From Sulfuriroseicoccus oceanibius (GTDB lineage: Bacteria; Verrucomicrobiota; Verrucomicrobiia; Verrucomicrobiales; SLCJ01): a stretch of 64,000 bases of DNA. The stretch covers positions 124,001 through 188,000 of the forward strand of contig NZ_CP066776.1 of assembly GCF_010681825.2 (NCBI RefSeq), written 5' to 3'. Positions within the stretch are counted from its first letter, which is position 1, and every line of letters starts with the position of its first letter. The translations under genes were made by a program, and so were the position numbers. The notes beneath the pieces are model-generated. The model made no database searches. It had not been told where the DNA came from and worked only from the letters and a program-made list of their open reading frames with translations. Shown one piece after another: positions 1 through 64,000 of the stretch.

Positions 1-191
1 TTGCCTTCATCAGGCGTCACACTAACACTCCATACATTATCGTTGTAACCGTTCCCTCTCGACTTGACTTTGAGCCACTCTTTCTTCCAGCCAGCTATAC
101 TTGAAATGGATTCATTCTCTTCGAATGTCTTTCCGTGCCTGTTGATGAATTTCTCGGCATACTTCGGACTGTAATAGTTCTTCGCCTCTTG
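1..191 (-). pseudogene. 5'-truncated ORF fragment running off the left edge
   Basis: On the minus strand an open frame of about 63 codons runs from position 191 to the window edge. Its composition looks protein-like (Tyr, Lys, Trp and Asn rich, for example KNYYSPKYAEKF and GWKKEWL). It is preceded directly by an in-frame TAA (192-194), and no ATG, GTG or TTG start lies in the first codons. The base composition is more AT-rich than the neighbouring fucosidase gene. I do not recognise the family. It is either the 3' part of a gene cut off at about 190 or a frameshifted gene. The interruption coincides with the repeat-like sequence at about 183-235. The C-terminus lies outside the window, so completeness cannot be judged. 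Confidence 0.4.
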
Positions 192-235
192 TTATCCTCG
201 TTGCTGTTGACCGATCTGAAGTCGGAGCGCAGCGC
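183..235. repeat. Intergenic repeat-like element with small hairpin
   Basis: A stretch containing TTGTTATCCTCGTTGCTG followed by the hairpin CCGA-TCTGAAG-TCGG (211-225). It has the internally repetitive style of the other intergenic elements in this window (see 2395-2427 and 2520-2605). It separates the fucosidase gene from the truncated ORF at the left edge. Only one copy is present here, so repeat status is inferred from style. Confidence 0.3.
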
Positions 236-265
236 CCCCTACTCAGCTCGACGCCGCCCCCCCAC

Positions 266-2287
266 TCACTCACCTACCACCGCAATGTGCTGCAGGTGAA
301 GTGTCCGGCCCTTGCCGGGAAGGCTGACACGCAGGTAGCGGAGTGGTTTGCCGGGAATGAAGGCTCCGGTTTTCTCGGATCCTACCGGAATAGCCCACCG
401 CTCTGGCACGTTCTCAGGTTTCGAGTCGTCCTGCCACAGCTTGTGGAATGTCTTGCCATCGGTTGAATACTCCACCAGTAATCCAGCTGCGCGCTCTTGA
501 TGGGAGTCGGCGCGGTTGGTAATGGCGATGTGCTTCACGTTCTCCACCTTGCGAAGGTCTATCAGCACCGAGGGCGACTCCATTTCCATCGAGTGGAATC
601 CAAAGCGCTGCTCGCTCTTTAGATCCATCAGTTGTTGCGGATTTGGACTCCACTTAGGATCGGCGTCGGCACTCGTACAAATGGCTCCGTCATTGAGAAT
701 GCGGCCGTAGGCTGAGTAGTCAGCCCCGGCGCTCGGCAATTCGTAGAAACGCGTCGAATCGACACGACCCGCAAACTCCAGCACCACGCAGTCGATCACG
801 GGCTCCAACATTTCCCCGGCGGGAAGGGTCAGATAGTAATCGCCCTCCCTACGTGCGACCTCAAGTTCTCCACCATGTAGCAACTTTGCAGAGCGGAGCT
901 CGTTCCCCTCCAGCCCCGGCACTCGGAAGCTGGGCCCGACCATCAATCCCGTGCGAACGTGCAGATATACATACTTGCCACGATGCGACGAACTCAGTGC
1001 CCCTGATGGCTTATAAGGTCCGGCCGTGGTTCCATACACAGACTCGCCAAATCGCCCCATCCACTCGCCGATTCGCGTGATCGCTTCCCGTTGGTCGGCG
1101 GGGAGAACCCCGTTGCCATCCGGCGTCAGGTTGAGCAGGAAGTTCCCACCGGAGTCCACCACATCGATGATGTCGGTAAGAAGGACGGAGTGCGGTTTCA
1201 CCGGATTTCCGTTCTGATAGGACCAGCTATGGTCGCGGCAGATGATATCGCAGGTCTCCCATCGGTTACTGGTATTGAAGTAGCCCTTTTTGCGCTCATG
1301 AGTCGCGAAATCCTCCAAGCCCCGGTGGTCGGCCTGTTGCTTCCCGCCGTAGGAGAAGTAGTAACGATCATTAAAAAGCGTCGCTGGCTGATAGCCCCGA
1401 ACCTCCTGGTACACCGCATCGCCTCCCCAGTGGCTGGGATGGCTGCCGCCCAGTCCGTCGAACCACAAGCAGAACACATCACCATATTCGGTGAGCAGTT
1501 GCTTGAGGTGATGCCGCATGTAGGGCGAGTAGTCGGCGCCTTTGGTCGGATCCGCCTTGCCGCGTGGTGGATTGTAGTTCGGGTGAGTCCAATCCGGATT
1601 GGAATAGTAATAACCCACTTTAAGGCCCTCCTTGCGAATGGCATCGGAAAGCTCGCGGATCACGTCGCGGCCGAAGCCCCGCTCTCCGGTAATCTTCCAG
1701 CCTAGGTCCGCAGTCTGGCCCTCGGCAATCACCGCTTTGCCATTGTGATCTACCATCGGGTACCCGTGTTCATTGAGCCGCAGCGAGCGCTTGGCATCAA
1801 ACATCGGAAACCCGTCGTGATGTTTGCTCACGAGAACCACATACTTGGCCCCGGACTTACGGAAGAGATCCGCCCAATCCTCCGCATCGAGCTTCTCGGG
1901 CTTGAAGCGTTCCCAGAGACGATTGTATTGCGCGTAGGGCAGTGACGTGTAGTGGTCCTCGATCACCACCCCGTTATCCTTCTTGCCCGGTCTCGGACCA
2001 ACGCGCCCCCACGAGATTTCGGTCCCCGTCTTCGACTTCTCATACTGCCCCGACGCCAGAGTGTCTTTGCCTTTGCCAAACCAGGGCGAGTTCGGATCGG
2101 TATAAGGATGAAGCGCCGGATCGGCCACCGCTTCGAGGCTGCTCATGTTCCAGTGAACGAAGATCCCCAACTTGGCATCGGAGAAGTATTCCAGATTGCT
2201 CTCATGGGTCGGAGCCTCAGCGGCAAGAGCCGGGCCACCGGCAAACACGGAGCAGGCAGCCAGAAAAAGTGAAAAGACAGGTCGCAT
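266..2287 (-). CDS. Secreted alpha-L-fucosidase (GH29) with C-terminal discoidin-like domain
   Basis: A 673-residue exported glycoside hydrolase predicted to release alpha-linked L-fucose from glycans. Residues 1-23 form a signal peptide ending in ALA. The GH29 (beta/alpha)8 domain follows: HWNMSS at 45-50, the substrate-pocket HHDGF at 156-160, and LWFDG at 274-278, whose Asp277 matches the family's nucleophile. Residues about 555-673 look like an F5/8-type C (discoidin) carbohydrate-binding domain. The length fits fucosidases with such an appended domain. No partner gene is adjacent; upstream lies a repeat-bearing intergenic stretch. Together with the sialidase at the other end of the window it suggests use of fucosylated and sialylated glycans. 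Family assignment is firm; linkage specificity cannot be read from sequence. Confidence 0.93.
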   Translation of the reverse strand: MRPVFSLFLAACSVFAGGPALAAEAPTHESNLEYFSDAKLGIFVHWNMSSLEAVADPALHPYTDPNSPWFGKGKDTLASGQYEKSKTGTEISWGRVGPRPGKKDNGVVIEDHYTSLPYAQYNRLWERFKPEKLDAEDWADLFRKSGAKYVVLVSKHHDGFPMFDAKRSLRLNEHGYPMVDHNGKAVIAEGQTADLGWKITGERGFGRDVIRELSDAIRKEGLKVGYYYSNPDWTHPNYNPPRGKADPTKGADYSPYMRHHLKQLLTEYGDVFCLWFDGLGGSHPSHWGGDAVYQEVRGYQPATLFNDRYYFSYGGKQQADHRGLEDFATHERKKGYFNTSNRWETCDIICRDHSWSYQNGNPVKPHSVLLTDIIDVVDSGGNFLLNLTPDGNGVLPADQREAITRIGEWMGRFGESVYGTTAGPYKPSGALSSSHRGKYVYLHVRTGLMVGPSFRVPGLEGNELRSAKLLHGGELEVARREGDYYLTLPAGEMLEPVIDCVVLEFAGRVDSTRFYELPSAGADYSAYGRILNDGAICTSADADPKWSPNPQQLMDLKSEQRFGFHSMEMESPSVLIDLRKVENVKHIAITNRADSHQERAAGLLVEYSTDGKTFHKLWQDDSKPENVPERWAIPVGSEKTGAFIPGKPLRYLRVSLPGKGRTLHLQHIAVVGE

Positions 2288-2394
2288 GGCCCGCGATACG
2301 CCAGCGACCAGGCGCCCCTGTCAGACAATCTGCAAGAAACTGTGCACAACGACAACGAGGACACAGTCGCTCCATTGCTAGGTTTCCAATCACT

Positions 2395-2427
2395 GTGCCT
2401 TCGTGATCTTCGTGACCTCTGTGGTTA
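2395..2427 (+). repeat. CTTCGTGATCTTCGTG-type intergenic element
   Basis: A run of imperfect nine- to ten-base units (CCTTCGTGAT, CTTCGTGACC, TCTGTGGTTA). It resembles short 'ccttcgtg...tctgtggtt' sequences that I recall from intergenic DNA of Planctomycetes and Verrucomicrobia. Function unknown; only one copy of this exact form is in the window. Confidence 0.45.
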
Positions 2428-2519
2428 CAAACGAATCAAAGCCCCCCTCCACGCAAAGATTTGGAAACGACCAGCAATCGAGCCCCTAAAAGTTAGAGCC
2501 ATTCGTGTGCGCACTCGCG

Positions 2520-2605
2520 CTGACCATCTCCCCAGTCAATACAAAGCAGCGATTCTCGCCGCACTCCCACATAGCCATCTGCGAAAATCCGCGCCTATCT
2601 GTGGC
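2520..2605 (+). repeat. 86-bp intergenic element, copy 1
   Basis: Shares an ungapped 86-bp alignment with 5944-6029 and 6064-6149. The conserved core reads CTCCCACAT, then ATCTGCGAAAATCCG, then CTATCTGTGGC. All three copies have the same orientation and are intergenic. No open frame or terminator is conserved between them. Confidence 0.7.
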
Positions 2606-2703
2606 CGCGTGACAAGAACGGCGGACCGCCGGATTGCGCTCGGCCATCCCGCAGTCGTGTGACGACGCTGGAAGCATAGCCACACATAGCTCCAGACTCC
2701 CCA

Positions 2704-3636
2704 TCAGATCTCAAACGACGCCCCGCCCTCGCCATCATCGTGGCGGCCCTTGAACGTCAACTCGGCAATCCCCGACTTATCGAGCTCGCCCTTGCCCACT
2801 TCAACGAGACGTTGATACTGCCTCAGCGTTGCCTCATTCACCGGCAGATGCAGGCCTTGTTGGGCGGCAAGGTTGGCTGCGATCCCTGAATCCTTCGCCG
2901 CATGCGCCGCAGAGAACCAGCATTCGTGGTCCCTGCCAATCATATCGTCACTGTCCGTTTCGAGCACCCTCGATGCCGCTCCCGTCTGGGAAAAGACCTC
3001 GGTCACCATTGCCAGATCGAGACCCAACGCATCGGCCAACCCCAGGCCCTCGGCCAGTGCTGCCGTGTTCATATTCATCACCATGTTGACCAGCGCCTTC
3101 ACCTCGGCCGCCTTGCCGGCCTCGCCACAATAACGCAAATCCGCACTCAGGTCGTCGAGCAGCGGACGCTGCGCATCAAACACATCGCGGTCACCAGCCA
3201 CCATCAGGTAAAGCTCGCCATTGCGGGCATGACTGATGCTCGACGCCATACATCCCTCCAACGTAGAAGCTCCTGCCTTTGCCGCCATCCCAGCCACCTC
3301 GCGATGCACCTCGGGCGACACCGTTGCACAGTTGATGAACACCTTACCCTCTGCCCCCACTAGCAGATGCTCATCACCCTCGGCAAAAATGCTCCGCATC
3401 GCCGCATCATCAGTGACCACCGTAATGATCACATCGGCGCGCGCGGTCACATCGCTCAACCGCGAACAGGCCACAGCCTCCGGCCCGAGCTCCGCGGCCA
3501 GTTCACCCGCCACCGCTTGATCCAAATCATAGATCGCAGTCACTTCCCATCCACAATCCACTACCAGATGGCGGGCCATGTTCGCCCCCATCCGCCCCAC
3601 CCCGACAAAGCCAATTTTCGTACTCTCTTTGTTCAT
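2704..3636 (-). CDS. NAD(P)-dependent beta-hydroxyacid dehydrogenase (3-hydroxyisobutyrate / tartronate-semialdehyde reductase family)
   Basis: A 310-residue cytoplasmic oxidoreductase. The N-terminal Rossmann fold carries GVGRMG at 12-17, with Asp37 positioned after the second strand. The C-terminal helical domain contains the probable catalytic Lys180 in GKAAEVKALVNM. The substrate-binding motif is divergent: LEGCMASSISHARNGELYLM replaces the usual DAPVSGG-type sequence, so the substrate cannot be assigned. The gene follows the MBL hydrolase gene by 13 bases, suggesting co-transcription and perhaps a shared carbonyl or short-chain acid detoxification role. Family confident, specificity unknown. 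Confidence 0.88.
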   Translation of the reverse strand: MNKESTKIGFVGVGRMGANMARHLVVDCGWEVTAIYDLDQAVAGELAAELGPEAVACSRLSDVTARADVIITVVTDDAAMRSIFAEGDEHLLVGAEGKVFINCATVSPEVHREVAGMAAKAGASTLEGCMASSISHARNGELYLMVAGDRDVFDAQRPLLDDLSADLRYCGEAGKAAEVKALVNMVMNMNTAALAEGLGLADALGLDLAMVTEVFSQTGAASRVLETDSDDMIGRDHECWFSAAHAAKDSGIAANLAAQQGLHLPVNEATLRQYQRLVEVGKGELDKSGIAELTFKGRHDDGEGGASFEI

Positions 3637-3649
3637 ATCCTGTAAATTG

Positions 3650-4474
3650 CTAATCCTTAAACTCCGGGAAGAACGGGTTGTTCGTTTTCTCGTCCGCCAC
3701 CGTGGTCAGCGGACCATGCCCAGGGCACAGCACCGTATCGTCGGGAAGACTGAAAATTGCCTGACGAGCCCCCTCCAATGCACCGTCGAGCGAGATCAGC
3801 GGGCCACCCATCGACCGCGCGAAAAGCGCATCGCCCACCACCACCAACCGACGGCTCAAGCCGGTCACTGTGTACACCGTGGCGCCCGGTGAGTGCCCGC
3901 GCACCATCGCCGTGCCGACCTCAAACCCACCGAACTGGAAGCTCTGCCCGGGGAGGAAGCGCTCCACTCCCTCGCACGCCTCATACGCGTTCATCAACAC
4001 ACGCGCCTCAGGATACCTGGCGCGCACTTTCTCCACATCCGCGATGTGATCGAGATGCGAGTGGCTCAGCAAAACCGCATCCAAGCTCAAGCCCTCGTGC
4101 GCCATCCATTCCAGCGCCTCATCCGCATTCGCCCCCGTGTCGAACATCAAAGCCCGCTTACTCGTCGCGTCCCAAACCACATAGTAGTTCACCGTCATAT
4201 CGTCGAACGCCACATTGAACGCACGAAGCCCCGGCACCTCGATCGCTGGCGGCGCTGACTTCCCTGTCATCATTGCCACCAACGACTCTCCATCCAAGCC
4301 CAACGCAGGGGCCAGTCTTCGCACCGTGCATTCATCCGGCTCGCCATCCAGCACCGTCTCGATCGTTGCCTCGGGCACCCCGGTCAGAAACTCCAAAATC
4401 CCAGGCGTCATGTTGGTGCCTCTCAGCACCTTCCCCATCACATCACAAAACTCGTCTTCAAGCGGAATCATCAT
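3650..4474 (-). CDS. MBL-fold hydrolase with N-terminal helix-turn-helix-like domain
   Basis: A predicted 274-residue protein read from the ATG at 4474; upstream in-frame starts are TTG only. About residues 20-68 resemble a small XRE-type HTH (EFLTGVPEATIETVLDG... LAPALGL). The rest is a metallo-beta-lactamase fold with HSHLDH as the zinc motif, followed by GHSPG, GDALF and CPGHGP, the expected further metal ligands. This pattern is closest to glyoxalase-II-like thioester hydrolases. It is the first gene of a pair with the dehydrogenase 13 bases downstream. The HTH-plus-hydrolase arrangement may mean substrate-sensing regulation or simply a dimerisation module; substrate unknown. Confidence 0.82.
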   Translation of the reverse strand: MMIPLEDEFCDVMGKVLRGTNMTPGILEFLTGVPEATIETVLDGEPDECTVRRLAPALGLDGESLVAMMTGKSAPPAIEVPGLRAFNVAFDDMTVNYYVVWDATSKRALMFDTGANADEALEWMAHEGLSLDAVLLSHSHLDHIADVEKVRARYPEARVLMNAYEACEGVERFLPGQSFQFGGFEVGTAMVRGHSPGATVYTVTGLSRRLVVVGDALFARSMGGPLISLDGALEGARQAIFSLPDDTVLCPGHGPLTTVADEKTNNPFFPEFKD

Positions 4475-4829
4475 TCCCGCCACCCTAAGCAATCCGCACT
4501 CCGCCGTCGATCACCGAACAGCAGAAGCCTGCAATCCCGGCCGGTTGATCAATTCGGATCTGTCACGAATGGCACTAGCTTAGACCTCAACGTCGTCAAT
4601 TGCGCGCTGAAGGCGCGTCTCATAGCAGCCTGGGGTCAGCGAGCCTCAGGCGAGCGCCACCCCAGGGAATTCCCTCCGCCCATCCTCGGCCGAGCGTAGG
4701 ATGCCACCAAGGCGCTGATCCCTCCCGATGGCCGCTCAAGACATGACGACACGCCCTAAGTTAGCGCCGCTCGGATCCCGGAAACGGCATCCCACATGCG
4801 GATTGCCTCAAATTCCGACATGAGGTTTA
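4475..4829. other. Intergenic region with REP-like hairpin
   Basis: About 355 bp between divergent genes. It contains CCTGGGGT...ACCCCAGG (4629-4666), an 8-bp perfect stem, flanked by the palindrome GGGAATTCCC (4665-4674) and by GCGC/GGCGC arms near 4605-4620. The style is that of REP-type elements. Promoters for the flanking genes must lie here but none was confidently recognised. Confidence 0.5.
4629..4674. repeat. REP-like inverted repeat
   Basis: Stem CCTGGGGT (4629-4636) pairs with ACCCCAGG (4659-4666). It abuts GGGAATTCCC. No T-run follows, so a terminator role is unlikely. Its closest relatives here are the hairpins at 15868-16145 and 18259-18721. Confidence 0.5.
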
Positions 4830-5867
4830 ATGAGTCACATGAAATGCGCACTCTTGGGCATGCTCATGTCTTTCCCACCAATCGCCATCGGCGGGCAGCT
4901 CGAGCCCGCGCCTGAAACCGGCGAAGACGCCAAGCCCGCAAACACGGCCCCGTCTGAAAACGCAAGCAGTAGCGATGCATCAAGGAATGCCCCACAAGAA
5001 GCGTCAAGGGAGCGCAACAAGCCAGCCAAAGGCAAAGCGAGTACCGATGAACTGTCTAACGAGAGGTCTCCGGAGAGCGAGGAGGCCTTCACCCTACTGA
5101 GGGAGCAATGTACGGAGCATGCCCGCCAAAAAATGGAGCGACGGCTTGCCGAACTCACGGAAGAACTAGGACTCAGCGACGCGGAGGCATCGCGTTTGGA
5201 ACGACAAATGCGCGCGGACTTCGAGGAAACCGAGAACTTGATCAATGTCCTGATGAATGGGGAATTCAGCGAGGAACGCATCCAGCGGCTCGCCGACCTT
5301 CATCATCCAAATCTCGTGGCCGAGCGCCAGGCCCAGAGCCTCGGAGGCGAGGCCGGAGAACGGCTATTAACCGTGACAGAAATAGAACGCAGCTGGGAAA
5401 TCGAGCAGCGCGCCATGCTCTTCACCAATGACCTTCATAAGATTGTCAACCTGACCAAAGACCAGAAAAAGGCCGTGCTACAGATCTACACCGAGGGAGA
5501 GGCGGAGGGATACGACAACACCTCACCCACCAACCCCAACCAACGCGCTTATGAGGTCATTTTCAATTGGTTGAGGGGATTGAACCCCAATTATATGGAC
5601 CCGGAGGATATCAACCTAGTCAGGGAATTCCAAAGAAAAGGCTTTCAGGCGGTACACCCGCGCCCAAAGACACCGCCTCCAGAGACACAAGAAGAAATCG
5701 ACGTAAAGGCCGGGGTTAAGGCCTCGGTTGAGGATGCGGTGAACCATCTTACCAAGAGGTTCTCAGGCATCTTAACCCCCGAGCAAATCGCAGCTTACCG
5801 CGAACATGAGAACAAGCGCGCGGCAGAGATCCTGTCCAGTTTAGAGGCCGCCGAAGCCACTAAATGA
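4830..5867 (+). CDS. Exported coiled-coil protein of unknown function
   Basis: A 345-residue protein with an N-terminal hydrophobic signal (MKCALLGMLMSFPPIAIGG) and probable cleavage near residue 22. Residues about 25-95 are low-complexity (Ala, Glu, Ser, Pro, Lys rich). The remainder is charged and helical with coiled-coil character, for example MERRLAELTEELGLSDAEASRLERQM. One of the few genes here with a plausible Shine-Dalgarno (GAGG before the ATG). I recognise no family. The leader suggests a periplasmic location. No operon partner. Confidence 0.75.
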   Translation: MSHMKCALLGMLMSFPPIAIGGQLEPAPETGEDAKPANTAPSENASSSDASRNAPQEASRERNKPAKGKASTDELSNERSPESEEAFTLLREQCTEHARQKMERRLAELTEELGLSDAEASRLERQMRADFEETENLINVLMNGEFSEERIQRLADLHHPNLVAERQAQSLGGEAGERLLTVTEIERSWEIEQRAMLFTNDLHKIVNLTKDQKKAVLQIYTEGEAEGYDNTSPTNPNQRAYEVIFNWLRGLNPNYMDPEDINLVREFQRKGFQAVHPRPKTPPPETQEEIDVKAGVKASVEDAVNHLTKRFSGILTPEQIAAYREHENKRAAEILSSLEAAEATK

Positions 5868-5943
5868 GCTTCACCCCGCGCGCGGTTTCGAGCTACCAGC
5901 AACCGGTTATTCCAAAGTGAAAGCGGCTCAAGCACACACACCT

Positions 5944-6029
5944 CTGACCACCTCACCGGCCGATACAAAGCGGCGATGCTCGCAGCACTCCCACATTTCC
6001 ATCTGCGAACATCCGTGCCCATCTGCGGC
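5944..6029 (+). repeat. 86-bp intergenic element, copy 2
   Basis: Aligns without gaps to copy 1 (2520-2605). Shared blocks include CTGACCA, ATACAAAGC, CTCCCACAT, ATCTGCGAA and ATCTGCGGC. Same orientation as the other copies. Confidence 0.7.
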
Positions 6030-6063
6030 AGCAGTATTAACTATCAGCGGCACGCCCGCTGTG

Positions 6064-6149
6064 TCCCAACTCCGCAGCGGCCAATAGAGAGCGTCGGTTC
6101 TCGCCGCTCTCCCACATTCCTATCTGTGAAAATCGGTGCCCATCTGCGG
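6064..6149 (+). repeat. 86-bp intergenic element, copy 3
   Basis: The more diverged copy. The 3' half is well conserved (CTCCCACAT, ATCTGTGAAAATCGG, ATCTGCGGC); the 5' half is weaker. It lies 34 bp from copy 2, in tandem. Confidence 0.65.
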
Positions 6150-6165
6150 CAGACAAAATGAACGA

Positions 6166-7104
6166 TCACCCTTTCAATCTTGCTGCAGTCAACTCGCTGC
6201 GCTTTTTCGCGATCTCCCCTCGGACTGAGAGAATCCGTCGATTGAGAACAGAGATCTCACTGTGAATCGAATCCAATTTCACTTTGTCCTCTCTGCGGAC
6301 GATTGGGCTGCGGTTTCTTCTTTGGATCTCGACAACCTGATTGAGCTCGATAGACTTGGCAGTCCTCTGAGCTTTAAGAGCCAACAGCTTCCGCTCCAAT
6401 TCATCGATTTCACGATCAAGACGGGAGGTCACCCCCGAAGAGGCCTGATCGTTCCTCTCCGGAGACTTTCTGGTTACAGCACTATTGGCAACTTTACGGT
6501 CTTTAGAAGCAGTCTCTTTTTTAACAACCAAAGCCTGATACAGAGACTCAATCGTTGGCGTGTAACCAATCTCATACTGAGCCTCAGGTGACAGCTCGGA
6601 GTACTCTACAGTTTTCAGTCCACCATCCCACTGCAAAACAAACGCATCACTCCTGGCTTTAACAACTGTCACATTACTTGCGGTACTGCCATCAGGGAAC
6701 TCGTAACTATCGTAATCGCGCCCGACGACCTTATTCGCGAGCTTCAGTTGTTGGCGCTTGTACTTCTTGAGCATGCCGATCCGTTGCTCTTCTTCAGCGG
6801 CCAGGAGATCCTTGAACTCTTCGACCTCAAGAAGGAGCTTCTCTACATTCAGACGGGTTTCCAATTCAGATTGCCGACTGGCAACCTTTGCTTCGAGCTT
6901 AACCCGGGTGCGGTCCACATACTCCAGATCTGCCATGTTAGCTGCGATCCGGTTTTCGATTTGGTGGAGCTTCTTAGCCAACTCTCCAGCGTGAGAAGGC
7001 TTCAAATCACCTTGAGATGATTCACCTAGCAACACCATCACCCCACCAATGACCAATGCGCCCACGGCTGAGATGACGAAAATCGAGCGAAATGCTGAGT
7101 CCAT
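6166..7104 (-). CDS. Membrane-anchored coiled-coil protein of unknown function
   Basis: A 312-residue protein. Residues 8-27 are a single transmembrane or uncleaved signal segment (FVISAVGALVIGGVMVLL). Two long coiled coils (about 38-122 and 220-310) flank a compact middle domain at about 126-182 (FPDGSTASNVTVV... YSELSPEAQYEIGY). That domain resembles a short module with a DG..Y.NV.V pattern common in Verrucomicrobia proteins. It starts 14 bases after the coiled-coil lipoprotein gene, so both are probably one transcript and may act together at the cell envelope. No enzyme motif seen. Confidence 0.75.
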   Translation of the reverse strand: MDSAFRSIFVISAVGALVIGGVMVLLGESSQGDLKPSHAGELAKKLHQIENRIAANMADLEYVDRTRVKLEAKVASRQSELETRLNVEKLLLEVEEFKDLLAAEEEQRIGMLKKYKRQQLKLANKVVGRDYDSYEFPDGSTASNVTVVKARSDAFVLQWDGGLKTVEYSELSPEAQYEIGYTPTIESLYQALVVKKETASKDRKVANSAVTRKSPERNDQASSGVTSRLDREIDELERKLLALKAQRTAKSIELNQVVEIQRRNRSPIVRREDKVKLDSIHSEISVLNRRILSVRGEIAKKRSELTAARLKG

Positions 7105-7118
7105 AATAATTCAGAGTG

Positions 7119-7478
7119 TTAGGATTTAGGGAGGGAGGACATCGCTTCTTCGATCGCCTTCTGACTTGCTTTAACCTCAGCGAGTGTCTCGCGGAGCTTT
7201 TCTACAGCCTGATTCACTCGTTCCTGTTCATCGGCGTTGTCTTCGAGTCCTCGCAATTGCCCATGCAACTCTGCCGCCTTCCGCTCCAACTCGTCATTTG
7301 CCTTCCTGCGATCCGCGACTTCTTTTTCAGTGCGATTAAACTCTGCCTCCGCAGCCTCGATAGAGGCTTGAAGATCAGCCACGTGTGCAAGCTCTTCCTT
7401 GGACGGACCACAACTGGTCAACCCGATAATTAGCAGTCCCAAGACTGTAAGTTGTAAATCTATTTTGATCAGCTTCAT
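7119..7478 (-). CDS. Small coiled-coil lipoprotein
   Basis: Starting at the ATG at 7478 gives a 119-residue protein with a lipoprotein signal (MKLIKIDLQLTVLGLLIIGLTSCG) and lipobox LTSC. A longer upstream frame adds 24 residues that would spoil the signal. The mature part is almost entirely heptad-like helix (EAEFNRTEKEVADRRKANDELERKAAEL). Overall architecture recalls Lpp/SlyB-like envelope spacers, but no family is recognised. First gene of the pair with the membrane coiled-coil protein. Confidence 0.72.
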   Translation of the reverse strand: MKLIKIDLQLTVLGLLIIGLTSCGPSKEELAHVADLQASIEAAEAEFNRTEKEVADRRKANDELERKAAELHGQLRGLEDNADEQERVNQAVEKLRETLAEVKASQKAIEEAMSSLPKS

Positions 7479-7649
7479 GGCAGAGGATTCTGAAGGAATC
7501 TGACTTCCTAATAGCGAGGCATATTGTTTGCAAACAATTTCAAGCACCAAAACTCAACAATTCTAGTGCAGACGCCTGCTAGAAATAAAGACCACCCCTC
7601 CACACCGAGTATATCTTGCCGCGTCTCGCAGTAATGAATCCCTGCCCCC

Positions 7650-9503
7650 CTACTTCGCCCGCGTGACAAGGACGGAGGGCTCGCTGGCTTCGCGCCCGTC
7701 TTTGCCGCGCATCACGTACCACAGCCCTAACATCAAGGCCACAAGCGCGAGCAGGATCAAGCTCACATCGCGGCCGACGACGCCATCGCTGGCAGTGCCT
7801 GCGGCAAAAACATCGGCGGGGACGTCGCTCATGGACGATGCGTTGAGAAAGTTCATCTCGCGGGTGTCGGAGAACCAAGCCGCGCCGTCGACGACCGGGG
7901 TGCCGGCATCGTCGCGCAGCGCGTACCAACCGGGGACACGCGGAGTGGGCAAGCCGCGCAGGTCGTGGGCACCGAGCCAGACCGATTGGGCGGCGGCTCC
8001 AACTGGAGTGACCGTCCATTCATAGAGTGGCGGTTTTGCGCCGGGTTGTGGGGCTCGCTCCGGAAGCACGACCTTCAGGGCCACATCGGTCTCGCTGAGC
8101 AGGGATTCCGGCCGTGGCAGCGATTCGCGCACCCGCTGGAGGAAGCGCGCGCAGAGCACGACCAACGACGGATCGCGCACACCCGAGGCATCGTCCGGGT
8201 TCAAATTCATGACCAATGCACGGTGCCCGCCGTCACGCTCGATCCACGCCAACGGGTGCTCTCCCTGCCATAACAGAGGTGCGGATCCCGACGCGGGGGT
8301 GAAGCCGTCGCGCATGCGGGGTGCCAGCGCCTGCCAGTTGAGTTCATCGACCAATGGGTGCACCGCGCTGGTAATGGCCTCGGTGCGGATGGGCAAACGC
8401 TCACCGGACGCAGGAAGGTGGAGCACCGAATGCCCGTCGGACTTACTGCGGCGGGTGCGCACGGTCACGTCCGCAGTGGTGGCGTCGCTGGTCCATTCGA
8501 CATTCTCGAGCGCACCGACGATGCGTTGCCAGAACGCGAGAGCGGCGGGATCGACTTCGGAGCTGGCGGCGACTGCCAAGTGCTTCGGCTGCGGCACGAC
8601 GACTGGTGCCACGTTGTCCAGAGCAAAGCCGTCGGACGAGCGCACGACGACCACCGCACGGGTGACAGATGGCGGCAACCCGGCTTCCACCTTGACCGCA
8701 CCGCCGGCGGCGATCGTCACGGCGCGCGGCGTGGATTCCCGGTCGAGTTCCGGAAACGCCACCGACCACTCGACCGACGTCTCATTCTCCCCGAACTGAT
8801 AAAGCATCGCCTCAATGCGTCGGTCGTTCTCGTTCGCACCAACCACCCGCACTGCGGTGATGCCCACGTTGTCCATGGCTTCGCCAACCGCGAGAAAGTG
8901 CGCTGCGTACGGCAGCGGCTCCGTCGGCACCTGGTCGGTGACAAAGAAAACCGCACCGGCATCGCCGACCAGCGCGCGGGCCGTGCGCAAAGCATCCGCC
9001 GGATCGTGAGTCCCTTCCAATGGCAGCCACCTCTCCAGCGCAGACGCGACTTCCTGCGGTTGATCGCCGCGGTAAAGCACATCGCGTTCGCTGTCGGACG
9101 CGGTCACGGTGATATCCAGCCGGGCATCGCCTGCGGCCGATTGCAGCAACGAGGTCACCGCATCCGCCGCCCGCTCGCGGCTCACCGCCATCGATGCCGA
9201 GCCGTCCATCACAATAGCGACCCGCCGCAACGGCCGCGTTTGCCGCCAGTCCAAACCAGACAACAACGCCGCTAAAATCAACACCGCCAGCAGTTGTAGC
9301 CAAAACGGCAACGACGACCGAAAGCGCTCGAAGCGCGAGCCCTCGGGGCTTTGGAACGCAATGTGGTCGAGCAGGAACCCGGTGGAGACCGGCACCCTCG
9401 TGAGTTTGCGCTGGAGGAAATGGATCATCACCAGAGCCGGCACGCCGAGCAGCGCCCATAGTCCTGCCGGGTTGTTGATGATGAGAGGTCCGAGAGAGAG
9501 CAT
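7650..9503 (-). CDS. BatA-type membrane protein with von Willebrand factor A domain
   Basis: A 617-residue protein. The N-terminus has the BatA / aerotolerance-regulator module with two hydrophobic segments (about 10-27 and 67-82) around FLQRKLTRVPVSTGFLLDHI. A VWA domain starts near 92 with the MIDAS motif DGSAS at 97-101. A long periplasmic region follows, and a C-terminal TM (about 577-600). It is the last gene of the MoxR-type cluster, 4 bases after the DUF58 gene. Such MoxR/DUF58/VWA sets are linked to chaperone-like assembly and envelope stress, but the client here is unknown. Confidence 0.88.
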   Translation of the reverse strand: MLSLGPLIINNPAGLWALLGVPALVMIHFLQRKLTRVPVSTGFLLDHIAFQSPEGSRFERFRSSLPFWLQLLAVLILAALLSGLDWRQTRPLRRVAIVMDGSASMAVSRERAADAVTSLLQSAAGDARLDITVTASDSERDVLYRGDQPQEVASALERWLPLEGTHDPADALRTARALVGDAGAVFFVTDQVPTEPLPYAAHFLAVGEAMDNVGITAVRVVGANENDRRIEAMLYQFGENETSVEWSVAFPELDRESTPRAVTIAAGGAVKVEAGLPPSVTRAVVVVRSSDGFALDNVAPVVVPQPKHLAVAASSEVDPAALAFWQRIVGALENVEWTSDATTADVTVRTRRSKSDGHSVLHLPASGERLPIRTEAITSAVHPLVDELNWQALAPRMRDGFTPASGSAPLLWQGEHPLAWIERDGGHRALVMNLNPDDASGVRDPSLVVLCARFLQRVRESLPRPESLLSETDVALKVVLPERAPQPGAKPPLYEWTVTPVGAAAQSVWLGAHDLRGLPTPRVPGWYALRDDAGTPVVDGAAWFSDTREMNFLNASSMSDVPADVFAAGTASDGVVGRDVSLILLALVALMLGLWYVMRGKDGREASEPSVLVTRAK

Positions 9504-9507
9504 GCTG

Positions 9508-10401
9508 TTAAAAGGCGGCGGGGATGAGCAAATCGCGACGTGCGAGATCGTTCAGCATCTGGGGCAGAGGCGGCGCCGAATCGACCCGCGCCAATGCCAC
9601 GCCCTGGGTGGCGCACACCTCGGTCCAGAGGGCAAAATGGTTGCGGTAAGCTTCGAGGTACTGACGCAGAAAGGGTTCGTCGGCACGCTTGACCACGCGT
9701 TTGGCGGACTCCACGTCCTCGAACTCACAGGCACCTTGCCAACCGGGATCCGACTCGCTGCGGTCGAACGGACACAAGATCATCGCCTCACTGGCACCGC
9801 GCGCCAGCGTGCGCACCAAACCTTCCGGAGATCCGGGAAACAACAAATCACTGACCAGCACGCGAAGTGCATTCGGCCGCCATTCCACCCGGGAGAAATC
9901 GGGCAGTGCAGGCTCAGCGGGACCGTCGGCATTCACCGGCGACCACGCGGGATCGCGCACGGTGGCGAGATCGACCGGCGTGACCTTGCCGCCGTCCACG
10001 GACCACAGCCGCACGACGGCGCCTAGGTCATCGGCGGACGCGAGGCAGAAGCGGACGCATTCCAGCGCCCGGGTGAGCTTGGCGTCGTTGAGCGCCATCG
10101 AGGCCGAGGCATCAACCACCAAGTCCAGCTGCGGCCGGACTTCCTGTTGGAAGACCTTCATGGTGAGCGCGCCGGTGCGGGCGAAGGCAGCCCAGTTGAG
10201 GTGGCGCGGATCGTCGCCTGGGTGGTAGTCGCGGTGGTCCTGGAACTCGAGCGCGCCGCCGCCATCGCGCCCGACCATGTCACCGCTCGGGCCACGCTTG
10301 AGCTTGCGCGCAAAGGGCAACCGGAAGCGCCGGGCGGCATCGAGCCCCGCTCGTGATGCCGCCAACGCGCAGTCGGAATGCGATGTGGAATGAGAAGCCA
10401 A
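9508..10401 (-). CDS. DUF58 domain protein
   Basis: A 297-residue soluble protein. Features: the DUF58 signature FQDHRDYHPGDDPRHLNWAAFARTG (about 50-75) and a VWA-like core with DASAS near residue 95. The frame opens with TTG at 10401; no ATG is available before the conserved domain, so a TTG start is likely. It sits between the ABC permease (14 bases upstream) and the VWA protein (4 bases downstream), the usual arrangement with a MoxR ATPase. Role inferred from family: partner of MoxR in a membrane-linked assembly. Confidence 0.87.
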   Translation of the reverse strand: MASHSTSHSDCALAASRAGLDAARRFRLPFARKLKRGPSGDMVGRDGGGALEFQDHRDYHPGDDPRHLNWAAFARTGALTMKVFQQEVRPQLDLVVDASASMALNDAKLTRALECVRFCLASADDLGAVVRLWSVDGGKVTPVDLATVRDPAWSPVNADGPAEPALPDFSRVEWRPNALRVLVSDLLFPGSPEGLVRTLARGASEAMILCPFDRSESDPGWQGACEFEDVESAKRVVKRADEPFLRQYLEAYRNHFALWTEVCATQGVALARVDSAPPLPQMLNDLARRDLLIPAAF

Positions 10402-10415
10402 CAGATGCGCGGGTT

Positions 10416-11861
10416 TTAGGCTTCAGACTCGGGAAGAGCGCGGGCATCCGCCAACTGCTTGCGGAACTTCTCGCGGAACCCTGCCCCCACAATGACAAAG
10501 ATCGTCGCGGCAATACCCAGGTGAATGCAGCTGGCGACGATCGATACCGCGGTGTCGCCGCCTGAGCCACCGGCCAGAACCATGTTGGTGTATGGGTTCA
10601 GCGCAAGCAGGCCCTCTACATCCGTGATTCCTGCCAGGATGCCGATCAAGGCAGCCGTTGCCGCGACCACCACCTGACTGAGCAGGTAGTAGTTGAACGG
10701 GAATTGACGGGCTTTTGGCAGCAGCACCGCCAGCGCACCTGGCACGAAGATTGCCGCAATTGCAGCCAACAGGAAGCCCCAAGCCTCATCGTCGAAATCC
10801 GGCACACCAGCCCGCAGGTCGGAGGTCAGCACAGCGGTGATGATCACCACCAGCACGGTCATCAGCGCGGCAAACGCCCAACCAAACGGCCAGCCCGGAG
10901 CCAGCACGACACCGAGCTTCGAGCGCTTGGCAAACTGACGCGCCGTGCGGATCGACGTCCCAGCAGGGTCGACCAAACAATCGATCGTCGTGACCGCCCC
11001 GACAAAGAACAACGGGATCAGCAAGAACGCCTCCTCGAATGCGACCGTCACGTTGTCAATCACCACACCGGCGGCGCAGATCAATCCGACCACGAGGAAC
11101 GCGATCACGCGGCGTCTGGTCGAGTGGTTTTCGGTTCCCGGCAGCGCGATCTGGGACGCGCCCGCAGAGAGCAAGTAGTAGATCAAGAACGCGCCGATGA
11201 AGGTCGAAACACCGAGAGAGATCAGCAATGTCTGCGGCTCCAAAAATCCGGAGCTTCCCATGATCATCGAGCCACTGATGCCCATCACTGTGAATTGGAA
11301 GGTGAAGAGGAAGATTCCGATGGTCGCCAACGTGCGCACCACGACCAGCGTCACCACCGAGAGAGCCACGGTCACCGCCGTCAGCACGAGACTGAAAACC
11401 GTCAGTAACAGCAACAACAACACATTCTGAGCGAACTCAAAGCCGCCGAGGAAGTGGCCAAGCACCATGTATGGCAGCAGCGAAACCGTGATCAAAAAGG
11501 TCTGGAACGCCAAGGCCATCCACTTGCCAAACAGAATCCGGAATGCGTTAAGCCGCGTCAGCTGGATCAACGGCAAGGTCTCGAGCTTGCGTTCCTCTAC
11601 GATCGCGTTGGTTCCGCGCATCGGCTGGATGAGCATCAGAGTGAGCGCCACCGGGAACCACACGGCATTCATCACCGACTCCCCGGAATCGAACAAAATC
11701 GCGCCGCCCAAAAGCAGTGTGAGCGCCAGGATCAGGCAAAGGTAGGTCGCGGTGAAGCCCCGCATTTTGAGACCGCGGCGCAGGTCTTTGACCAACGCCG
11801 GGTCAAACCAATCGGGGAAATCCCTCAAGTCGTGGGATGGGGCAATAGATGTGTCAGACAT
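10416..11861 (-). CDS. ABC transporter permease, multi-pass
   Basis: A 481-residue integral membrane protein with about twelve hydrophobic segments spread over its length and a short cytoplasmic N-terminus (FPDWFDPALVKDLRRGLK). The early region resembles ABC-2-type permeases (AIVEERKLETLPLIQLTRL). It is encoded 35 bases after the ABC ATPase and within the MoxR cluster, so the two probably form one exporter. Substrate unknown. The length is about that of two fused half-permeases. Confidence 0.85.
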   Translation of the reverse strand: MSDTSIAPSHDLRDFPDWFDPALVKDLRRGLKMRGFTATYLCLILALTLLLGGAILFDSGESVMNAVWFPVALTLMLIQPMRGTNAIVEERKLETLPLIQLTRLNAFRILFGKWMALAFQTFLITVSLLPYMVLGHFLGGFEFAQNVLLLLLLTVFSLVLTAVTVALSVVTLVVVRTLATIGIFLFTFQFTVMGISGSMIMGSSGFLEPQTLLISLGVSTFIGAFLIYYLLSAGASQIALPGTENHSTRRRVIAFLVVGLICAAGVVIDNVTVAFEEAFLLIPLFFVGAVTTIDCLVDPAGTSIRTARQFAKRSKLGVVLAPGWPFGWAFAALMTVLVVIITAVLTSDLRAGVPDFDDEAWGFLLAAIAAIFVPGALAVLLPKARQFPFNYYLLSQVVVAATAALIGILAGITDVEGLLALNPYTNMVLAGGSGGDTAVSIVASCIHLGIAATIFVIVGAGFREKFRKQLADARALPESEA

Positions 11862-11896
11862 AGAAGTGAAAGCTGAATTCTTGGGAAAGGGGGCGG

Positions 11897-12886
11897 TTAC
11901 GCGTCGGCGGTGACGGCGGCAGCGGGGACTGGAGGCGGCGAGGCAGCCGGCGACTGCAGCATTTCAATGAAGGCATCCTCGAGCTTGCGGGCCTCGCGGT
12001 GGAACTCGGACACCGGCAGACCGTCCTGCACCATGCGGCGCAACACCGCCGCGGCGTCGGATGGCTCGTTATGGTCCAGCGCCAGGCGCACGCCGCCCTT
12101 GATCTCCTCGACCAACGTCACGCCCGGTGAAGTTTCACACCACGCGGCGATGCGGTCGACGGTGTCGGCAATCTGGACGCGGTAGGTGATGGCGGCGCCG
12201 GCACCGTGGAGCAACGATTCGGCGGAGCCGTGGTGGATGATCTCGCCATTGTTGATGAACAACATGGAGTCACACATTTCCGACAGCTCGGCGAGAATGT
12301 GGGAGCTGATGAAGATGGTCTTGCCTTCGTCCGCCAGCAGACGGATCAGGCGCTTGAGCTCGACGCGTGCCTGAGGGTCCAGACCGGCCGCGGGCTCGTC
12401 CATAATCATCACAGCCGGGTCGTGGATCAACGCACGGCCGAGGCAGAGGCGCTGGCCTTGTCCCTTCGAGAGCTTGTTGGTCATGCGTTCGGCCAGCGGC
12501 GTCAGCCCGGTGAAGTCCATCACGTCCTTCACCCGTGCCACGCGGTCGGCCTTGGTGAAGCCCAGGGCCCGGGCGTAGAAGTCGAGGTACTCGACGATGG
12601 TCACGCCATCGTATGCGCCGTAGCTATCGGGCATCCAGCCGAGGGCGTCGCGGATCCTGTCCGGGTAGACGGCGGCATCGTAGCCATTGATGAGAGCGCG
12701 CCCGCTGTCCGGCTGGTCGAGAGTGGCGAGCATCCGCATGGTGGTGGTTTTGCCGGCACCATTGGCACCGATGAACCCAACCACGCTGCCTACCGGCACC
12801 TCGAAGCTCACGTTGTTCACCGCCCGTACCGGCCCGAATGAGCGGACCAGGTTCTCCGCGACGATGGCATTTTTCGTTGTCGACAT
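11897..12886 (-). CDS. ABC transporter ATP-binding protein
   Basis: A 329-residue ATPase read from ATG 12886; an upstream ATG at 12916 would add ten residues (MNHLLDFQIV). Motifs: Walker A GANGAGKTT, signature-like LSKGQGQRL (in place of LSGGQ), Walker B VMIMDEPAAGLD, H-loop SSH. The last ~90 residues form a C-terminal extension typical of CcmA/Nod-type exporters. It probably energises the permease encoded next. The Lys in place of the first Gly of the LSGGQ motif occurs in this subfamily. Confidence 0.92.
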   Translation of the reverse strand: MSTTKNAIVAENLVRSFGPVRAVNNVSFEVPVGSVVGFIGANGAGKTTTMRMLATLDQPDSGRALINGYDAAVYPDRIRDALGWMPDSYGAYDGVTIVEYLDFYARALGFTKADRVARVKDVMDFTGLTPLAERMTNKLSKGQGQRLCLGRALIHDPAVMIMDEPAAGLDPQARVELKRLIRLLADEGKTIFISSHILAELSEMCDSMLFINNGEIIHHGSAESLLHGAGAAITYRVQIADTVDRIAAWCETSPGVTLVEEIKGGVRLALDHNEPSDAAAVLRRMVQDGLPVSEFHREARKLEDAFIEMLQSPAASPPPVPAAAVTADA

Positions 12887-12943
12887 AACAATCTGAAAAT
12901 CTAGTAAATGATTCATTTCCCGCGGTGCGGGAGTTGGCCGCTC

Positions 12944-14641
12944 TTACTCGGCGATAGCAGGTTGGAGAAGCACCACAGGTGAGGTCTCCCAATCGATCGA
13001 CCCGAGCGTCTCGATGCACAGCTCGGGCGCGTTTTGACTGAACGCCAACAAACGTCCGCCACTCACCAGGTTGCGCAGCACGCCGGTGGTCATGGCGCCG
13101 GTCATGTGGTCGCGCAGCAAGCCTCGCACTTCGCCGCGCATCGCATCGAGCTGGCAGCGCTGCAGCGTCACCTTGGCGCCTGGCTCCACACTCGCAGTCG
13201 CCATGTAGGGCACCCCGAGCTCATCGACAAAGCCCACCCAGTTCAAGGTCGAGCCGGTCGTGTTGACCACGGTGCGTGATGCCGGAGCGACTTGAGGCGC
13301 CAGCCCCGCACCATCGACCAATGCCAACCGGTTGCGCGACGGCACGGCGCTCACCACGGTTTGCACCTGCTTTTCACGCGAGCGGAACCAATCGCCACTG
13401 AACTCACGCCCGGACGCTTCGTTCAACTTGGTACTGCCCGACGAGCGCCCCCCGAAGATCTTAACACCCGAGCCCTGGGATTCCGTCATCGTCGCGTGGT
13501 CGAAGAGCATGGTCGGCTCCTCAGTAGAAAAGCTCGATCCAAACAACGCGCCGCAGAGGCTGCTTTGCTGTTGCACCACCGACGCCCGGGCCGAGTCCGG
13601 ATCCAGCGACACCACCGCCACGCGATGGCCGCTACCGCCGATGCCGTCGGCCACGAAAATCGCCGCGGCAAACACAAGACTCGCTCCCAGCGCGATCACC
13701 GGAACCGTGAAGAACAAACGGTGACGACGGTTGCGGGTGAAGGCGAACAAATTGAACGGCCCGATCAACGCGCCCAGCACGACTACGCCAATCACGGTCA
13801 ATGGTCCTGCAGGCTCGGACGGCTGAATTCGCGAGGCCACTTCGGGAAGCCCTTGCTCAATCGCGGACACACCTCCCGAGCTCCTGCCTGTGAACGATGC
13901 CTCGTTGACCAATGCCACGCGCCCGAGACCATAACCAGCGGAACGTTGATCCCCACGGATCATGCCCAAACCCAGCAGGCTCGCGCTGGTGTCTTGCGCT
14001 GCGACAATTTCCAACTCACCGCCGGATCGGGCGTAGTCGAGCAAGGCATAACGCACCGCCGCACTGAGGCTTTGCCATTCGGAGGAATCGAGCGTCACCT
14101 GCTCGAAGCCGGTGAAAATGCGCCAGTCCGCCGGCAGCCGCGCCGGGTCAAAGCTGTGCCATTGATCGAGATCTTTGCTCGCATCGAGCACGAGCTTGTC
14201 GCTGAATGCCTGAGGCTTGATGCTGCCGCTCGAGCTTCTCGCGGTACCGTAGTCCCACAGCATCTCCCCGCGGTGCTTCACCCCGACCTGGTAGCGGTTG
14301 TAGGGGTCACTATGGTCGTTGAAACGCACAGGCAAAACCACCAACTGAGGCGACGAAGCATTCTGCAGCTTCTGCGAACCATTGACCTCGACCTCATTGC
14401 GGTGGCGGAAATATTGGTAATCGCTCGACTGTCCCATCACCTCGATCGGCTCATCGGCACCCACTCCGCTCACCTTCACCGTAAACGCGGCATAGCCACT
14501 CTCGGGAACCGGGTCGATCACAGGCTCCAGGCGGTAGCTGGTGAGTCCATCGCGACCGGTCAGGGTCGAAGCGGCAGCCCCGGCGTTGGCGAGGGTGAGC
14601 ACCAGCGTAGCCGCGACCATCAAATAGTTTCGAATCATCAT
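12944..14641 (-). CDS. Periplasmic/membrane protein of the MoxR-ABC cluster
   Basis: A 565-residue protein with a signal peptide (about 1-23) and a beta-rich N-terminal region. A segment DWRIFTGFEQVTL...YARSGGELEI recalls the class-I-amidotransferase-like domain seen in BatA-type clusters. Two TM segments lie near 283-303 and 312-333. A ~230-residue C-terminal domain follows. It is encoded between the MoxR gene (36 bases) and the ABC ATPase (27 bases). I recognise no catalytic residues. Probably the extracytoplasmic component of the system. Confidence 0.75.
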   Translation of the reverse strand: MMIRNYLMVAATLVLTLANAGAAASTLTGRDGLTSYRLEPVIDPVPESGYAAFTVKVSGVGADEPIEVMGQSSDYQYFRHRNEVEVNGSQKLQNASSPQLVVLPVRFNDHSDPYNRYQVGVKHRGEMLWDYGTARSSSGSIKPQAFSDKLVLDASKDLDQWHSFDPARLPADWRIFTGFEQVTLDSSEWQSLSAAVRYALLDYARSGGELEIVAAQDTSASLLGLGMIRGDQRSAGYGLGRVALVNEASFTGRSSGGVSAIEQGLPEVASRIQPSEPAGPLTVIGVVVLGALIGPFNLFAFTRNRRHRLFFTVPVIALGASLVFAAAIFVADGIGGSGHRVAVVSLDPDSARASVVQQQSSLCGALFGSSFSTEEPTMLFDHATMTESQGSGVKIFGGRSSGSTKLNEASGREFSGDWFRSREKQVQTVVSAVPSRNRLALVDGAGLAPQVAPASRTVVNTTGSTLNWVGFVDELGVPYMATASVEPGAKVTLQRCQLDAMRGEVRGLLRDHMTGAMTTGVLRNLVSGGRLLAFSQNAPELCIETLGSIDWETSPVVLLQPAIAE

Positions 14642-14677
14642 CTTATCTTCTCTTCGTGGATCAAAAATTTCCCGACT

Positions 14678-15694
14678 CTAGGCGGGCTCGAGCGCTGCGG
14701 GCGTGCGGTCGCCGGTCGGCGTGACTTCGGTCAACAGGTCGCGCACCACCTGGGTGGTGGTTTTGCCGGTCAGGCGAGCGTCGTAATCGATGAGCACGCG
14801 GTGCGCCAACACAGGAACAGCAACCGCTTGCACATCCTCGTAACTCGCATTGACCCGACCCATCATCACCGCCCGCGCCTTGGCCGCAGCCGCCAAGCCA
14901 ATCGCCGCCCGCGGACTCGCCCCGATGCGCAATGCATTCGCCGCCTGGCTTTGCCCGCGATGCGTCCCATCGACCAAGCGCGCAATAAATGACGCCACCA
15001 CCGGCGGCAGATACACCCGCCGCGCCAACGCGATCAGCTCGCGAAGCTCATCCGCGTCGAGCACGGCGTCGACTTCCGGCTCCGCACCGAGTTCGCGACC
15101 ATTCACAATCATCTCGAGCGTCGCCACGTCCGGACGCTTCACATCGAGCTTGAACAAAAAGCGGTCGAGCTGCGCCTCCGGCAGCGGATACGTACCCTCG
15201 AGCTCGATTGGGTTTTGCGTCGCCAGCACGAAAAACGGATCAGGGAGCTGGTGGGTGTTGCCCAACACGGTGACCCTGCGTTCCTGCATCGCCTCGAGCA
15301 ATGCCGATTGCGTTTTCGGGGACGCTCGGTTGATTTCATCGGCGAGCAACAGATTGGAAAACACAGGCCCGTGCTGGAACACAAACTCACGCCTACCATC
15401 AGCGGACTCCTGCAGCACCGGGTTGCCCGTGATGTCACCCGGCAACAAATCCGGAGTGAACTGCACCCGCCGCGTCTCCAGCGACAGCGCTTTGGCCAAG
15501 CCTTTCACCAGCTCGGTCTTGCCCAGGCCCGGCAATCCTTCAAGCAACACATGCCCGCGCGCTAACACACAAGTCAGCACTTGCTCGATCAATGCTTCCT
15601 GACCAAACAACACCTTGCCCAGCGACTCGCGCAATCGGTTCATCTTCTCCGCCGCCGCGGCCAGCTCATGTTCGTTCGGATAGTTGTCGCTCAT
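14678..15694 (-). CDS. MoxR-family AAA+ ATPase
   Basis: A 338-residue cytoplasmic ATPase. Walker A is present as GLPGLGKTELVK, Walker B as LLADEINRASPKTQSALLEAMQE, and sensor 1 as FVLATQNPIELEGTYPLPEAQLDRF. The C-terminal lid (about 210-338) has the MoxR-type PVLAHRVLIDYDA. Head of the downstream gene set. It is thought to remodel VWA/DUF58 partners, and the neighbours encode exactly these. Separated from the upstream 473-residue membrane protein by 473 bp carrying REP-like hairpins. Confidence 0.95.
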   Translation of the reverse strand: MSDNYPNEHELAAAAEKMNRLRESLGKVLFGQEALIEQVLTCVLARGHVLLEGLPGLGKTELVKGLAKALSLETRRVQFTPDLLPGDITGNPVLQESADGRREFVFQHGPVFSNLLLADEINRASPKTQSALLEAMQERRVTVLGNTHQLPDPFFVLATQNPIELEGTYPLPEAQLDRFLFKLDVKRPDVATLEMIVNGRELGAEPEVDAVLDADELRELIALARRVYLPPVVASFIARLVDGTHRGQSQAANALRIGASPRAAIGLAAAAKARAVMMGRVNASYEDVQAVAVPVLAHRVLIDYDARLTGKTTTQVVRDLLTEVTPTGDRTPAALEPA

Positions 15695-16167
15695 TGATTT
15701 TGGGGAAATAGGAAGGCCTCACGAAGGAGCACCTGCGCCGTTAGCCGTGCATCATCTACAGACCAGCGGCAATGTGAAGTCCACATCTAGCTAAATTTTG
15801 TACTCGGCGTCGATCTGACCGCGAGTGCCCCCCGTCATCCCACCACGAGCGCCTCGCCCGATGAAACGTCCCTACAGGACGAAATATCTATAACCACACC
15901 CCACCCAGGACCATGTCCTGGGCTGATATGAAAGGTACGTTCCGCACCTCAACACCCGCCCGCGCAGCCATCCCAGACCACCGTGGCTCACAACCCAACG
16001 CACACGTTCACAACAACCGCCAACACAAACCACCCGCGAAAAACGACTCCCCACTCAGCCCCCCGTGCCAACGGCACATCTCATACCAGCCAGGGACGCA
16101 GTCCTTGGGAAAACGCCACCCCATTATCATGTCCTGACAGGACATCTCATCCGTGCCCAGCCCCGAC
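15695..16167. other. 473-bp intergenic region with REP-like hairpins
   Basis: Lies inside the otherwise tight minus-strand cluster. Contains four hairpins with a GTCC/GGAC core (15868-15882, 15905-15923, 16090-16108, 16129-16145), separated by AC-rich low-complexity DNA. No open frame is convincing. It must include the MoxR promoter if the downstream genes are transcribed separately. Confidence 0.6.
15868..16145. repeat. Cluster of four REP-like hairpins with GTCC/GGAC core
   Basis: CGTCC-CTACA-GGACG; CCCAGGAC-CAT-GTCCTGGG; CCAGGGAC-GCA-GTCCTTGG; ATGTCCTG-A-CAGGACAT. Three are near-perfect 8-bp stems. The first and second have opposite half-site order, so the elements may be ends of REP/BIME-like units. 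Confidence 0.55.
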
Positions 16168-17589
16168 TCACTTGAAATACCCTTCGAGCAAATTCTGCTC
16201 GTCCGGACTCAGCGACTGACGCCACACGCGATCACCGCCCTGCCCCTCGGCGGCGGCTTCCCCACCGGCGCGCGGACCAACCTCCACTCGCTCGACCTCG
16301 CGGTTCTCCAGCGTTTCACCGAGCTTCTCGCCTGGCTGCATACTTCCGTCGCCCTTCAAATGTTCGTCACGCGTCCCGCGCAACTGGCTTTCGTCTTCCT
16401 TCAGTGACATCGGCGCATCGCCGCGCCCGCGGGTCACACCGCCCTCACCTGGCTGGTTTTCACCATCACCTCCAGGCTGCCCCTCCCCCTCGCCGGGACC
16501 GCCACCTTCCTGCTCTAGCAACTGTTCCCACAGCGGCTTCTCGCCCTGCCCTTGGCCGTCCCTCTGCTCTCCGGCTTTTTCCGCCCACTCGCGCAAGTCA
16601 TCCGCCAACTGCTGCGCCTGCTGGGGGTCCATGTTGCGCAATGCCTCGGGCGCCGCTTGCTGCAACCGTTGGGCCAACTCCGGATCAAGCCCCAACGGCT
16701 GGTTCTGCAACTGCTCAATCGCTTGCTGCATCTCGCGCGCCAACTTCTCCCGCGTGGCGTCGTCCAGCTCCTCCATTTCATCGCCAAGCGCACCGGCCAA
16801 ACGTGGCACCAGGTTCCCCGCTCGCGACAAGTTCTGCTCCATGTTCTCCAACCCGGCGTCCAGCAACTGCTCAATACGGTCCGACGTCTCAAGTGACGCG
16901 TGGTCGAACCAATCCCCTACCGGCCGGTCTTCCAGCCGCTCCATTTCGCGCTGCAACGCCTCGATCCGCTCGGGATCCGCTAATTCGTCGAGCACATGAT
17001 CGGCGAGCACTTCATTGATCCGCTCCCACACCGCTGGTCGGTTCGCCACCGGAGCCTCCGCATCGACCGACGCCACAGGCACCACGCCCGCCAGCAGGAA
17101 AAACAACATCGGCACACACAGCATCGCCAGCGTGCGACCTATCCGCCAGCGCACCGGCAGCTTGTGGTCGCGCGACGTCGCATTCGGGTCAGGCCACGCT
17201 CCCACGCCCGCATGCGCGGTGGTCAATGCGTTGTGCAAAGAATGCCCGGCATCCAGCTTCGCCAATGCCTGGTCGCTCGTGATAAACCGCGCCGACGCCC
17301 GACGCCACGACACCAACGCCGCCACCACCAGCAAGCCAGCAGTTCCCGCCACCGGCCACCACCATACCAAGTCCTCGACACGGTTGCGCAGCAGCAACCA
17401 CACCACTCCACCACACAGCAACAGGCCAACCCACCACGGGATGAAGCTCGAAACCCACCACGCCAGGTTCACCCGACGCTTGAGCCGCGTGCCCAGCGTC
17501 GTCCAATAATTCCCACGCACGGTCGACGACGATTCGCAAAATTCCTCGCTGGACGACCATTGGGATGATTGGGGGGAACTCTCGGACAT
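16168..17589 (-). CDS. Three-TM protein with long Gln/Glu/Gly-rich domain
   Basis: A 473-residue protein with hydrophobic segments at about 45-66, 73-91 and 160-178. A long hydrophilic region follows: amphipathic helices rich in Gln, Glu, Leu and Arg (about 205-340) and a Gly/Pro/Glu low-complexity stretch (about 345-385). The organisation recalls DUF4175-like proteins often found beside MoxR/VWA genes. It is upstream of, and in the same direction as, the MoxR cluster, so probably functionally linked. No enzyme motif seen. Confidence 0.75.
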   Translation of the reverse strand: MSESSPQSSQWSSSEEFCESSSTVRGNYWTTLGTRLKRRVNLAWWVSSFIPWWVGLLLCGGVVWLLLRNRVEDLVWWWPVAGTAGLLVVAALVSWRRASARFITSDQALAKLDAGHSLHNALTTAHAGVGAWPDPNATSRDHKLPVRWRIGRTLAMLCVPMLFFLLAGVVPVASVDAEAPVANRPAVWERINEVLADHVLDELADPERIEALQREMERLEDRPVGDWFDHASLETSDRIEQLLDAGLENMEQNLSRAGNLVPRLAGALGDEMEELDDATREKLAREMQQAIEQLQNQPLGLDPELAQRLQQAAPEALRNMDPQQAQQLADDLREWAEKAGEQRDGQGQGEKPLWEQLLEQEGGGPGEGEGQPGGDGENQPGEGGVTRGRGDAPMSLKEDESQLRGTRDEHLKGDGSMQPGEKLGETLENREVERVEVGPRAGGEAAAEGQGGDRVWRQSLSPDEQNLLEGYFK

Positions 17590-17849
17590 GGAAAATCGGT
17601 AGTGATGATGACGCGCCTCTACGCTCGGACATTAGCCTGACGCTTGATGGCACATCAGCGGACTAACAGAACGAACCACAAAGACTGCGGCAGACGCCAG
17701 CCTTTCCTTCATCTGATCCCACCATGGCCGCAAAAACGCGCGGCTTCCACACGCCCACCGGCAAACACATCCGCCCGCCGCAGCGCAGCTCTGCTCAATC
17801 CAAGCAACTCGGGGGTGACAACACGGGAATTCGAGGGAATGATGCGCGC

Positions 17850-18200
17850 ATGGCAAACTCGCTCTTTCCGCAAACCATTCAAGCCATCGGCAATGAAATC
17901 GCCATCATTTGGAATGACGGCAAGGAAGACTATTTCCCGATGTCGTTGTTGAGGGAGAAATCCCCATCGGCAGAGAACACTGGGGAAACGGATCTGCTCG
18001 GCAACCGAATCGGCGGCCCGACCGGCCCTCAGGACCACAGTAATGTCACGGTCACCGGATGGCAGATCGTCGGCGGTTACGCGGTCGCGTTCAGCTTCAG
18101 CGACGGCCATCGCACCGGGCTTTTCGGCTTCGACTACCTGCGCGCCATTGCACCGGACCCGGACGGCCCGCAACCATGCAAGCCGTGCCACGACGAGTAA
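17850..18200 (+). CDS. DUF971 domain protein
   Basis: A 116-residue protein with the DUF971 (gamma-butyrobetaine-hydroxylase N-terminal-like) pattern: IAIIWNDGKEDYFPMSLLR and later VGGYAVAFSFSDGHRTGLFGFDYLRAI. It ends CKPCHDE. The start at 17850 is preceded by GAGGGA; an upstream ATG at 17724 would add 42 basic low-complexity residues. DUF971 proteins are associated with Fe-S cluster assembly or Mrp-type scaffolds, but no such gene is adjacent, so function is unassigned. Confidence 0.82.
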   Translation: MANSLFPQTIQAIGNEIAIIWNDGKEDYFPMSLLREKSPSAENTGETDLLGNRIGGPTGPQDHSNVTVTGWQIVGGYAVAFSFSDGHRTGLFGFDYLRAIAPDPDGPQPCKPCHDE

Positions 18201-18821
18201 TCACTCGCTACCGCACGGTTAGACCGCCGTCTCGCTCCTCTGAATCGGCGCAAGCTCCCATCGCGAAGCGATGCCTTCCCGGTTAGCCCCCATTTTCAAC
18301 TGGGGGTGCGCTCGCCAAATCGACCTCGCGCCGAAGGTGCGGTGTAGATCGCTCAGAATCGCGTGGGATAAACCGTCCCTCCGGGACGAAACATGCCTAG
18401 CTGCACCGCCCTGCGGTTAAAACCGCAGGCTAACCAGTAAACCGTTGCTCAGCAACGCACGCCCCATAGCACCCATCCAATTCCGATGGGCACCCGCAGC
18501 AGACATTCGCCTGCATCCTCGCCGCACCGAGACGCCACGATCCGGTTTCAGTCGCCCCGTCTTCCTCGCGCGGAACGCTCTACAATGGCCCACTGAAACC
18601 AGATGGCGGCACCCAAAGACCCGCTCGCACAGCCCCTCATCAGCGCCAGCGGCGCAACACAACACAGCCCATGGCAACGCCATGGGATATCGCCCGCCAA
18701 ATCAACGAGCCCCGCAGGGGCGGCATAATAAAACTCCCGCCGTCTCGCCCTCTCCTAATTCGGAGCCAGGCGCAAAAACAGGCAATCACTGAAATCTACA
18801 AACAAGCAAACTTCCCCCGCC
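18201..18821. other. 621-bp intergenic region with hairpin array
   Basis: Lies between convergent DUF971 and PhnA genes. Seven short hairpins are spread over 18259-18721. No reading frame with protein-like composition was found. No T-run follows the hairpins directly. Confidence 0.6.
18259..18721. repeat. Array of REP-like hairpins
   Basis: CATCGC-GAA-GCGATG (18259-18273); CCCCCA-TTTTCAAC-TGGGGG (18287-18306); CGTCCC-TCC-GGGACG (18374-18388); CCTGCGGTT-AA-AACCGCAGG (18410-18429); GTTGCT-C-AGCAAC (18444-18456); CCCATGGC-AAC-GCCATGGG (18668-18686); GCCCC-GCA-GGGGC (18709-18721). They resemble transposase-less REP sequences. The middle four lie within 185 bp. Confidence 0.55.
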
Positions 18822-19154
18822 CTACTTCATCACCTTCTTCACGAACTGTGCTTTGAGACCAATGGAAATACCGTCCATCTTACAACTGATCTCATGGTCG
18901 CCATCGACGAGGCGGATCGGCTTTGATTTGGTGCCGCTCTTGAGCACCTTCGACGTACCGGTGAGCTTCTTGTCCTTGATCATGGCCACGATATCACCGT
19001 CGGCCAGGACGTTGCCGTAGGCATCCTTCACCACACGGGCCTCAGGCCCGCTTTCCTCCTTCGCCCACTCGTGGCCACAGGTCACACATTCGTACTTGTC
19101 GGGAAGGTCGAGCACGTCATCCATTGTGCACATCGGGCAGGTCATCTTTTCCAT
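18822..19154 (-). CDS. phnA: PhnA-family zinc-ribbon protein
   Basis: A 110-residue protein. N-terminal zinc ribbon with CPMC at 6-9 and CVTCGHEW at 23-30; C-terminal PhnA domain with VVKDAYGNVLADGDIVAMIKD and KGTKSKPIRLVDGDHEISCKMDG-like sequence. The family name comes from the phosphonate operon, but most members are of unclear function and stand alone, as here. Read from ATG 19154; the frame opens upstream at a weaker start. It follows tsf beyond a strong terminator, so it is a separate transcript. Confidence 0.9.
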   Translation of the reverse strand: MEKMTCPMCTMDDVLDLPDKYECVTCGHEWAKEESGPEARVVKDAYGNVLADGDIVAMIKDKKLTGTSKVLKSGTKSKPIRLVDGDHEISCKMDGISIGLKAQFVKKVMK

Positions 19155-19240
19155 CACGCAAAGAAGCACCCACCGCTGTCGCGGGCAACAACCAATCCCC
19201 TGTTGCCCCAGCGATGGTTCCCACCACCGACAATCAGATC

Positions 19241-19281
19241 AAAAAAATGCGCCCGGCCGGCACTGAATGCCAACCGGGCGC
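19241..19281 (-). terminator. Intrinsic terminator of rpsB-tsf
   Basis: GCGCCCGG (19249-19256) pairs perfectly with CCGGGCGC (19274-19281); in the minus orientation the stem is followed by seven T residues. Confidence 0.85.
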
Positions 19282-19314
19282 AAAATAGATATCGGAGATC
19301 CGACAAGGGGAGGC

Positions 19315-20193
19315 TTAGCCACCCACTGCGAAACGCACGAAGCGCTTCACGGTCAGGCTGCCGCCAGCTGCCTTACCGGTGGTCTCAACGAGCTTACCAA
19401 CGGTGGTGTCAGGGTCCTTAACGAAGCCCTGCTCAAGCAAGCAGATCTGAGCGAAGAACTTGTTGATCTTACCGTCGACGATCTTGTCGCGGATCTGCTC
19501 AGGCTTCGACTTCACTTCGTCGGAGTCAGCAAGGATTGCGCGCTCCTTCTCGACTTCCTCAGCTGGGATGTCTTCGCGAGCGATGCCCTGTGGGTTGATC
19601 GCAGCGATGTGAAGGGTGATGTCCTTGGCGAGGGTGCGCACAGCGTCGTTGTCGATCACTGCCACCGAGTCACCGACGAGCTCAACGAGCACGCCCACCT
19701 TACCGCCCATGTGGAGGTAGCTGGTAAGCGATCCTGCTTCGCTGGTCTGGAAACGAGCGACGTTACGGATGACGATGTTTTCACCGACTTCAGCGATCTT
19801 TGCTTTGACCACTTCTTCGATGGAGTCACCGCTTGGGTGCTGCGATGCGAGGAATGCCTCGACGTTGTTGTCGGCACCGTCGCAGTCGAGAGCAAGCTGG
19901 GTGATCTCGGATGCGAAGTTCTGGAAGTTGTCGTTCTTGGCAACGAAGTCGGTTTCGCAGCTCACTTCAACGAGCACAGCGGTCTTGCCGTCAGCGGAAA
20001 CCGCAGCATTGATGGTACCTTCAGCAGCAACGCGGTCAGCCTTCTTACCAGCTTTGGCGATGCCCTTTTTGCGGAGGATTTCTTCTGCAAGATCCAAGTC
20101 ACCCTCAGCTTCGGTGAGTGCCTTCTTACAATCCATCATGCCTGCGTTCGTCTTGCGACGCAGCTCCATAACCTGTGATGCGGAAATAGCCAT
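19315..20193 (-). CDS. tsf: Elongation factor Ts
   Basis: A 292-residue nucleotide-exchange factor for EF-Tu. The UBA-like N-terminus reads SASQVMELRRKTNAGMMDCKKALTEAEGDLDLAEEILRKKG, with the EF-Ts core EVSCETDFVAKNDNF at about 80. Start set at ATG 20193, the conserved family start; an upstream frame adds 15 unlikely residues. It lies 133 bases downstream of rpsB in the standard rpsB-tsf order. A hairpin in that gap may attenuate tsf. Confidence 0.97.
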   Translation of the reverse strand: MAISASQVMELRRKTNAGMMDCKKALTEAEGDLDLAEEILRKKGIAKAGKKADRVAAEGTINAAVSADGKTAVLVEVSCETDFVAKNDNFQNFASEITQLALDCDGADNNVEAFLASQHPSGDSIEEVVKAKIAEVGENIVIRNVARFQTSEAGSLTSYLHMGGKVGVLVELVGDSVAVIDNDAVRTLAKDITLHIAAINPQGIAREDIPAEEVEKERAILADSDEVKSKPEQIRDKIVDGKINKFFAQICLLEQGFVKDPDTTVGKLVETTGKAAGGSLTVKRFVRFAVGG

Positions 20194-20280
20194 AGTTCTG
20201 TGAATATTGGGAATGGTTGGTGGGGTAACTAGTGCCACCCTCTCAGGGCCGAATCAGCCCACAAAAAAGAAACATGCCGC

Positions 20281-20311
20281 GCCGGCGGGTGGAGAAGCTC
20301 CATCCGCCGGC
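20281..20311 (-). promoter_or_regulatory. Long hairpin in the rpsB-tsf gap
   Basis: A 14-bp stem (GCCGGCGGGTGGAG with CTCCATCCGCCGGC, one G-T pair) and a 3-nt AAG loop. It lies 15 bases after the rpsB stop on the transcript. The T-run after it is ten bases away and interrupted, so partial termination, attenuation or 3'-end protection is more likely than a full terminator. Confidence 0.55.
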
Positions 20312-20326
20312 GGGCGAAGAATCCAA

Positions 20327-21022
20327 TTAGGCAGGGACGACGTCCTTGCTGTTGGCGATGATCTGGTCGGCCAGGTTCTGAAGCAGAACGCGGATCGAAC
20401 GGATCGCATCGTCGTTACCCGGGATTGGGTAGTCGATCTTGCCTGGGTCGGCGTTCGAGTCGACGATCGCCACCACAGGAATTCCGAGGCGGGTCGCCTC
20501 AGCAACTGCGATGCTCTCACGAGCGGAGTCAACGATCACGAGTGCGTCTGGAAGACCACCCATGTCACGGATACCTGCGAGGTTGCGGGTAAGCTTCTCA
20601 CGCTCACGACCGAGGGAGGCGAGCTCCTTCTTGGACATCGACTTGAAGTCAGGCGACTTCTCGATGTTCTCGAGGTCGTTGAGGCGCTTGATCGAGCCCT
20701 TGATGGTCTCGAAGTTGGTCAGCATACCACCGAGCCAGCGGTGGTTGACGTAGAACTGACCGCATGCTTCGGCAGCCTGGCGGACGGACTCCTGGGCCTG
20801 GCGCTTGCAGCCGACGAAAAGGATCTTCTTGTTCTTGCCAGCGAGTTCACCAAGGAACGCGGCAGCTTTGTCGAGGCACTTAACGGTTTCTTCAACGTTG
20901 ATGATATGAATGCCACCGCGCTTCTGCAGCAGGTAAGGCTTCATCTTCGGGTGCCACTTCTTGCTCTGGTGACCGTAGTGGACACCGGCTTCGACGAGTT
21001 GTGTAACGAGATCGTTGATCAT
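20327..21022 (-). CDS. rpsB: 30S ribosomal protein S2
   Basis: A 231-residue ribosomal protein. Start at ATG 21022 is fixed by a strong Shine-Dalgarno (AAGGAGGA) and by the conserved N-terminus ([22 protein letters not shown]). The S2 signatures [19 protein letters not shown] and [13 protein letters not shown] are present. First gene of rpsB-tsf; the 218 bases upstream should hold its promoter and leader. Confidence 0.98.
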
Positions 21023-21027
21023 AGTAG

Positions 21028-21036
21028 GGTTCCTCC
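21028..21036 (-). promoter_or_regulatory. Strong ribosome binding site of rpsB
   Basis: AAGGAGGA about seven bases before the rpsB ATG at 21022. It stands out because most genes in this window lack such a motif. Confidence 0.8.
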
Positions 21037-21241
21037 TTAATTCAGGATGGATATTGGTTTCCGAAGCCCGTCGCGTTATCTCTTTCCCACGGAAATGCGC
21101 GCCGAATCGGCACTCAAACCCGCGGGGCTCCGGTAGTTTGCGACGGAAAGAGGGACGGCACCATTGGCCAGCATCCCCCGTAGCGCAACCGAAAATCCTC
21201 ATCATCAAGGAGCCAGACGCACTACCCGCCCCCAACCTCCG

Positions 21242-22207
21242 TCAATCCGCCGCCTCAACCGCAGCCAACGTGGCCAACTGCGCATCGATTTCCTCCATCG
21301 GCAACCGCGCGCCAATCAACACCATCACCGGCCCGGTCTGCGGCTGAACTTCCAACGGAATCACCGTCGGCTTGCGCTCACCTTCCACCCGCTGGAACAA
21401 ATGCGGTGCGCCTCCGTCCTCGAAAAAGCACACCCCTTTCACCCGCACCACCTCATCGGGCATCTCAGCCACCAGGCTCACCAATGCATCGCGGTCGACG
21501 ACCGGCGGCAAGCTCCGCTCGGCACTGGCAAAATGGTGGTCGGAGTGATGATGGTGGCCATGCCCGTGACCACCGCAGCACTCGCAATCGTCACCGTGAG
21601 ATTCCACGACCGCCCGTGGTGCGTCCATCGAGCCCAAGCGCTCCGCCAATGGCGCAACCTCACCGTGGTAGATCTCGGCGCCCATTTTCTCCAAGGCCGC
21701 CACCACCTGGTCGCGACGCTCGGGCTTCACCTCATCCACCCGCGTGACCCAGGCCAACCCTGCGGTCACCAATTGGCTACGTTCCAAGCGGTTGTGCCAA
21801 AGCCTGCGCTGCCACCGATTGGCATCGACCGTCGAAACCTGCACAGGAGGTGAAAAGCGACCAGCCCGACGGTCCATCGCCAACAACTCCACCAGCTCAA
21901 GCGCATCGGTCGTGCCATTCGCCTCAACCAACACCATCGTCCCCTCCTCCTCGGGGACCCGCTCGAGCGCATCGAACAGCTCGTCACGCGAATCGCAACA
22001 AACGCAGCTCCCGTGGATCGGTTCTACCAAATCCGTCAGCGCAGCCAACCGTGCGGAGTCCACATCCGCATTCTTGTAGTCATTCAAGATGACATGCGGA
22101 CGCCGCCCCATCCCGCCAAGCACCGGCAACAACTTCTCCAACAAGGTCGTCTTGCCCGAACCAAGAAACCCAATCAACAAAACCAACGGTGTGCGCGCTT
22201 GCTTCAT
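21242..22207 (-). CDS. CobW/COG0523-family GTPase with His-rich loop
   Basis: A 321-residue G3E GTPase, a putative metal chaperone. Walker A GFLGSGKTT at 13-21; the metal-binding motif is CVCC at 68-71 (the family usually has CxCC). A Cys/His-rich insertion lies near 200-222 (CECCGGHGHGHHHHSDHH). A CobW C-terminal domain (about 230-321) follows. COG0523 proteins often deliver zinc to client enzymes, and the His-rich loop fits that role. No Zur site or metal-transport gene was seen nearby. Confidence 0.9.
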   Translation of the reverse strand: MKQARTPLVLLIGFLGSGKTTLLEKLLPVLGGMGRRPHVILNDYKNADVDSARLAALTDLVEPIHGSCVCCDSRDELFDALERVPEEEGTMVLVEANGTTDALELVELLAMDRRAGRFSPPVQVSTVDANRWQRRLWHNRLERSQLVTAGLAWVTRVDEVKPERRDQVVAALEKMGAEIYHGEVAPLAERLGSMDAPRAVVESHGDDCECCGGHGHGHHHHSDHHFASAERSLPPVVDRDALVSLVAEMPDEVVRVKGVCFFEDGGAPHLFQRVEGERKPTVIPLEVQPQTGPVMVLIGARLPMEEIDAQLATLAAVEAAD

Positions 22208-22287
22208 ACCCGCATTTCATAATGCCCAGCCCCACACCGACTCAACCCCAATCGCCCCGCCACGAGAGAATCCACCCGCGCTCCACA

Positions 22288-22689
22288 TCAATGCACTGCG
22301 GTGATATTCCGCCGCACACAGTACATCGCCCGCGCCCAATCGGAGCGGCTGACCTCGTAGTCGGTACTGCCCGTGTCGCGCTCGGCCGCACCGACCTTCT
22401 GCGCCTCGAACTCATAGACCGTCTGAACCAACTCCTCGAACAACGAGGAAAGGTAAATCCCTTCCGCAGACCACATAAAATGAGGCGCACGCTTGCCGCT
22501 GCTCACGGTGGACACCGCACTCTCAATCACCTTAGCCACCCACTCAGCCTGGAAAAACAATCCGGCATCGGAGGCACTGGCGTAGAACTCATCCAAAATC
22601 TGGTAGATCCGCTCGACGATCGGCACGGACGGATCTCCGTCCCGACGCAGCTCGTGCAGCAGGTCAATCCGTAGTAATGGCCGAATCAT
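22288..22689 (-). CDS. Hypothetical protein
   Basis: A 133-residue cytoplasmic, mostly helical protein from ATG 22689 (MIRPLLRIDLLHELRRDGD). Another ATG at 22752 would add 21 residues. No recognised domain. Features: acidic helix with FEELVQTVYEFEAQKV, and a C-terminal basic segment (SDWARAMYCVRRNI). Lies downstream of the lipocalin gene, same direction, with a 158-base gap. Confidence 0.6.
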   Translation of the reverse strand: MIRPLLRIDLLHELRRDGDPSVPIVERIYQILDEFYASASDAGLFFQAEWVAKVIESAVSTVSSGKRAPHFMWSAEGIYLSSLFEELVQTVYEFEAQKVGAAERDTGSTDYEVSRSDWARAMYCVRRNITAVH

Positions 22690-22847
22690 AAGACGAGAAG
22701 GGGGAAATCGGGAGGGTTCTGGAGCGACGAAATCGCACCGACCGCGGAACATACACGGCTGGTACCGATTGATCAATCATATTCCGCAACCAAACAGAAC
22801 CCCACCTTCACGCCAACCCACTCAATATCAAGTAGCCACAGCGCCAC

Positions 22848-23423
22848 TCAACGAAACAAACGTTTGACTTCGCCATGCTCCACCCACACCAACGCATCTG
22901 TATCATAGCCAAGCGCTTTCGCCGTTTCGACAAAGTGCTTTTTGCGTGCATCACTCACTTTCGGCGACCTGGCCAACAGCCACAGATACTTGCGCCCCGG
23001 CCCCGTGATGTACGCCCACTGATATCCTTTTTGGTCCAATCCAAACACGCGATAGCCACCGTAGAACGGCCCGAAAAACGACACTTTAAGATCCGCCACG
23101 TCCGAGTCACCGATAAACAACGCCTTCCCCTCGGCCTCCTTCCACTTACCCTTGGCTTTGGCAAAACCGCGGTTCAGCACCTTCACCGAGCCATCCTCGC
23201 GCAGCGTATACTCCGCTGAGATCTCTGTCAGCCCCCGCTCGAACCGATTTTCCAACCGAGCGATCTCGTACCACTTCCCCATGTAACGGGACACTTCAAA
23301 GTCAGTCACCGGATCCGGTCCCTCCACCTCCTCTTCCGGTCCACAGCCAGACAGCAACACCCCCGCCAGCAATGCACACAAGCCAACGCCCAATCGTTTG
23401 ATCTTCCGTTCTGCAGTCTTCAT
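22848..23423 (-). CDS. blc: Outer-membrane lipocalin (Blc family)
   Basis: A 191-residue lipoprotein. Signal and lipobox LLSGC place Cys27 as the lipidated residue. The lipocalin core begins with YMGKWYEIARLENRFERGL, the Blc GxW motif region, and continues with the usual strands (ISAEYTLREDGSVKVLNRG, VSFFGPFYGGYRVFGLD). Blc proteins bind fatty acids or lysophospholipids and are tied to envelope maintenance. Divergent from metY; the 107-base gap is their shared promoter region. Confidence 0.93.
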   Translation of the reverse strand: MKTAERKIKRLGVGLCALLAGVLLSGCGPEEEVEGPDPVTDFEVSRYMGKWYEIARLENRFERGLTEISAEYTLREDGSVKVLNRGFAKAKGKWKEAEGKALFIGDSDVADLKVSFFGPFYGGYRVFGLDQKGYQWAYITGPGRKYLWLLARSPKVSDARKKHFVETAKALGYDTDALVWVEHGEVKRLFR

Positions 23424-23530
23424 CCCTCCACCCTACGACCAATCACCGACGGCGAAAACCTTTAACCGACCTCACGCTTCCGTGCGATTTTCACTTCCCC
23501 TCGCTAAAAATGCGGGATAAGTCATCCACC

Positions 23531-24820
23531 ATGAAAACTGAAACCATTTGCCTCCACGGCGGCCACTCGCCGGACAGCGCGACCAACGCACGCGCAGTGC
23601 CCGTCTACCGCACCAGCTCGTTCACATTCGACAACACCGAGCATGCTGCCAACCTTTTCGCTCTCAAGGAGCTGGGTAACATTTACACCCGTCTGATGAA
23701 CCCAACCACCGACGTCCTCGAGAAGCGCGTCGCGTTGTTGGAAGGCGCTCACGAGATGGCTGGCCTCGGCCACGCATCCGGCACCGCTGCCATTTTCAAC
23801 TCGATCATCAACCTCGCCCAGGCCGGAGATAACATCGTCTCAGCCCGCAACCTCTACGGCGGAACCTACACTCAGTTCAACGACATCCTGCCAGCACTCG
23901 GCATCGAAGTCCGCCTCATCGACTCGACAAACCCGGAAAACTTCGCCGCCGCGATCGATAGCAAAACCCGTGCATTGTTCTGCGAAACCGTGTCAAACCC
24001 GGCTCTCGAAGTCACCGACCTCGACGCGGTCGGCGATATCGCCAAGGCACACGGCATCCCGCTGATCGTTGACTCCACTTTCTCCACCCCATACCTCACC
24101 AAGCCACTCGACCACGGCGCGGACATCGTCGTCCACTCGCTGACCAAGTGGTTCGGCGGTCACGGCGCGGGCATCGGTGGCATCGTCGTTGATTCCGGCC
24201 GCTTCAACTGGGCGGGTGGCAACCACCCACTCTTCGACAACCCAGACACCTCGTACCACGGCCTGCGCTGGGGTCACGACCTTCCGGAGCCACTGCTCCC
24301 ACTCGCCTACATCCTGCGCATGCGCACCGTGCCATTGCGTAACCTCGGTGCGTGCATTGCTCCGGATAACTCATGGTTCCTCCTTCAAGGGATCGAAACC
24401 CTGCCACTGCGCATGGAGCGCCACTGCGAAAACTCACTCGCAGTCGCCAAGCACCTCAAGGATCACCCAAGCGTGGAGTGGGTCCGCTACCCAGGTTTGG
24501 AAGACGACCCGGAATACGAGCGCAACCTCAAGTACCTCCGCGGCAAAGGCGGATCGATGGTTGTCTTCGGCATCAAAGGCGGTGCCGCAGCCGGATCGAA
24601 GTTCATCGATTCGCTCGGTCTCTTCTCACACCTCGCCAACGTCGGCGACGCCAAGAGCCTCGCCATCCACCCGGCATCGACCACCCACTCGCAGCTCAAC
24701 GCCGAGCAGCAAGCCGCCGGTGGCATCTCGCCTGAGCTCGTCCGCCTCTCCGTCGGCATCGAGCACATCGACGACATCCTCGCCGATATCGACCAGGCCC
24801 TTGCGGAAGCGACCAAATAA
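23531..24820 (+). CDS. metY: O-acetylhomoserine sulfhydrylase (MetY-type)
   Basis: A 429-residue PLP enzyme that makes homocysteine from O-acetylhomoserine and sulfide. Start at ATG 23531; the frame extends seven residues upstream without a Shine-Dalgarno. Motifs: PLP lysine Lys206 in HSLTKWFGGH; PVYRTSSF; GSIHPASTTHSQLN-like end (AIHPASTTHSQL). Typical length for the MetY group rather than MetB/MetC. No SAM riboswitch was recognised upstream. Convergent with argJ. Confidence 0.94.
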   Translation: MKTETICLHGGHSPDSATNARAVPVYRTSSFTFDNTEHAANLFALKELGNIYTRLMNPTTDVLEKRVALLEGAHEMAGLGHASGTAAIFNSIINLAQAGDNIVSARNLYGGTYTQFNDILPALGIEVRLIDSTNPENFAAAIDSKTRALFCETVSNPALEVTDLDAVGDIAKAHGIPLIVDSTFSTPYLTKPLDHGADIVVHSLTKWFGGHGAGIGGIVVDSGRFNWAGGNHPLFDNPDTSYHGLRWGHDLPEPLLPLAYILRMRTVPLRNLGACIAPDNSWFLLQGIETLPLRMERHCENSLAVAKHLKDHPSVEWVRYPGLEDDPEYERNLKYLRGKGGSMVVFGIKGGAAAGSKFIDSLGLFSHLANVGDAKSLAIHPASTTHSQLNAEQQAAGGISPELVRLSVGIEHIDDILADIDQALAEATK

Positions 24821-24840
24821 CCGCTACTCCGAATAAACAA

Positions 24841-24884
24841 TCAGCCCCCGCTCGATCTCATCGGGCGGGGGCTGATTTGTTTCT
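24841..24884. terminator. Bidirectional terminator between metY and argJ
   Basis: TCAGCCCCCGC (24841-24851) pairs with GCGGGGGCTGA (24865-24875), followed on the plus strand by TTTGTTTCT. The minus side has a weaker T-rich stretch (TGTTTATT). Confidence 0.8.
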
Positions 24885-24905
24885 AAAGCTTACCGGAGTT
24901 CAATC

Positions 24906-26174
24906 TCACTCGTCGTTCTCAGTGCCTTCGATCTGCGCCTTCTTCCACATCGAATACTCCGAGCGGTTGAAGTCCACGTATTCCGGCGACAGGTCCGAGG
25001 TGTAGACATTGTAGTTCGCCTCGCCCAAGTGGAGGTCGATGTTAATCGTAAACGCGTGCTTCTTCACCACGGCGCGCAATTTGCTCACCGGGGTATCCGC
25101 AGCCATTCCGTTGCGGGCAGCGGCTACGCCATCGAAGTAAATATCGATCGTTTCCTCACGAATGCGCGCACCGGAATATCCGATCGCGTCCATGATGCGC
25201 CCCCAGTTGGCGTCTTCGCCATTCCACGAGCACTTGCAAAGCGACGACTTCGCCACCGCCTCGGCGATCAGACGTGCATGATGATAGGTAGCGGCGCCGC
25301 GCACCCGCACATCGACAAACTTGGTCACCCGCTCACCGTCGGCGACGATCATTTTCGCCAACTTCACCATCACGTGGGTCAGCGCTTTGGTAAATTTCTC
25401 AGCCTCCTTGGTACCGCTGGTGATACGCTTCGCTCCCGATGCCCCATTGGCAAAAACGGTAACCGTATCGTTGGTGCTCATGTCGCCATCAATGGTGATG
25501 CGGTTGAACGAACGCTCGACGGAATCGGTCACTGCACGCTGAAGCTCGGCCTTGCCGATCGCCGCATCCGTCGTGATGAAGCACAACATGGTCGCCATGT
25601 TCGGGTCGATCATGCCTGCACCCTTGGCACACGCACCAATCCGCACCGGCTTGCCATCGATCTCAATTTCCACCGCCACTTCCTTCGGGCGGGTGTCACT
25701 GGTCATGATCGCATGCGCCACATCCGAGCCATTGGCCAACCGCGGCGACAAACGCTGCACCAAATCCGGGATCTTCGGCTCGATCCGCGCCATCGGCATC
25801 GGCAAACCAATCATCCCGGTCGAGCAAACCAGCACCTCACGCTGCAAAATCCCCAACTGACGTGCTACCACACGGGCCATCGTCCGCGCATCCGCAATCC
25901 CTTGAGGACCGGTACACGCGTTGGCATTGCCACTGTTAGCAATGATCGCCTTCACATTAGACTTCCGCAGGTGCAACGCGGAGACCCGCACTGGAGCGGC
26001 CTTCACCTTATTGGTCGTGAACGTAGCCGCAGCGACCACTGGTTCATCGGAGATAATCAATGCCAGGTCCAAGCGCTCCACGGATGCATCTTTGATCCCG
26101 CAGCCAACGGCTGAAGCACGGAACCCTAGAGGAGCCGTCACACCGCCGCGAATTGATTTTCGATCTGTTGCCAT
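24906..26174 (-). CDS. argJ: Bifunctional ArgJ: glutamate N-acetyltransferase / ornithine acetyltransferase
   Basis: A 422-residue enzyme of arginine biosynthesis that moves the acetyl group of N-acetylornithine to glutamate. The autoproteolytic site is present as KGAGMIDPNMATML, with cleavage expected between Ala194 and Thr195, giving alpha and beta chains. The C-terminal DLSPEYVDFN is conserved in the family. Typical length. No other arg gene is adjacent. Whether it also uses acetyl-CoA cannot be read from sequence alone. Confidence 0.96.
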   Translation of the reverse strand: MATDRKSIRGGVTAPLGFRASAVGCGIKDASVERLDLALIISDEPVVAAATFTTNKVKAAPVRVSALHLRKSNVKAIIANSGNANACTGPQGIADARTMARVVARQLGILQREVLVCSTGMIGLPMPMARIEPKIPDLVQRLSPRLANGSDVAHAIMTSDTRPKEVAVEIEIDGKPVRIGACAKGAGMIDPNMATMLCFITTDAAIGKAELQRAVTDSVERSFNRITIDGDMSTNDTVTVFANGASGAKRITSGTKEAEKFTKALTHVMVKLAKMIVADGERVTKFVDVRVRGAATYHHARLIAEAVAKSSLCKCSWNGEDANWGRIMDAIGYSGARIREETIDIYFDGVAAARNGMAADTPVSKLRAVVKKHAFTINIDLHLGEANYNVYTSDLSPEYVDFNRSEYSMWKKAQIEGTENDE

Positions 26175-26337
26175 GAGTGAGGAAATGAGAGGAGCCCGCA
26201 GGAATGCTGCCTACGGGGGGGGAGTCACAGTAATTCAACCCAGCACAAAGAAAAGCACAAGCATTGGAAATGCATGAACGAATTTGAAACCGGCAGAAAA
26301 CGCAGCACGCACCCTACCCGTTGATCAGACCCCGCCG

Positions 26338-27678
26338 CTAGTCCTTGTACTGCCTCTTCGGACACCCTTGCCCAAAGAGTCGCCCACCCCGCAAAGCCAA
26401 TTGCGAACAAAACGCACCCAACATGCCATCGCGACCAAAAAGCCACGACGCCTCGACACCTACCAACCCACCACTCACCAACGACCGCCGCAGCTCGACT
26501 GCCGTGACTTCTTTCGCAAACAAAGCCTGCGCACGCTCACATCCAGCCGCACCCATTTCTCCACCACGCTTCGGATCTGCCAGCACATCTGCGATACGCT
26601 CCGCCAACTTCTGGTAGTCATGAGGATCCACCAAATAGCCGCTCTCGCCATCGATCACCATCTCCGGAACCCCGGCCAATACCGTGGAAACCACAGGCAA
26701 CGATGCCGCCATTGCCTCCATGATCACGGTCGGCAGGTTGTCCATGCCCCCATCTTTCTCAACCACGCAAGGCAGGGCAAAAACCGCGGTCTGATGCAAG
26801 CGCGGGATAATCCAATCCTGCGACTTCGGCCCGACCAACCGCACCTCGTCTTCAACGCCCTCGCTCAGCCGCAGTGCATTGAGCTCATCCTCCAATGGAC
26901 CGTCGCCCGCAATCTCACATCGGAATGAGATCCCCCGCTTTTTGAGAATCCCGCACGCTCGGATCAGATCCGCAAACCCCTTCTTCTCAATCAAGCGACC
27001 GACCGAAAAAATCAACGGAGGCCCACCATCCGCCACCGACTCAGCCGCTTGGTAGTTCATAATCGGTGCCAGATCGAGACCATTGTAAACCCGTCGGACA
27101 CGAGCCGCCGCCTGCGGAAACTCATTCTCCAGATAGCGTGCCGTGAAGTCACTCACCGTGACCACCCGCGAGGCATCGTGCATCAACTGCTCCAAGGTCA
27201 CCGACCCCGGCTCGGGACAAAAGATATCATTCGCATGCGCGGTGAAGCTGAATGTCGCTCCGTAGAACTGCCGAATCCACCAGCAGGTGCGCGCACCCAG
27301 CCCGGCAAAGTGACTGTGCACATGACGCACGCCCAGCTGCTGCAAGCGCTGTCCCACGTAAATCGCCTCGTAAACCCGACGCTTGTCCGGCTGGTCACCC
27401 CAATGCCGCAGCGTCAGCACCGCTTCTTTAGGCAGCTTGTCCTCGCGCTTCCACTGCTTCACCTGATCGACCAACGCATCACGCTCCGGAAGAAATTCCA
27501 CCTGATCTACCAACTCCTTGGGAAAGTGCTGGATCGCCTCGTCGCGGGTGTCAGTGATAGAAAAAAGCGCGAGCCGCACTCCCTGGCGGAGTTGCTCCAG
27601 AACCTCGCGCACGCAGAAGGTCTGGGTAAACGACGGGAAACGCTGGAACACGTAGGCGAAATGAGGGCGCTCGGACAC
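26338..27678 (-). CDS. Glycosyltransferase, GT4 family
   Basis: A 446-residue GT-B enzyme, probably in exopolysaccharide or envelope glycan synthesis. Start set at GTG 27678 (VSERPHFAYVFQRFPSFTQTF). The only upstream start is TTG. N-terminal domain: HVHSHFAGLGARTC, FSFTAHANDIF; C-terminal donor domain: SVGRLIEKKGF and the E-x7-E region EKDGGMDNLPTVIMEAMAA. The sequence resembles WcaL/colanic-acid-type transferases. Stands alone in this window; the acceptor is unknown. Confidence 0.88.
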   Translation of the reverse strand: MSERPHFAYVFQRFPSFTQTFCVREVLEQLRQGVRLALFSITDTRDEAIQHFPKELVDQVEFLPERDALVDQVKQWKREDKLPKEAVLTLRHWGDQPDKRRVYEAIYVGQRLQQLGVRHVHSHFAGLGARTCWWIRQFYGATFSFTAHANDIFCPEPGSVTLEQLMHDASRVVTVSDFTARYLENEFPQAAARVRRVYNGLDLAPIMNYQAAESVADGGPPLIFSVGRLIEKKGFADLIRACGILKKRGISFRCEIAGDGPLEDELNALRLSEGVEDEVRLVGPKSQDWIIPRLHQTAVFALPCVVEKDGGMDNLPTVIMEAMAASLPVVSTVLAGVPEMVIDGESGYLVDPHDYQKLAERIADVLADPKRGGEMGAAGCERAQALFAKEVTAVELRRSLVSGGLVGVEASWLFGRDGMLGAFCSQLALRGGRLFGQGCPKRQYKD

Positions 27679-27859
27679 AATCAATGGGGCTAGGAGTTCG
27701 CCCACCGTCCCCCACGAGCGCACGCGATGCAATCATCGATTACAGCAGCGCTACGCGGACGCTATTTGATGCCAGGCATCAATTTACGCCAAAAGCGCTA
27801 AGCCCAGAGTACATGGGATTCGAGCGCCATGAAGCATGGCGCAGACTGGCGCAGGATCC

Positions 27860-28411
27860 TCAGACCAGCGACGCCATCGCCGTGCGCAGTTGGCCGATCC
27901 ATTTCCCCAGAAACCCGTAATCGACCGCGCAACGCGATACCACATCCACGTCGGCCTCACCCGCCTCTTCCATGGCCTGCAACTCCACGTCCAATGCCTG
28001 CCCTCGCTGGCGCAATTGATCGAGCATCTCGACAATCTGGTCATTGGCTTCGACCACCGCCCGGTTGGCAACAGCCTGCCCAAGCGCACTCGTCGCAGCA
28101 TCCCGCTTTGCCACCGCCTCATTGGCGGCATGCACCAGCGCAGCCACCCGCGAGAACTCATCCGCCACCCAAGCCGATGGCGGCGTACTGCGCGCATCGT
28201 ACTCAACCCCATGCAGCGCCAACCAATGAGGCAAGCGCTTGGCCGGGTCCTGCAACACGGCAGCCGCATCGACCACCGCGGCGTAGCCGTCACCACCGCC
28301 CTCGGCATCCGGATGGCGCTCACGGCTCAGCGATTGAAAACGAGTCCGCACGTCCTCCGGCGCCAGCCACAGGGAACGCGACACACCAAGTGCCTTGAAA
28401 TGGTCGACCAT
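27860..28411 (-). CDS. HscB-like J-domain co-chaperone for Fe-S assembly
   Basis: A 183-residue protein, with an ATG at 28411 chosen because GAGGA lies just upstream. N-terminal J-domain with HPD in RERHPDAEGG; C-terminal helical region (about 75-150) of the HscB type, then a tail. Immediately downstream of an ErpA/IscA-type gene (29 bases), which supports a role in Fe-S cluster transfer to a HscA/DnaK partner. HscA is not in this window. The ~70-residue C-terminal part is divergent, so a general DnaJ-like role cannot be excluded. Confidence 0.82.
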   Translation of the reverse strand: MVDHFKALGVSRSLWLAPEDVRTRFQSLSRERHPDAEGGGDGYAAVVDAAAVLQDPAKRLPHWLALHGVEYDARSTPPSAWVADEFSRVAALVHAANEAVAKRDAATSALGQAVANRAVVEANDQIVEMLDQLRQRGQALDVELQAMEEAGEADVDVVSRCAVDYGFLGKWIGQLRTAMASLV

Positions 28412-28440
28412 CGGTTCCTCGCGCATCTGCCGTTAAAATT

Positions 28441-28842
28441 TTACGCAGCGAAGCTCTCGCCACACGAGCAAGTCACCACCGCATTTGGGTTCGCCACCTT
28501 GAAGCCACCGCTCTGCAGGTCGTCGCTCCAATCGAGCTCCGAGCCCGACACAAACAACGCACTCTTCGGGTCGATCACCACCCGCACGCCATTCGATGGC
28601 ACGATGATGTCGCGGTCGCGTGGACCATCCACCAAGTCCATCTGGTATTGCAGCCCGGAGCACCCGCCGCCGATCACCGCAATACGCAGGCAGCCCGTGT
28701 CGGCCCGCCCCTGCTTCTTCAACAATCCCCTCAAATGCGCCGATGCCGCGTCCAGCACGACAATGAGCTTCTCGTTACCTTGTTTGAACTTCACCCCGGT
28801 GTAGTCCGGAATGGTCGTTTCCATTGGTGATGCGTCTGCCAT
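28441..28842 (-). CDS. A-type iron-sulfur carrier (ErpA/IscA family)
   Basis: A 133-residue carrier. Three conserved cysteines: Cys61 in GGGCSGLQY, and Cys125 and Cys127 in TCSCGESF. DPKSALFVSGSELDW is the family motif. The N-terminal 15 residues are an extension; an internal ATG seven codons in is possible. Probably co-transcribed with the downstream HscB-like gene. The precise subtype (ErpA, IscA or SufA) is not decided. Confidence 0.94.
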   Translation of the reverse strand: MADASPMETTIPDYTGVKFKQGNEKLIVVLDAASAHLRGLLKKQGRADTGCLRIAVIGGGCSGLQYQMDLVDGPRDRDIIVPSNGVRVVIDPKSALFVSGSELDWSDDLQSGGFKVANPNAVVTCSCGESFAA

Positions 28843-28906
28843 GATGATTCCAAATTACGGTTGCGTAGGAAGCGTCGCCAACACTAGACCGGCACACCCA
28901 CGACGC

Positions 28907-28959
28907 AAAAAAAATCGCCTTGTCCGGCGCGCCTGAAGCGACGTTACGGACAAGGCGAT
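28907..28959 (-). terminator. Intrinsic terminator of the sigma factor gene
   Basis: ATCGCCTTGTCCG (28914-28926) pairs with CGGACAAGGCGAT (28947-28959), a perfect 13-bp stem; in the minus direction eight T residues follow. Confidence 0.85.
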
Positions 28960-28982
28960 CTGCTGGGATTCTTTACCAGAGA

Positions 28983-30116
28983 CTACTTGCTGTTCTTTTT
29001 GGCAGCGGTCTTTTTCTTTGTGGTCTTCTTGGCGGTTGCCTTTTTCGCAGCCTTCTTACGCGGCTTCTTAGGGGCATCGCCAGCGGCAGCGGTCTCCGAC
29101 TTGCGCGGACGCCCACGCCCACGCTTCTTCGGCGGAGCCTCGACCTGCAACGCGCGGGCCTGCTCTTGTGCCTTGCGCATCGCCGGGCTCTGGGCAAACG
29201 ACTTGGCCACCGACACATCGGTTTCCTCATCGTTCTCCTCGCCTTCTGCATCAGGATCACTTTCACCGCCTTTACGCAACGGACGAGGACCTGGATCCTC
29301 ACGCTTCTGCAGGGCGCGACGCAGCTTCTTGAGTGCGATGTTCTGCAACTGACGGATACGCTCACGGGTCACGCCAAACTCCTGGCCGACCTCTTCCAGA
29401 GTGCGCAGCTTCTGACCATTCAGACCGAAGCGCGCTTCGATAATCTTGAGCTCACGTTCGTCGAGGAAATCGAGCAATCCATCGAGCTGGCCGTGCATGT
29501 TCTTGTGGCTGAGCAACTCAAATGGCGTCTGCGCGTTCTCGTCGCCAACGATCTCACCGAACTCAGTGGTATCATCTTCCGAAATCGGCGCATCAAGGGA
29601 CGCCGGACGCAACGCCGCCGACTTGAGGTGGGCCAGCTTGGCGCGATCAATCCCGATCTCTTCCGCCAACTCTTCGTCGGTCGGTTCGCGACCGAGTTCC
29701 TCGGCCAGCACCATGGCCACGCGGCGCATCTTGGAAATCTTATCGACCATGTGCACCGGGAGGCGGATGGTCTTGCTCTGGTTGGCAAGGGCGCGCTTGA
29801 TGGACTGCTTGATCCACCACGCGGCATAAGTACTGAGCTTGCCACCTTTGGCAGGATCGAAGCGTTCGACCGCCTTCATCAGACCGATGTTCCCTTCGGA
29901 GATCAGGTCAAGCAACGGGAGCCCGTAGTTGGCGTAGTCTTGAGCGATTTTCACCACCAGACGCAGGTTGGCCTGGATCATGTGTTGGCGGGCTCTCTCG
30001 TCACCATTTTTAATGCGAGCGGCCAACTCAATCTCTTCGGCTGGGGTGAGTAGCGGCGTCTTACCGATCTCCCGAAGGTAGATCTTGATCCCGCCATCTA
30101 GTTCAAAATTCGACAT
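28983..30116 (-). CDS. Sigma-70-type RNA polymerase sigma factor with AT-hook / H1-like C-terminal tail
   Basis: A 377-residue sigma factor of the RpoD/RpoS type lacking region 1.1. Region 1.2 ([22 protein letters not shown]), region 2 ([12 protein letters not shown]... [13 protein letters not shown]-like [11 protein letters not shown]), region 3 (about 123-190), region 4 ([15 protein letters not shown] and [16 protein letters not shown], about 218-268) are intact. Residues 274-377 are an extra tail: an acidic segment (283-300), an AT-hook RGRGRPRK (332-339) and a lysine/alanine H1-like end (350-377). Promoter of this gene lies in the 466-bp gap upstream. Probably the housekeeping or a general stress sigma. 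See the findings for the tail. Confidence 0.92.
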
Positions 30117-30582
30117 AAGTGTCAGCAGTTAAGGGATGGAGCCTGAATCAGGCGATATGAATGGATTCGTGTTCGTGCGAGCGGGGGCTAAACGTTGGGT
30201 GAATTCAGTTTTCTGTCGGCTTTCCGGCGCCTATTTTCAAGAGCGACGCCCAAAAAGGCGCTCTCCCTAGAGAAGCCAACCCCCTTGAGCTCAGCCTACC
30301 TGTCGAATCCGACGGGGTGGAACGAGCTCAAGGGGGGGAAAGTTTTCAGATATGGCAGGAGACAAAGATCAACCGGATTATTCCGGCTTACTTTCACTCC
30401 CGCGAATGGAGGGGGATTTGAATTCGTGGGAAAGTCAGCATGCCTTATCCCGCGGATCGAGTTCAACACAAAAAGCGCTATCACTCTCACTATTTTCTGG
30501 AAATTCGCACTTTTTTCTCGCATGGCCCCGCCATCACGCATTGCATGTGCCGAATCATCGTCCCCACCACCAGAATCAGACC
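30117..30582. other. 466-bp intergenic region between divergent sigma factor and VC0807-like genes
   Basis: Holds a long hairpin at 30280-30336 and promoters for two divergent genes. Open frames crossing it have composition unlike coding DNA. No other element was recognised. Confidence 0.6.
30280..30336. promoter_or_regulatory. 13-bp perfect hairpin in the divergent promoter region
   Basis: CCCCCTTGAGCTC (30280-30292) pairs perfectly with GAGCTCAAGGGGG (30324-30336); the loop is 31 bases. On the plus strand it is followed by GGAAAGTTTT, not a clean T-run. A regulatory or binding-site role is possible but unproven. Confidence 0.5.
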
Positions 30583-31341
30583 ATGAGCCAGCCCTCATCC
30601 GCCCCACCCCGCGAGCACCCACTTGCCAATATCCTCGTCAACGTGCTGCTGCCAATTCTGGCCCTCAGCTACCTGGGTAAGGACGGCGACAAATTCTGGC
30701 ACCTGGGACCTGCCATCGGCATGGCCATCGCCATCTGCCTCCCACTTGGCTACGGCTTGCGCGACCTGGTCCGCACCCGCAAGCTCAACCCATTCTCCGT
30801 GCTCGGACTCGCCAGCGTCCTGCTCACCGGCGGCATCACGCTGATGGTGTGGAACGAAGACGGCACCATCCACCCGAAAGCCGCCATTTTGTTCGGCATC
30901 AAGGAAGCCGTGATCCCACTCATCCTTGGACTCTCGTTCATCGTCTCGATGAAGATGCGCACCCCCCTGATCCGCGTGTTCTTACTCAATGACGAAATCT
31001 TCGACATGAAGCGGGTCGAGCGCGCGGTGGAAAGCGGCGGTAAGACCGGCGAGTTCCGTCGTCTCGTGTGGCGCGCCACATTCGGGATGGCCGCATCGTT
31101 CGCGCTCGCCACCGTGCTCAACTTCATCGTCTCCTACTACTTCATCAGCCAAGTCGACGTGACCGCTCTGGATGCCCGCGAGGCCTACAACGACGCCGTT
31201 GCCGCTGTCACCGGTTGGTCGTTCGTGATCATCGGCGTCCCTGCATTCGCCATGATGATGGCCACCCTCGTCTACGTGGTCAAAGCGATGGAAAAGATCA
31301 CCCGCCTGGAGCGCGACGATTTCCTCATGGTGGGAAAATAA
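30583..31341 (+). CDS. VC0807-family membrane protein
   Basis: A 252-residue integral membrane protein from ATG 30583. About six TM segments: LANILVNVLLPILAL, AIGMAIAICLPLGYGLRDL, FSVLGLASVLLTGGIT, KAAILFGIKEAVIPLIL, ATFGMAASFALATVLNFIVSYYF, VTGWSFVIIGVPAFAMMMATLVYVV. A conserved short intracellular helix reads DEIFDMKRVERAVESGGK. The family has no assigned function. A separate transcript from ald, 140 bases downstream. Confidence 0.82.
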   Translation: MSQPSSAPPREHPLANILVNVLLPILALSYLGKDGDKFWHLGPAIGMAIAICLPLGYGLRDLVRTRKLNPFSVLGLASVLLTGGITLMVWNEDGTIHPKAAILFGIKEAVIPLILGLSFIVSMKMRTPLIRVFLLNDEIFDMKRVERAVESGGKTGEFRRLVWRATFGMAASFALATVLNFIVSYYFISQVDVTALDAREAYNDAVAAVTGWSFVIIGVPAFAMMMATLVYVVKAMEKITRLERDDFLMVGK

Positions 31342-31481
31342 TCCGGCAGCATCCGCAGCTCCGCCGCCGCCATAGCGCCCAAGTCCGGGATTGCGCTTGA
31401 TTTCGCTGGCTACCGCCCTACATGGGTGCGGGCGGCTTTTGGTTTCACGACCATACCGCACAACCCCATACCACCAACATC

Positions 31482-32588
31482 ATGATCATTGGTATCCCTA
31501 CAGAAATCAAAGCGCAGGAGCATCGTGTATCGATGATTCCCGCCTCGGTTGGCGAGTTGACTCGTCGTGGCCACCGCGTCCTCGTTCAGAAGGGCGCAGG
31601 CCTAGGCGCGAGCTACCCTGACGAGCTCTACGTGGCAGCTGGCGCTGAGATTGTCGAAGACGCACCTGCTGTGTTCCGCGACGCGGAGCTCATCGTCAAA
31701 GTCAAAGAGCCGCAGCCAAGCGAGGTTGCCATGCTCAACGAGCAGCACACCCTTTTCACCTACCTTCACCTGGCTGCGGACAAGCAGCTCACCGAGTCAC
31801 TCGTCGCCACCGGTTGCACCGCGATTGCCTACGAGACTATCGAAGTCAATGGTCGCCTGCCATTGCTCGAGCCAATGAGTGAGATCGCCGGCCGTATGTC
31901 ATCGATTGTCGGTGCCTACCAGCTTGCCAAACACAATGGTGGCCGCGGCACCTTGCTTGGCGGTGTTCCAGGCGTGGCTCCTGGCCGCGTGGTCGTCATC
32001 GGTGGTGGCACCGCGGGGGTCAATGCAGCCCGAGTCGCCACCGGTATCGGGGCGGATGTCAGCATCCTTGAAGTGGACTTCGACCGCATGCGCTTCCTCG
32101 ACATCACCATGGAAGGCGCCAAGACCGTCTACTCCAACGAGGCCAACTTGTCGGAGCTTCTTACCCGCGTGGATCTCGTGATCGGTGCGGTGCTCGTGCC
32201 TGGTGCCGCTGCGCCAAAGCTGATCACCCGCGACATGCTCAAGATCATGCAGCCGGGCAGTGTGTTTGTGGATATCGCCGTGGACCAGGGCGGATGCGCG
32301 GAAACCACCCGCCCAACCACACACGACAACCCAACCTATTACGAGGAAGACGTCCTCCACTACTGCGTGGCCAACATGCCGGGCGCCTATGCCCGGACCG
32401 CCACCCAGGCTCTCAACAACACCACCCAGCGCTGGGCCACTCTGATCGCCGACCAAGGCGTGAAGCAAGCCTGCGAATCCCGCCCGGAACTCGTCGGCGG
32501 AATCAACTGCGCCGGTGGCAAACTGACCTGCGCTCCTGTGGCCGAAGCCCACGGACTCACCGCAGTCGACGCCCGTGACCTGATCTAG
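31482..32588 (+). CDS. ald: Alanine dehydrogenase
   Basis: A 368-residue NAD-dependent enzyme converting L-alanine to pyruvate and ammonia. The start at ATG 31482 gives the canonical [10 protein letters not shown]. Substrate and catalytic positions are present in the usual numbering: Arg15, Lys75 (KVKEPQP), His96 (YLHLAAD) and an Asp near 270 (DIAVDQGG). The NAD-binding motif is [10 protein letters not shown]. Followed by a strong terminator. Monocistronic. Confidence 0.97.
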
Positions 32589-32607
32589 GTCCGACCCATC
32601 AACAAAG

Positions 32608-32642
32608 CGGGCCAGGTGGAATATCCACCTGGCCCGTTTTTT
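32608..32642 (+). terminator. Intrinsic terminator of ald
   Basis: CGGGCCAGGTGGA (32608-32620) and TCCACCTGGCCCG (32624-32636) form a perfect 13-bp stem with an ATA loop, followed by six T. Confidence 0.9.
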
Positions 32643-32665
32643 ATGTAAACTTACGTCGCTGGGTA

Positions 32666-32953
32666 TTAGTCACGCTTTTTGCGGACACCCGGCTTGCGTA
32701 GCAGCTCGATGTAAACCTGCTCCGCCCCGGTCGCGGCCACTTCGTCGATCCCTTTGACCACTTCCTCAATGTGCTTGGCGACCGCTTCATCAGCAGTGGC
32801 GCCGACCTTGCAGGCGAAATCCCAGAAATCGACTCCCTCGGGCAGTTCTTTCGCACGCTCACGCTTCACATAGCTGCGCACGTCTTTCTTGATCCGCTCG
32901 ATCACGCGAGCCGGCTGGTGCCGTGGATTGGTCAGTGGAAATGTCTTTTTCAT
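32666..32953 (-). CDS. DUF6172-type small protein
   Basis: A 95-residue protein from ATG 32953. Conserved pattern: MKKTFPLTNPRHQPARVIERIKKDVRSYVKRERAKELPEG-like start and VDFWDFACKVG in the middle, C-terminal LLRKPGVRKKRD. I recall this as DUF6172, without known function. Charged, soluble, no cofactor motif. Convergent with ald, divergent from nothing close; single gene. Confidence 0.75.
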   Translation of the reverse strand: MKKTFPLTNPRHQPARVIERIKKDVRSYVKRERAKELPEGVDFWDFACKVGATADEAVAKHIEEVVKGIDEVAATGAEQVYIELLRKPGVRKKRD

Positions 32954-33044
32954 ACCGGCGCACACTACGCCCAATCACGGCGGTCACCAAATAGTCACTT
33001 CGCCCCGCCGCCGAGGCCGATTCATCGACGGACAAGATGCCCGG

Positions 33045-34142
33045 CTACTCCGCGTCCTGCGTTTTGGTCTCATCAGCAGGCGCATCCGGCTCAATCCTCA
33101 AGCCCATTGCCTTGGCGCGTTGCTGCCAAAGCTTGCGCGCCAGAATCTGCATATCTTCGGAGGCATCCGCTTCATCGACAATTTCCAGCCCGAGCAAGGT
33201 CTCGACCACATCTTCCATGGTCACGATCCCTTCCAAGCCACCAAACTCGTCAACCACCAGCATGAAGTGCGCCTTCTTCTGCATCATCACCTCAAACACG
33301 CGCGAAATACTCGCACTGCTTGGCACCACGGTGACCGGACGTTTGAAATCCACCAATGACTTGCCGTCGTCGTGCCCTAGCACGCGGGCCGCCATCACAT
33401 CGCTCTTCAAGACAAAGCCGGTGATATCGTCGCTGTTCTTCTCAAAAACCGGGATGCGGGAGAAAGGCGTCGGAACCGCCTCGTCGAGGAAATGCTGCAC
33501 GTCCATCGACTCCGGCAACGCATAGACCACCGTGCGAGGAGTCATGATATCGCGCACCTTCGACTCACGGAAACGGAACAAATTGCGCAAAATCTGGCTT
33601 TCCTGGTCCTCAAGATGCCCCGAACGCGAACTCAAATCCGCCATCGCAGCCAACTCCGCACGGCTCACTCCATGATGAACCGAATCACCACCCAACAGAC
33701 GCGTGATACCCCGCAATGCGGCAATCACACCAATCACCCTGAGCGACCAGACCATCGCGCCAAGCAACCAGGTCGCCGGCTTGGCCAGGCTTCTCCAGAA
33801 GCGGGCACCAAGCGTCTTCGGAATGATTTCCGAGGCCACCAGGATCAGCACTGTCAGCGCAGTGGCGAATGTCGCCTCGTACGTGCTGCCGGAAATCACC
33901 TTCCACTGGGCACCGGCGCCAGCAGCACCAAAGGTGTGAGCCACCGTGTTATAAGTCAGAATCGCGGACAACGGCTTGTCCACATCCGCCTTCATCTTCG
34001 CCAACTTCTTGGCGTAAGGCTTGCCCTGCGACACCTCGTGCTCAATAAAGCCCGGCGTCACGGACAACAACACCGCCTCAAGCACCGAACAAAGGAACGA
34101 CACTCCGAGAGCCAGCAGGATAAAGAAAATCAGTAATCCCAT
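33045..34142 (-). CDS. CNNM/DUF21 membrane protein with CBS pair
   Basis: A 365-residue protein. The N-terminal DUF21 domain has TM segments around 1-20, about 60-105 and 120-145. A CBS pair follows: VRDIMTPRTVVYALPES and a second near VDEFGGLEGIVTMEDVVETLLG. It lacks the C-terminal CorC/HlyC domain, ending in a short charged tail. CNNM/CorB proteins are linked to Mg2+ export or ion homeostasis. The direction of transport cannot be deduced. Stands alone. Confidence 0.9.
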   Translation of the reverse strand: MGLLIFFILLALGVSFLCSVLEAVLLSVTPGFIEHEVSQGKPYAKKLAKMKADVDKPLSAILTYNTVAHTFGAAGAGAQWKVISGSTYEATFATALTVLILVASEIIPKTLGARFWRSLAKPATWLLGAMVWSLRVIGVIAALRGITRLLGGDSVHHGVSRAELAAMADLSSRSGHLEDQESQILRNLFRFRESKVRDIMTPRTVVYALPESMDVQHFLDEAVPTPFSRIPVFEKNSDDITGFVLKSDVMAARVLGHDDGKSLVDFKRPVTVVPSSASISRVFEVMMQKKAHFMLVVDEFGGLEGIVTMEDVVETLLGLEIVDEADASEDMQILARKLWQQRAKAMGLRIEPDAPADETKTQDAE

Positions 34143-34334
34143 CGCGTTACTCCATTAACGGATTACACACACTCCACGGACGCCTGCTTCTAGCAGAATC
34201 CCATCACATTCCCGGCAAGACCGGGGCCCCGCGTCATCGTCGTCGGCAACCGGTTCGGTGCCCGCTTCAGGTAATCGATTCATCTTCAATGCGCACGACT
34301 TTGCCATTTTACGGACGAGACTCAAGCAGGAACA

Positions 34335-34640
34335 TCAACGTGGCGAACAGCTTCCCGATTCCCCTTCCAACCACAAGCGCGCCTTTTGGTAGCTGCACCC
34401 CTCCAGAAAGTGGCGCAAGCGCGGCGCAATCGGCACGTCCATATCCGCCATCCATTCATTTCCAATCCGCGTGATCCGCTCGCTCACCTCAATCAAGGCC
34501 TGTAAATGAGCGTCTGCATCACGGTCACGCCAGGCGTGATCAGCGATCACTTTCTCGCGCTCGACCAGCGCATCCAACAGTTCACTCGTATACCGTTCAG
34601 CTCCGGAGGATGAGAGGGGTTCGTCCATAATTGGCATCAT
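34335..34640 (-). CDS. Small hypothetical protein
   Basis: A 101-residue charged, helical protein with three in-frame ATGs in the first five codons (34640, 34637, 34628). Pattern: ERYTSELLDALVEREKVIADHAW, and further WMADMDVPIAPRLRHFLEG. No recognised family. Divergent from the ThrE gene by 140 bases. Protein-like composition with clear helix periodicity supports coding. Confidence 0.55.
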   Translation of the reverse strand: MMPIMDEPLSSSGAERYTSELLDALVEREKVIADHAWRDRDADAHLQALIEVSERITRIGNEWMADMDVPIAPRLRHFLEGCSYQKARLWLEGESGSCSPR

Positions 34641-34780
34641 CTATAGCGCATGAATTCGTACAATTCGAGTGCTTGTGGTTCTCCCGTATCCATGGTCGGA
34701 TCGGAATTTTCAGCATAATCGAAAACGACATTGGACAAGCCCCCTTACAAATCGAACCTGCGCCGATTCCAGACGCCGTC

Positions 34781-36016
34781 ATGAGCCCACCACAAGAGAT
34801 CGACTTCGAACAGAAGCGCCGCTTCATCATCCAGCTGGGCAAAGCATTGCACCGGTTCGGAACCCCAGCGTTCCGACTCGAAGCTCACCTCCACAACCTC
34901 TCGGAAGCTCTGGACATCCACGGCGAATTCCTCGTTACCCCGACGTCTCTCACCTTCGTTTTTTTCCCCGATGAAGACGAAATGTCCGAGGCCATCCACA
35001 TCAAGCGCACCAACCCGGGCGGCATCAACCTCGGCGCTCTGGCCGCCCTCGACGACATCGCCTCCGCAGTCTCCAATGGTGAAATGACGATCGACCAGGC
35101 GGAACGCCGCCTGCTCGAACGCGACGTCACCCGCCCGCGCTTCACCCCGCTGGTCGTTCTGCTTGCCTTCGGTGTCAGTTCGGCCTCGTTCTCGCTCATC
35201 ATGCGCAACAGCTGGGCCGATGTCTGGGTCTCTCTGGCTCTCGGCATTTTCGTTTACATCATCAGCCTGTGGTCCACCACGTCGGTGAGGGTTCAACAAA
35301 TCCTCGAACCGACCGTTGCCTTTCTTGCCGGCCTCAGCGCCACCTTGCTGGCATCCGTCATCCCGGGGCTCCACGTTCAGATTGTCACGCTATCGGCCAT
35401 CATCTGGTACATCCCCGGCCTGGCGCTCACGCTCGGCCTTTCCGAACTCGGCGAGCGCCACCTTTCCTCAGGCACCGCGCGTGTCATTGATGCCACCATG
35501 AGTTTGTTCAAACTCTACTTTGGTGCCCACATTGGTCTGACGGTTGGGGCACTCATCCACGCACCACCGCCAGCGCCTGATACCACCATGCTGCACACCG
35601 GCTTCGTCTGGCCGGGAGTCGCGCTGATCAGCCTCGGTCTGTCCGTGATTTTCAACACGCGCCCAATCAACCTTGTCCCCGGCATGCTTGGCGGCGTGCT
35701 TGGCTACGCCTTCACCCTCATTGGGGGCATGCTGATCAGCGAGGACCTTGGCGTTTTCACCGGCGCATTGATGCTCGGCGTTTATTCGAACCTCTACTCG
35801 CGCTGGCGCAACACACCAGCCTCGATCATTCTGATCCAAGGGGTGGTCGTTCTCGTGCCCGGCAGTAAAACCTACCTCAACCTCACCAGTCAGATTCTCG
35901 GCGACTCGGTCATCGCCAACCAAACGATGGGATCGGAAACGTTCCTCATCTTCATCTCCATCGTCGCCGGCCTCACCTTCGCCAACGTCCTCGCCCCGCC
36001 ACCGCGGAGCCTGTAA
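34781..36016 (+). CDS. ThrE-family threonine/serine exporter
   Basis: A 411-residue integral membrane protein from ATG 34781. The N-terminal cytoplasmic region has the DUF1212/ThrE pattern RFGTPAFRLEAHLHNLSEAL; residues about 115-405 contain ten TM segments in two groups (ThrE plus ThrE_2), i.e. single-chain form. Exports threonine and serine in Corynebacterium; the bacterial role of this version is inferred from family. Separate from the downstream genes. Confidence 0.88.
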   Translation: MSPPQEIDFEQKRRFIIQLGKALHRFGTPAFRLEAHLHNLSEALDIHGEFLVTPTSLTFVFFPDEDEMSEAIHIKRTNPGGINLGALAALDDIASAVSNGEMTIDQAERRLLERDVTRPRFTPLVVLLAFGVSSASFSLIMRNSWADVWVSLALGIFVYIISLWSTTSVRVQQILEPTVAFLAGLSATLLASVIPGLHVQIVTLSAIIWYIPGLALTLGLSELGERHLSSGTARVIDATMSLFKLYFGAHIGLTVGALIHAPPPAPDTTMLHTGFVWPGVALISLGLSVIFNTRPINLVPGMLGGVLGYAFTLIGGMLISEDLGVFTGALMLGVYSNLYSRWRNTPASIILIQGVVVLVPGSKTYLNLTSQILGDSVIANQTMGSETFLIFISIVAGLTFANVLAPPPRSL

Positions 36017-36027
36017 CGTTCCCCCCG

Positions 36028-36504
36028 TCACTTCTCCGGCAGAATATCACCGTAGATCCCCGGATCACTGCCCGGAATCTCGATCGCCCCGACCGCCTTC
36101 TCGTAAAACTCACGCGGTCCGACTCCGCCGATCACCGCATAGGCATACCCTTCCGCGTACATCGCCTCGAGCCCGCGAACCAGCAATGCCTTGCCCAGCC
36201 CCAGGCCACGCGCACCCTCGGTCACGCCCATCGGCCCGAGAAATCCCTTCATCGTCGCGCCATAACACACAAAGCCAATGATCTCTTTGTTCCTGGTCGC
36301 GATAAAACAAGAAACCGGCTCACGGCTCAGCGCCACCTCGCATTCACTACCCCATTTCGGACTGAAATGCTCCACAGCCCAGCTAGCGACTTGATGCTTT
36401 TCAAATGCACGCGCCCGCCGGATGATCACACCCTCGCGCTGAAGCGATTCGTATAGTTCCCCACAATCGGGCAAGTCATAAAGGCGCACAAGCATGTCGA
36501 TCAT
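36028..36504 (-). CDS. GNAT-family N-acetyltransferase
   Basis: A 158-residue acetyltransferase. Motif A is GVTEGARGLGLGKALLVRGLEAM (acetyl-CoA binding QxxGxG/A pattern); earlier strands SCFIATRNKEIIGFVCYGA; C-terminal FYEKAVGAIEI. Conventional length. Substrate not deducible. Three bases beyond its start lie promoter sequences shared with the divergent TerC gene. Confidence 0.88.
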   Translation of the reverse strand: MIDMLVRLYDLPDCGELYESLQREGVIIRRARAFEKHQVASWAVEHFSPKWGSECEVALSREPVSCFIATRNKEIIGFVCYGATMKGFLGPMGVTEGARGLGLGKALLVRGLEAMYAEGYAYAVIGGVGPREFYEKAVGAIEIPGSDPGIYGDILPEK

Positions 36505-36555
36505 GACGGCATCATAGGCCTGCTATTGGATCCCGGAAAACCCAAAATCACCGCA

Positions 36556-37365
36556 ATGACAAGCGATCTTTCGTTCCTCCTAGCCGACGCCGCAGCCGCT
36601 GCCGGTCCCGATTCCCTCGGCAACCTCATCGGAGTGTTGCTCCTTCTTCTCGGCCTCGAACTCGTCCTCGGAGTCGATAACATCCTCGTAATCTCCATCA
36701 TGGTGGCGCGGTTGCCGGAAGCCCAACAACAACGAGCCCGCATCATCGGCTTGGCGCTCGCCCTCGTTGCCCGCATCGTCCTTTTGTTCGGCGTCACCTG
36801 GTTGCTCCAGCTCAACACACCACTCGGCGAAGAATATCCAGCCCTCGCCGGTGTCCCGATCATCGCCTCACTTTCAGTGAAGAACCTCATCCTGCTGGCT
36901 GGCGGGCTTTTCCTTCTCTACAAAGCCGTTCACGAGATCCACCACGTCGTCGAACTCCACGAGGAAACCGCAGGGCCAGCGAAAGTCTACGCATCCTTCG
37001 GCGCGGTGATCACCCAGATCGTCATGCTCGACATCGTCTTCAGCCTCGATTCCGTGATCACCGCCGTCGGCCTCACCAGCCATCTGATGGTCATCATCGT
37101 TGCCGTGGTCGCGGCCTTCGCCGTCGTGCTCGCCTTTGCCAAACCGATCGGCGATTTCATCCTCGCCCACCCGGCCTTGAAGATTCTGGCTCTGAGTTTC
37201 CTCGTCACCATCGGTGTCACCATCATCATGGAGGCCTTCAACCAACACGTGCCAAAAGGCTACATCTACCTGCCAATGGGGTTTGCTTTGGTCGTCGAAT
37301 TGTTGCAAATGCGCTACTCCTCCAACCGCAAATCATTCGACACCCGACCACCGGCTGAAAGCTGA
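36556..37365 (+). CDS. TerC-family membrane protein
   Basis: A 269-residue protein from ATG 36556. Seven TM segments; family motifs GLELVLGVDNILVISIM and VFSLDSVITAVGLT with conserved Asp residues. TerC proteins handle Mn2+ or other metal ions or tellurite resistance. Followed ten bases later by a RarD-like gene, so likely one transcript. Confidence 0.9.
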   Translation: MTSDLSFLLADAAAAAGPDSLGNLIGVLLLLLGLELVLGVDNILVISIMVARLPEAQQQRARIIGLALALVARIVLLFGVTWLLQLNTPLGEEYPALAGVPIIASLSVKNLILLAGGLFLLYKAVHEIHHVVELHEETAGPAKVYASFGAVITQIVMLDIVFSLDSVITAVGLTSHLMVIIVAVVAAFAVVLAFAKPIGDFILAHPALKILALSFLVTIGVTIIMEAFNQHVPKGYIYLPMGFALVVELLQMRYSSNRKSFDTRPPAES

Positions 37366-37374
37366 TACCCAACC

Positions 37375-38295
37375 ATGCCAGACACGCCTTCCGCCCGACC
37401 ATCCAACCTGCACAGCGGGCACCTCGCCGCCCTCGGTGCATTCATCGCGTGGGGCGGACTGACCGCGTACTGGAAGGCACTCGGAGACATCCCAGCACTC
37501 TCCGTCGTCTCCCACCGGCTGCTATGGTCCTTAATCTTTCTGTGGATCCTGATGTCACTACGCGGCCGTTGGGGCGACTACCTGGCCGCACTGAAGAACA
37601 AACGAACGCTCGGCATCCACTCGGTGGCCAGCGTTCTCATCGGAACCAACTGGCTGCTCTTCATTTGGGCCACTCTCAATGGGCACATCGTTGAATCCGC
37701 ACTCGGCTACTACCTCTCGCCGCTCGTCCTCATCGCGATTGGCGCGGTGCTTTTCAAAGAAAGGCTCCAGCCCCTGCAATGGGCTGCGGTCGTGTGCGCG
37801 GTAATCGGATTGGCAATCCAAGTTCCACTGCTCAGTCGGTTTCCTTGGATTGCCGTGGCTTTGTCCGTCACCTTCGCCAGCTACGCGCTGGTGCGGAAAC
37901 GTTCGCCGCTGGGATCGCTCACCGGACTGGCGGTCGAAACGTCCTTCTTTTTCATCCCGTGCGCGGTTTGGCTCACCCTTGCTCCCACAGGCGGCTGGAC
38001 CTCGATTACGCCCGCCCAGCCGCTGCAAGCCGGCCTACTGCTGGGATCCGGCGTGGTCACCGCCCTGCCCTTGCTCTGGTTTGCCCACGCCGCGCGGACG
38101 GTGCGCTTTGCCACCATCGGCATCCTGCAATTCATCGCGCCGACCATGCAGTTCCTGCTCGGTGTCTTCCTCTACCATGAGCCCATGCCCGCAGAGCGCC
38201 TGACCTCGTTTGTCTGGATCTGGATCGCCGTGCTGCTCTATGCCATCAGCCAGCGAAAACAGGCCAAATTCGCCACCAGCGAACCCACAGACTAG
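37375..38295 (+). CDS. rarD: RarD/EamA-type drug/metabolite transporter
   Basis: A 306-residue ten-TM protein. N-terminal GAFIAWGGLTAYWKALGDIPALSVVSHRLLWSL; RarD-like NWLLFIWATLNGHIVESALGYYLSPLV and ESFFFIPCAVW-like ETSFFFIPCAVW. C-terminal TMs GILQFIAPTMQFLLGVFLYHEPM. RarD resembles chloramphenicol-sensitivity or permease proteins; substrate unknown. Second gene after TerC. Confidence 0.9.
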   Translation: MPDTPSARPSNLHSGHLAALGAFIAWGGLTAYWKALGDIPALSVVSHRLLWSLIFLWILMSLRGRWGDYLAALKNKRTLGIHSVASVLIGTNWLLFIWATLNGHIVESALGYYLSPLVLIAIGAVLFKERLQPLQWAAVVCAVIGLAIQVPLLSRFPWIAVALSVTFASYALVRKRSPLGSLTGLAVETSFFFIPCAVWLTLAPTGGWTSITPAQPLQAGLLLGSGVVTALPLLWFAHAARTVRFATIGILQFIAPTMQFLLGVFLYHEPMPAERLTSFVWIWIAVLLYAISQRKQAKFATSEPTD

Positions 38296-38667
38296 CAATA
38301 CGCACCCGCACAGCTAGCACCAGAACGCCCACCAATTAACACGCAGGCGGCACATAATACCATTTGAACGGTCAAATTGGCGGAATGGCGGAGAGCTTTT
38401 CGAGTGAGGCAAGGCGCGAACCGCGATGCTAGCGGGCTACCTGAGCTGTGAGCAACACAGCATCACTCAAAAAGATCCCGCCAAGATCACTTTCTTCATC
38501 TCTGATCCTACTCACTCAATCCCCATCGGTTCCGACAAGGTGACCGTTTAAAGGGTATAACACACCGAACTCTACTCAACCCATACCCAGCGACTCCCGT
38601 AATCACGTCCTGAAGCACGCGCCGGCACGTTGCCTCCGCATGCGCTCAACCCACCGGGAGACGCCCC
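38296..38667. other. 372-bp intergenic region holding MITE copy A
   Basis: Contains the ~202-bp MITE-like element (38357-38558) upstream of the BCCT gene. The remaining bases include the BCCT promoter and its Shine-Dalgarno GGGAG (38656-38660). No gene. Confidence 0.7.
38357..38558 (+). mobile_element. MITE-like non-autonomous element, copy A
   Basis: 202 bp, about 93% identical by hand alignment to 53543-53746. Terminal inverted repeats ATACCATTTGAACGGTCA and, at the right end, TGACCGTTTAAAGGGTAT (reverse complement ATACCCTTTAAACGGTCA), 16 of 18 matching. No transposase or open frame inside. Inner inverted arms TTGGCGG and CCGCCAA. Target-site duplication not resolved. Confidence 0.75.
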
Positions 38668-40620
38668 ATGAAAAAGCACTTCGCATTGATCGACAAGATG
38701 ACCTTTTTCGGCGCCTTGGCGTTGCTTTTCGCGGTCATTTTCCCACTGGTTCTTTTCCCGGACGAGGGCGCGACATGGATCGCGGCCGCGAAGAACTTCA
38801 TGACGACCAAGCTCGGGTTCGCCTACCTCACGCTTGGCCTGATTGCGGTCTTCTTCATGGTCTACATCATTTTCTCGAAAATCGGGCAGATCAAACTAGG
38901 TGAACCCGAAGAAAAGCCGGAATTCGGCACTGCTTCCTGGGCCGCCATGCTCTTCTGCGGTGGCATCGGCGCCAGCATTCTGTACTGGGGAATGATTGAA
39001 TGGGCGTATTACTACAGCAATCCGCCCTTCCAAGCCGAGCCTGGCAGCGAAGAGGCGATCCGCTGGGCCGCGACCTACGGCATCTTTCACTGGGGCCCTG
39101 TGGCATGGTGTATCTATCTGATCCCCGCGCTTCCCATCGCCTACTTTTTCTATGTTCGGAAGCAGCCGGCACTCAAAGTTTCGACCGCTCTGATGCCGAT
39201 TCTGGGAGAGCGCCATAGCGTCGGCAAACTCGGAAAAACCTTCGATATCCTCTTCATCTTCGGCCTGCTCGGGGGCGCTGCCACCACGCTGGGGCTCGCC
39301 GCGCCACTGATCAACGCGGGGATCGGCAAGCTCACCGGCTTGGAAACCACCAACTACTCGCAGATCGGCGTACTGCTCGTCTGCACCGCGCTCTTCGCCT
39401 ACTCCAGCTACAAAGGCATGGACGGCGGTATCAAGGTACTCAGTAACATCAACTTCTGGGGTGCCCTCGGATTGCTCGCCTTCATCCTCATCGCCGGCCC
39501 CACCATTTTCATGCTCGAGACCGGGCTCGACGCCGTCGGGCGCATGCTCACCAACTTCTTCCGCATGGCCACATGGGCCGAACCATTCGGTGGCATGGGA
39601 ACTTTCGCCAACACAGAGTTCCCGCAGGACTGGACCATCTTCTACTGGGCATGGTGGCTGGTGTTCGCTCCGAGCATGGGCCTCTTCGTGGCACGGATCT
39701 CGCGCGGCAGGACCATCGGCCAAATGGTCATCGGCTCTATCTTCTTCGGCTCGGCCGGCTGTGCACTCTACTTCATTATTCTAGGCAACTACGGACTCTC
39801 CTTGCAGCTGAGCGGCGAACTCGATGTGGTCGGCATTCTTAAGAACGAAGGTGCCACTAGCGCCATCTTCAGCATCCTGGACCAGCTACCCATGGCCCCC
39901 ATTGTCATCGGTGTTTTCACGCTGCTGTGCCTCATCTTCACCGCCACCACCTTCGACAGCATCTCCTACATCCTGGCCGCCGTGGTGCAGAACAACGTCA
40001 CCGAAGAGCCCATGCGCTGGAACCGCTTGTTCTGGGCCTTCACCTTGTCGCTAATGCCCTCGGTCCTGCTCTTCATGGGCGGACTGGAGACACTACAAAC
40101 GGCGGCCATCGTCGGCGGGCTTCCGCTGCTCGTCATCTCCGTGCTCCTCATGTTATCGGGCATTAAAGCTGCCACTCTCGACCTCCGTCTCCAAGAGGAT
40201 TATCAATCCCCGGTGATCAACATCTCGGAACTTCCGGAACTCGATCCGTGGAGCGAAGAAGGCCGCGCTCTGACACGCTTCGAACAACTGCGTGACGAAG
40301 CCGGGGATGCGTCGCTGGCAGAGCGCAACGCTCGCCAAGCCCTGTGGGACTTCAAAACCGAGCTACGCCAGGAAGCGAAAGAACGAGGTGCCAAGGGGAT
40401 CAACTTCGTCGAAATCGAATCCGCCAAACAAAGTCAACTCAAGCGCTTGGAAAACGAACTTGAGGACGCCCGTGAAGCCAAACTACAGGCCTCCGAAGCA
40501 GCCCAGGCTGCCCGCGCCACATTCGATGCGCTGATGAAGGAAAAGCACGAGTTCGAGCTCGCGGAGGCCGAGAAAAAAGCGCGCAAGAAGCTCAAGCGCC
40601 GACTGCGCAAGATCGACTAG
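38668..40620 (+). CDS. BCCT-family betaine/choline-type transporter with C-terminal coiled coil
   Basis: A 650-residue secondary transporter for trimethylammonium compounds. Twelve TM segments over residues about 10-500; BCCT motifs SILYWGMIEWAYYY and YWAWWLVFAPSMGLFVARISRGRT. Residues about 510-650 are a charged helical tail with coiled-coil character (LKRLENELEDAREAKLQ; EAEKKARKKLKRRLRK), longer than in BetP. BetP's regulatory C-terminal helix senses osmotic stress, so the tail may do so. Preceded by GGGAG. MITE copy A lies just upstream. Confidence 0.92.
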   Translation: MKKHFALIDKMTFFGALALLFAVIFPLVLFPDEGATWIAAAKNFMTTKLGFAYLTLGLIAVFFMVYIIFSKIGQIKLGEPEEKPEFGTASWAAMLFCGGIGASILYWGMIEWAYYYSNPPFQAEPGSEEAIRWAATYGIFHWGPVAWCIYLIPALPIAYFFYVRKQPALKVSTALMPILGERHSVGKLGKTFDILFIFGLLGGAATTLGLAAPLINAGIGKLTGLETTNYSQIGVLLVCTALFAYSSYKGMDGGIKVLSNINFWGALGLLAFILIAGPTIFMLETGLDAVGRMLTNFFRMATWAEPFGGMGTFANTEFPQDWTIFYWAWWLVFAPSMGLFVARISRGRTIGQMVIGSIFFGSAGCALYFIILGNYGLSLQLSGELDVVGILKNEGATSAIFSILDQLPMAPIVIGVFTLLCLIFTATTFDSISYILAAVVQNNVTEEPMRWNRLFWAFTLSLMPSVLLFMGGLETLQTAAIVGGLPLLVISVLLMLSGIKAATLDLRLQEDYQSPVINISELPELDPWSEEGRALTRFEQLRDEAGDASLAERNARQALWDFKTELRQEAKERGAKGINFVEIESAKQSQLKRLENELEDAREAKLQASEAAQAARATFDALMKEKHEFELAEAEKKARKKLKRRLRKID

Positions 40621-40639
40621 CGCGTCAGTGTTGCGGCCA

Positions 40640-41686
40640 CTAGTCCACACCGACGATGTCGAGGAACGATGCCTCGAACGCCAGGTTCTCCTGCACGTTC
40701 GTATTGGCCAACTCACCCAGGCGTTCAACCGCTTTCATGCGCTTCTCAAGCTCCGCATGCGACAACTGCGACGCCAAGGATTCAGCCACCTTTGAATAAC
40801 GAGGCAACGACCGCCGCTTTCCACCCACCTGCGCCCGCACCGCATCCCCAAAAAGCGCAATCAACATCTGGACCACGCCTTCGCGGACTTTAAGGTAATC
40901 CGACTTCCCCCGGGCGGCGAGCTCGGTCTCGCGACGCTCGAGGTACTTGCCGGCCTCGCTGGCATCTTTGTAGCGCCTGCCCTCTTCTTTGAGGATCGTC
41001 TGGTAATGTTTGTCGATCTCCGCCTTGCGCTGACCGAGCACATCCTGAGTCGCCCGCGCGAGCACAAACGCATCCTTCACGGTCGAGCCTCCATTTTGCA
41101 ATGCCTCTCCAATCTGGTCGAGCCACCGCGCTTCTGGAGTCCCGGTTTCGGGTTCAATCATGCCGTCACCGATCAATTCCACCTGAATGCAGCGAGAAAG
41201 AATGGTGTCGAGCAGCTGCTCCGGGCGCGAGGTAAGGATCAGAATGATCGAGCGATCCGGCGGCTCTTCCAAGGTCTTGAGGAAAGCGTTGCTCGACTCC
41301 ACACCGAGACGGTCCGCCTCGCAGATCACAGCAACCTTGGTTTCGTTCATGCCGCAGGAAACCCGCAACCCCTTCTCCAGTTCATGAATGTCCGCCACGC
41401 GGATGCGGCGCGCCGCCGAAGCCGGACGCACCACGTTGACCAATGGACCAGCCGCCTCGTCGAGCGATGCAGCGGGTTCCGCCTCCACAGGTGCCGCCGG
41501 CTCTTCACCGAAAAGACCAGCAACAGGCTCGCCCGCAGGCTTGGATTGCAGCAAGGCGATCAGCTGACACGCCAGCTTCTCTTTACCACTCCCTGCAGGA
41601 CCAGTGATGAGATACGCGTGTCCGAGTCGGTCGTTGTCGCGGGCATTGCGCAGGCTGGTGAGCGCTTGATCAATCGTGAAGGCCAT
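40640..41686 (-). CDS. holB: DNA polymerase III delta' subunit
   Basis: A 348-residue clamp-loader subunit. P-loop-like GPAGSGKEK near 29-37, where Glu replaces the usual Thr/Ser, fitting the non-ATPase role of delta'. SRC occurs as in sensor 1 (LDTILSRCIQVEL). The four-Cys zinc module of E. coli delta' is absent, replaced by an Ala/Pro/Glu-rich segment around 47-80. Downstream of tmk, 14 bases apart, the common tmk-holB pairing. Confidence 0.9.
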   Translation of the reverse strand: MAFTIDQALTSLRNARDNDRLGHAYLITGPAGSGKEKLACQLIALLQSKPAGEPVAGLFGEEPAAPVEAEPAASLDEAAGPLVNVVRPASAARRIRVADIHELEKGLRVSCGMNETKVAVICEADRLGVESSNAFLKTLEEPPDRSIILILTSRPEQLLDTILSRCIQVELIGDGMIEPETGTPEARWLDQIGEALQNGGSTVKDAFVLARATQDVLGQRKAEIDKHYQTILKEEGRRYKDASEAGKYLERRETELAARGKSDYLKVREGVVQMLIALFGDAVRAQVGGKRRSLPRYSKVAESLASQLSHAELEKRMKAVERLGELANTNVQENLAFEASFLDIVGVD

Positions 41687-41700
41687 GGATGCGTGAGTGA

Positions 41701-42330
41701 TTAGAGGTGTTCCTCAAGAACGGCGACGATCGCCTGATGCACAGTGTCAATATCCTGCGCGGCGTCAATCACAACGATGCGCTCCGGTTCGGCTTGCGCC
41801 AAATCGAGGTACCCATTGCGCACCGATTCAAAGAACGCATCCGATTCGCGCTCCATGCGGTCCGGGGCATCACCGCGCGAGCTACTGCGCTCACGCCCGG
41901 TCGCCACGTCCAGATCGAGCAACAAAGTCACGTCAGGCACGCGCCCACCGGTGGCAATCGCATTCACCCGCTGGATCATCTCCACCGACAACCCACGCGC
42001 CACGCCCTGGTACACCGTGGTCGAATCAATAAACCGATCGGCAATCACCACCCGCCCCGCATCGAGCGCCGGCCCGACCACTTCGCGCATCATCTGGGCC
42101 CGACTCGCGGCAAAAAGCAGCAACTCCGCCTCGGCCGCCATCCCATCCCCCGCCTCGTCGTGCTGGAGCAAGTGGCGGATCTTCTCACCGAGCGCGGTCC
42201 CTCCCGGCTCGCGCACCATCACCGGCTCGATCGAGCGCGACTCAAGATACGCTTTGATGCGCTGAAGCTGCGTGGACTTGCCACACCCTTCAGACCCCTC
42301 CAATGACAAAAAGAACCCAGGCTGACTCAT
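41701..42330 (-). CDS. tmk: Thymidylate kinase
   Basis: A 209-residue dTMP kinase from ATG 42330. P-loop EGSEGCGKSTQL; DRF motif in VIADRFIDSTTVYQG; LID region with RSSSRGDAPDRMERESDAF. Normal length. A longer frame to 42456 would pass through a repetitive hexamer-like stretch and is not used. Supplies dTDP for DNA synthesis; linked to holB. Confidence 0.96.
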   Translation of the reverse strand: MSQPGFFLSLEGSEGCGKSTQLQRIKAYLESRSIEPVMVREPGGTALGEKIRHLLQHDEAGDGMAAEAELLLFAASRAQMMREVVGPALDAGRVVIADRFIDSTTVYQGVARGLSVEMIQRVNAIATGGRVPDVTLLLDLDVATGRERSSSRGDAPDRMERESDAFFESVRNGYLDLAQAEPERIVVIDAAQDIDTVHQAIVAVLEEHL

Positions 42331-42383
42331 GGCGCCGACGTTCGGGAGAGATCGCCCCGCCGTCAATTCCATTCCTCTCCCCG

Positions 42384-42430
42384 CCTTAATCCTTATCGCT
42401 ATCGGGATCGCTATCCCAATTCCCAATCGG
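42384..42430. repeat. Degenerate hexanucleotide stretch upstream of tmk
   Basis: Units of the form GATAAGG, GCGATC, CCGATA and GGGATA can be read on the minus strand with six-base periodicity. Related in type to the cleaner array at 50701-50790. Confidence 0.4.
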
Positions 42431-42473
42431 AGCGCGCCGATAGCGAAGAGGATCAACTATCCGCGCCCGATGG

Positions 42474-42779
42474 ATGCACGCGCAGCGCTGAGGGGGACGG
42501 CATTCCTGCCGTCGATGATGGGCAAGCTCACGCAAAGACCCAAAGATCCCAAAGGGCGGCCAGCTCCGGCACCGGGGAGGGGCGCAGCAGTCACCGCAGA
42601 TCGCGTTTTTTTCACAGATTGGCAGGATGAGGAGGCTTTGAAAGTGGGCGTGGTGAATCGCTCTCTACCACAAGAGTGTGGTAGCTCCATCGCAACACGT
42701 ACAATGACCATTCCCGGATGGACCAACGACACTCCTGTCGTTGCTCGCTAAGCTCCGTCATCAGTTCGGCTCCCGAACC
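42474..42779 (+). repeat. 306-bp direct repeat, copy 1
   Basis: Tandem with copy 2 (42780-43082), nearly identical over most of its length (a few substitutions and one indel). Begins ATGCACGCGCAGCGC. Contains GACGGCA-TTCC-TGCCGTC (42496-42513), CTACCACA-AGAG-TGTGGTAG (42665-42684) and CAACGACA-CTCC-TGTCGTTG (42724-42743), and a minus-strand copy of the ATCTGTGAAAA...ATCTGCGG sequence (42594-42620). Confidence 0.8.
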
Positions 42780-43082
42780 ATGCACGCGCAGCGCACGGGG
42801 GACGGCATTCCTGCCGTCGATGATGGGTAGGCTCACGCAAAGACCCAAAGATCCCAAAGGGCGGCCAGCTCCGGCACCGGGGAGGGGCGCAGCAGTCACC
42901 GCAGATCGCGTTTTTTTTCACAGATTGGCAGGATGAGGAGGATTTGAAAGGGGGCGTGGTGAATCGCTCTCTACCACAAGAGTGTGGTAGCTCCATCGCC
43001 TCCCCTCGTCCACCATTCCCCGATGGACCAACGACACTCCTGTCGTTGCTCGCTAAGCTCCGTCATCAGTTCGGCTCCCGAA
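42780..43082 (+). repeat. 306-bp direct repeat, copy 2
   Basis: The same three palindromes recur (first at 42801-42818). Truncated at its right end near TTCGGCTCCCGAA, where the rhodanese gene's 3' end begins. No transposase gene lies nearby. Confidence 0.8.
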
Positions 43083-43086
43083 AAAC

Positions 43087-43470
43087 CTACCGCATCACAT
43101 TCTTGTATCCGCCGTGGTCAACCACGTCCCGGCACCCGAAGTCCCGCATCAACTCGAAGACCATGCCCGACTTACGTCCCGTGCGGCAGTACAAGTTGAT
43201 CCGTGCGGTCGGATCGGGAATCGCCTGAGCCAAAGCAATCTGCAAATCCCCCGTGGTCTCCAACTGATCTACCGGAATATTAACCGCCTCGGGCAAATGG
43301 CCCGATCGGTACTGAGCCTCGGTGCGCAAATCGATCCACACCGGGGCAGGTGCGTCCACCGCCGCCGCAAACAAATCATCGTCCGAAGGCATGCTGGCGT
43401 GTTCACAGGCAGACACCACCAACAACACCAGAGCCGAGCCCAACGCTGCGAATAATCGTGTTGTGTCCAT
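43087..43470 (-). CDS. Rhodanese-domain lipoprotein
   Basis: A 127-residue protein. Lipoprotein signal with lipobox VVSAC (mature from Cys22). Single rhodanese domain: WIDLRTEAQYRSGHLPEAVNIP and the active-site loop YCRTGRKSG with a catalytic Cys. Periplasmic sulfurtransferase or redox role is inferred. Lies just downstream of polA on the same strand; polA ends 46 bases before its start. The 306-bp repeats follow. Confidence 0.88.
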   Translation of the reverse strand: MDTTRLFAALGSALVLLVVSACEHASMPSDDDLFAAAVDAPAPVWIDLRTEAQYRSGHLPEAVNIPVDQLETTGDLQIALAQAIPDPTARINLYCRTGRKSGMVFELMRDFGCRDVVDHGGYKNVMR

Positions 43471-43515
43471 ATTTCCCTAGTACGAACTCCAGCTGGATTC
43501 AGACCCGAGGTTCGC

Positions 43516-46341
43516 TTAGTGCGCCGCCAACCAGTTGGCGCCCACACCGGACTCCACCACGATTGGCACGCCATTGAGCGGCAATGCATTGACCATCGCC
43601 TCCTCCAGCACGCGACGAACGTCGGCTTCTTCGTCCGGCACGAGATCGACCAACAATTCATCGTGTACCTGAAGGATCAACTTCGACTCAAAGCCCGCCT
43701 CGCGGAATGCCTTGTCGGCGCGAATCATCGCAAGCTTGATCATATCGGCAGCAGTCCCCTGGATCGGCGTGTTGATCGCCATCCGCTCGGCGGCGCTGCG
43801 GATCGTGTGGTTGCGTGAATTGAGATCCGGTAGGTAACGACGACGTCCACCGAGCGTCTCGACGTAGCCGTCCTTCGCTGCTTTCTCGACCACCGTTTCC
43901 ATGAACGACTTCACGCCGGTATAAGTGGCGAGATACGATTCGATCAACTCGCCCGCCTGCTTGCGCGGAATCCCCAAGCGCTGTGAGAGACCGAACGCGG
44001 AGATGCCATAAATGATGCCAAAGTTCACCATCTTCGCGCCGCTGCGCTGCTCGCGGGTCACTTCGTCGCGTTCCACGCCGAAGACCTTCGCAGCCGTGGC
44101 GGTATGAATGTCCGCTCCTTCCACAAAAGCCTGGCGCATCACCTCGTCGTCGCTGATTGCGGCCATGATGCGCAGTTCGATCTGCGAGTAGTCAGAAGCC
44201 ATCAGCAAACGCTCCGGCGAACGCGGGACAAACGCACGGCGCACCCCGCGCCCGAGCTCGGTGCGGATCGGAATGTTCTGCAGGTTCGGATCGCTCGATG
44301 CCAGACGCCCGGTCGCAGCCACCACCTGGTGGAACGACGTGTGGACGCGCTGGGTGGTCGGGTCAATGAACCCGGGCAGGGTATCGACATACGTGTTCTT
44401 CAGCTTGGTCACCTCGCGGTAATCGAGCACATCGCGCACGATCTTGTGGTCCGGCGCCAGCGACTGCAGCACTTGCTCGTTGGTCACGAACTGGCCGGTC
44501 TTGGTCTTCTTCGGCTTCTCCACCAGCTTCATCTGGTTGAAGAGCACATCGCCCAACTGACGCGGTGAGTTCAGGTTGAACTCAGAACCCGCAGCCTCCA
44601 TCACCGCCGCACGCAACTCGGCAGCACGCTCGCCCAGGCTTCCGGAAATCTCATCCAGCGCCGCGGTATCGATCGCGATGCCTTCACTCTCCATCCGCAC
44701 CAGCACTGGCAACAACGGCGCCTCGATCGCGTCGTACACCGCCTGCTGGCCACTCGATGCCAACTGTGGACGCAGCTTCTCCGCCAGACGCCACGTGATG
44801 TCCGCGTCTTCGCAGGCGTAGTTCACCACATCCTCAAGTTTCTCATCCATCGCCTCAGCCATCGACTTCTGGTCTTTGCCCTTGGCTCCGATGAGTTCGG
44901 TGATCTTGAGCGGCGAGTAGCCGAGCAGCGACTCCGCCATAAAATCCATGCTGTGTCGCTGCGATGGCTCGAGCATCCCATGCACCAGCATTGTGTCGAA
45001 AAACGGCCCAGCCACCGGGATCTGATGCGCCGCCAGCACCTGCAGGTCGTACTTCAAATTCTGGCCTACCTTTCCCACCGCCGGATTGGCAAACCAATCG
45101 ATCAACGCCTGCGGCAAAACCGCCGCCTCGGTGCGTACTTTACGCACGTCCACCATCCACGCATCGCCTTCCGCCGCGGAAAACGCAATGGCCAACAACT
45201 CGGCCACCCGTGGGTTGAGCGATGTGGTTTCCGTGTCGAAACAGACGGCCTTCGCATCCTTCAACGCGGCGAGCATTTCCTCCACACCCGCCGCCGTGTC
45301 GACGTAACGGTAGTTCACCTTGGCTGGGTCAAACTGCTGCAGCCCCGCATCGCCGAGATCCAACTCACCCGATGGTGCGGCCGCACTGGCGCCAAACAAA
45401 TCATCGGAGGCATCGCTCGCCTTCGGAGCAAACCCACGCCCCGCTTTGAACTCACCGCCAAAGAGCTTCCGCCCGAGCGCATTGAACTCAAACTCCACGC
45501 ACATCGCGCGCAGCGTCTCGTCGTCGCGCTCACCGATCACCAAGTCCTCAAACCGCTGCTCGACCGGCGCGTCGGTGACAATCTTCGCCAACCACTTGGA
45601 AAGTACCGCCTGCTCGCGGAAATTGGAGACATTCTCCTTCTGCTTGCCCTTGAGCGACCCGACATTTTCGATCAGCCCTTCGACCCCTCCAAACTGAGCA
45701 ACGAGCTTTTTCGCCGTCTTCTCACCAATCCCCGGCACGCCTGGAATGTTGTCGGACGCATCGCCCCACAGACCGAGGATGTCCACCACTTGCATCGGAT
45801 CCTCGACACCCCACTTCTCCCGCACTTCCTCGACCCCGATCACCTCGGGATCACTGCCCTGACGCCCCGGCTTGTAAATCTTCACGTGCTCGGTCACCAA
45901 CTGGGCAAAGTCCTTGTCCGGCGTCACCATGAACACCTCACACTTCGCATCGTGTGCCTCGGTCACCCGCGCCAGCGTACCAATGATGTCGTCGGCCTCG
46001 TAGCCATCCAATGTGATCACCGGCAAGCCCATGGCCTTCGCCCACTTCTTCACGTGCGGGATCGCCGCGGACAACTCCTCCGGCATCGCCTCACGCTGCG
46101 CCTTGTACTCGGGGAACTTGTCGTGCCGGAAGGTTGGTGCAGACGTATCCAACACCAACGCCAAGTGCGTCGGGCGCTGCTTCTGGATCAAATCGAGCAA
46201 TGTGTTGGCGAACCCAAAGAGAGCGGAAACATTCACCCCACTCGTCGTACGGATCGGGCTGCGCATCATCGCAAAATGCGCCCGGTAAATGAGCGCCATC
46301 CCATCCAAAAGAAACAGCCTGTGGTCGTAGTCGTCTGCCAT
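43516..46341 (-). CDS. polA: DNA polymerase I
   Basis: A 941-residue enzyme for Okazaki processing and repair. 5'-nuclease domain (about 1-300; YKAQREAMPEEL, DNIPGVPGIGEKTA). 3'-5' exonuclease domain with intact DxE pair in CFDTETTSLNPR. Polymerase domain: motif A DYSQIELRIMAA, O-helix RSGAKMVNFGIIYG, motif C LQVHDELLVDL. All key residues present; ATG start has AAGGTG upstream. Confidence 0.98.
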   Translation of the reverse strand: MADDYDHRLFLLDGMALIYRAHFAMMRSPIRTTSGVNVSALFGFANTLLDLIQKQRPTHLALVLDTSAPTFRHDKFPEYKAQREAMPEELSAAIPHVKKWAKAMGLPVITLDGYEADDIIGTLARVTEAHDAKCEVFMVTPDKDFAQLVTEHVKIYKPGRQGSDPEVIGVEEVREKWGVEDPMQVVDILGLWGDASDNIPGVPGIGEKTAKKLVAQFGGVEGLIENVGSLKGKQKENVSNFREQAVLSKWLAKIVTDAPVEQRFEDLVIGERDDETLRAMCVEFEFNALGRKLFGGEFKAGRGFAPKASDASDDLFGASAAAPSGELDLGDAGLQQFDPAKVNYRYVDTAAGVEEMLAALKDAKAVCFDTETTSLNPRVAELLAIAFSAAEGDAWMVDVRKVRTEAAVLPQALIDWFANPAVGKVGQNLKYDLQVLAAHQIPVAGPFFDTMLVHGMLEPSQRHSMDFMAESLLGYSPLKITELIGAKGKDQKSMAEAMDEKLEDVVNYACEDADITWRLAEKLRPQLASSGQQAVYDAIEAPLLPVLVRMESEGIAIDTAALDEISGSLGERAAELRAAVMEAAGSEFNLNSPRQLGDVLFNQMKLVEKPKKTKTGQFVTNEQVLQSLAPDHKIVRDVLDYREVTKLKNTYVDTLPGFIDPTTQRVHTSFHQVVAATGRLASSDPNLQNIPIRTELGRGVRRAFVPRSPERLLMASDYSQIELRIMAAISDDEVMRQAFVEGADIHTATAAKVFGVERDEVTREQRSGAKMVNFGIIYGISAFGLSQRLGIPRKQAGELIESYLATYTGVKSFMETVVEKAAKDGYVETLGGRRRYLPDLNSRNHTIRSAAERMAINTPIQGTAADMIKLAMIRADKAFREAGFESKLILQVHDELLVDLVPDEEADVRRVLEEAMVNALPLNGVPIVVESGVGANWLAAH

Positions 46342-46451
46342 GGGAGCACCTTAGCGGGGGACCCGCCGATGAGAACCTAAATTTTCCTCTGGAAAATCAC
46401 GCCCACCGCACGTTGACTGTTGCGCCCCCCTAAACCCCACAATCCCAACTC

Positions 46452-47405
46452 ATGAAGTTTTTCCTCAACCTCCTCCTCTCTCTGGTGCTGATCGCTCTGG
46501 GCTACCTCTTGTACCCGAACATCGCCGGCCAGTTGGGCCTAGACCAAGCCGAAGAGGAGCCAACCGTTGCCGAAGAGCCTGCAAAGCAGGATCCGAAGGT
46601 CGATGAAGCTCCAGATCCTGCAGTTCCCGCACCCGACCCTGCAGAGGACCCTAAACTCACGGAAGAAGAGGAAGTCGACACCGAACCTACCGTCGCCCCT
46701 CAGGACCTTACGCCACCCGCACCGACCGGCGACACGACATCTGCCATCGCTCAGCGCTTCCCATATCCGGAGATCAAGTCGCTGGCTGACATTACCAAAA
46801 ACTGGACCGAGGTTCCTGGTCGCGCCTATCCGGAGACCATCACCATTCACAAGCCGCTGCAGTTCGCCGTCGGCAATTCGGGCAACACATTGACCAAGCC
46901 CGCCGGATCGAAGGTCGTCCCGCTCGGCACCAGCAAAAAGCGCAATATCAAGGTCGCCATGAACCGCGACAGCGAGGCCTTCGCCGTCATCGCCATGGAT
47001 GAAACCGACTTCAAAGATCAAGTCCGCGCGCTCTACCGCAAGGGCGTCGAGCGCATCTACGCCCGCGTCGATGCCCACCGCGCCTCCGAGCTCAAGCGCC
47101 GCCAGGCCGCAGCCGCCGTGCCAGACGAAGTGAAAAAGACCGCAGGTGCCATCCCGGAAACCAAAAACGACGAGGAACGCTACATCGCCGTGATGCAGGC
47201 AAGCGTCGACAATGGCGAACTGCGAGGCATAGACGCCAGCACCATCATCGATTGGCGCTTCCTCGGGTTCGAAACGATCAACGGAGAGGGCTACTGGACC
47301 GGCGCGGCCGTCTACGAAACCTCGACCATGTTCGGGCGCTTCCGCGAAGAAGCCAAAGCCTTGATCAAAAACGACAAAGTCGTCCGCTGGATCAAGTCCA
47401 ACTAA
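46452..47405 (+). CDS. Anchored protein with acidic/proline linker, function unknown
   Basis: A 317-residue protein. N-terminal hydrophobic helix (FFLNLLLSLVLIALGYLLYP) as an uncleaved anchor or signal; residues about 35-100 are Glu/Pro/Asp-rich linker; a folded domain fills 105-317 with alternating charged helices and strands (VYETSTMFGRFREEAKALI). No recognised domain. Divergent from polA. Followed by a strong terminator. Confidence 0.75.
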   Translation: MKFFLNLLLSLVLIALGYLLYPNIAGQLGLDQAEEEPTVAEEPAKQDPKVDEAPDPAVPAPDPAEDPKLTEEEEVDTEPTVAPQDLTPPAPTGDTTSAIAQRFPYPEIKSLADITKNWTEVPGRAYPETITIHKPLQFAVGNSGNTLTKPAGSKVVPLGTSKKRNIKVAMNRDSEAFAVIAMDETDFKDQVRALYRKGVERIYARVDAHRASELKRRQAAAAVPDEVKKTAGAIPETKNDEERYIAVMQASVDNGELRGIDASTIIDWRFLGFETINGEGYWTGAAVYETSTMFGRFREEAKALIKNDKVVRWIKSN

Positions 47406-47421
47406 GCCACTCGATTCACCG

Positions 47422-47457
47422 AATCCCGCACCGTCTGTGATGGTGCGGGATTTTTTT
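47422..47457 (+). terminator. Intrinsic terminator after the anchored protein gene
   Basis: ATCCCGCACC (47423-47432) pairs with GGTGCGGGAT (47442-47451), followed by seven T. Confidence 0.88.
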
Positions 47458-47523
47458 CTGTCAGGAGAGGCAGACCGGCACCGCTTGCCCGGCGTGCCCG
47501 ATACGCTATAGTCCCCGCAAACC

Positions 47524-48231
47524 ATGACCCAAGCTATGACCACACGCATCCCGCTCGTTCGTTCGTCCCTCCTTGCAGCACTCGCCCTCGGATCGCTCGC
47601 ATTGAGCAACTGCAAACCACCGGAAGGCTGGGTGATGGAAGGCGAAGGCGGCGCGAAGGTGAAGACCACCAAGCTCGAGATCAAAGATGGCATCGCCATC
47701 AACCCGGCCACAGGCAAACCAGCCAAGGGCATTGTCCTCATCCCATTCGAAGACGAGCCGGACAAGGTCCAGTTCAGCACCACCTACAAGAATGGCCTCA
47801 AGCACGGCCCCGAAGTCGAGTTCCGCAAGAATGGCGACATGTCACGCGAAACCGGCTACCATCAGGGACAAGCCCGCTACCTCATCGTCCGCTACAAGGG
47901 CGGCATGATGAAAACCCTCTCGTTCTACGAAGACGGCTCAGCTCCTGCCGACGAAAAGTGGATCGGACCACACACCCGCGCCCACAAAAACGGATTCGCC
48001 AGCGCCAACGGCATCCGCGCCAACAATTACCACGGCTGGGACAAGCGTAAGGTCGACTGGAACAAAGAAGGCCAGGTCAGCGGCGACTACCTCTTCTACC
48101 AAGGCGAACTTGTGGAGACTCTCTTCGAAGCAGATGCCCAGGCAGACCGCCGCGCCGAACGCGAAGCCTGGAACGACGAAAACCTGACCGGCAACGACGA
48201 GACCGCAGCCCCAGCCGACGAGCAAAACTAG
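47524..48231 (+). CDS. MORN-like repeat lipoprotein
   Basis: A 235-residue protein. Lipoprotein signal with lipobox LALSNC. Central part has YwqK/MORN-like units: YKNGLKHGPEVEFRKNGDMSRETGYHQG and LIVRYKGGMMKTLSFYEDG. Charged C-terminal tail. Probably an outer-membrane or periplasmic lipoprotein of unknown function. Separate transcript from the upstream gene because of the terminator. Confidence 0.78.
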   Translation: MTQAMTTRIPLVRSSLLAALALGSLALSNCKPPEGWVMEGEGGAKVKTTKLEIKDGIAINPATGKPAKGIVLIPFEDEPDKVQFSTTYKNGLKHGPEVEFRKNGDMSRETGYHQGQARYLIVRYKGGMMKTLSFYEDGSAPADEKWIGPHTRAHKNGFASANGIRANNYHGWDKRKVDWNKEGQVSGDYLFYQGELVETLFEADAQADRRAEREAWNDENLTGNDETAAPADEQN

Positions 48232-48253
48232 GCGTCTCCGTTTTCCAAATCAT

Positions 48254-48293
48254 AAAAAAGCCGGCACCCGCAATCCGCAGGTGCCGGCTTTTT
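48254..48293. terminator. Bidirectional terminator
   Basis: AAAAAGCCGGCACC (48255-48268) pairs with GGTGCCGGCTTTTT (48280-48293). It serves convergent genes on both sides. Confidence 0.9.
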
Positions 48294-48307
48294 GTTGGAA
48301 AATGATC

Positions 48308-48769
48308 TCAATGCTCGTGGTCGCCAGTACAAACCGCGAGGGTTTCGACATAGCCATCGCCGCCAAGCACCCAGTACGTGCCACATGCTTCCTCCGGCAG
48401 ATTGGTCATCGAATAGATCGTGTCACCCACCTTCGGCGAATCTGATCCCTCGCGTACTTTGATCTGATCAAGGCTCTGCAGCACAAACGGTTCATCGCCT
48501 CCACTCGGCGGCAGCACCCCACCACCAAAGCCAGCGTTCCCTACCTCCACGTGACCATCAGCCGGCTTCACATCGGCAGCCACCGCTTCGGGTTGCCCGA
48601 CCTCCGCAGGCTCAACCGGAACATATTCAGGCTCGGAAACCACTGCCGATTCCTCGGCCTCCGAAGTTTCCGGCGATTGTGACTGCTCCGCAGGAGCCGA
48701 GGGCTTCTCACCGCAGCTGGTCATCCAGGCTGCAGCGACTAACACTGACAGAATCTTTACGATTTTCAT
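48308..48769 (-). CDS. Small acidic lipoprotein
   Basis: A 153-residue lipoprotein from ATG 48769 (GTG at 48775 also possible). Signal MKIVKILSVLVAAAWMTSCG with lipobox MTSC. Mature part: an Ala/Glu/Pro-rich linker to about 80, then a small domain with two Cys residues (EEACGTYW and AVCTGDHEH), possibly disulfide-linked. No known family. Confidence 0.7.
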   Translation of the reverse strand: MKIVKILSVLVAAAWMTSCGEKPSAPAEQSQSPETSEAEESAVVSEPEYVPVEPAEVGQPEAVAADVKPADGHVEVGNAGFGGGVLPPSGGDEPFVLQSLDQIKVREGSDSPKVGDTIYSMTNLPEEACGTYWVLGGDGYVETLAVCTGDHEH

Positions 48770-48875
48770 GTTCACGGGGGATTGTGGAGGTCTCCGGAAC
48801 CAACCGAAGACTCCGAACCATGAACATTTGTCGCGCCGGGGTCAATCCTGAAGCCAAACCCCGGCGCGAAGCTCG

Positions 48876-49649
48876 TTAGCCCTTCCGCACGTCCTCGCGG
48901 TAACGCGCGTACCACTCGTCATTCACGGCATCTGCCAACTGACGGTAATGGGACTTTGGCTGTTCGTAATCCACAGGGATATCCACCCCGAGGAAGCGCA
49001 GCGCACCAATAGCGGTCTGCTCGTAGTCCTCGACGAAGTTTTCGTACTCGACCACATACGGAGCGATCTGATTGTCCTGGAAGAACTTCTGCCATTCCTG
49101 TTCTTCTTTCTCGAAGCGCTTCACCTCTTTATCGATCGCAGCGAAATCGTAGACCAATTCGACGTCCTGCTTGCCCTGACCATTGTCTTCCTGCATCGAG
49201 TTGTAGATCTTGGTCTGCTTGGCCTTGTAGAGGGAAATGGCCTGACGCACCTTGTCGCGACGACGAACCCAGAAGTACTTCAGCTCAGGGAACGCCCCCT
49301 TCAGCACCTCCGCCACGTTCTCGGAACGCGTGCCGGTGTACTGAGGATCGGCAAGCAATTGCTCGCGGAACCACGCCACGTGCTTCCACATGATCTTGGC
49401 TCCGAACACACCATTGGTCTGGCGCTTGGCCAACAGCGAGCGCAGGTACAACGAAAACGACTCCTCAGGCGGCGTCAATCCGTGCTCCTCGGCAATGACC
49501 GGGCTGCGGGTTGGCGAAAAACACTCCTGCGGATAGCCAGCCAGCTCACTCAGCCACAGCGACTGACAGAACAAATTACTCCCACTGCGGTGGGTGGCAC
49601 AAACCAAGTACGTGATTTTTGGAGAAAGAGAGTCGTTGCCGGTAGTCAT
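48876..49649 (-). CDS. Stf0-type sulfotransferase
   Basis: A 257-residue PAPS-dependent enzyme. 5'-phosphosulfate loop THRSGSNLFCQSL near 16-28; 3'-phosphate motif RRRDKVRQAISLYKAKQT. Resembles Stf0/trehalose-2-sulfotransferase. Sulfates carbohydrate or lipid acceptors; the acceptor here is unknown. Start at ATG 49649; a longer frame would overlap the divergent gene. Shares a 54-base divergent promoter region with the beta-helix gene. Confidence 0.9.
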   Translation of the reverse strand: MTTGNDSLSPKITYLVCATHRSGSNLFCQSLWLSELAGYPQECFSPTRSPVIAEEHGLTPPEESFSLYLRSLLAKRQTNGVFGAKIMWKHVAWFREQLLADPQYTGTRSENVAEVLKGAFPELKYFWVRRRDKVRQAISLYKAKQTKIYNSMQEDNGQGKQDVELVYDFAAIDKEVKRFEKEEQEWQKFFQDNQIAPYVVEYENFVEDYEQTAIGALRFLGVDIPVDYEQPKSHYRQLADAVNDEWYARYREDVRKG

Positions 49650-49703
49650 CGTGGGATAAACTAGCCTCATCCCCGCCCGCGTCGAGTGGAATCCTTGCAC
49701 GTC

Positions 49704-50567
49704 ATGACCATTGCTCCACCATCCCGCCCCGCCACCCTCTGGCCACTCAGTGACAACCCATTGGTAGCCGGCTCGTCACTGCACGAGTGGCAATCCCGCA
49801 TCGCTGACGAACATGCCCCGGCCGAGGCCGCACTGATCGCCAACGCATGGGTCACCGCAGACGACTGGCAGGCGCTTGCCACCACTGCCCCCGGCACCCG
49901 GTTACTCTCCACCGACGGTGAACTCCTGGCGTGGCACGGAGCCCCATCTGACGAAGGCCCATCTCTCACCGCCTCGCCCCACTCGGGGTTACTGCAATTC
50001 CCCTGGGACGTACTCGAGCTCAACGAAAGCCTGCTCTCCTCACTACAAGCGGACCAGATCCTTGGCGAAGTGCATCCCGCCGCGCATGTCGAGGGCACGC
50101 TCCACCTCGGACGCGGTTCCCGCATTCTCCCTGGCGTCTTCATCGAAGGCCACGTCATCATCGGCGATGGATGCAAGATCGGACCGAACTGCTACATCCG
50201 CGGCAACACCACCATCGGCAACCGCTGCCACATCGGCCAATCGGTGGAGATCAAAAACTCGATCATCGGACACGACACCGCGATCGGCCATCTCAGCTAC
50301 GTCGGCGATTCCATTCTCGGCAACAAAGTCAACTTCGGCGCAGGAACCATCGTCTCCAACTACCGCCACGACGCCATGCCCCACCGCAGTCTGGTCAACG
50401 GCAAGCTCACCGACACCGGACGCCTCAAGTTCGGCACCATCGTCGGCGATGGCGTGCACACCGGCATCCACACCGCCATCTATCCCGGCCGGAAAATCGG
50501 CACCGGTGCCACCACCCTCCCCCAAAGCACCGTCACCACCGACATCGATGACGGCGACGAAGTGTGA
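49704..50567 (+). CDS. Left-handed beta-helix protein, GlmU-like C-terminal part
   Basis: A 287-residue protein. Residues about 120-265 are hexapeptide repeats of the LbH type: VEGTLHLGRGSRILPGVFIEG, HIGQSVEIKNSIIGHDT and FGAGTIVSNYRHDAM. The latter resemble the acetyltransferase half of GlmU. An N-terminal ~110-residue part is unrecognised, and no nucleotidyltransferase motif is present. Probably acyl- or nucleotide-sugar-related. Divergent from the Stf0 gene. Confidence 0.82.
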   Translation: MTIAPPSRPATLWPLSDNPLVAGSSLHEWQSRIADEHAPAEAALIANAWVTADDWQALATTAPGTRLLSTDGELLAWHGAPSDEGPSLTASPHSGLLQFPWDVLELNESLLSSLQADQILGEVHPAAHVEGTLHLGRGSRILPGVFIEGHVIIGDGCKIGPNCYIRGNTTIGNRCHIGQSVEIKNSIIGHDTAIGHLSYVGDSILGNKVNFGAGTIVSNYRHDAMPHRSLVNGKLTDTGRLKFGTIVGDGVHTGIHTAIYPGRKIGTGATTLPQSTVTTDIDDGDEV

Positions 50568-50954
50568 GGATCCCCCACTGACGCATCCTCCGCCCACTCG
50601 GCAGGAACGGCTCCCCCTCTGTGCGGCGGGCATCGAGTGCGTCCGCGGTTAGGCGCTCTGTATTGGAAGACTGATCGAACCGACGATCACGGAGCTCCGA
50701 TTCCGATTCCGATTCCGATTCCGATTCCGATTCCGATAAGGATAAGGATAAGGATAAGGATAAGGATAAGGATAAGGATAAGGATAAGGACCTAACCCCA
50801 CTGCCCTCCCCTGAAAGGGGAGCTCAAACCAGCCCACGGTGACGGGAGCCTCCGGCGACCACACCCTGGGTCACGCCACCGCCCGCAAATCCGGCGGAGC
50901 GTACGGCTCCGCCGAACCGCAATGGCCCACCCGATGGCCGCTTATCCAGCCCCG
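50568..50954. other. 387-bp intergenic region with a compound hexamer satellite
   Basis: Lies between convergent genes. Holds the (TTCCGA)6(TAAGGA)9 array at 50701-50790. No other feature and no clear terminator. Confidence 0.7.
50701..50790 (+). repeat. Compound hexanucleotide satellite (TTCCGA)6(TAAGGA)9
   Basis: Six perfect TTCCGA units (50701-50736) join nine perfect TAAGGA units (50737-50790); a degenerate CTCCGA unit precedes. All units are identical, a sign of recent slippage-type expansion. Intergenic, between convergent genes. Confidence 0.95.
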
Positions 50955-52943
50955 CTACGCTTCGAGCTCAGCCGTCACCTTCTCGATTTCTTCGGAAATA
51001 TCCGACCACTGCGAGTACGCACCCTCAAGCTCGGCATCGACGTCCTTGAAGCTCTGCAAGAACAACTGCGCTTCCTCTTTGCTCTCGAAGGTCGACAAAT
51101 CATTCATCTTCTCGACCATCTCCGCCTTGGTCGTCTCCAGCTCGGAGATCCGCGCTTCGACTTTTTCCAACTGATCCTCAAGCGGCTTCAGCTTGGACGC
51201 CCGCAACTTCCGCTTTTCAGCTTCGATGCGGCGTTGTTCTTTGCGGTTCACACCCGAGGCACCACCACCTGACGCAGCCGCCGCCCCGGCGCTGGCGGAC
51301 GCATGCAATGCCTCCACCCGGGCAGCTTCCTTTTCCTCGGCTTCCCGCTTCGCGATGTAGTCGGACACATTGCCCAGGAACAACCGTGGCGGCGCCCCCA
51401 CACGGAACTCGAGCACTTTGTTGACGATAGGATCGAGGAAGTCGCGGTTGTGCGAGACAATCGCAAACGTTCCTTGGTAATCGAGCAACGCCGACTGCAA
51501 ACGCGCCTGCGACGCCATGTCCAGGTGGTTGGTCGGTTCGTCTAGAATCAAGAAGTTCGACGGTGTCAGCAACATCTTCGCCAGTGCCAAACGCCCGCGC
51601 TCACCACCGGACAGCACGCTCACCGACTTGAACACATCGTCGCCACGGAAAAGGAAGCAGCCGAGAATCGAACGCGCATCAATCTTCGAACCACGCGTAT
51701 CCACCGACTCCAGAGTCTCCAATGCGGTCAGCTTTGGATCCAGTTCCTCCGCCTGATCCTGGGCGAAGTGGTTGAGCATCACATTGTGCCCGAAAGTCAT
51801 CTTGCCACCGGTCAGCGGCTCTTTTTCCGCAACGATCCGCGAGAACGTAGATTTACCCGCGCCGTTCACCCCGACCACCGCAATGCGGTCGCCCTTTTCC
51901 ACAGTGAAATCCCAGTTGTTGATGATGCGCTTCTCTCCGTAGTGCTTGGAGACATCCTCGAGCTTCACCACGGCCTGGCCACTCGGTGGCGCGTCCGGGA
52001 ACTTGAACCGCACTTCAGGCCCATCCTGGTCGAGCTCGATGCGCTCGATCTTTTCCAGCATCTTGATCCGGCTCTGCACCTGCTTCGCCTTGGTCGCTTT
52101 GGCTCGGAAACGGTTGATGAAATCCTCGGTCTTCTCGATCTCGCGCTGTTGGTTGGCCGCCGCTTTCTCCAACTGCTCACGGCGCAGCACGCTCTCCTTC
52201 TCGTAGAACGAGTAGTTGCCCGAATACTCTTCGACCCGCCCATTACCGAATGCCAACGTGCGCTTGCACAGCGCATCCAAGAACGCCCGGTCGTGGGAAA
52301 TGAGCAAAATCGCACCGCGGTAGCTCTTGAGATATCCCTCCAGCCAACGCTGCGCCTCGATGTCGAGGTGGTTGGTCGGTTCGTCGAGCATCAGCACTTC
52401 AGGCTCCTGCAACAGGAGCTTCGCTAACGCAATACGCATCTGCCAGCCGCCGGAAAACTCATCGGTCATGCGGTCGAAGTCGCCTTGCTTGAAGCCAAGT
52501 CCGCGCAAAATCGTCTCAATCCGCGGGCGGATACGCGACACGTCATGTTCTTCGAGCTGCAATTGCAGATCTCCCATACGGTCGAGCGTCTCGGCATAGT
52601 CGTCGCTTTTCGGGTCGAGCACCTCGAGCTCGGCGCCGAGTTCCTCAAGTCGCTTCTCCACTCCGAGGATATCGCCGAAGGCACTCTCCGCCTCCTGCAT
52701 CAACGTCAGCCCCGACGTTTCAATCCCCTCCTGCGCGAGATAGCCCACGCGCACCGCTTTGGCTTTCACGATCTTGCCCCCATCCGGAGTCACTCTCCCA
52801 ACGAGGATCTTCATCAACGTCGATTTGCCCGCACCATTCGGCCCTACCAGAGCGACACGCTCCTTCCCCTGAATCACAAAGGACAGATCGGCAAACAGCA
52901 CACGGCTGCCATATTCAATTCGGACATGTTGGACGGCGAGCAT
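50955..52943 (-). CDS. ABC-F family ATPase
   Basis: A 662-residue protein with two ATPase domains and no membrane part. Walker A GPNGAGKSTLM and GVNGAGKSTFSR; signatures FSGGWQMRIALAKLL and LSGGERGRLALAKMLL; linker between. Tail (about 540-662) is a coiled coil as in Uup. ABC-F proteins act on the ribosome or in DNA tolerance; Uup type is most similar. Single gene. Confidence 0.94.
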   Translation of the reverse strand: MLAVQHVRIEYGSRVLFADLSFVIQGKERVALVGPNGAGKSTLMKILVGRVTPDGGKIVKAKAVRVGYLAQEGIETSGLTLMQEAESAFGDILGVEKRLEELGAELEVLDPKSDDYAETLDRMGDLQLQLEEHDVSRIRPRIETILRGLGFKQGDFDRMTDEFSGGWQMRIALAKLLLQEPEVLMLDEPTNHLDIEAQRWLEGYLKSYRGAILLISHDRAFLDALCKRTLAFGNGRVEEYSGNYSFYEKESVLRREQLEKAAANQQREIEKTEDFINRFRAKATKAKQVQSRIKMLEKIERIELDQDGPEVRFKFPDAPPSGQAVVKLEDVSKHYGEKRIINNWDFTVEKGDRIAVVGVNGAGKSTFSRIVAEKEPLTGGKMTFGHNVMLNHFAQDQAEELDPKLTALETLESVDTRGSKIDARSILGCFLFRGDDVFKSVSVLSGGERGRLALAKMLLTPSNFLILDEPTNHLDMASQARLQSALLDYQGTFAIVSHNRDFLDPIVNKVLEFRVGAPPRLFLGNVSDYIAKREAEEKEAARVEALHASASAGAAAASGGGASGVNRKEQRRIEAEKRKLRASKLKPLEDQLEKVEARISELETTKAEMVEKMNDLSTFESKEEAQLFLQSFKDVDAELEGAYSQWSDISEEIEKVTAELEA

Positions 52944-53019
52944 GGGGCGCCAACTTACCGCTGCCCGCAGCAGATTCCATCACGAATCCACCGCGCCGCA
53001 CGAACTTTCCCCGGCCACA

Positions 53020-53454
53020 CTACGCGCCACCAGCTCTGCGCGCCGACGCCTCAATCACCGCATTGCGCGCCGCACGCTGGTCGTCCAGCCACGCCATAGC
53101 CTGCGACTCGACCCGAAACACCCGAATTCTCACCGATGACCGCGCAAATAGCGCCGCCAACTGGTTTGCCTGCCCATACACCCAATCCTCATTGCTCAAG
53201 ATCGCTAACGACACTCCGTCAAAATGCCGCAACTGGGAGAACATCTTCGGCACGTGTGCCACGATCCCCAGAATCGACACGTCGACCCCTTCCACATCCC
53301 GGGCATCCAGCAGCTCGTACAAGTGCGCTCCCTCTTGCGGCAGCTTCTCAATCTGTGCCGAGGGGTGCCTCAGCAAGTCCTCCTTGGTCACACGGCCGAA
53401 AGCACGGGTGTGCATCAGGTCGTTTTCCGCATCGTAGTGAAGTTCGGTCGGCAT
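53020..53454 (-). CDS. STAS/SpoIIAA-like protein
   Basis: A 144-residue cytoplasmic protein: LHYDAENDLMHTRAFGRVTKEDLL and YELLDARDVEGVDVSILGI fit the SpoIIAA-like (STAS superfamily) pattern seen in many bacterial hypothetical proteins. No anti-sigma partner is adjacent. Function unknown. MITE copy B sits in the 291-bp gap upstream. Confidence 0.72.
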   Translation of the reverse strand: MPTELHYDAENDLMHTRAFGRVTKEDLLRHPSAQIEKLPQEGAHLYELLDARDVEGVDVSILGIVAHVPKMFSQLRHFDGVSLAILSNEDWVYGQANQLAALFARSSVRIRVFRVESQAMAWLDDQRAARNAVIEASARRAGGA

Positions 53455-53745
53455 GATCTTGGTATCGGGCTGAGAGAGACAATTTCAGCAACGATACGGC
53501 CAATGCCGGCCAAACGGTTTCACCTCGCAGAGCCCGCCCGTTATTCCATTTGAACGGTCAAATTGGCGGAATGGCGGAGAGCTTTTTCGAGTGAGGCAAG
53601 GCGCGAACCGCGATGCTAGCGGGCTACCTGAGCTATGAGCAACGCAGCATCACTCAAAAAGATCCCGCCAAGATCACATTCTTTATCTCCGATCCTACTC
53701 ATTAAAATCCTCATCGGTTCCGCCAAGGTGACAGTTTAATTGGTA
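53455..53745. other. 291-bp gap holding MITE copy B
   Basis: The MITE occupies 53543-53746, so the upstream promoter of the STAS-like gene is confined to the remaining ~90 bases. Confidence 0.7.
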
Positions 53746-53746
53746 T
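53543..53746 (+). mobile_element. MITE-like non-autonomous element, copy B
   Basis: 204 bp, about 93% identical to copy A. Left end ATTCCATTTGAACGGTCA; right end TGACAGTTTAATTGGTAT, whose reverse complement is ATACCAATTAAACTGTCA. Same orientation as copy A. Its right boundary touches the stop codon of the sulfatase-type gene (see findings). Confidence 0.75.
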
Positions 53747-56112
53747 TATTCCTCAGCCGGATCGCGCCGCAACTCCACCCGGAGGAAGAACCGATCCAAC
53801 GCATCCGGCATGTGCTTCCGCATCGCCTCCAGATACTCCGCTTCGGTATCAAACTCGATATCCCCTTCCGGTCCGATGAACCGGGACAACGTGATCTGAT
53901 CCGTCGGCCGGCCATTCCAATAACTAGGCCACGTGAAGTAGGCTTTGTAGCCGTCCCGCGAAAGGAGCATTGCCTCACGTGTCGAGCCACCCTGCGCGGT
54001 CGTCGCGACGATCGATCGTCCCTCCCCGCTCAAAAGCGAAATCCCCGCCATATCCTTTGGTGGGTTACCGTCCGTCAGGTAATCGAGCAAACTCGGCAGC
54101 ACATCAAGCTGGCTGGCATCGTCGACCAGCGGCCCACGACCATAGCTCGCAGGCCATTTGATCATCATCGGAACCCGCACTTGCTCGTCCTCAAGCGACG
54201 ACACATGCAGCCAACCACCGTGGTCCTGGAATTCCTCACCATGGTCGCCCAAGACGATCACGATCGAGTCATCATACCGACCGCTCTCCTTCAAGAATTG
54301 ACAGAACCCCTCGACCAAGTGATCCGCCCAGGCCACGGAGTTGAAGTATTTGTTCTTCACCAGCCGCACTTCCTCGTCCGAGGGGAACGCCGGAAAATAA
54401 CGTGACTCGTAATAGTCCGGGAATGGCAGCTCGAAATCCTCGTGCCAGGTGTACATGAAATGCGGCGAGTCAATGGCCACGATGTCCAAGTGCCCGCCCA
54501 CCGGACGCCCGGCGATCTGCGCTTTCAAATCCTCCATCAGCACACGCTCGCGCTCGGGCAAAGGCAGACCGAAAATCGGATCGCCTTCCACATTCTCACG
54601 CACGGCTTCAAACAATTCATCACCAGTGGAGAAGAAGTGTGGCCCCATATCGCGGAACTCCAGCTCGGATGCCGCATGCACGCGCATCTTGTATCCGGCG
54701 TCCTTGAACAGGTGAAACGTCCGCAAGCCGGGCCATCCCTGTTCTCTCGCCTCATCCCGTTCATCCTCCCAGTGGATCGGCACCTGACCAGACAAGGTTC
54801 CGAACCACCCGAGATGCGTTCCATTGGAGCTCGACCACCCGCGCCCGATCGGCTGGCACTCACGCGATTTGAACTGGTAGAGAAACGGGGTGACCTCCGG
54901 CGTCAGGGCATCCGCCCGCAGTGACTCCAGGAAAATCACGTAGATGTCAGGCTTCCGCTCCAGCTTCAACGCATCCAACTCCTGAAGCCCCGCATGATCA
55001 CGGAACTTCACATCGAAATACGCCAATCCCTCCGGCGGACGCACAGGCGAAATCATCACCGAAAACTCATTGTACTCCTGCATCCAACTGCGCCGCGCCT
55101 TCCACTCGCGCCCCACGGTCTGCTCGATCGCCGCCCCGAAAAAGCCCAGCGCAATCGCCAGTAATGCCCACACCGGTGCCATCCGGAAGCGCACTTTGTG
55201 GGAGATCCAGATCGTCGCCCACGTCAGAGCACAGGCTCCGAAGAACACAGCCAACCCAAGCGCCACTGCAGCCGGCACGCTCATCTCAACACCGCCGCCG
55301 CGCAGTTCCTCTTCCAAATTCATCAACCCGTCCCAGCCAAAGTTGTTCAGAAAATCGAGCAGGGTTTGGTTCCAAAACCCGACGATGAAGTGGTCGAGCA
55401 CGATCGCGATCGGCGCCAATGTCGCCAAACTCCAGATCACCTTGCGGCTCCACAAAGGACCATTCTGAATCGAAAGTTGGATCACAAAGTAGAACCCACC
55501 GGTCAACGCCAGCTGCGAAAACGCACGGTTCACAAAAAGGCTCAGCTTGTGCCAGCCGTCGATCTCGGTCATGCGCTCGATCAGATAGAGGTTATGCCAC
55601 ATCAACAGCAAATACAGCGCCAGGAAGAACAACGCATTCCATGGCTTTGGTCGCCGCATCCAAGCCACCGCCGAGCGGAAATCGTTGATCGTCGGCTTCG
55701 GATGCCGACTCAATTTCATCGCTCCCGCACTGATCGCCACGATCACCCCAAACCATAACGCGAGGTAGCCATAGCCAGTCACCACATTGCACGCCCCCAT
55801 CACTCCGACCAACACCTGGGCGGCCAGCGTCACCTTCAGCCACATCGTCGAATGAATCGCCTCACGGTCGCCGGATCCCAACCAACGGGCCAGCCCACCC
55901 CAAACCATGGAGCCCACAGCCGCAGCTCCCAGCATAATCAAAATGTGACTACCGAAGTAACTCGGCCCGAGATAGAGCGACAACTCGTCCGCACCAAAGC
56001 GGTGGTGCTTGATCACCGGGATCACCCCAAGCAACAGGCCACAAACCCAAACAATAGAGTGCAATAGAGCGAAAGGCATAACAAAGATCCAGATGCCCGA
56101 TCCGACAATCAT
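53746..56112 (-). CDS. Membrane sulfatase-superfamily enzyme (LtaS/YejM/EptA-like)
   Basis: A 788-residue protein from ATG 56112; an upstream GTG would add three residues. At least six hydrophobic segments precede a soluble domain from about 385. Nucleophile region: LESLRADAL near 396 and SNGTHLGWFGTLSG, whose Thr (about 432) resembles the catalytic Thr of LtaS/YejM-type enzymes. The metal motif DHGEEF is present late. No Cys-x-Pro-x-Arg sulfatase motif exists, so phospho-group transfer or hydrolysis on envelope lipids or glycans is more likely than sulfate hydrolysis. Substrate unknown. Confidence 0.8.
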   Translation of the reverse strand: MIVGSGIWIFVMPFALLHSIVWVCGLLLGVIPVIKHHRFGADELSLYLGPSYFGSHILIMLGAAAVGSMVWGGLARWLGSGDREAIHSTMWLKVTLAAQVLVGVMGACNVVTGYGYLALWFGVIVAISAGAMKLSRHPKPTINDFRSAVAWMRRPKPWNALFFLALYLLLMWHNLYLIERMTEIDGWHKLSLFVNRAFSQLALTGGFYFVIQLSIQNGPLWSRKVIWSLATLAPIAIVLDHFIVGFWNQTLLDFLNNFGWDGLMNLEEELRGGGVEMSVPAAVALGLAVFFGACALTWATIWISHKVRFRMAPVWALLAIALGFFGAAIEQTVGREWKARRSWMQEYNEFSVMISPVRPPEGLAYFDVKFRDHAGLQELDALKLERKPDIYVIFLESLRADALTPEVTPFLYQFKSRECQPIGRGWSSSNGTHLGWFGTLSGQVPIHWEDERDEAREQGWPGLRTFHLFKDAGYKMRVHAASELEFRDMGPHFFSTGDELFEAVRENVEGDPIFGLPLPERERVLMEDLKAQIAGRPVGGHLDIVAIDSPHFMYTWHEDFELPFPDYYESRYFPAFPSDEEVRLVKNKYFNSVAWADHLVEGFCQFLKESGRYDDSIVIVLGDHGEEFQDHGGWLHVSSLEDEQVRVPMMIKWPASYGRGPLVDDASQLDVLPSLLDYLTDGNPPKDMAGISLLSGEGRSIVATTAQGGSTREAMLLSRDGYKAYFTWPSYWNGRPTDQITLSRFIGPEGDIEFDTEAEYLEAMRKHMPDALDRFFLRVELRRDPAEE

Positions 56113-56193
56113 CAACAGCACCGGAACAAGCGCGGGACTCTAGCTGCAGATTCATGTCCGCTCAAGTGAGGGAATCCAGCCAGCCGCTATCAT

Positions 56194-56234
56194 AAAAAAA
56201 CACCCCGTCGCACGCAATGGACGCGACCGGGTGT
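56194..56234 (-). terminator. Intrinsic terminator of galK
   Basis: ACACCCCGTCGC (56200-56211) pairs with GCGACCGGGTGT (56223-56234) with one mismatch; the minus side has seven T. Confidence 0.85.
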
Positions 56235-56261
56235 CGGTAATTGTTTTCAGGAACGAAGCTC

Positions 56262-57455
56262 TTACGCCTCGATCACCATGGCACCCTTGGATGGACGCGC
56301 TGCGATGATCTGCGGCACGATGCCGGTTTCCTTCTCGTAACGCTCGGCCAGGAAGGCGGCCACCGCATCCGCGCGGTCAGCACGGCACAGGGTAACAGTC
56401 GATCCACCAAAGCCACCACCGGTCATGCGGGCACCGATCACGCCGCCCTCGGCACCCAGCTCGGCAGCAGCCTCGACCAACACGTCGAGCTCGCGGCATG
56501 AGACTTCGAAATCATCGCGCAGCGACTCATGGCTCTGCCACATGTAGGTTCCGAGCTGCTCAAGATCGTCCTCCTCAAGTGCCTTGGCAGCACCAAGTGT
56601 GCGGGCGATTTCACCCACCACGTGACGCGCACGGCGGAACACTTCATCGCCCACTTCTTCGCGGATCGCCTCCACGTCGTCCATGGTGACTTCGCGCCAG
56701 TTCGGCTTGCCGATCGCGGCCAGGGCGACCTCGGTCTGCTTGCGGCGCTTGGCGTATCCACCATCGCTCAACTGGTGGGAAACCTTGGTATTGGAAATCA
56801 GAACGGTCAGCTCCTCGTGCTCGAATGGCACCAGTTGCGCCTCTTCCTTCACACAGTCGATCAACACCAGACGGTTCTCCTCGCCAAAGGCCGAAGCGAA
56901 CTGGTCCATGATACCGCATGGCACGTTGGCAAACTCATGCTCCGCCTTCTGGCTCAGCAATGCCTTCTCCTTCGGCCCCAACTCGGTACCGGTCAGAACT
57001 TCAAGCAAGGTGGCAAAAACCACCTCCACCGCAGCACTACTGGAAAGCCCCGCACCAAGTGGGATCGTCGACCCCATCATCGCGTCGAACCCTTTGATCG
57101 GCCACAGTCCACGGGTGCGGAACCCATCAAGCACACCGCGTGGGTAGTTCGCCCAGGTTGGCTGGCCCACTTCCGGGTTGACCGAAAGGTCGATCACCGC
57201 GTCCTCAAACCCCTTGCCAGCGGTCAGCACCGCCTTCGGCTCGCCGGTCTCGTTCGGCGCGGCAGCCACCACAGCGTAGAGCGGCAGCGCGAATGGCATG
57301 ACGTAACCGTCGCAGTAATCGATGTGCTCACCGATCAAGTTCACGCGCCCGGGAGCCGCCACCACAATGGTAGCCTCCCGACCAAAGCGCTCTTTGAAGT
57401 CGGCCTTCACTGAGGCGACAAGTTGATCAAGTGCTGGGATGGATTCAATAGCCAT
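56262..57455 (-). CDS. galK: Galactokinase
   Basis: A 397-residue GHMP kinase phosphorylating galactose. Motifs: GRVNLIGEHIDYCDGYVMP (galactokinase signature), PLGAGLSSSAAVEV (ATP loop), MTGGGFGGSTV. ATG 57455 fits the family N-terminus; a longer frame adds 22 unlikely residues. Downstream of galM (158-base gap) and the SSS symporter gene, ending at a terminator. Confidence 0.97.
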   Translation of the reverse strand: MAIESIPALDQLVASVKADFKERFGREATIVVAAPGRVNLIGEHIDYCDGYVMPFALPLYAVVAAAPNETGEPKAVLTAGKGFEDAVIDLSVNPEVGQPTWANYPRGVLDGFRTRGLWPIKGFDAMMGSTIPLGAGLSSSAAVEVVFATLLEVLTGTELGPKEKALLSQKAEHEFANVPCGIMDQFASAFGEENRLVLIDCVKEEAQLVPFEHEELTVLISNTKVSHQLSDGGYAKRRKQTEVALAAIGKPNWREVTMDDVEAIREEVGDEVFRRARHVVGEIARTLGAAKALEEDDLEQLGTYMWQSHESLRDDFEVSCRELDVLVEAAAELGAEGGVIGARMTGGGFGGSTVTLCRADRADAVAAFLAERYEKETGIVPQIIAARPSKGAMVIEA

Positions 57456-57613
57456 GGTTCTATTCAGGATCTGGATAACGAAGAGACGGACCAACGCGCC
57501 GCCCCTCCTAAAACTGAACAATCAGCGGCACCGCCGGAACTACCGGCAAATCCTCTGATCGTAAATGATTGCGCTCAATGAGCGGTTCTACGGGACATGC
57601 AATCAGGCGAATA

Positions 57614-58633
57614 TCAACAGCCAAACCGCCAGCGGATGATGTGTCGGTAGGATTCGCCCGGATTCAATACCGCAGACGGAAATTCCGGATGATTCGGCGC
57701 GTCCGGGAAGTTCTCAGACTCCAACGCCACCCCCGAATACGCCCGATACTCGGCCCCGCCTTTACCCGGAACCGTCGCATCGAGATAACCGCCAGTGTAC
57801 ACATGCACCGCTGGCTGGTTGGTCAGCATTTCCATCCAGCGGCCGGTACCGCGGTCGGTCAAACGCAAGGCACAGCGGGTTCCATCGCCATCAATAGCCA
57901 TTGCGTGGTCGAGGCCGCGCATCGGGCCAATCTGTGGGTCGTCCAATGCCAAAGTTTCTCCGAGATCAATGCCTTCGCGCATGTCGAATGGCGTACCATC
58001 AACCGCCAGCACCTCGCCGGTTGCCAGATGATCTTCATCAATTGGCAAGTAGCGCGACGCCGAAACCTTCAGGTCGTGCGACTCCACCGTCGACTCCGGA
58101 TCCCCGCTCAGGTTCCAGTAGACGTGGTTGGTCAGGTTGACCACCGTCGGCCGGTCAGTCTCTGCGGTGTACTCGACGGACAACTCACCGTCATCCGACA
58201 AAAGATAAGTCGCACGCACGGTCAGCGCTCCGGGAAACCCGCCGTCACCGTCCGGGCTCTCGAGCAAAAACGTCACGCCCTGGCACACACCGTCGATCTC
58301 GATCACACTCTCCACCGACCATTCACGGTCGCCGAACGGCGCATCACCGCCATGGAGTGCGTTCGGGCCGTTGTTCACCGCAATCTGGTAGTCCTCGCCA
58401 TTGAGCGAAAACTTACCATTGCGGATCCGGTTGGCCACCCGACCACAAGTCGCACCGAAGCAGGCTACATTGCGCTTGTGGTCGTCGAGTGTGTTGCCCC
58501 CCACCACCACGTCAGCAAGCTGACCGTTGGCATCCGGCACCTCGACCTTGAGGATCGAAGCACCGTGGGAGGTGACCACCGCCCGCACAGGAGACTGCGC
58601 GGACTCCAGTAGAATCACGTGTGACTGAGCCAT
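57614..58633 (-). CDS. galM: Aldose 1-epimerase (galactose mutarotase)
   Basis: A 339-residue mutarotase that interconverts alpha- and beta-galactose. Catalytic His in NLTNHVYWNLSG and Glu in GVALESENFPDAPNHPEFP; GATCGRVANRI near the start. Starts six bases after the symporter gene, so it is co-transcribed with it. Confidence 0.95.
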   Translation of the reverse strand: MAQSHVILLESAQSPVRAVVTSHGASILKVEVPDANGQLADVVVGGNTLDDHKRNVACFGATCGRVANRIRNGKFSLNGEDYQIAVNNGPNALHGGDAPFGDREWSVESVIEIDGVCQGVTFLLESPDGDGGFPGALTVRATYLLSDDGELSVEYTAETDRPTVVNLTNHVYWNLSGDPESTVESHDLKVSASRYLPIDEDHLATGEVLAVDGTPFDMREGIDLGETLALDDPQIGPMRGLDHAMAIDGDGTRCALRLTDRGTGRWMEMLTNQPAVHVYTGGYLDATVPGKGGAEYRAYSGVALESENFPDAPNHPEFPSAVLNPGESYRHIIRWRFGC

Positions 58634-58639
58634 TCCCGC

Positions 58640-60640
58640 TTACCAGAAGATCACGTACAGGGCGAGAGTCGCGAGCACCACGAGGCCACCAGCAAGTTTG
58701 GCACCACTCGAGGTTTCAAGCTCGATCTCTTTGGTCTCAGGCATTTCCACCGGCTTACGCATTGGCGCGATCATAGTCACAATCGCACCTGCAAGCAGCA
58801 CAATGATGAAGCAAAGGCCCATGCGGTCGAGGAATGCCATATCGTCCGAATACCACCAGCCGTTCTTGGTGATCCATGGCCCCAGCACCCACTTGAAGGC
58901 TGCGTAAGAAACGATGTTCAGACCAATACCGACCGCGCCAAACCAACGCGGTGTGCGTGGCGAGAAGAAGCCGAAGATGAACACCGCGAGGATACCTGGG
59001 GAGATGAACCCTTGGAATTCCTGGATGTATGCGAAGATACTGCTGAAGTTGTTCAGAGCCGGAGCAATCAGACCGGCGAGGATAACGAACAAGATCACGA
59101 ACACACGGCCGACCACCACCAGCTTGGCCTGGTCTTTCTGACCCGAGAAGTTCGCGTAAAGGTCCATCGTCGCGATGGTCGATGCCGAGTTGAGCATCGA
59201 TGCCAGCGAGCTGATCACCGCACCGCAAAGAGCGGCCAGCACGAACCATGAGATGTACCAGTGGTCCTTGACCAAGTTGCGCACCAGAATTGGGAACGCG
59301 GCATCGTAGTCGTATCCGACCATCTTCGGACCGACCGCGATCGTCGCATTGTCGCCATTCGCTTCGACGTCCTTCTCGACCGCCTTGTCTGCAAGACCGT
59401 TTACCAAGGCCACCAGATCCTCAGGAGTCGCCTCCGCAGGAACCTCGACCTCTTCACCGGCCAGCTTGGCGTTGCGCTCCACGAGCACTGCAACCTGCTC
59501 GGGCTGCATGGTCACAAACGCACGGTCGACTTTGATGGCTTGGGTCTCCTTGATCCCTTCCATCGCCTTCGAGTTGCGGGTCTCCGCCGAATCGTGCAGA
59601 TCACCAGAGAACAAGTTGAATGCCAGGATACCCGGAATCACCACGAGGAATGGAACCACAAGCTTCAGACCGGCTGCGAAAACGATACCTTTCTGACCTT
59701 CCGCCAGCGACTTCGAGCCGAGGGTTCGCTGCACGATGTACTGGTTGAGACCCCAGTAGTAGAGGTTTGGAATCCAGAGACCAAGCAGCAGAGCAGTCCA
59801 TGGGATATCGGTGTCTTCCTTCGGACGGATCATGTGCATCTTGCCGCCGGATCCATTTGGTCCGTTCTGGGCAACCGCTTCGCCTTCCTTGCCGTCGTTG
59901 AGGAGAATCAGACGGTCGATCGCGCCCGCATTCTCAATATCTTCCACTGTTGCTGTCGAGTTCGCGACCTTGGTCTTGATCAACTCCTCAGCCGGAGCAT
60001 CCGACAGGTGGCTGAACGCCAGGAACATCACGATCGCACCACCCACGATAAGAGCCGCACCCCAGATCAAGTCGGTCCAAGCAGCTGCTTTCAGACCACC
60101 GATGAACACGTAAATCGCTGCCGCAGCGGCAATCAACCAACAGACAGCGGTGAGGTTGTTGAGCACCGGCACGTCCTTGTAGTACTCGGAAATGAACTTA
60201 CCACCGGAGAAAATCACCGACGAGGTGGTCACGAAAACCAGCGTCACGATCATCGGAATCGCCATCGCCATCCGCGCCACACCGTCAAAGCGGTACTGCA
60301 GGAACTCGGGAATCGTATAAAGACCAGCTTTCAGGAACTTTGGCAGGAACCAGAACCCCACAATCACCAGTGTTACCGCCGCCATCCACTCGTACGACGC
60401 AATCGCCATCCCCAGCCAGTCAGCAGCCTGACCGGACATACCGACAAACTGCTCGGTAGAAATGTTTGCCGCAATCAGCGAGAAACCAACCAGCCACCAG
60501 GTAAGTCCGCGTCCTGCCAGGAAGTAATCAGACGCCCCCTTCTCACTATCATGGGTCCGCTCCCCTTTTGACTTCCAAATACCAAGGGTGATCACGCCAA
60601 TCACGGCGCCCACAAACAGGACAAGTTCCAGATAGTTCAT
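58640..60640 (-). CDS. vSGLT-like Na+/galactose symporter with two soluble insertions
   Basis: A 666-residue solute:sodium symporter from ATG 60640. Very close to the Vibrio SGLT motifs: IAANISTEQFVGMSG (57-71), ASYEWMAAVTL (81-91) and NLYYWGLNQYI (292-302), around the galactose- and Na+-binding residues of vSGLT. Two hydrophilic insertions, at about 211-279 and 345-447, explain the extra length over vSGLT. Galactose is the likely substrate given galM (six bases downstream) and galK next. Confidence 0.92.
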   Translation of the reverse strand: MNYLELVLFVGAVIGVITLGIWKSKGERTHDSEKGASDYFLAGRGLTWWLVGFSLIAANISTEQFVGMSGQAADWLGMAIASYEWMAAVTLVIVGFWFLPKFLKAGLYTIPEFLQYRFDGVARMAMAIPMIVTLVFVTTSSVIFSGGKFISEYYKDVPVLNNLTAVCWLIAAAAAIYVFIGGLKAAAWTDLIWGAALIVGGAIVMFLAFSHLSDAPAEELIKTKVANSTATVEDIENAGAIDRLILLNDGKEGEAVAQNGPNGSGGKMHMIRPKEDTDIPWTALLLGLWIPNLYYWGLNQYIVQRTLGSKSLAEGQKGIVFAAGLKLVVPFLVVIPGILAFNLFSGDLHDSAETRNSKAMEGIKETQAIKVDRAFVTMQPEQVAVLVERNAKLAGEEVEVPAEATPEDLVALVNGLADKAVEKDVEANGDNATIAVGPKMVGYDYDAAFPILVRNLVKDHWYISWFVLAALCGAVISSLASMLNSASTIATMDLYANFSGQKDQAKLVVVGRVFVILFVILAGLIAPALNNFSSIFAYIQEFQGFISPGILAVFIFGFFSPRTPRWFGAVGIGLNIVSYAAFKWVLGPWITKNGWWYSDDMAFLDRMGLCFIIVLLAGAIVTMIAPMRKPVEMPETKEIELETSSGAKLAGGLVVLATLALYVIFW

Positions 60641-60973
60641 ATTTCTGAGGGTAAAAGTGAAGAACCCGCCACCGGTCGCGCAGCAGGCTCCAAACAAGTG
60701 TGTGGACTCTAATACGATGTTTTCCTCCCTAGGAAGAACAAATTTTCTAGATCCCCAATGTTTCGGCGGATTTCCCAGCGTGCCGGCAACCAAGGTATCA
60801 ATGCACTACCAATTCCATTCACCGCTCCACCCAGCGCATTGCACTCAATTGACGGATTCTGCTATCTCCAATGACAATCGCCCGGCGCACCATCGATTGA
60901 TCTTGATCCCCAGCCCCGTCGTATCGTCCATTGCCTTACCTCTTGAAGGTTCGCCAACCCACTATCTCTTCCC
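60641..60973. other. 333-bp intergenic region upstream of the galactose operon
   Basis: Divergent promoter region for the symporter and the DOMON-like gene. No hairpin, repeat or convincing operator recognised. Confidence 0.5.
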
Positions 60974-61579
60974 ATGCCTGACGCCCCGCTTTCGACCCTG
61001 CTCATCGACCGCCAACCCGGCGCACTGCGCCCGCTCGTCACCGACGCCCTCGGCACCGACCACCCCAACGCAGACGCCAGCTACGCATTGACCATCGAAC
61101 CCACAGACGCCCCCAGCGGACGCCGACTCGTCTTTCATTTCTCGGCCGCTCTCCCATTCGAAGCAGCCCCCGGCAGCACCTGCGGCGCCTTCCAAGCGGA
61201 ACTCTGGAAGCACGACTGCGCCGAATTCTTCCTCGTGAACCCAGCCAACGGCCGCTATCTCGAGTTCAATATCAGCCCGACCGGTGCCTGGTGGGCCGCC
61301 AGCTTCACAGCCCCACGCCAACAGGAGGCCGAACAACACTTCCAAAACGTCGACTGCTCCACCACCACACTCGACGAGGATAAGCTCTGGGCCATCGAGT
61401 TCTCGCTCCCTGCCACCGACATCGAAGCCGTGCTCGGCGCACCACTCGAAGCACTGTGCGGCAATGTCACCGCCATCCTCCAGTCGCCGGATCAGATCTT
61501 CCTCACCGCCGCCCGCCTCGGTGGCACCCAGCCTGACTTCCACGTCCCGGAATCCTGGCTACCGGTCGTAGTCGCATGA
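60974..61579 (+). CDS. DOMON-like domain protein
   Basis: A 201-residue soluble protein. The core ELWKHDCAEFFLVNPANGRYLEFNISPTGAWW fits the DOMON-like/CBM9-related fold (W-x-x-DC-x-E-F...YLEFN-x-x-P-x-G-x-W). No signal peptide, so probably cytoplasmic. Its stop overlaps an upstream in-frame ATG of the sialidase frame (ATGA at 61576-61579), suggesting transcriptional and maybe translational coupling. Confidence 0.85.
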   Translation: MPDAPLSTLLIDRQPGALRPLVTDALGTDHPNADASYALTIEPTDAPSGRRLVFHFSAALPFEAAPGSTCGAFQAELWKHDCAEFFLVNPANGRYLEFNISPTGAWWAASFTAPRQQEAEQHFQNVDCSTTTLDEDKLWAIEFSLPATDIEAVLGAPLEALCGNVTAILQSPDQIFLTAARLGGTQPDFHVPESWLPVVVA

Positions 61580-61653
61580 CGCAAAACCGGTCGGCCATCA
61601 AAACCAGTCAGTTCCAGACAGCCAACCCGCCACTTCTCCGTTACATGTCCCGT

Positions 61654-63270
61654 ATGAACAGAATCCAGTCCCTCATCGCCGGAGCCGCCATGCTCTGCGC
61701 CATCGCGCCGGCCACCGCTGGCGTCTACAAGACCTCGTTCGAAGACACCAAAGCCGGTGCTATCGATACCTTCAGCGACCAGGACGGCATCACATGGGTT
61801 GCCGACGGCAACGCCGCAGTGACCGCCAAGTTCGCCAAGACCGGAAAGCAAGCACTTCACCTGCTCGGCGGCGAGAACCGCGTGGTCACCGTGAAGCTCG
61901 AAGGCAGCGCCCAAAAGGCGAAGGGCGTCCGCTTCCAAGCCGAGCGCTGGACCGGTAAGGATCCGTTCAAGTGCCTCCTCGAAGCACAGGTCGATGGCGA
62001 GTGGCGCAAAGTCGGCCAACTCGACCACGTCATCATCGTCGGCAAGCGCATGCTTTCGGACATCACGCTGGCCATCCCACCGGGCGACACCGTGGAAGCC
62101 CTCCGCTTCACCACCTCCACGCCAAAAGATGCTGGCACGTTGATCGACAACTTCGAACTCCTCTCCGAGAAGCCGGACAAAGTGACCGACATCCCGGAAA
62201 TGCTGCCAGTCCCAACCGAGCCACTCCCGCTGGTCTCGGAGACCACCGTTTTCACCGCCGGTGAAAACGACTGCCACACCTACCGCATTCCAGCCATCAT
62301 CACCGCACCAAACGGCGACCTCATTGCCTCGTGCGACGCCCGCTGGAAGACCAGTGCCGACCTGATCCACGCCCGCGACATCGACATCGTCATCAAGCGC
62401 AGCACGGACAATGGCAAAACCTGGGGCCCGATCGAAGTCGTCGCCGACTACCCGGATGGCACCGGCGGCACAGACCCATCGTTCATCCTCGACCGCGAGA
62501 CCGGTGAGATCTTTGTCTTCTACAGCTACATGGGCAAAAAGGGCCAAACCAAGGAGTTCCGTTTCCACGTCCGCAGCAGTAAGGACAACGGCAAAACCTG
62601 GTCGGAGCATCGCGACATCACCGCAGACATCGCCCCTCAGGACTGGTCGAAAGGCGCGTTCAAGTTCATCTCGTCCGGACGCGGGTCGCAAATGGAAGAC
62701 GGCACACTGATCCACAACTACGTCGTGCTCGGCAAAGGCGCGAAAATCTTCGGCAGCCGTGACCACGGCAAGACCTGGGAACTCATGGACTCGGAAATCA
62801 AGCCAGCCGATGAGTCCCGCGTGCTCGAACTAACCGACGGACGCCTGATGGTCAACTCACGCGTTGGCGGTGGTTTCCGCTGGGTCCACATCTCCGAGGA
62901 CGGAGGTAAAACCTGGGACAGCAAGCGCGAGATCCAGTTGATCGATCCGAAGTGCAACGGTGCCATCATCCGTTACACATCGAAGAAGGACGGCTACGCA
63001 AAAGACCGCTTGTTGTTCTGCAACGCCGGCTCACAAAACGGCCGCAAGAACCTGACGGTCCGCATCAGCTACGATGAGGGCAAAACCTGGAGCGCCGGCA
63101 AGGTCGTCGACCCAGGCCCATCCGCCTACTCGGAGCTGACCATCCTCGAAGACGGCTCGATCGGTGTGCTCTGGGAGCCAGGCTACAATTCGATCAAGTT
63201 CGCCCGCTTCACTCTGGAAGCCCTCACCGACGGCAAGGACAAGCTGACCAAGCCATACGAAATCAAGTAA
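61654..63270 (+). CDS. Secreted sialidase (GH33) with N-terminal jelly-roll domain
   Basis: A 538-residue neuraminidase read from ATG 61654, which gives a signal peptide (MNRIQSLIAGAAMLCAIAPATAG). Residues about 24-160 form a jelly-roll/LamG-like module. The propeller has YRIPAI (the RIP motif) and five Asp-boxes: STDNGKTWG, SKDNGKTWS, SRDHGKTWE, SEDGGKTWD and SYDEGKTWS. All catalytic blades appear intact. Releases sialic acid from glycoconjugates. The 61576 ATG would give a longer N-terminus without a good signal. Confidence 0.95.
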   Translation: MNRIQSLIAGAAMLCAIAPATAGVYKTSFEDTKAGAIDTFSDQDGITWVADGNAAVTAKFAKTGKQALHLLGGENRVVTVKLEGSAQKAKGVRFQAERWTGKDPFKCLLEAQVDGEWRKVGQLDHVIIVGKRMLSDITLAIPPGDTVEALRFTTSTPKDAGTLIDNFELLSEKPDKVTDIPEMLPVPTEPLPLVSETTVFTAGENDCHTYRIPAIITAPNGDLIASCDARWKTSADLIHARDIDIVIKRSTDNGKTWGPIEVVADYPDGTGGTDPSFILDRETGEIFVFYSYMGKKGQTKEFRFHVRSSKDNGKTWSEHRDITADIAPQDWSKGAFKFISSGRGSQMEDGTLIHNYVVLGKGAKIFGSRDHGKTWELMDSEIKPADESRVLELTDGRLMVNSRVGGGFRWVHISEDGGKTWDSKREIQLIDPKCNGAIIRYTSKKDGYAKDRLLFCNAGSQNGRKNLTVRISYDEGKTWSAGKVVDPGPSAYSELTILEDGSIGVLWEPGYNSIKFARFTLEALTDGKDKLTKPYEIK

Positions 63271-63291
63271 GCGGAATTCTTCCGCCTCTCA

Positions 63292-63328
63292 GCGCCGGTG
63301 CGGACCTCCCGCCCGGCGCATTTTTTTT
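63292..63328 (+). terminator. Intrinsic terminator of the sialidase gene
   Basis: GCGCCGG (63292-63298) pairs with CCGGCGC (63313-63319), followed by eight T. Confidence 0.85.
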
Positions 63329-63344
63329 GAACAGCACTCAGGCA

Positions 63345-64000
63345 TCACTGGGGAATCACCAAGGAAGCCGCCCCCAGGATGCCCGCTTCATTGCCCAGAG
63401 ACGCAGTGCGTATATCCAAACGGTTCAAATAATACGGGGTCAGCCACTCTTCCAGCTCAGCCATCATGCTCGGATACAGCACCTCGTAGGTCTTCGACAC
63501 CCCACCTCCCAGAATGACCGTGGGAATGTCAAGAATACGCAGGTTGGAGACAATCCCCTGCCCGAGATACCGGCCAACCTCGGTGAACACCTTCACCGCC
63601 ACCTCATCTCCCGCCAGACACGCCTTCTGAATCTTGCGAGAGTTCAGCTTGTCGTTGTTCTTGAGTTTGGATTTCCACTTTCCCTTCTTCAGATACTTGC
63701 GGCACATCGCTACCATCCCCGCTTTGCCGATGGTTTGCTCCAACGAGAGACCGTTCCCAACCGGAATGTGTCCGACTTCCATCGCATTCCCTCCTTCGCC
63801 CCCGAAGATTTCCTTGTCGTAGATCACGGCCCCGCCCACCCCGGTGCCCAGGGTTAGGAAAACATAATTATCCGGCAATGGTTCGGTCGCAAAAAGCAGT
63901 TCACCGAGAGCCGCCGCGTTGGCGTCATTCTCCAGCCTGAACACATGACCAGGGAACTCCCCTTCCAACCGGTCCATCAACCCGTAATAACTCAGTTCGG
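63345..64000 (-). CDS. ROK-family sugar kinase (partial, 5' end outside window)
   Basis: About 218 residues of a ROK kinase, open to the right edge. Motifs: ENDANAAALGE and LTLGTGVGGAVIYDKE (phosphate-binding), then EVGH. The Cys zinc cluster that follows EVGH in most ROK kinases is absent (HIPVGNGLSLEQTIGKAG). A sugar or amino-sugar kinase such as a glucokinase or N-acetylmannosamine kinase is possible, the latter attractive beside a sialidase but not shown by sequence. Confidence 0.88.
   Translation of the reverse strand, partial: ELSYYGLMDRLEGEFPGHVFRLENDANAAALGELLFATEPLPDNYVFLTLGTGVGGAVIYDKEIFGGEGGNAMEVGHIPVGNGLSLEQTIGKAGMVAMCRKYLKKGKWKSKLKNNDKLNSRKIQKACLAGDEVAVKVFTEVGRYLGQGIVSNLRILDIPTVILGGGVSKTYEVLYPSMMAELEEWLTPYYLNRLDIRTASLGNEAGILGAASLVIPQ

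Follow-up and report, generated by a model that had tools for sequence, protein, structure and literature searches.

An orphan MITE family of Sulfuriroseicoccus oceanibius contains a hairpin core conserved among MITEs with dissimilar ends across Verrucomicrobiota

The interior of a MITE, i.e. of a non-autonomous transposon framed by terminal inverted repeats (TIRs), is usually regarded as filler between the ends. In the case of the bacterial hairpin MITEs ERIC/IRU, NEMIS/Correia, RUP, and CIR, transcripts would be folded from end to end (PMC2229807). Two other described systems are close to the locus analysed here: a 3-bp TWA target duplication is the signature of PIF/Harbinger elements (PMC4482050), and REPs are palindromes of 20-40 nt, which are tagged with GTAG or CGTC (PMC3733652). 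In the element described below, the interior is the best conserved part; its non-canonical pairs are kept throughout the phylum, whereas the ends change.

The window, which is the whole stretch of 64,000 nucleotides of the S. oceanibius genome that was analysed, holds two copies of this element. In agreement with the first-pass annotation, the copies are 93% identical, have one orientation, and lose their similarity abruptly at both ends. Their features, together with the gene adjoining copy 2, are as follows:

38358..38557, plus strand: MITE copy 1, TACC...GGTA, 200 bp
38355..38357, no strand: TAA, left target-site duplication of copy 1
38558..38560, no strand: TAA, right target-site duplication of copy 1
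38358..38374, plus strand: left outer TIR of copy 1, TACCATTTGAACGGTCA, with imperfect pairing on to ~38385
38541..38557, minus strand: right outer TIR of copy 1, reverse complement TACCCTTTAAACGGTCA
53544..53745, plus strand: MITE copy 2, TTCC...GGTA, 202 bp
53541..53543, no strand: TTA, left target-site duplication of copy 2
53746..53748, no strand: TTA, right target-site duplication of copy 2, which is read on the minus strand as the TAA stop codon of the following gene
53746-56121, minus strand: sulfatase-family gene, 791 aa

The borders proposed earlier (38357-38558 and 53543-53746) pick out the right element, but each of these intervals includes one base of each duplication. The duplications themselves, which had been named as a point to check, are exact 3-bp flanks, namely TAA for copy 1 and TTA for copy 2. 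The outer TIR comprises 17 bp (TACCATTTRAACGGTCA) and extends imperfectly to about 28 bp (TACCATTTRAACGGTCAMMTTGKCGGAA). ORFs of at least 80 aa are absent from the 200-202 bp element, in agreement with the lack of coding capacity noted before. The whole window element folds far beyond shuffled sequences, with z-values of -5.8 (RNA) and -6.5 (DNA).

Two further repeats were seen in the window. Positions 42492-43082 contain a direct tandem duplication of ~305 bp with hairpin-like sequence, the pieces of which are 98-99% identical; a dispersed repeat of 81 nt (...ATCTGCGAAAATCCGCGCCTATCTG...) occurs in three copies (2527-2607, 5951-6031, 6072-6152), which are 81% identical.

The genome of S. oceanibius consists of one contig of 3,496,488 bp. 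With 46 BLAST matches to the element and 43+39 matches to its TIRs (at most three mismatches), as compared to 0+3 for a reversed control pattern, the repeat is far beyond chance. About 28 of the 46 BLAST matches are near full length and 72-98% identical to copy 1, as the first-pass annotation had predicted in postulating many copies; the rest includes fragments. For the 24 full copies for which both ends were found, the three flanking bases were compared: they match exactly in 16 cases, the mean value being 7.3 when the right flanks were shuffled (P=3e-5). The duplications are TTA, TAA, and, in one copy, CAA. The lack of an exact duplication in the other 8 of the 24 copies is expected if the copies are old, yet it is no proof. 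The copies do look old; identity to copy 1 is 98% for the best match and lies under 97% for the majority.

According to heuristic gene calls, none of the 24 scored copies interrupts a predicted gene. Nine of the 24 (L004, L006, L007, L009-L012, L014, L029) adjoin a stop codon exactly, whereas 11% would be expected for random insertion among intergenic TWA sites and TAA stops (P=6e-4); this count again depends on heuristic gene calls, and one of the nine stops is TGA. For copies located exactly at a stop codon, the duplicated TWA consequently preserves the stop. TIRs, many dispersed copies, a non-coding sequence, and TWA target duplications uphold the initial assignment to the class of MITEs; taken on its own, this reading is well supported and, in our opinion, nearly certain.

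A second repeat of the same genome has one TIR in common with the MITE and a different, REP-like interior (GTCGCGAAGCGACAG...CCGGAGGTTTCAACCTCCGG...GCGTCCCGTAGGGACGGTTTA). In addition, palindromes of 24 bp were observed, in which 17 nt of one TIR and the last 7 of the other stand end to end, flanked by TNA. These occur in two genera and represent either minimal elements or the outcome of a recurrent deletion. The loci, including two in genome G568, are:

L046:675, L047:1557, L049:6034 (minus strand), L050:1077, L052:682, L058:2180, own genome: second repeat with REP-like interior
L046 near 858-881 and L053:538-561, own genome: 24-bp end-to-end TIR palindromes
L186 (1452 on the minus strand) and L187:1922, G568: 24-bp end-to-end TIR palindromes

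A transposase with the same TIRs, which was the second prediction of the first-pass annotation, did not turn up in the S. oceanibius genome: PF01609 and PF13359 gave no match, and none of the pairs formed by TIR sites with at most three mismatches frames a transposase. The TIR sites belong to MITE pairs, fragments, the element with the REP-like interior, 24-bp end-to-end remnants, and one wide pair; inspection of those that are unpaired revealed no autonomous parent. As a candidate for an autonomous parent, a TIR pair spanning 2.9 kb (G000:C1:2,000,652-2,003,562) was considered and discarded; it encloses ordinary genes and no transposase. None of 16 PF01609 loci from three related genomes has these TIRs. 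G568 has 77 TIR sites and numerous identical copies; here, too, a transposase gene framed by a TIR pair was not found, although contig breaks could hide one. Due to the absence of PF01609 and PF13359 from the genome and of any TIR pair framing a transposase, the MITE family is an orphan.

TIR scans detected elements of this architecture, which are strongly diverged, in Rubritalea profundi, Persicirhabdus sediminis, an Akkermansiaceae MAG, and a Verrucomicrobia MAG; such elements are also present in a congener (G001). At the one window locus that is comparable in the congener, the neighbour gene is 68% identical and a match to the element is absent, which gives no sign of shared positions.

The alignment of copies from several genera revealed what the earlier reading had missed: an interior hairpin core of about 91 nt, which is conserved and common to elements with different ends. 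In the window, the core is located at two positions:

38389..38479, plus strand: hairpin core of copy 1, E-value 9.7e-17 with model R2 (the sequence is in the R2 training set) and 5.7e-24 with model R1
53576..53666, plus strand: hairpin core of copy 2, E-value 3.9e-17 with model R2 (in the R2 training set)

The consensus is CAAGGCG-NGA-N-GA-GG-GA-stem-loop-GA-CC-GA-N-GA-GC-AAC-GC. Its unpaired parts are near-invariant; these are CAAGG with an AA bulge, the three-base bulge AAC on the opposite arm, and tandem G.A mismatches. Column conservation amounts to 1.90 bits for bulges and 1.28 bits for mismatches, compared with 0.46 bits for base-paired positions of the long stem. When the comparison is restricted to one TIR type, both partners have changed in 29 of 36 pairs, with a covariation value of 0.391 (0.145 if shuffled; ~0.1 or less with partners slid). 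Covariation reaches 0.616 (shuffled: 0.159) for 38 sequences comprising the order loci and the window, and 0.638 (shuffled: 0.168) across the phylum, where the sequences are mostly outside the R2 building set; note that alignments A4 and A5 were made to a model of this hairpin structure.

The arms of palindromes can become homogenised without selection. Such homogenisation could mimic covariation, but it would erase mismatches. In tests across families, G.T cells exceeded A.C cells by 58:25 and 69:24, an excess that may be inflated by Infernal's pair priors, which favour G.U. A first G.U test based on alignment A3, which is dominated by decayed copies of the own genome, gave 53 vs 47. The conservation of mismatches and bulges beside paired bases that vary freely with compensation, in combination with the G.T excess, suggests that one particular strand acts in a folded state, either as RNA or as ssDNA.

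A search with the covariance model R1 identified the core in 76 of 289 sampled genomes of the order, which represent 27 of 50 genera, frequently in numerous identical copies. Model R2 found it in 31 of 388 genomes across the phylum Verrucomicrobiota, including other classes. Genomes possessing the core usually hold several copies. The model is specific, because no core was found among the listed genomes of genus g3, which belongs to the same order, nor in viral DNA (727 kb) that had been preselected with a loose motif. On viral contigs, the strict motif gave nothing, and the loose motif gave 120 matches with no real core among the 80 loci listed; plasmid and phage collections contained matches at chance level only. 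The core is absent from Rfam, where the element and its relatives (17 loci) had no match except an unrelated tRNA, and no published account of it was found in open-access literature text.

In order to describe the ends, 28 loci were measured. They fall into about 12 TIR groups, which are mutually no more alike than shuffled sequences at the 99% level; the ends were placed manually on the basis of the inverted repeats, and a small number, e.g. those of L163 and L157, are uncertain. The elements bearing the core are ~165-280 bp long, with the core in a constant position close to one of the ends. Exact TNA duplications (TTA, TCA, TGA, TAA) are found in many end groups, and CTAG was seen on both sides in seven cases, so that there are at least two types of target. 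G568 contains at least three MITE families, all with the core. At locus L188 of this genome, a core-bearing element of ~200 bp with other ends splits a 205-bp element and repeats TAA; this nested insertion allows the comparison of a filled with an empty site, and the match permits as many as five bases (TAAAA) to be counted as repeated. Across Verrucomicrobiota, MITE families that differ in their ends share the core as a conserved module.

At L125:1310-1480 (Rubritalea profundi), an element that carries the core and has a further type of TIR is embedded in a degenerate transposase gene of an IS. The core beside this transposase fragment was considered as a parent, and the candidate was rejected; the locus reads as a MITE that was inserted in a decaying IS.

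The recurrence of TNA duplications in many end groups would also be compatible with ordinary MITEs only, i.e. with an ancient IS-derived element that lost its transposase early and whose TIRs diverged with different IS5-type transposases. The hairpin would then be functionless, and the similarity of the interiors would result from descent and arm homogenisation. Several ends are indeed loosely alike (GAACCTG, GAGACTG, GGAGCCTG), and long hairpins are general in bacterial MITEs (PMC2229807). We nevertheless regard this explanation, in both of its parts, as rather unlikely: the TIRs, which are needed for recognition by a transposase, show much lower conservation than the interior; the G.A mismatches and bulges have been kept, whereas homogenisation would erase them; and the combination of CTAG and TNA duplications implies more than one type of transposase.

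At seven loci, two cores in inverted orientation are separated by ~17 nt, which is reminiscent of REP dimers, and such dimers are known within larger palindromes (PMC3733652). The core might be the mobile ssDNA hairpin of an HUH transposase (RAYT or TIRYT-type), with palindromic ends as its insertion sites. In that case, the TIRs would serve as targets or carriers, and not as the mobile unit. A folding signal that is strand-specific and the occurrence of 24-bp end-to-end TIR remnants without a core are in line with this proposal. However, whole elements, ends included, carry duplications of 3 bp or 4 bp, and HUH elements are not known to make such target duplications. As the core moreover occupies its fixed place near one end and is longer than REPs, we consider a REP-like origin very unlikely.

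The RNA-like covariation, the G.U excess, and an intergenic location that often adjoins stop codons could finally indicate that the core is an RNA serving the host, namely a transcribed structured RNA or an mRNA-processing site kept for gene regulation. A precedent is given by ERIC and NEMIS transcripts, which affect neighbouring mRNAs (PMC2229807). Against this speaks the orientation of the copies relative to tandem genes, which is unbiased (6 vs 4). Moreover, the window element contains no terminator-like site, Rfam offers no match, and the copies of the own genome decay independently of each other. We give this alternative very little credence.

The explanation we favour, and judge to be reasonably probable as a whole chain, combines a trans-mobilised MITE with a conserved core that works as a folded single strand and helps the element. 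The element is a non-autonomous TIR transposon that inserts at TWA and duplicates 3 bp. Its mobilisation in trans would be due to a DDE transposase that was not found in the own genome and is most likely of the TNA-targeting IS5/PIF-Harbinger kind. The folded single strand may be ssDNA during replication or transposition, or a short RNA; the core might then bind a factor of the host or the transposase and help the element to spread, its most likely role being that of a part of a selfish element. The core could acquire new ends when MITEs that are nested or adjacent recombine. A more radical version, which seems doubtful to us, is that selection has as its actual unit a selfish hairpin found throughout the phylum: it would fold single-stranded, be recognised by a common factor, and swap ends as carriers. 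If this were true, the core would stay constant while the TIR families around it appear and vanish. Provided that the core plays a part in mobility or survival, it offers a handle on orphan mini-elements that multiply without a matching transposase, and the model can detect such elements where end-based searches fail.

A comparison with known systems places the element as follows. The TTA, TAA, and CAA duplications of the own copies and the TNA duplications of the sister elements resemble those of the IS5/PIF-Harbinger group (PHIS). In contrast to that group, the element lacks a transposase, and PF01609 and PF13359 are absent from the genome; it is therefore not classed as a member, and is possibly mobilised by one. 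With REP/REPIN/BIME palindromes and TIRtrons it shares many extragenic hairpins, conserved unpaired bases, and, in some cases, inverted pairs. Unlike REP/REPIN, the core has ~91 nt instead of 20-40, has no GTAG/CGTC end tag, and is embedded in TIRs with target duplications. ERIC/IRU, NEMIS/Correia, RUP, CIR, and Coxiella QMITE2 are, like the element described here, 100-300 bp long and gene-less, and possess TIRs, duplications, and many intergenic copies (PMC2229807; PMC10969869). These known hairpin MITEs were described family by family, whereas here one core, with its conserved non-canonical pairs, recurs throughout a phylum in families whose ends are dissimilar.
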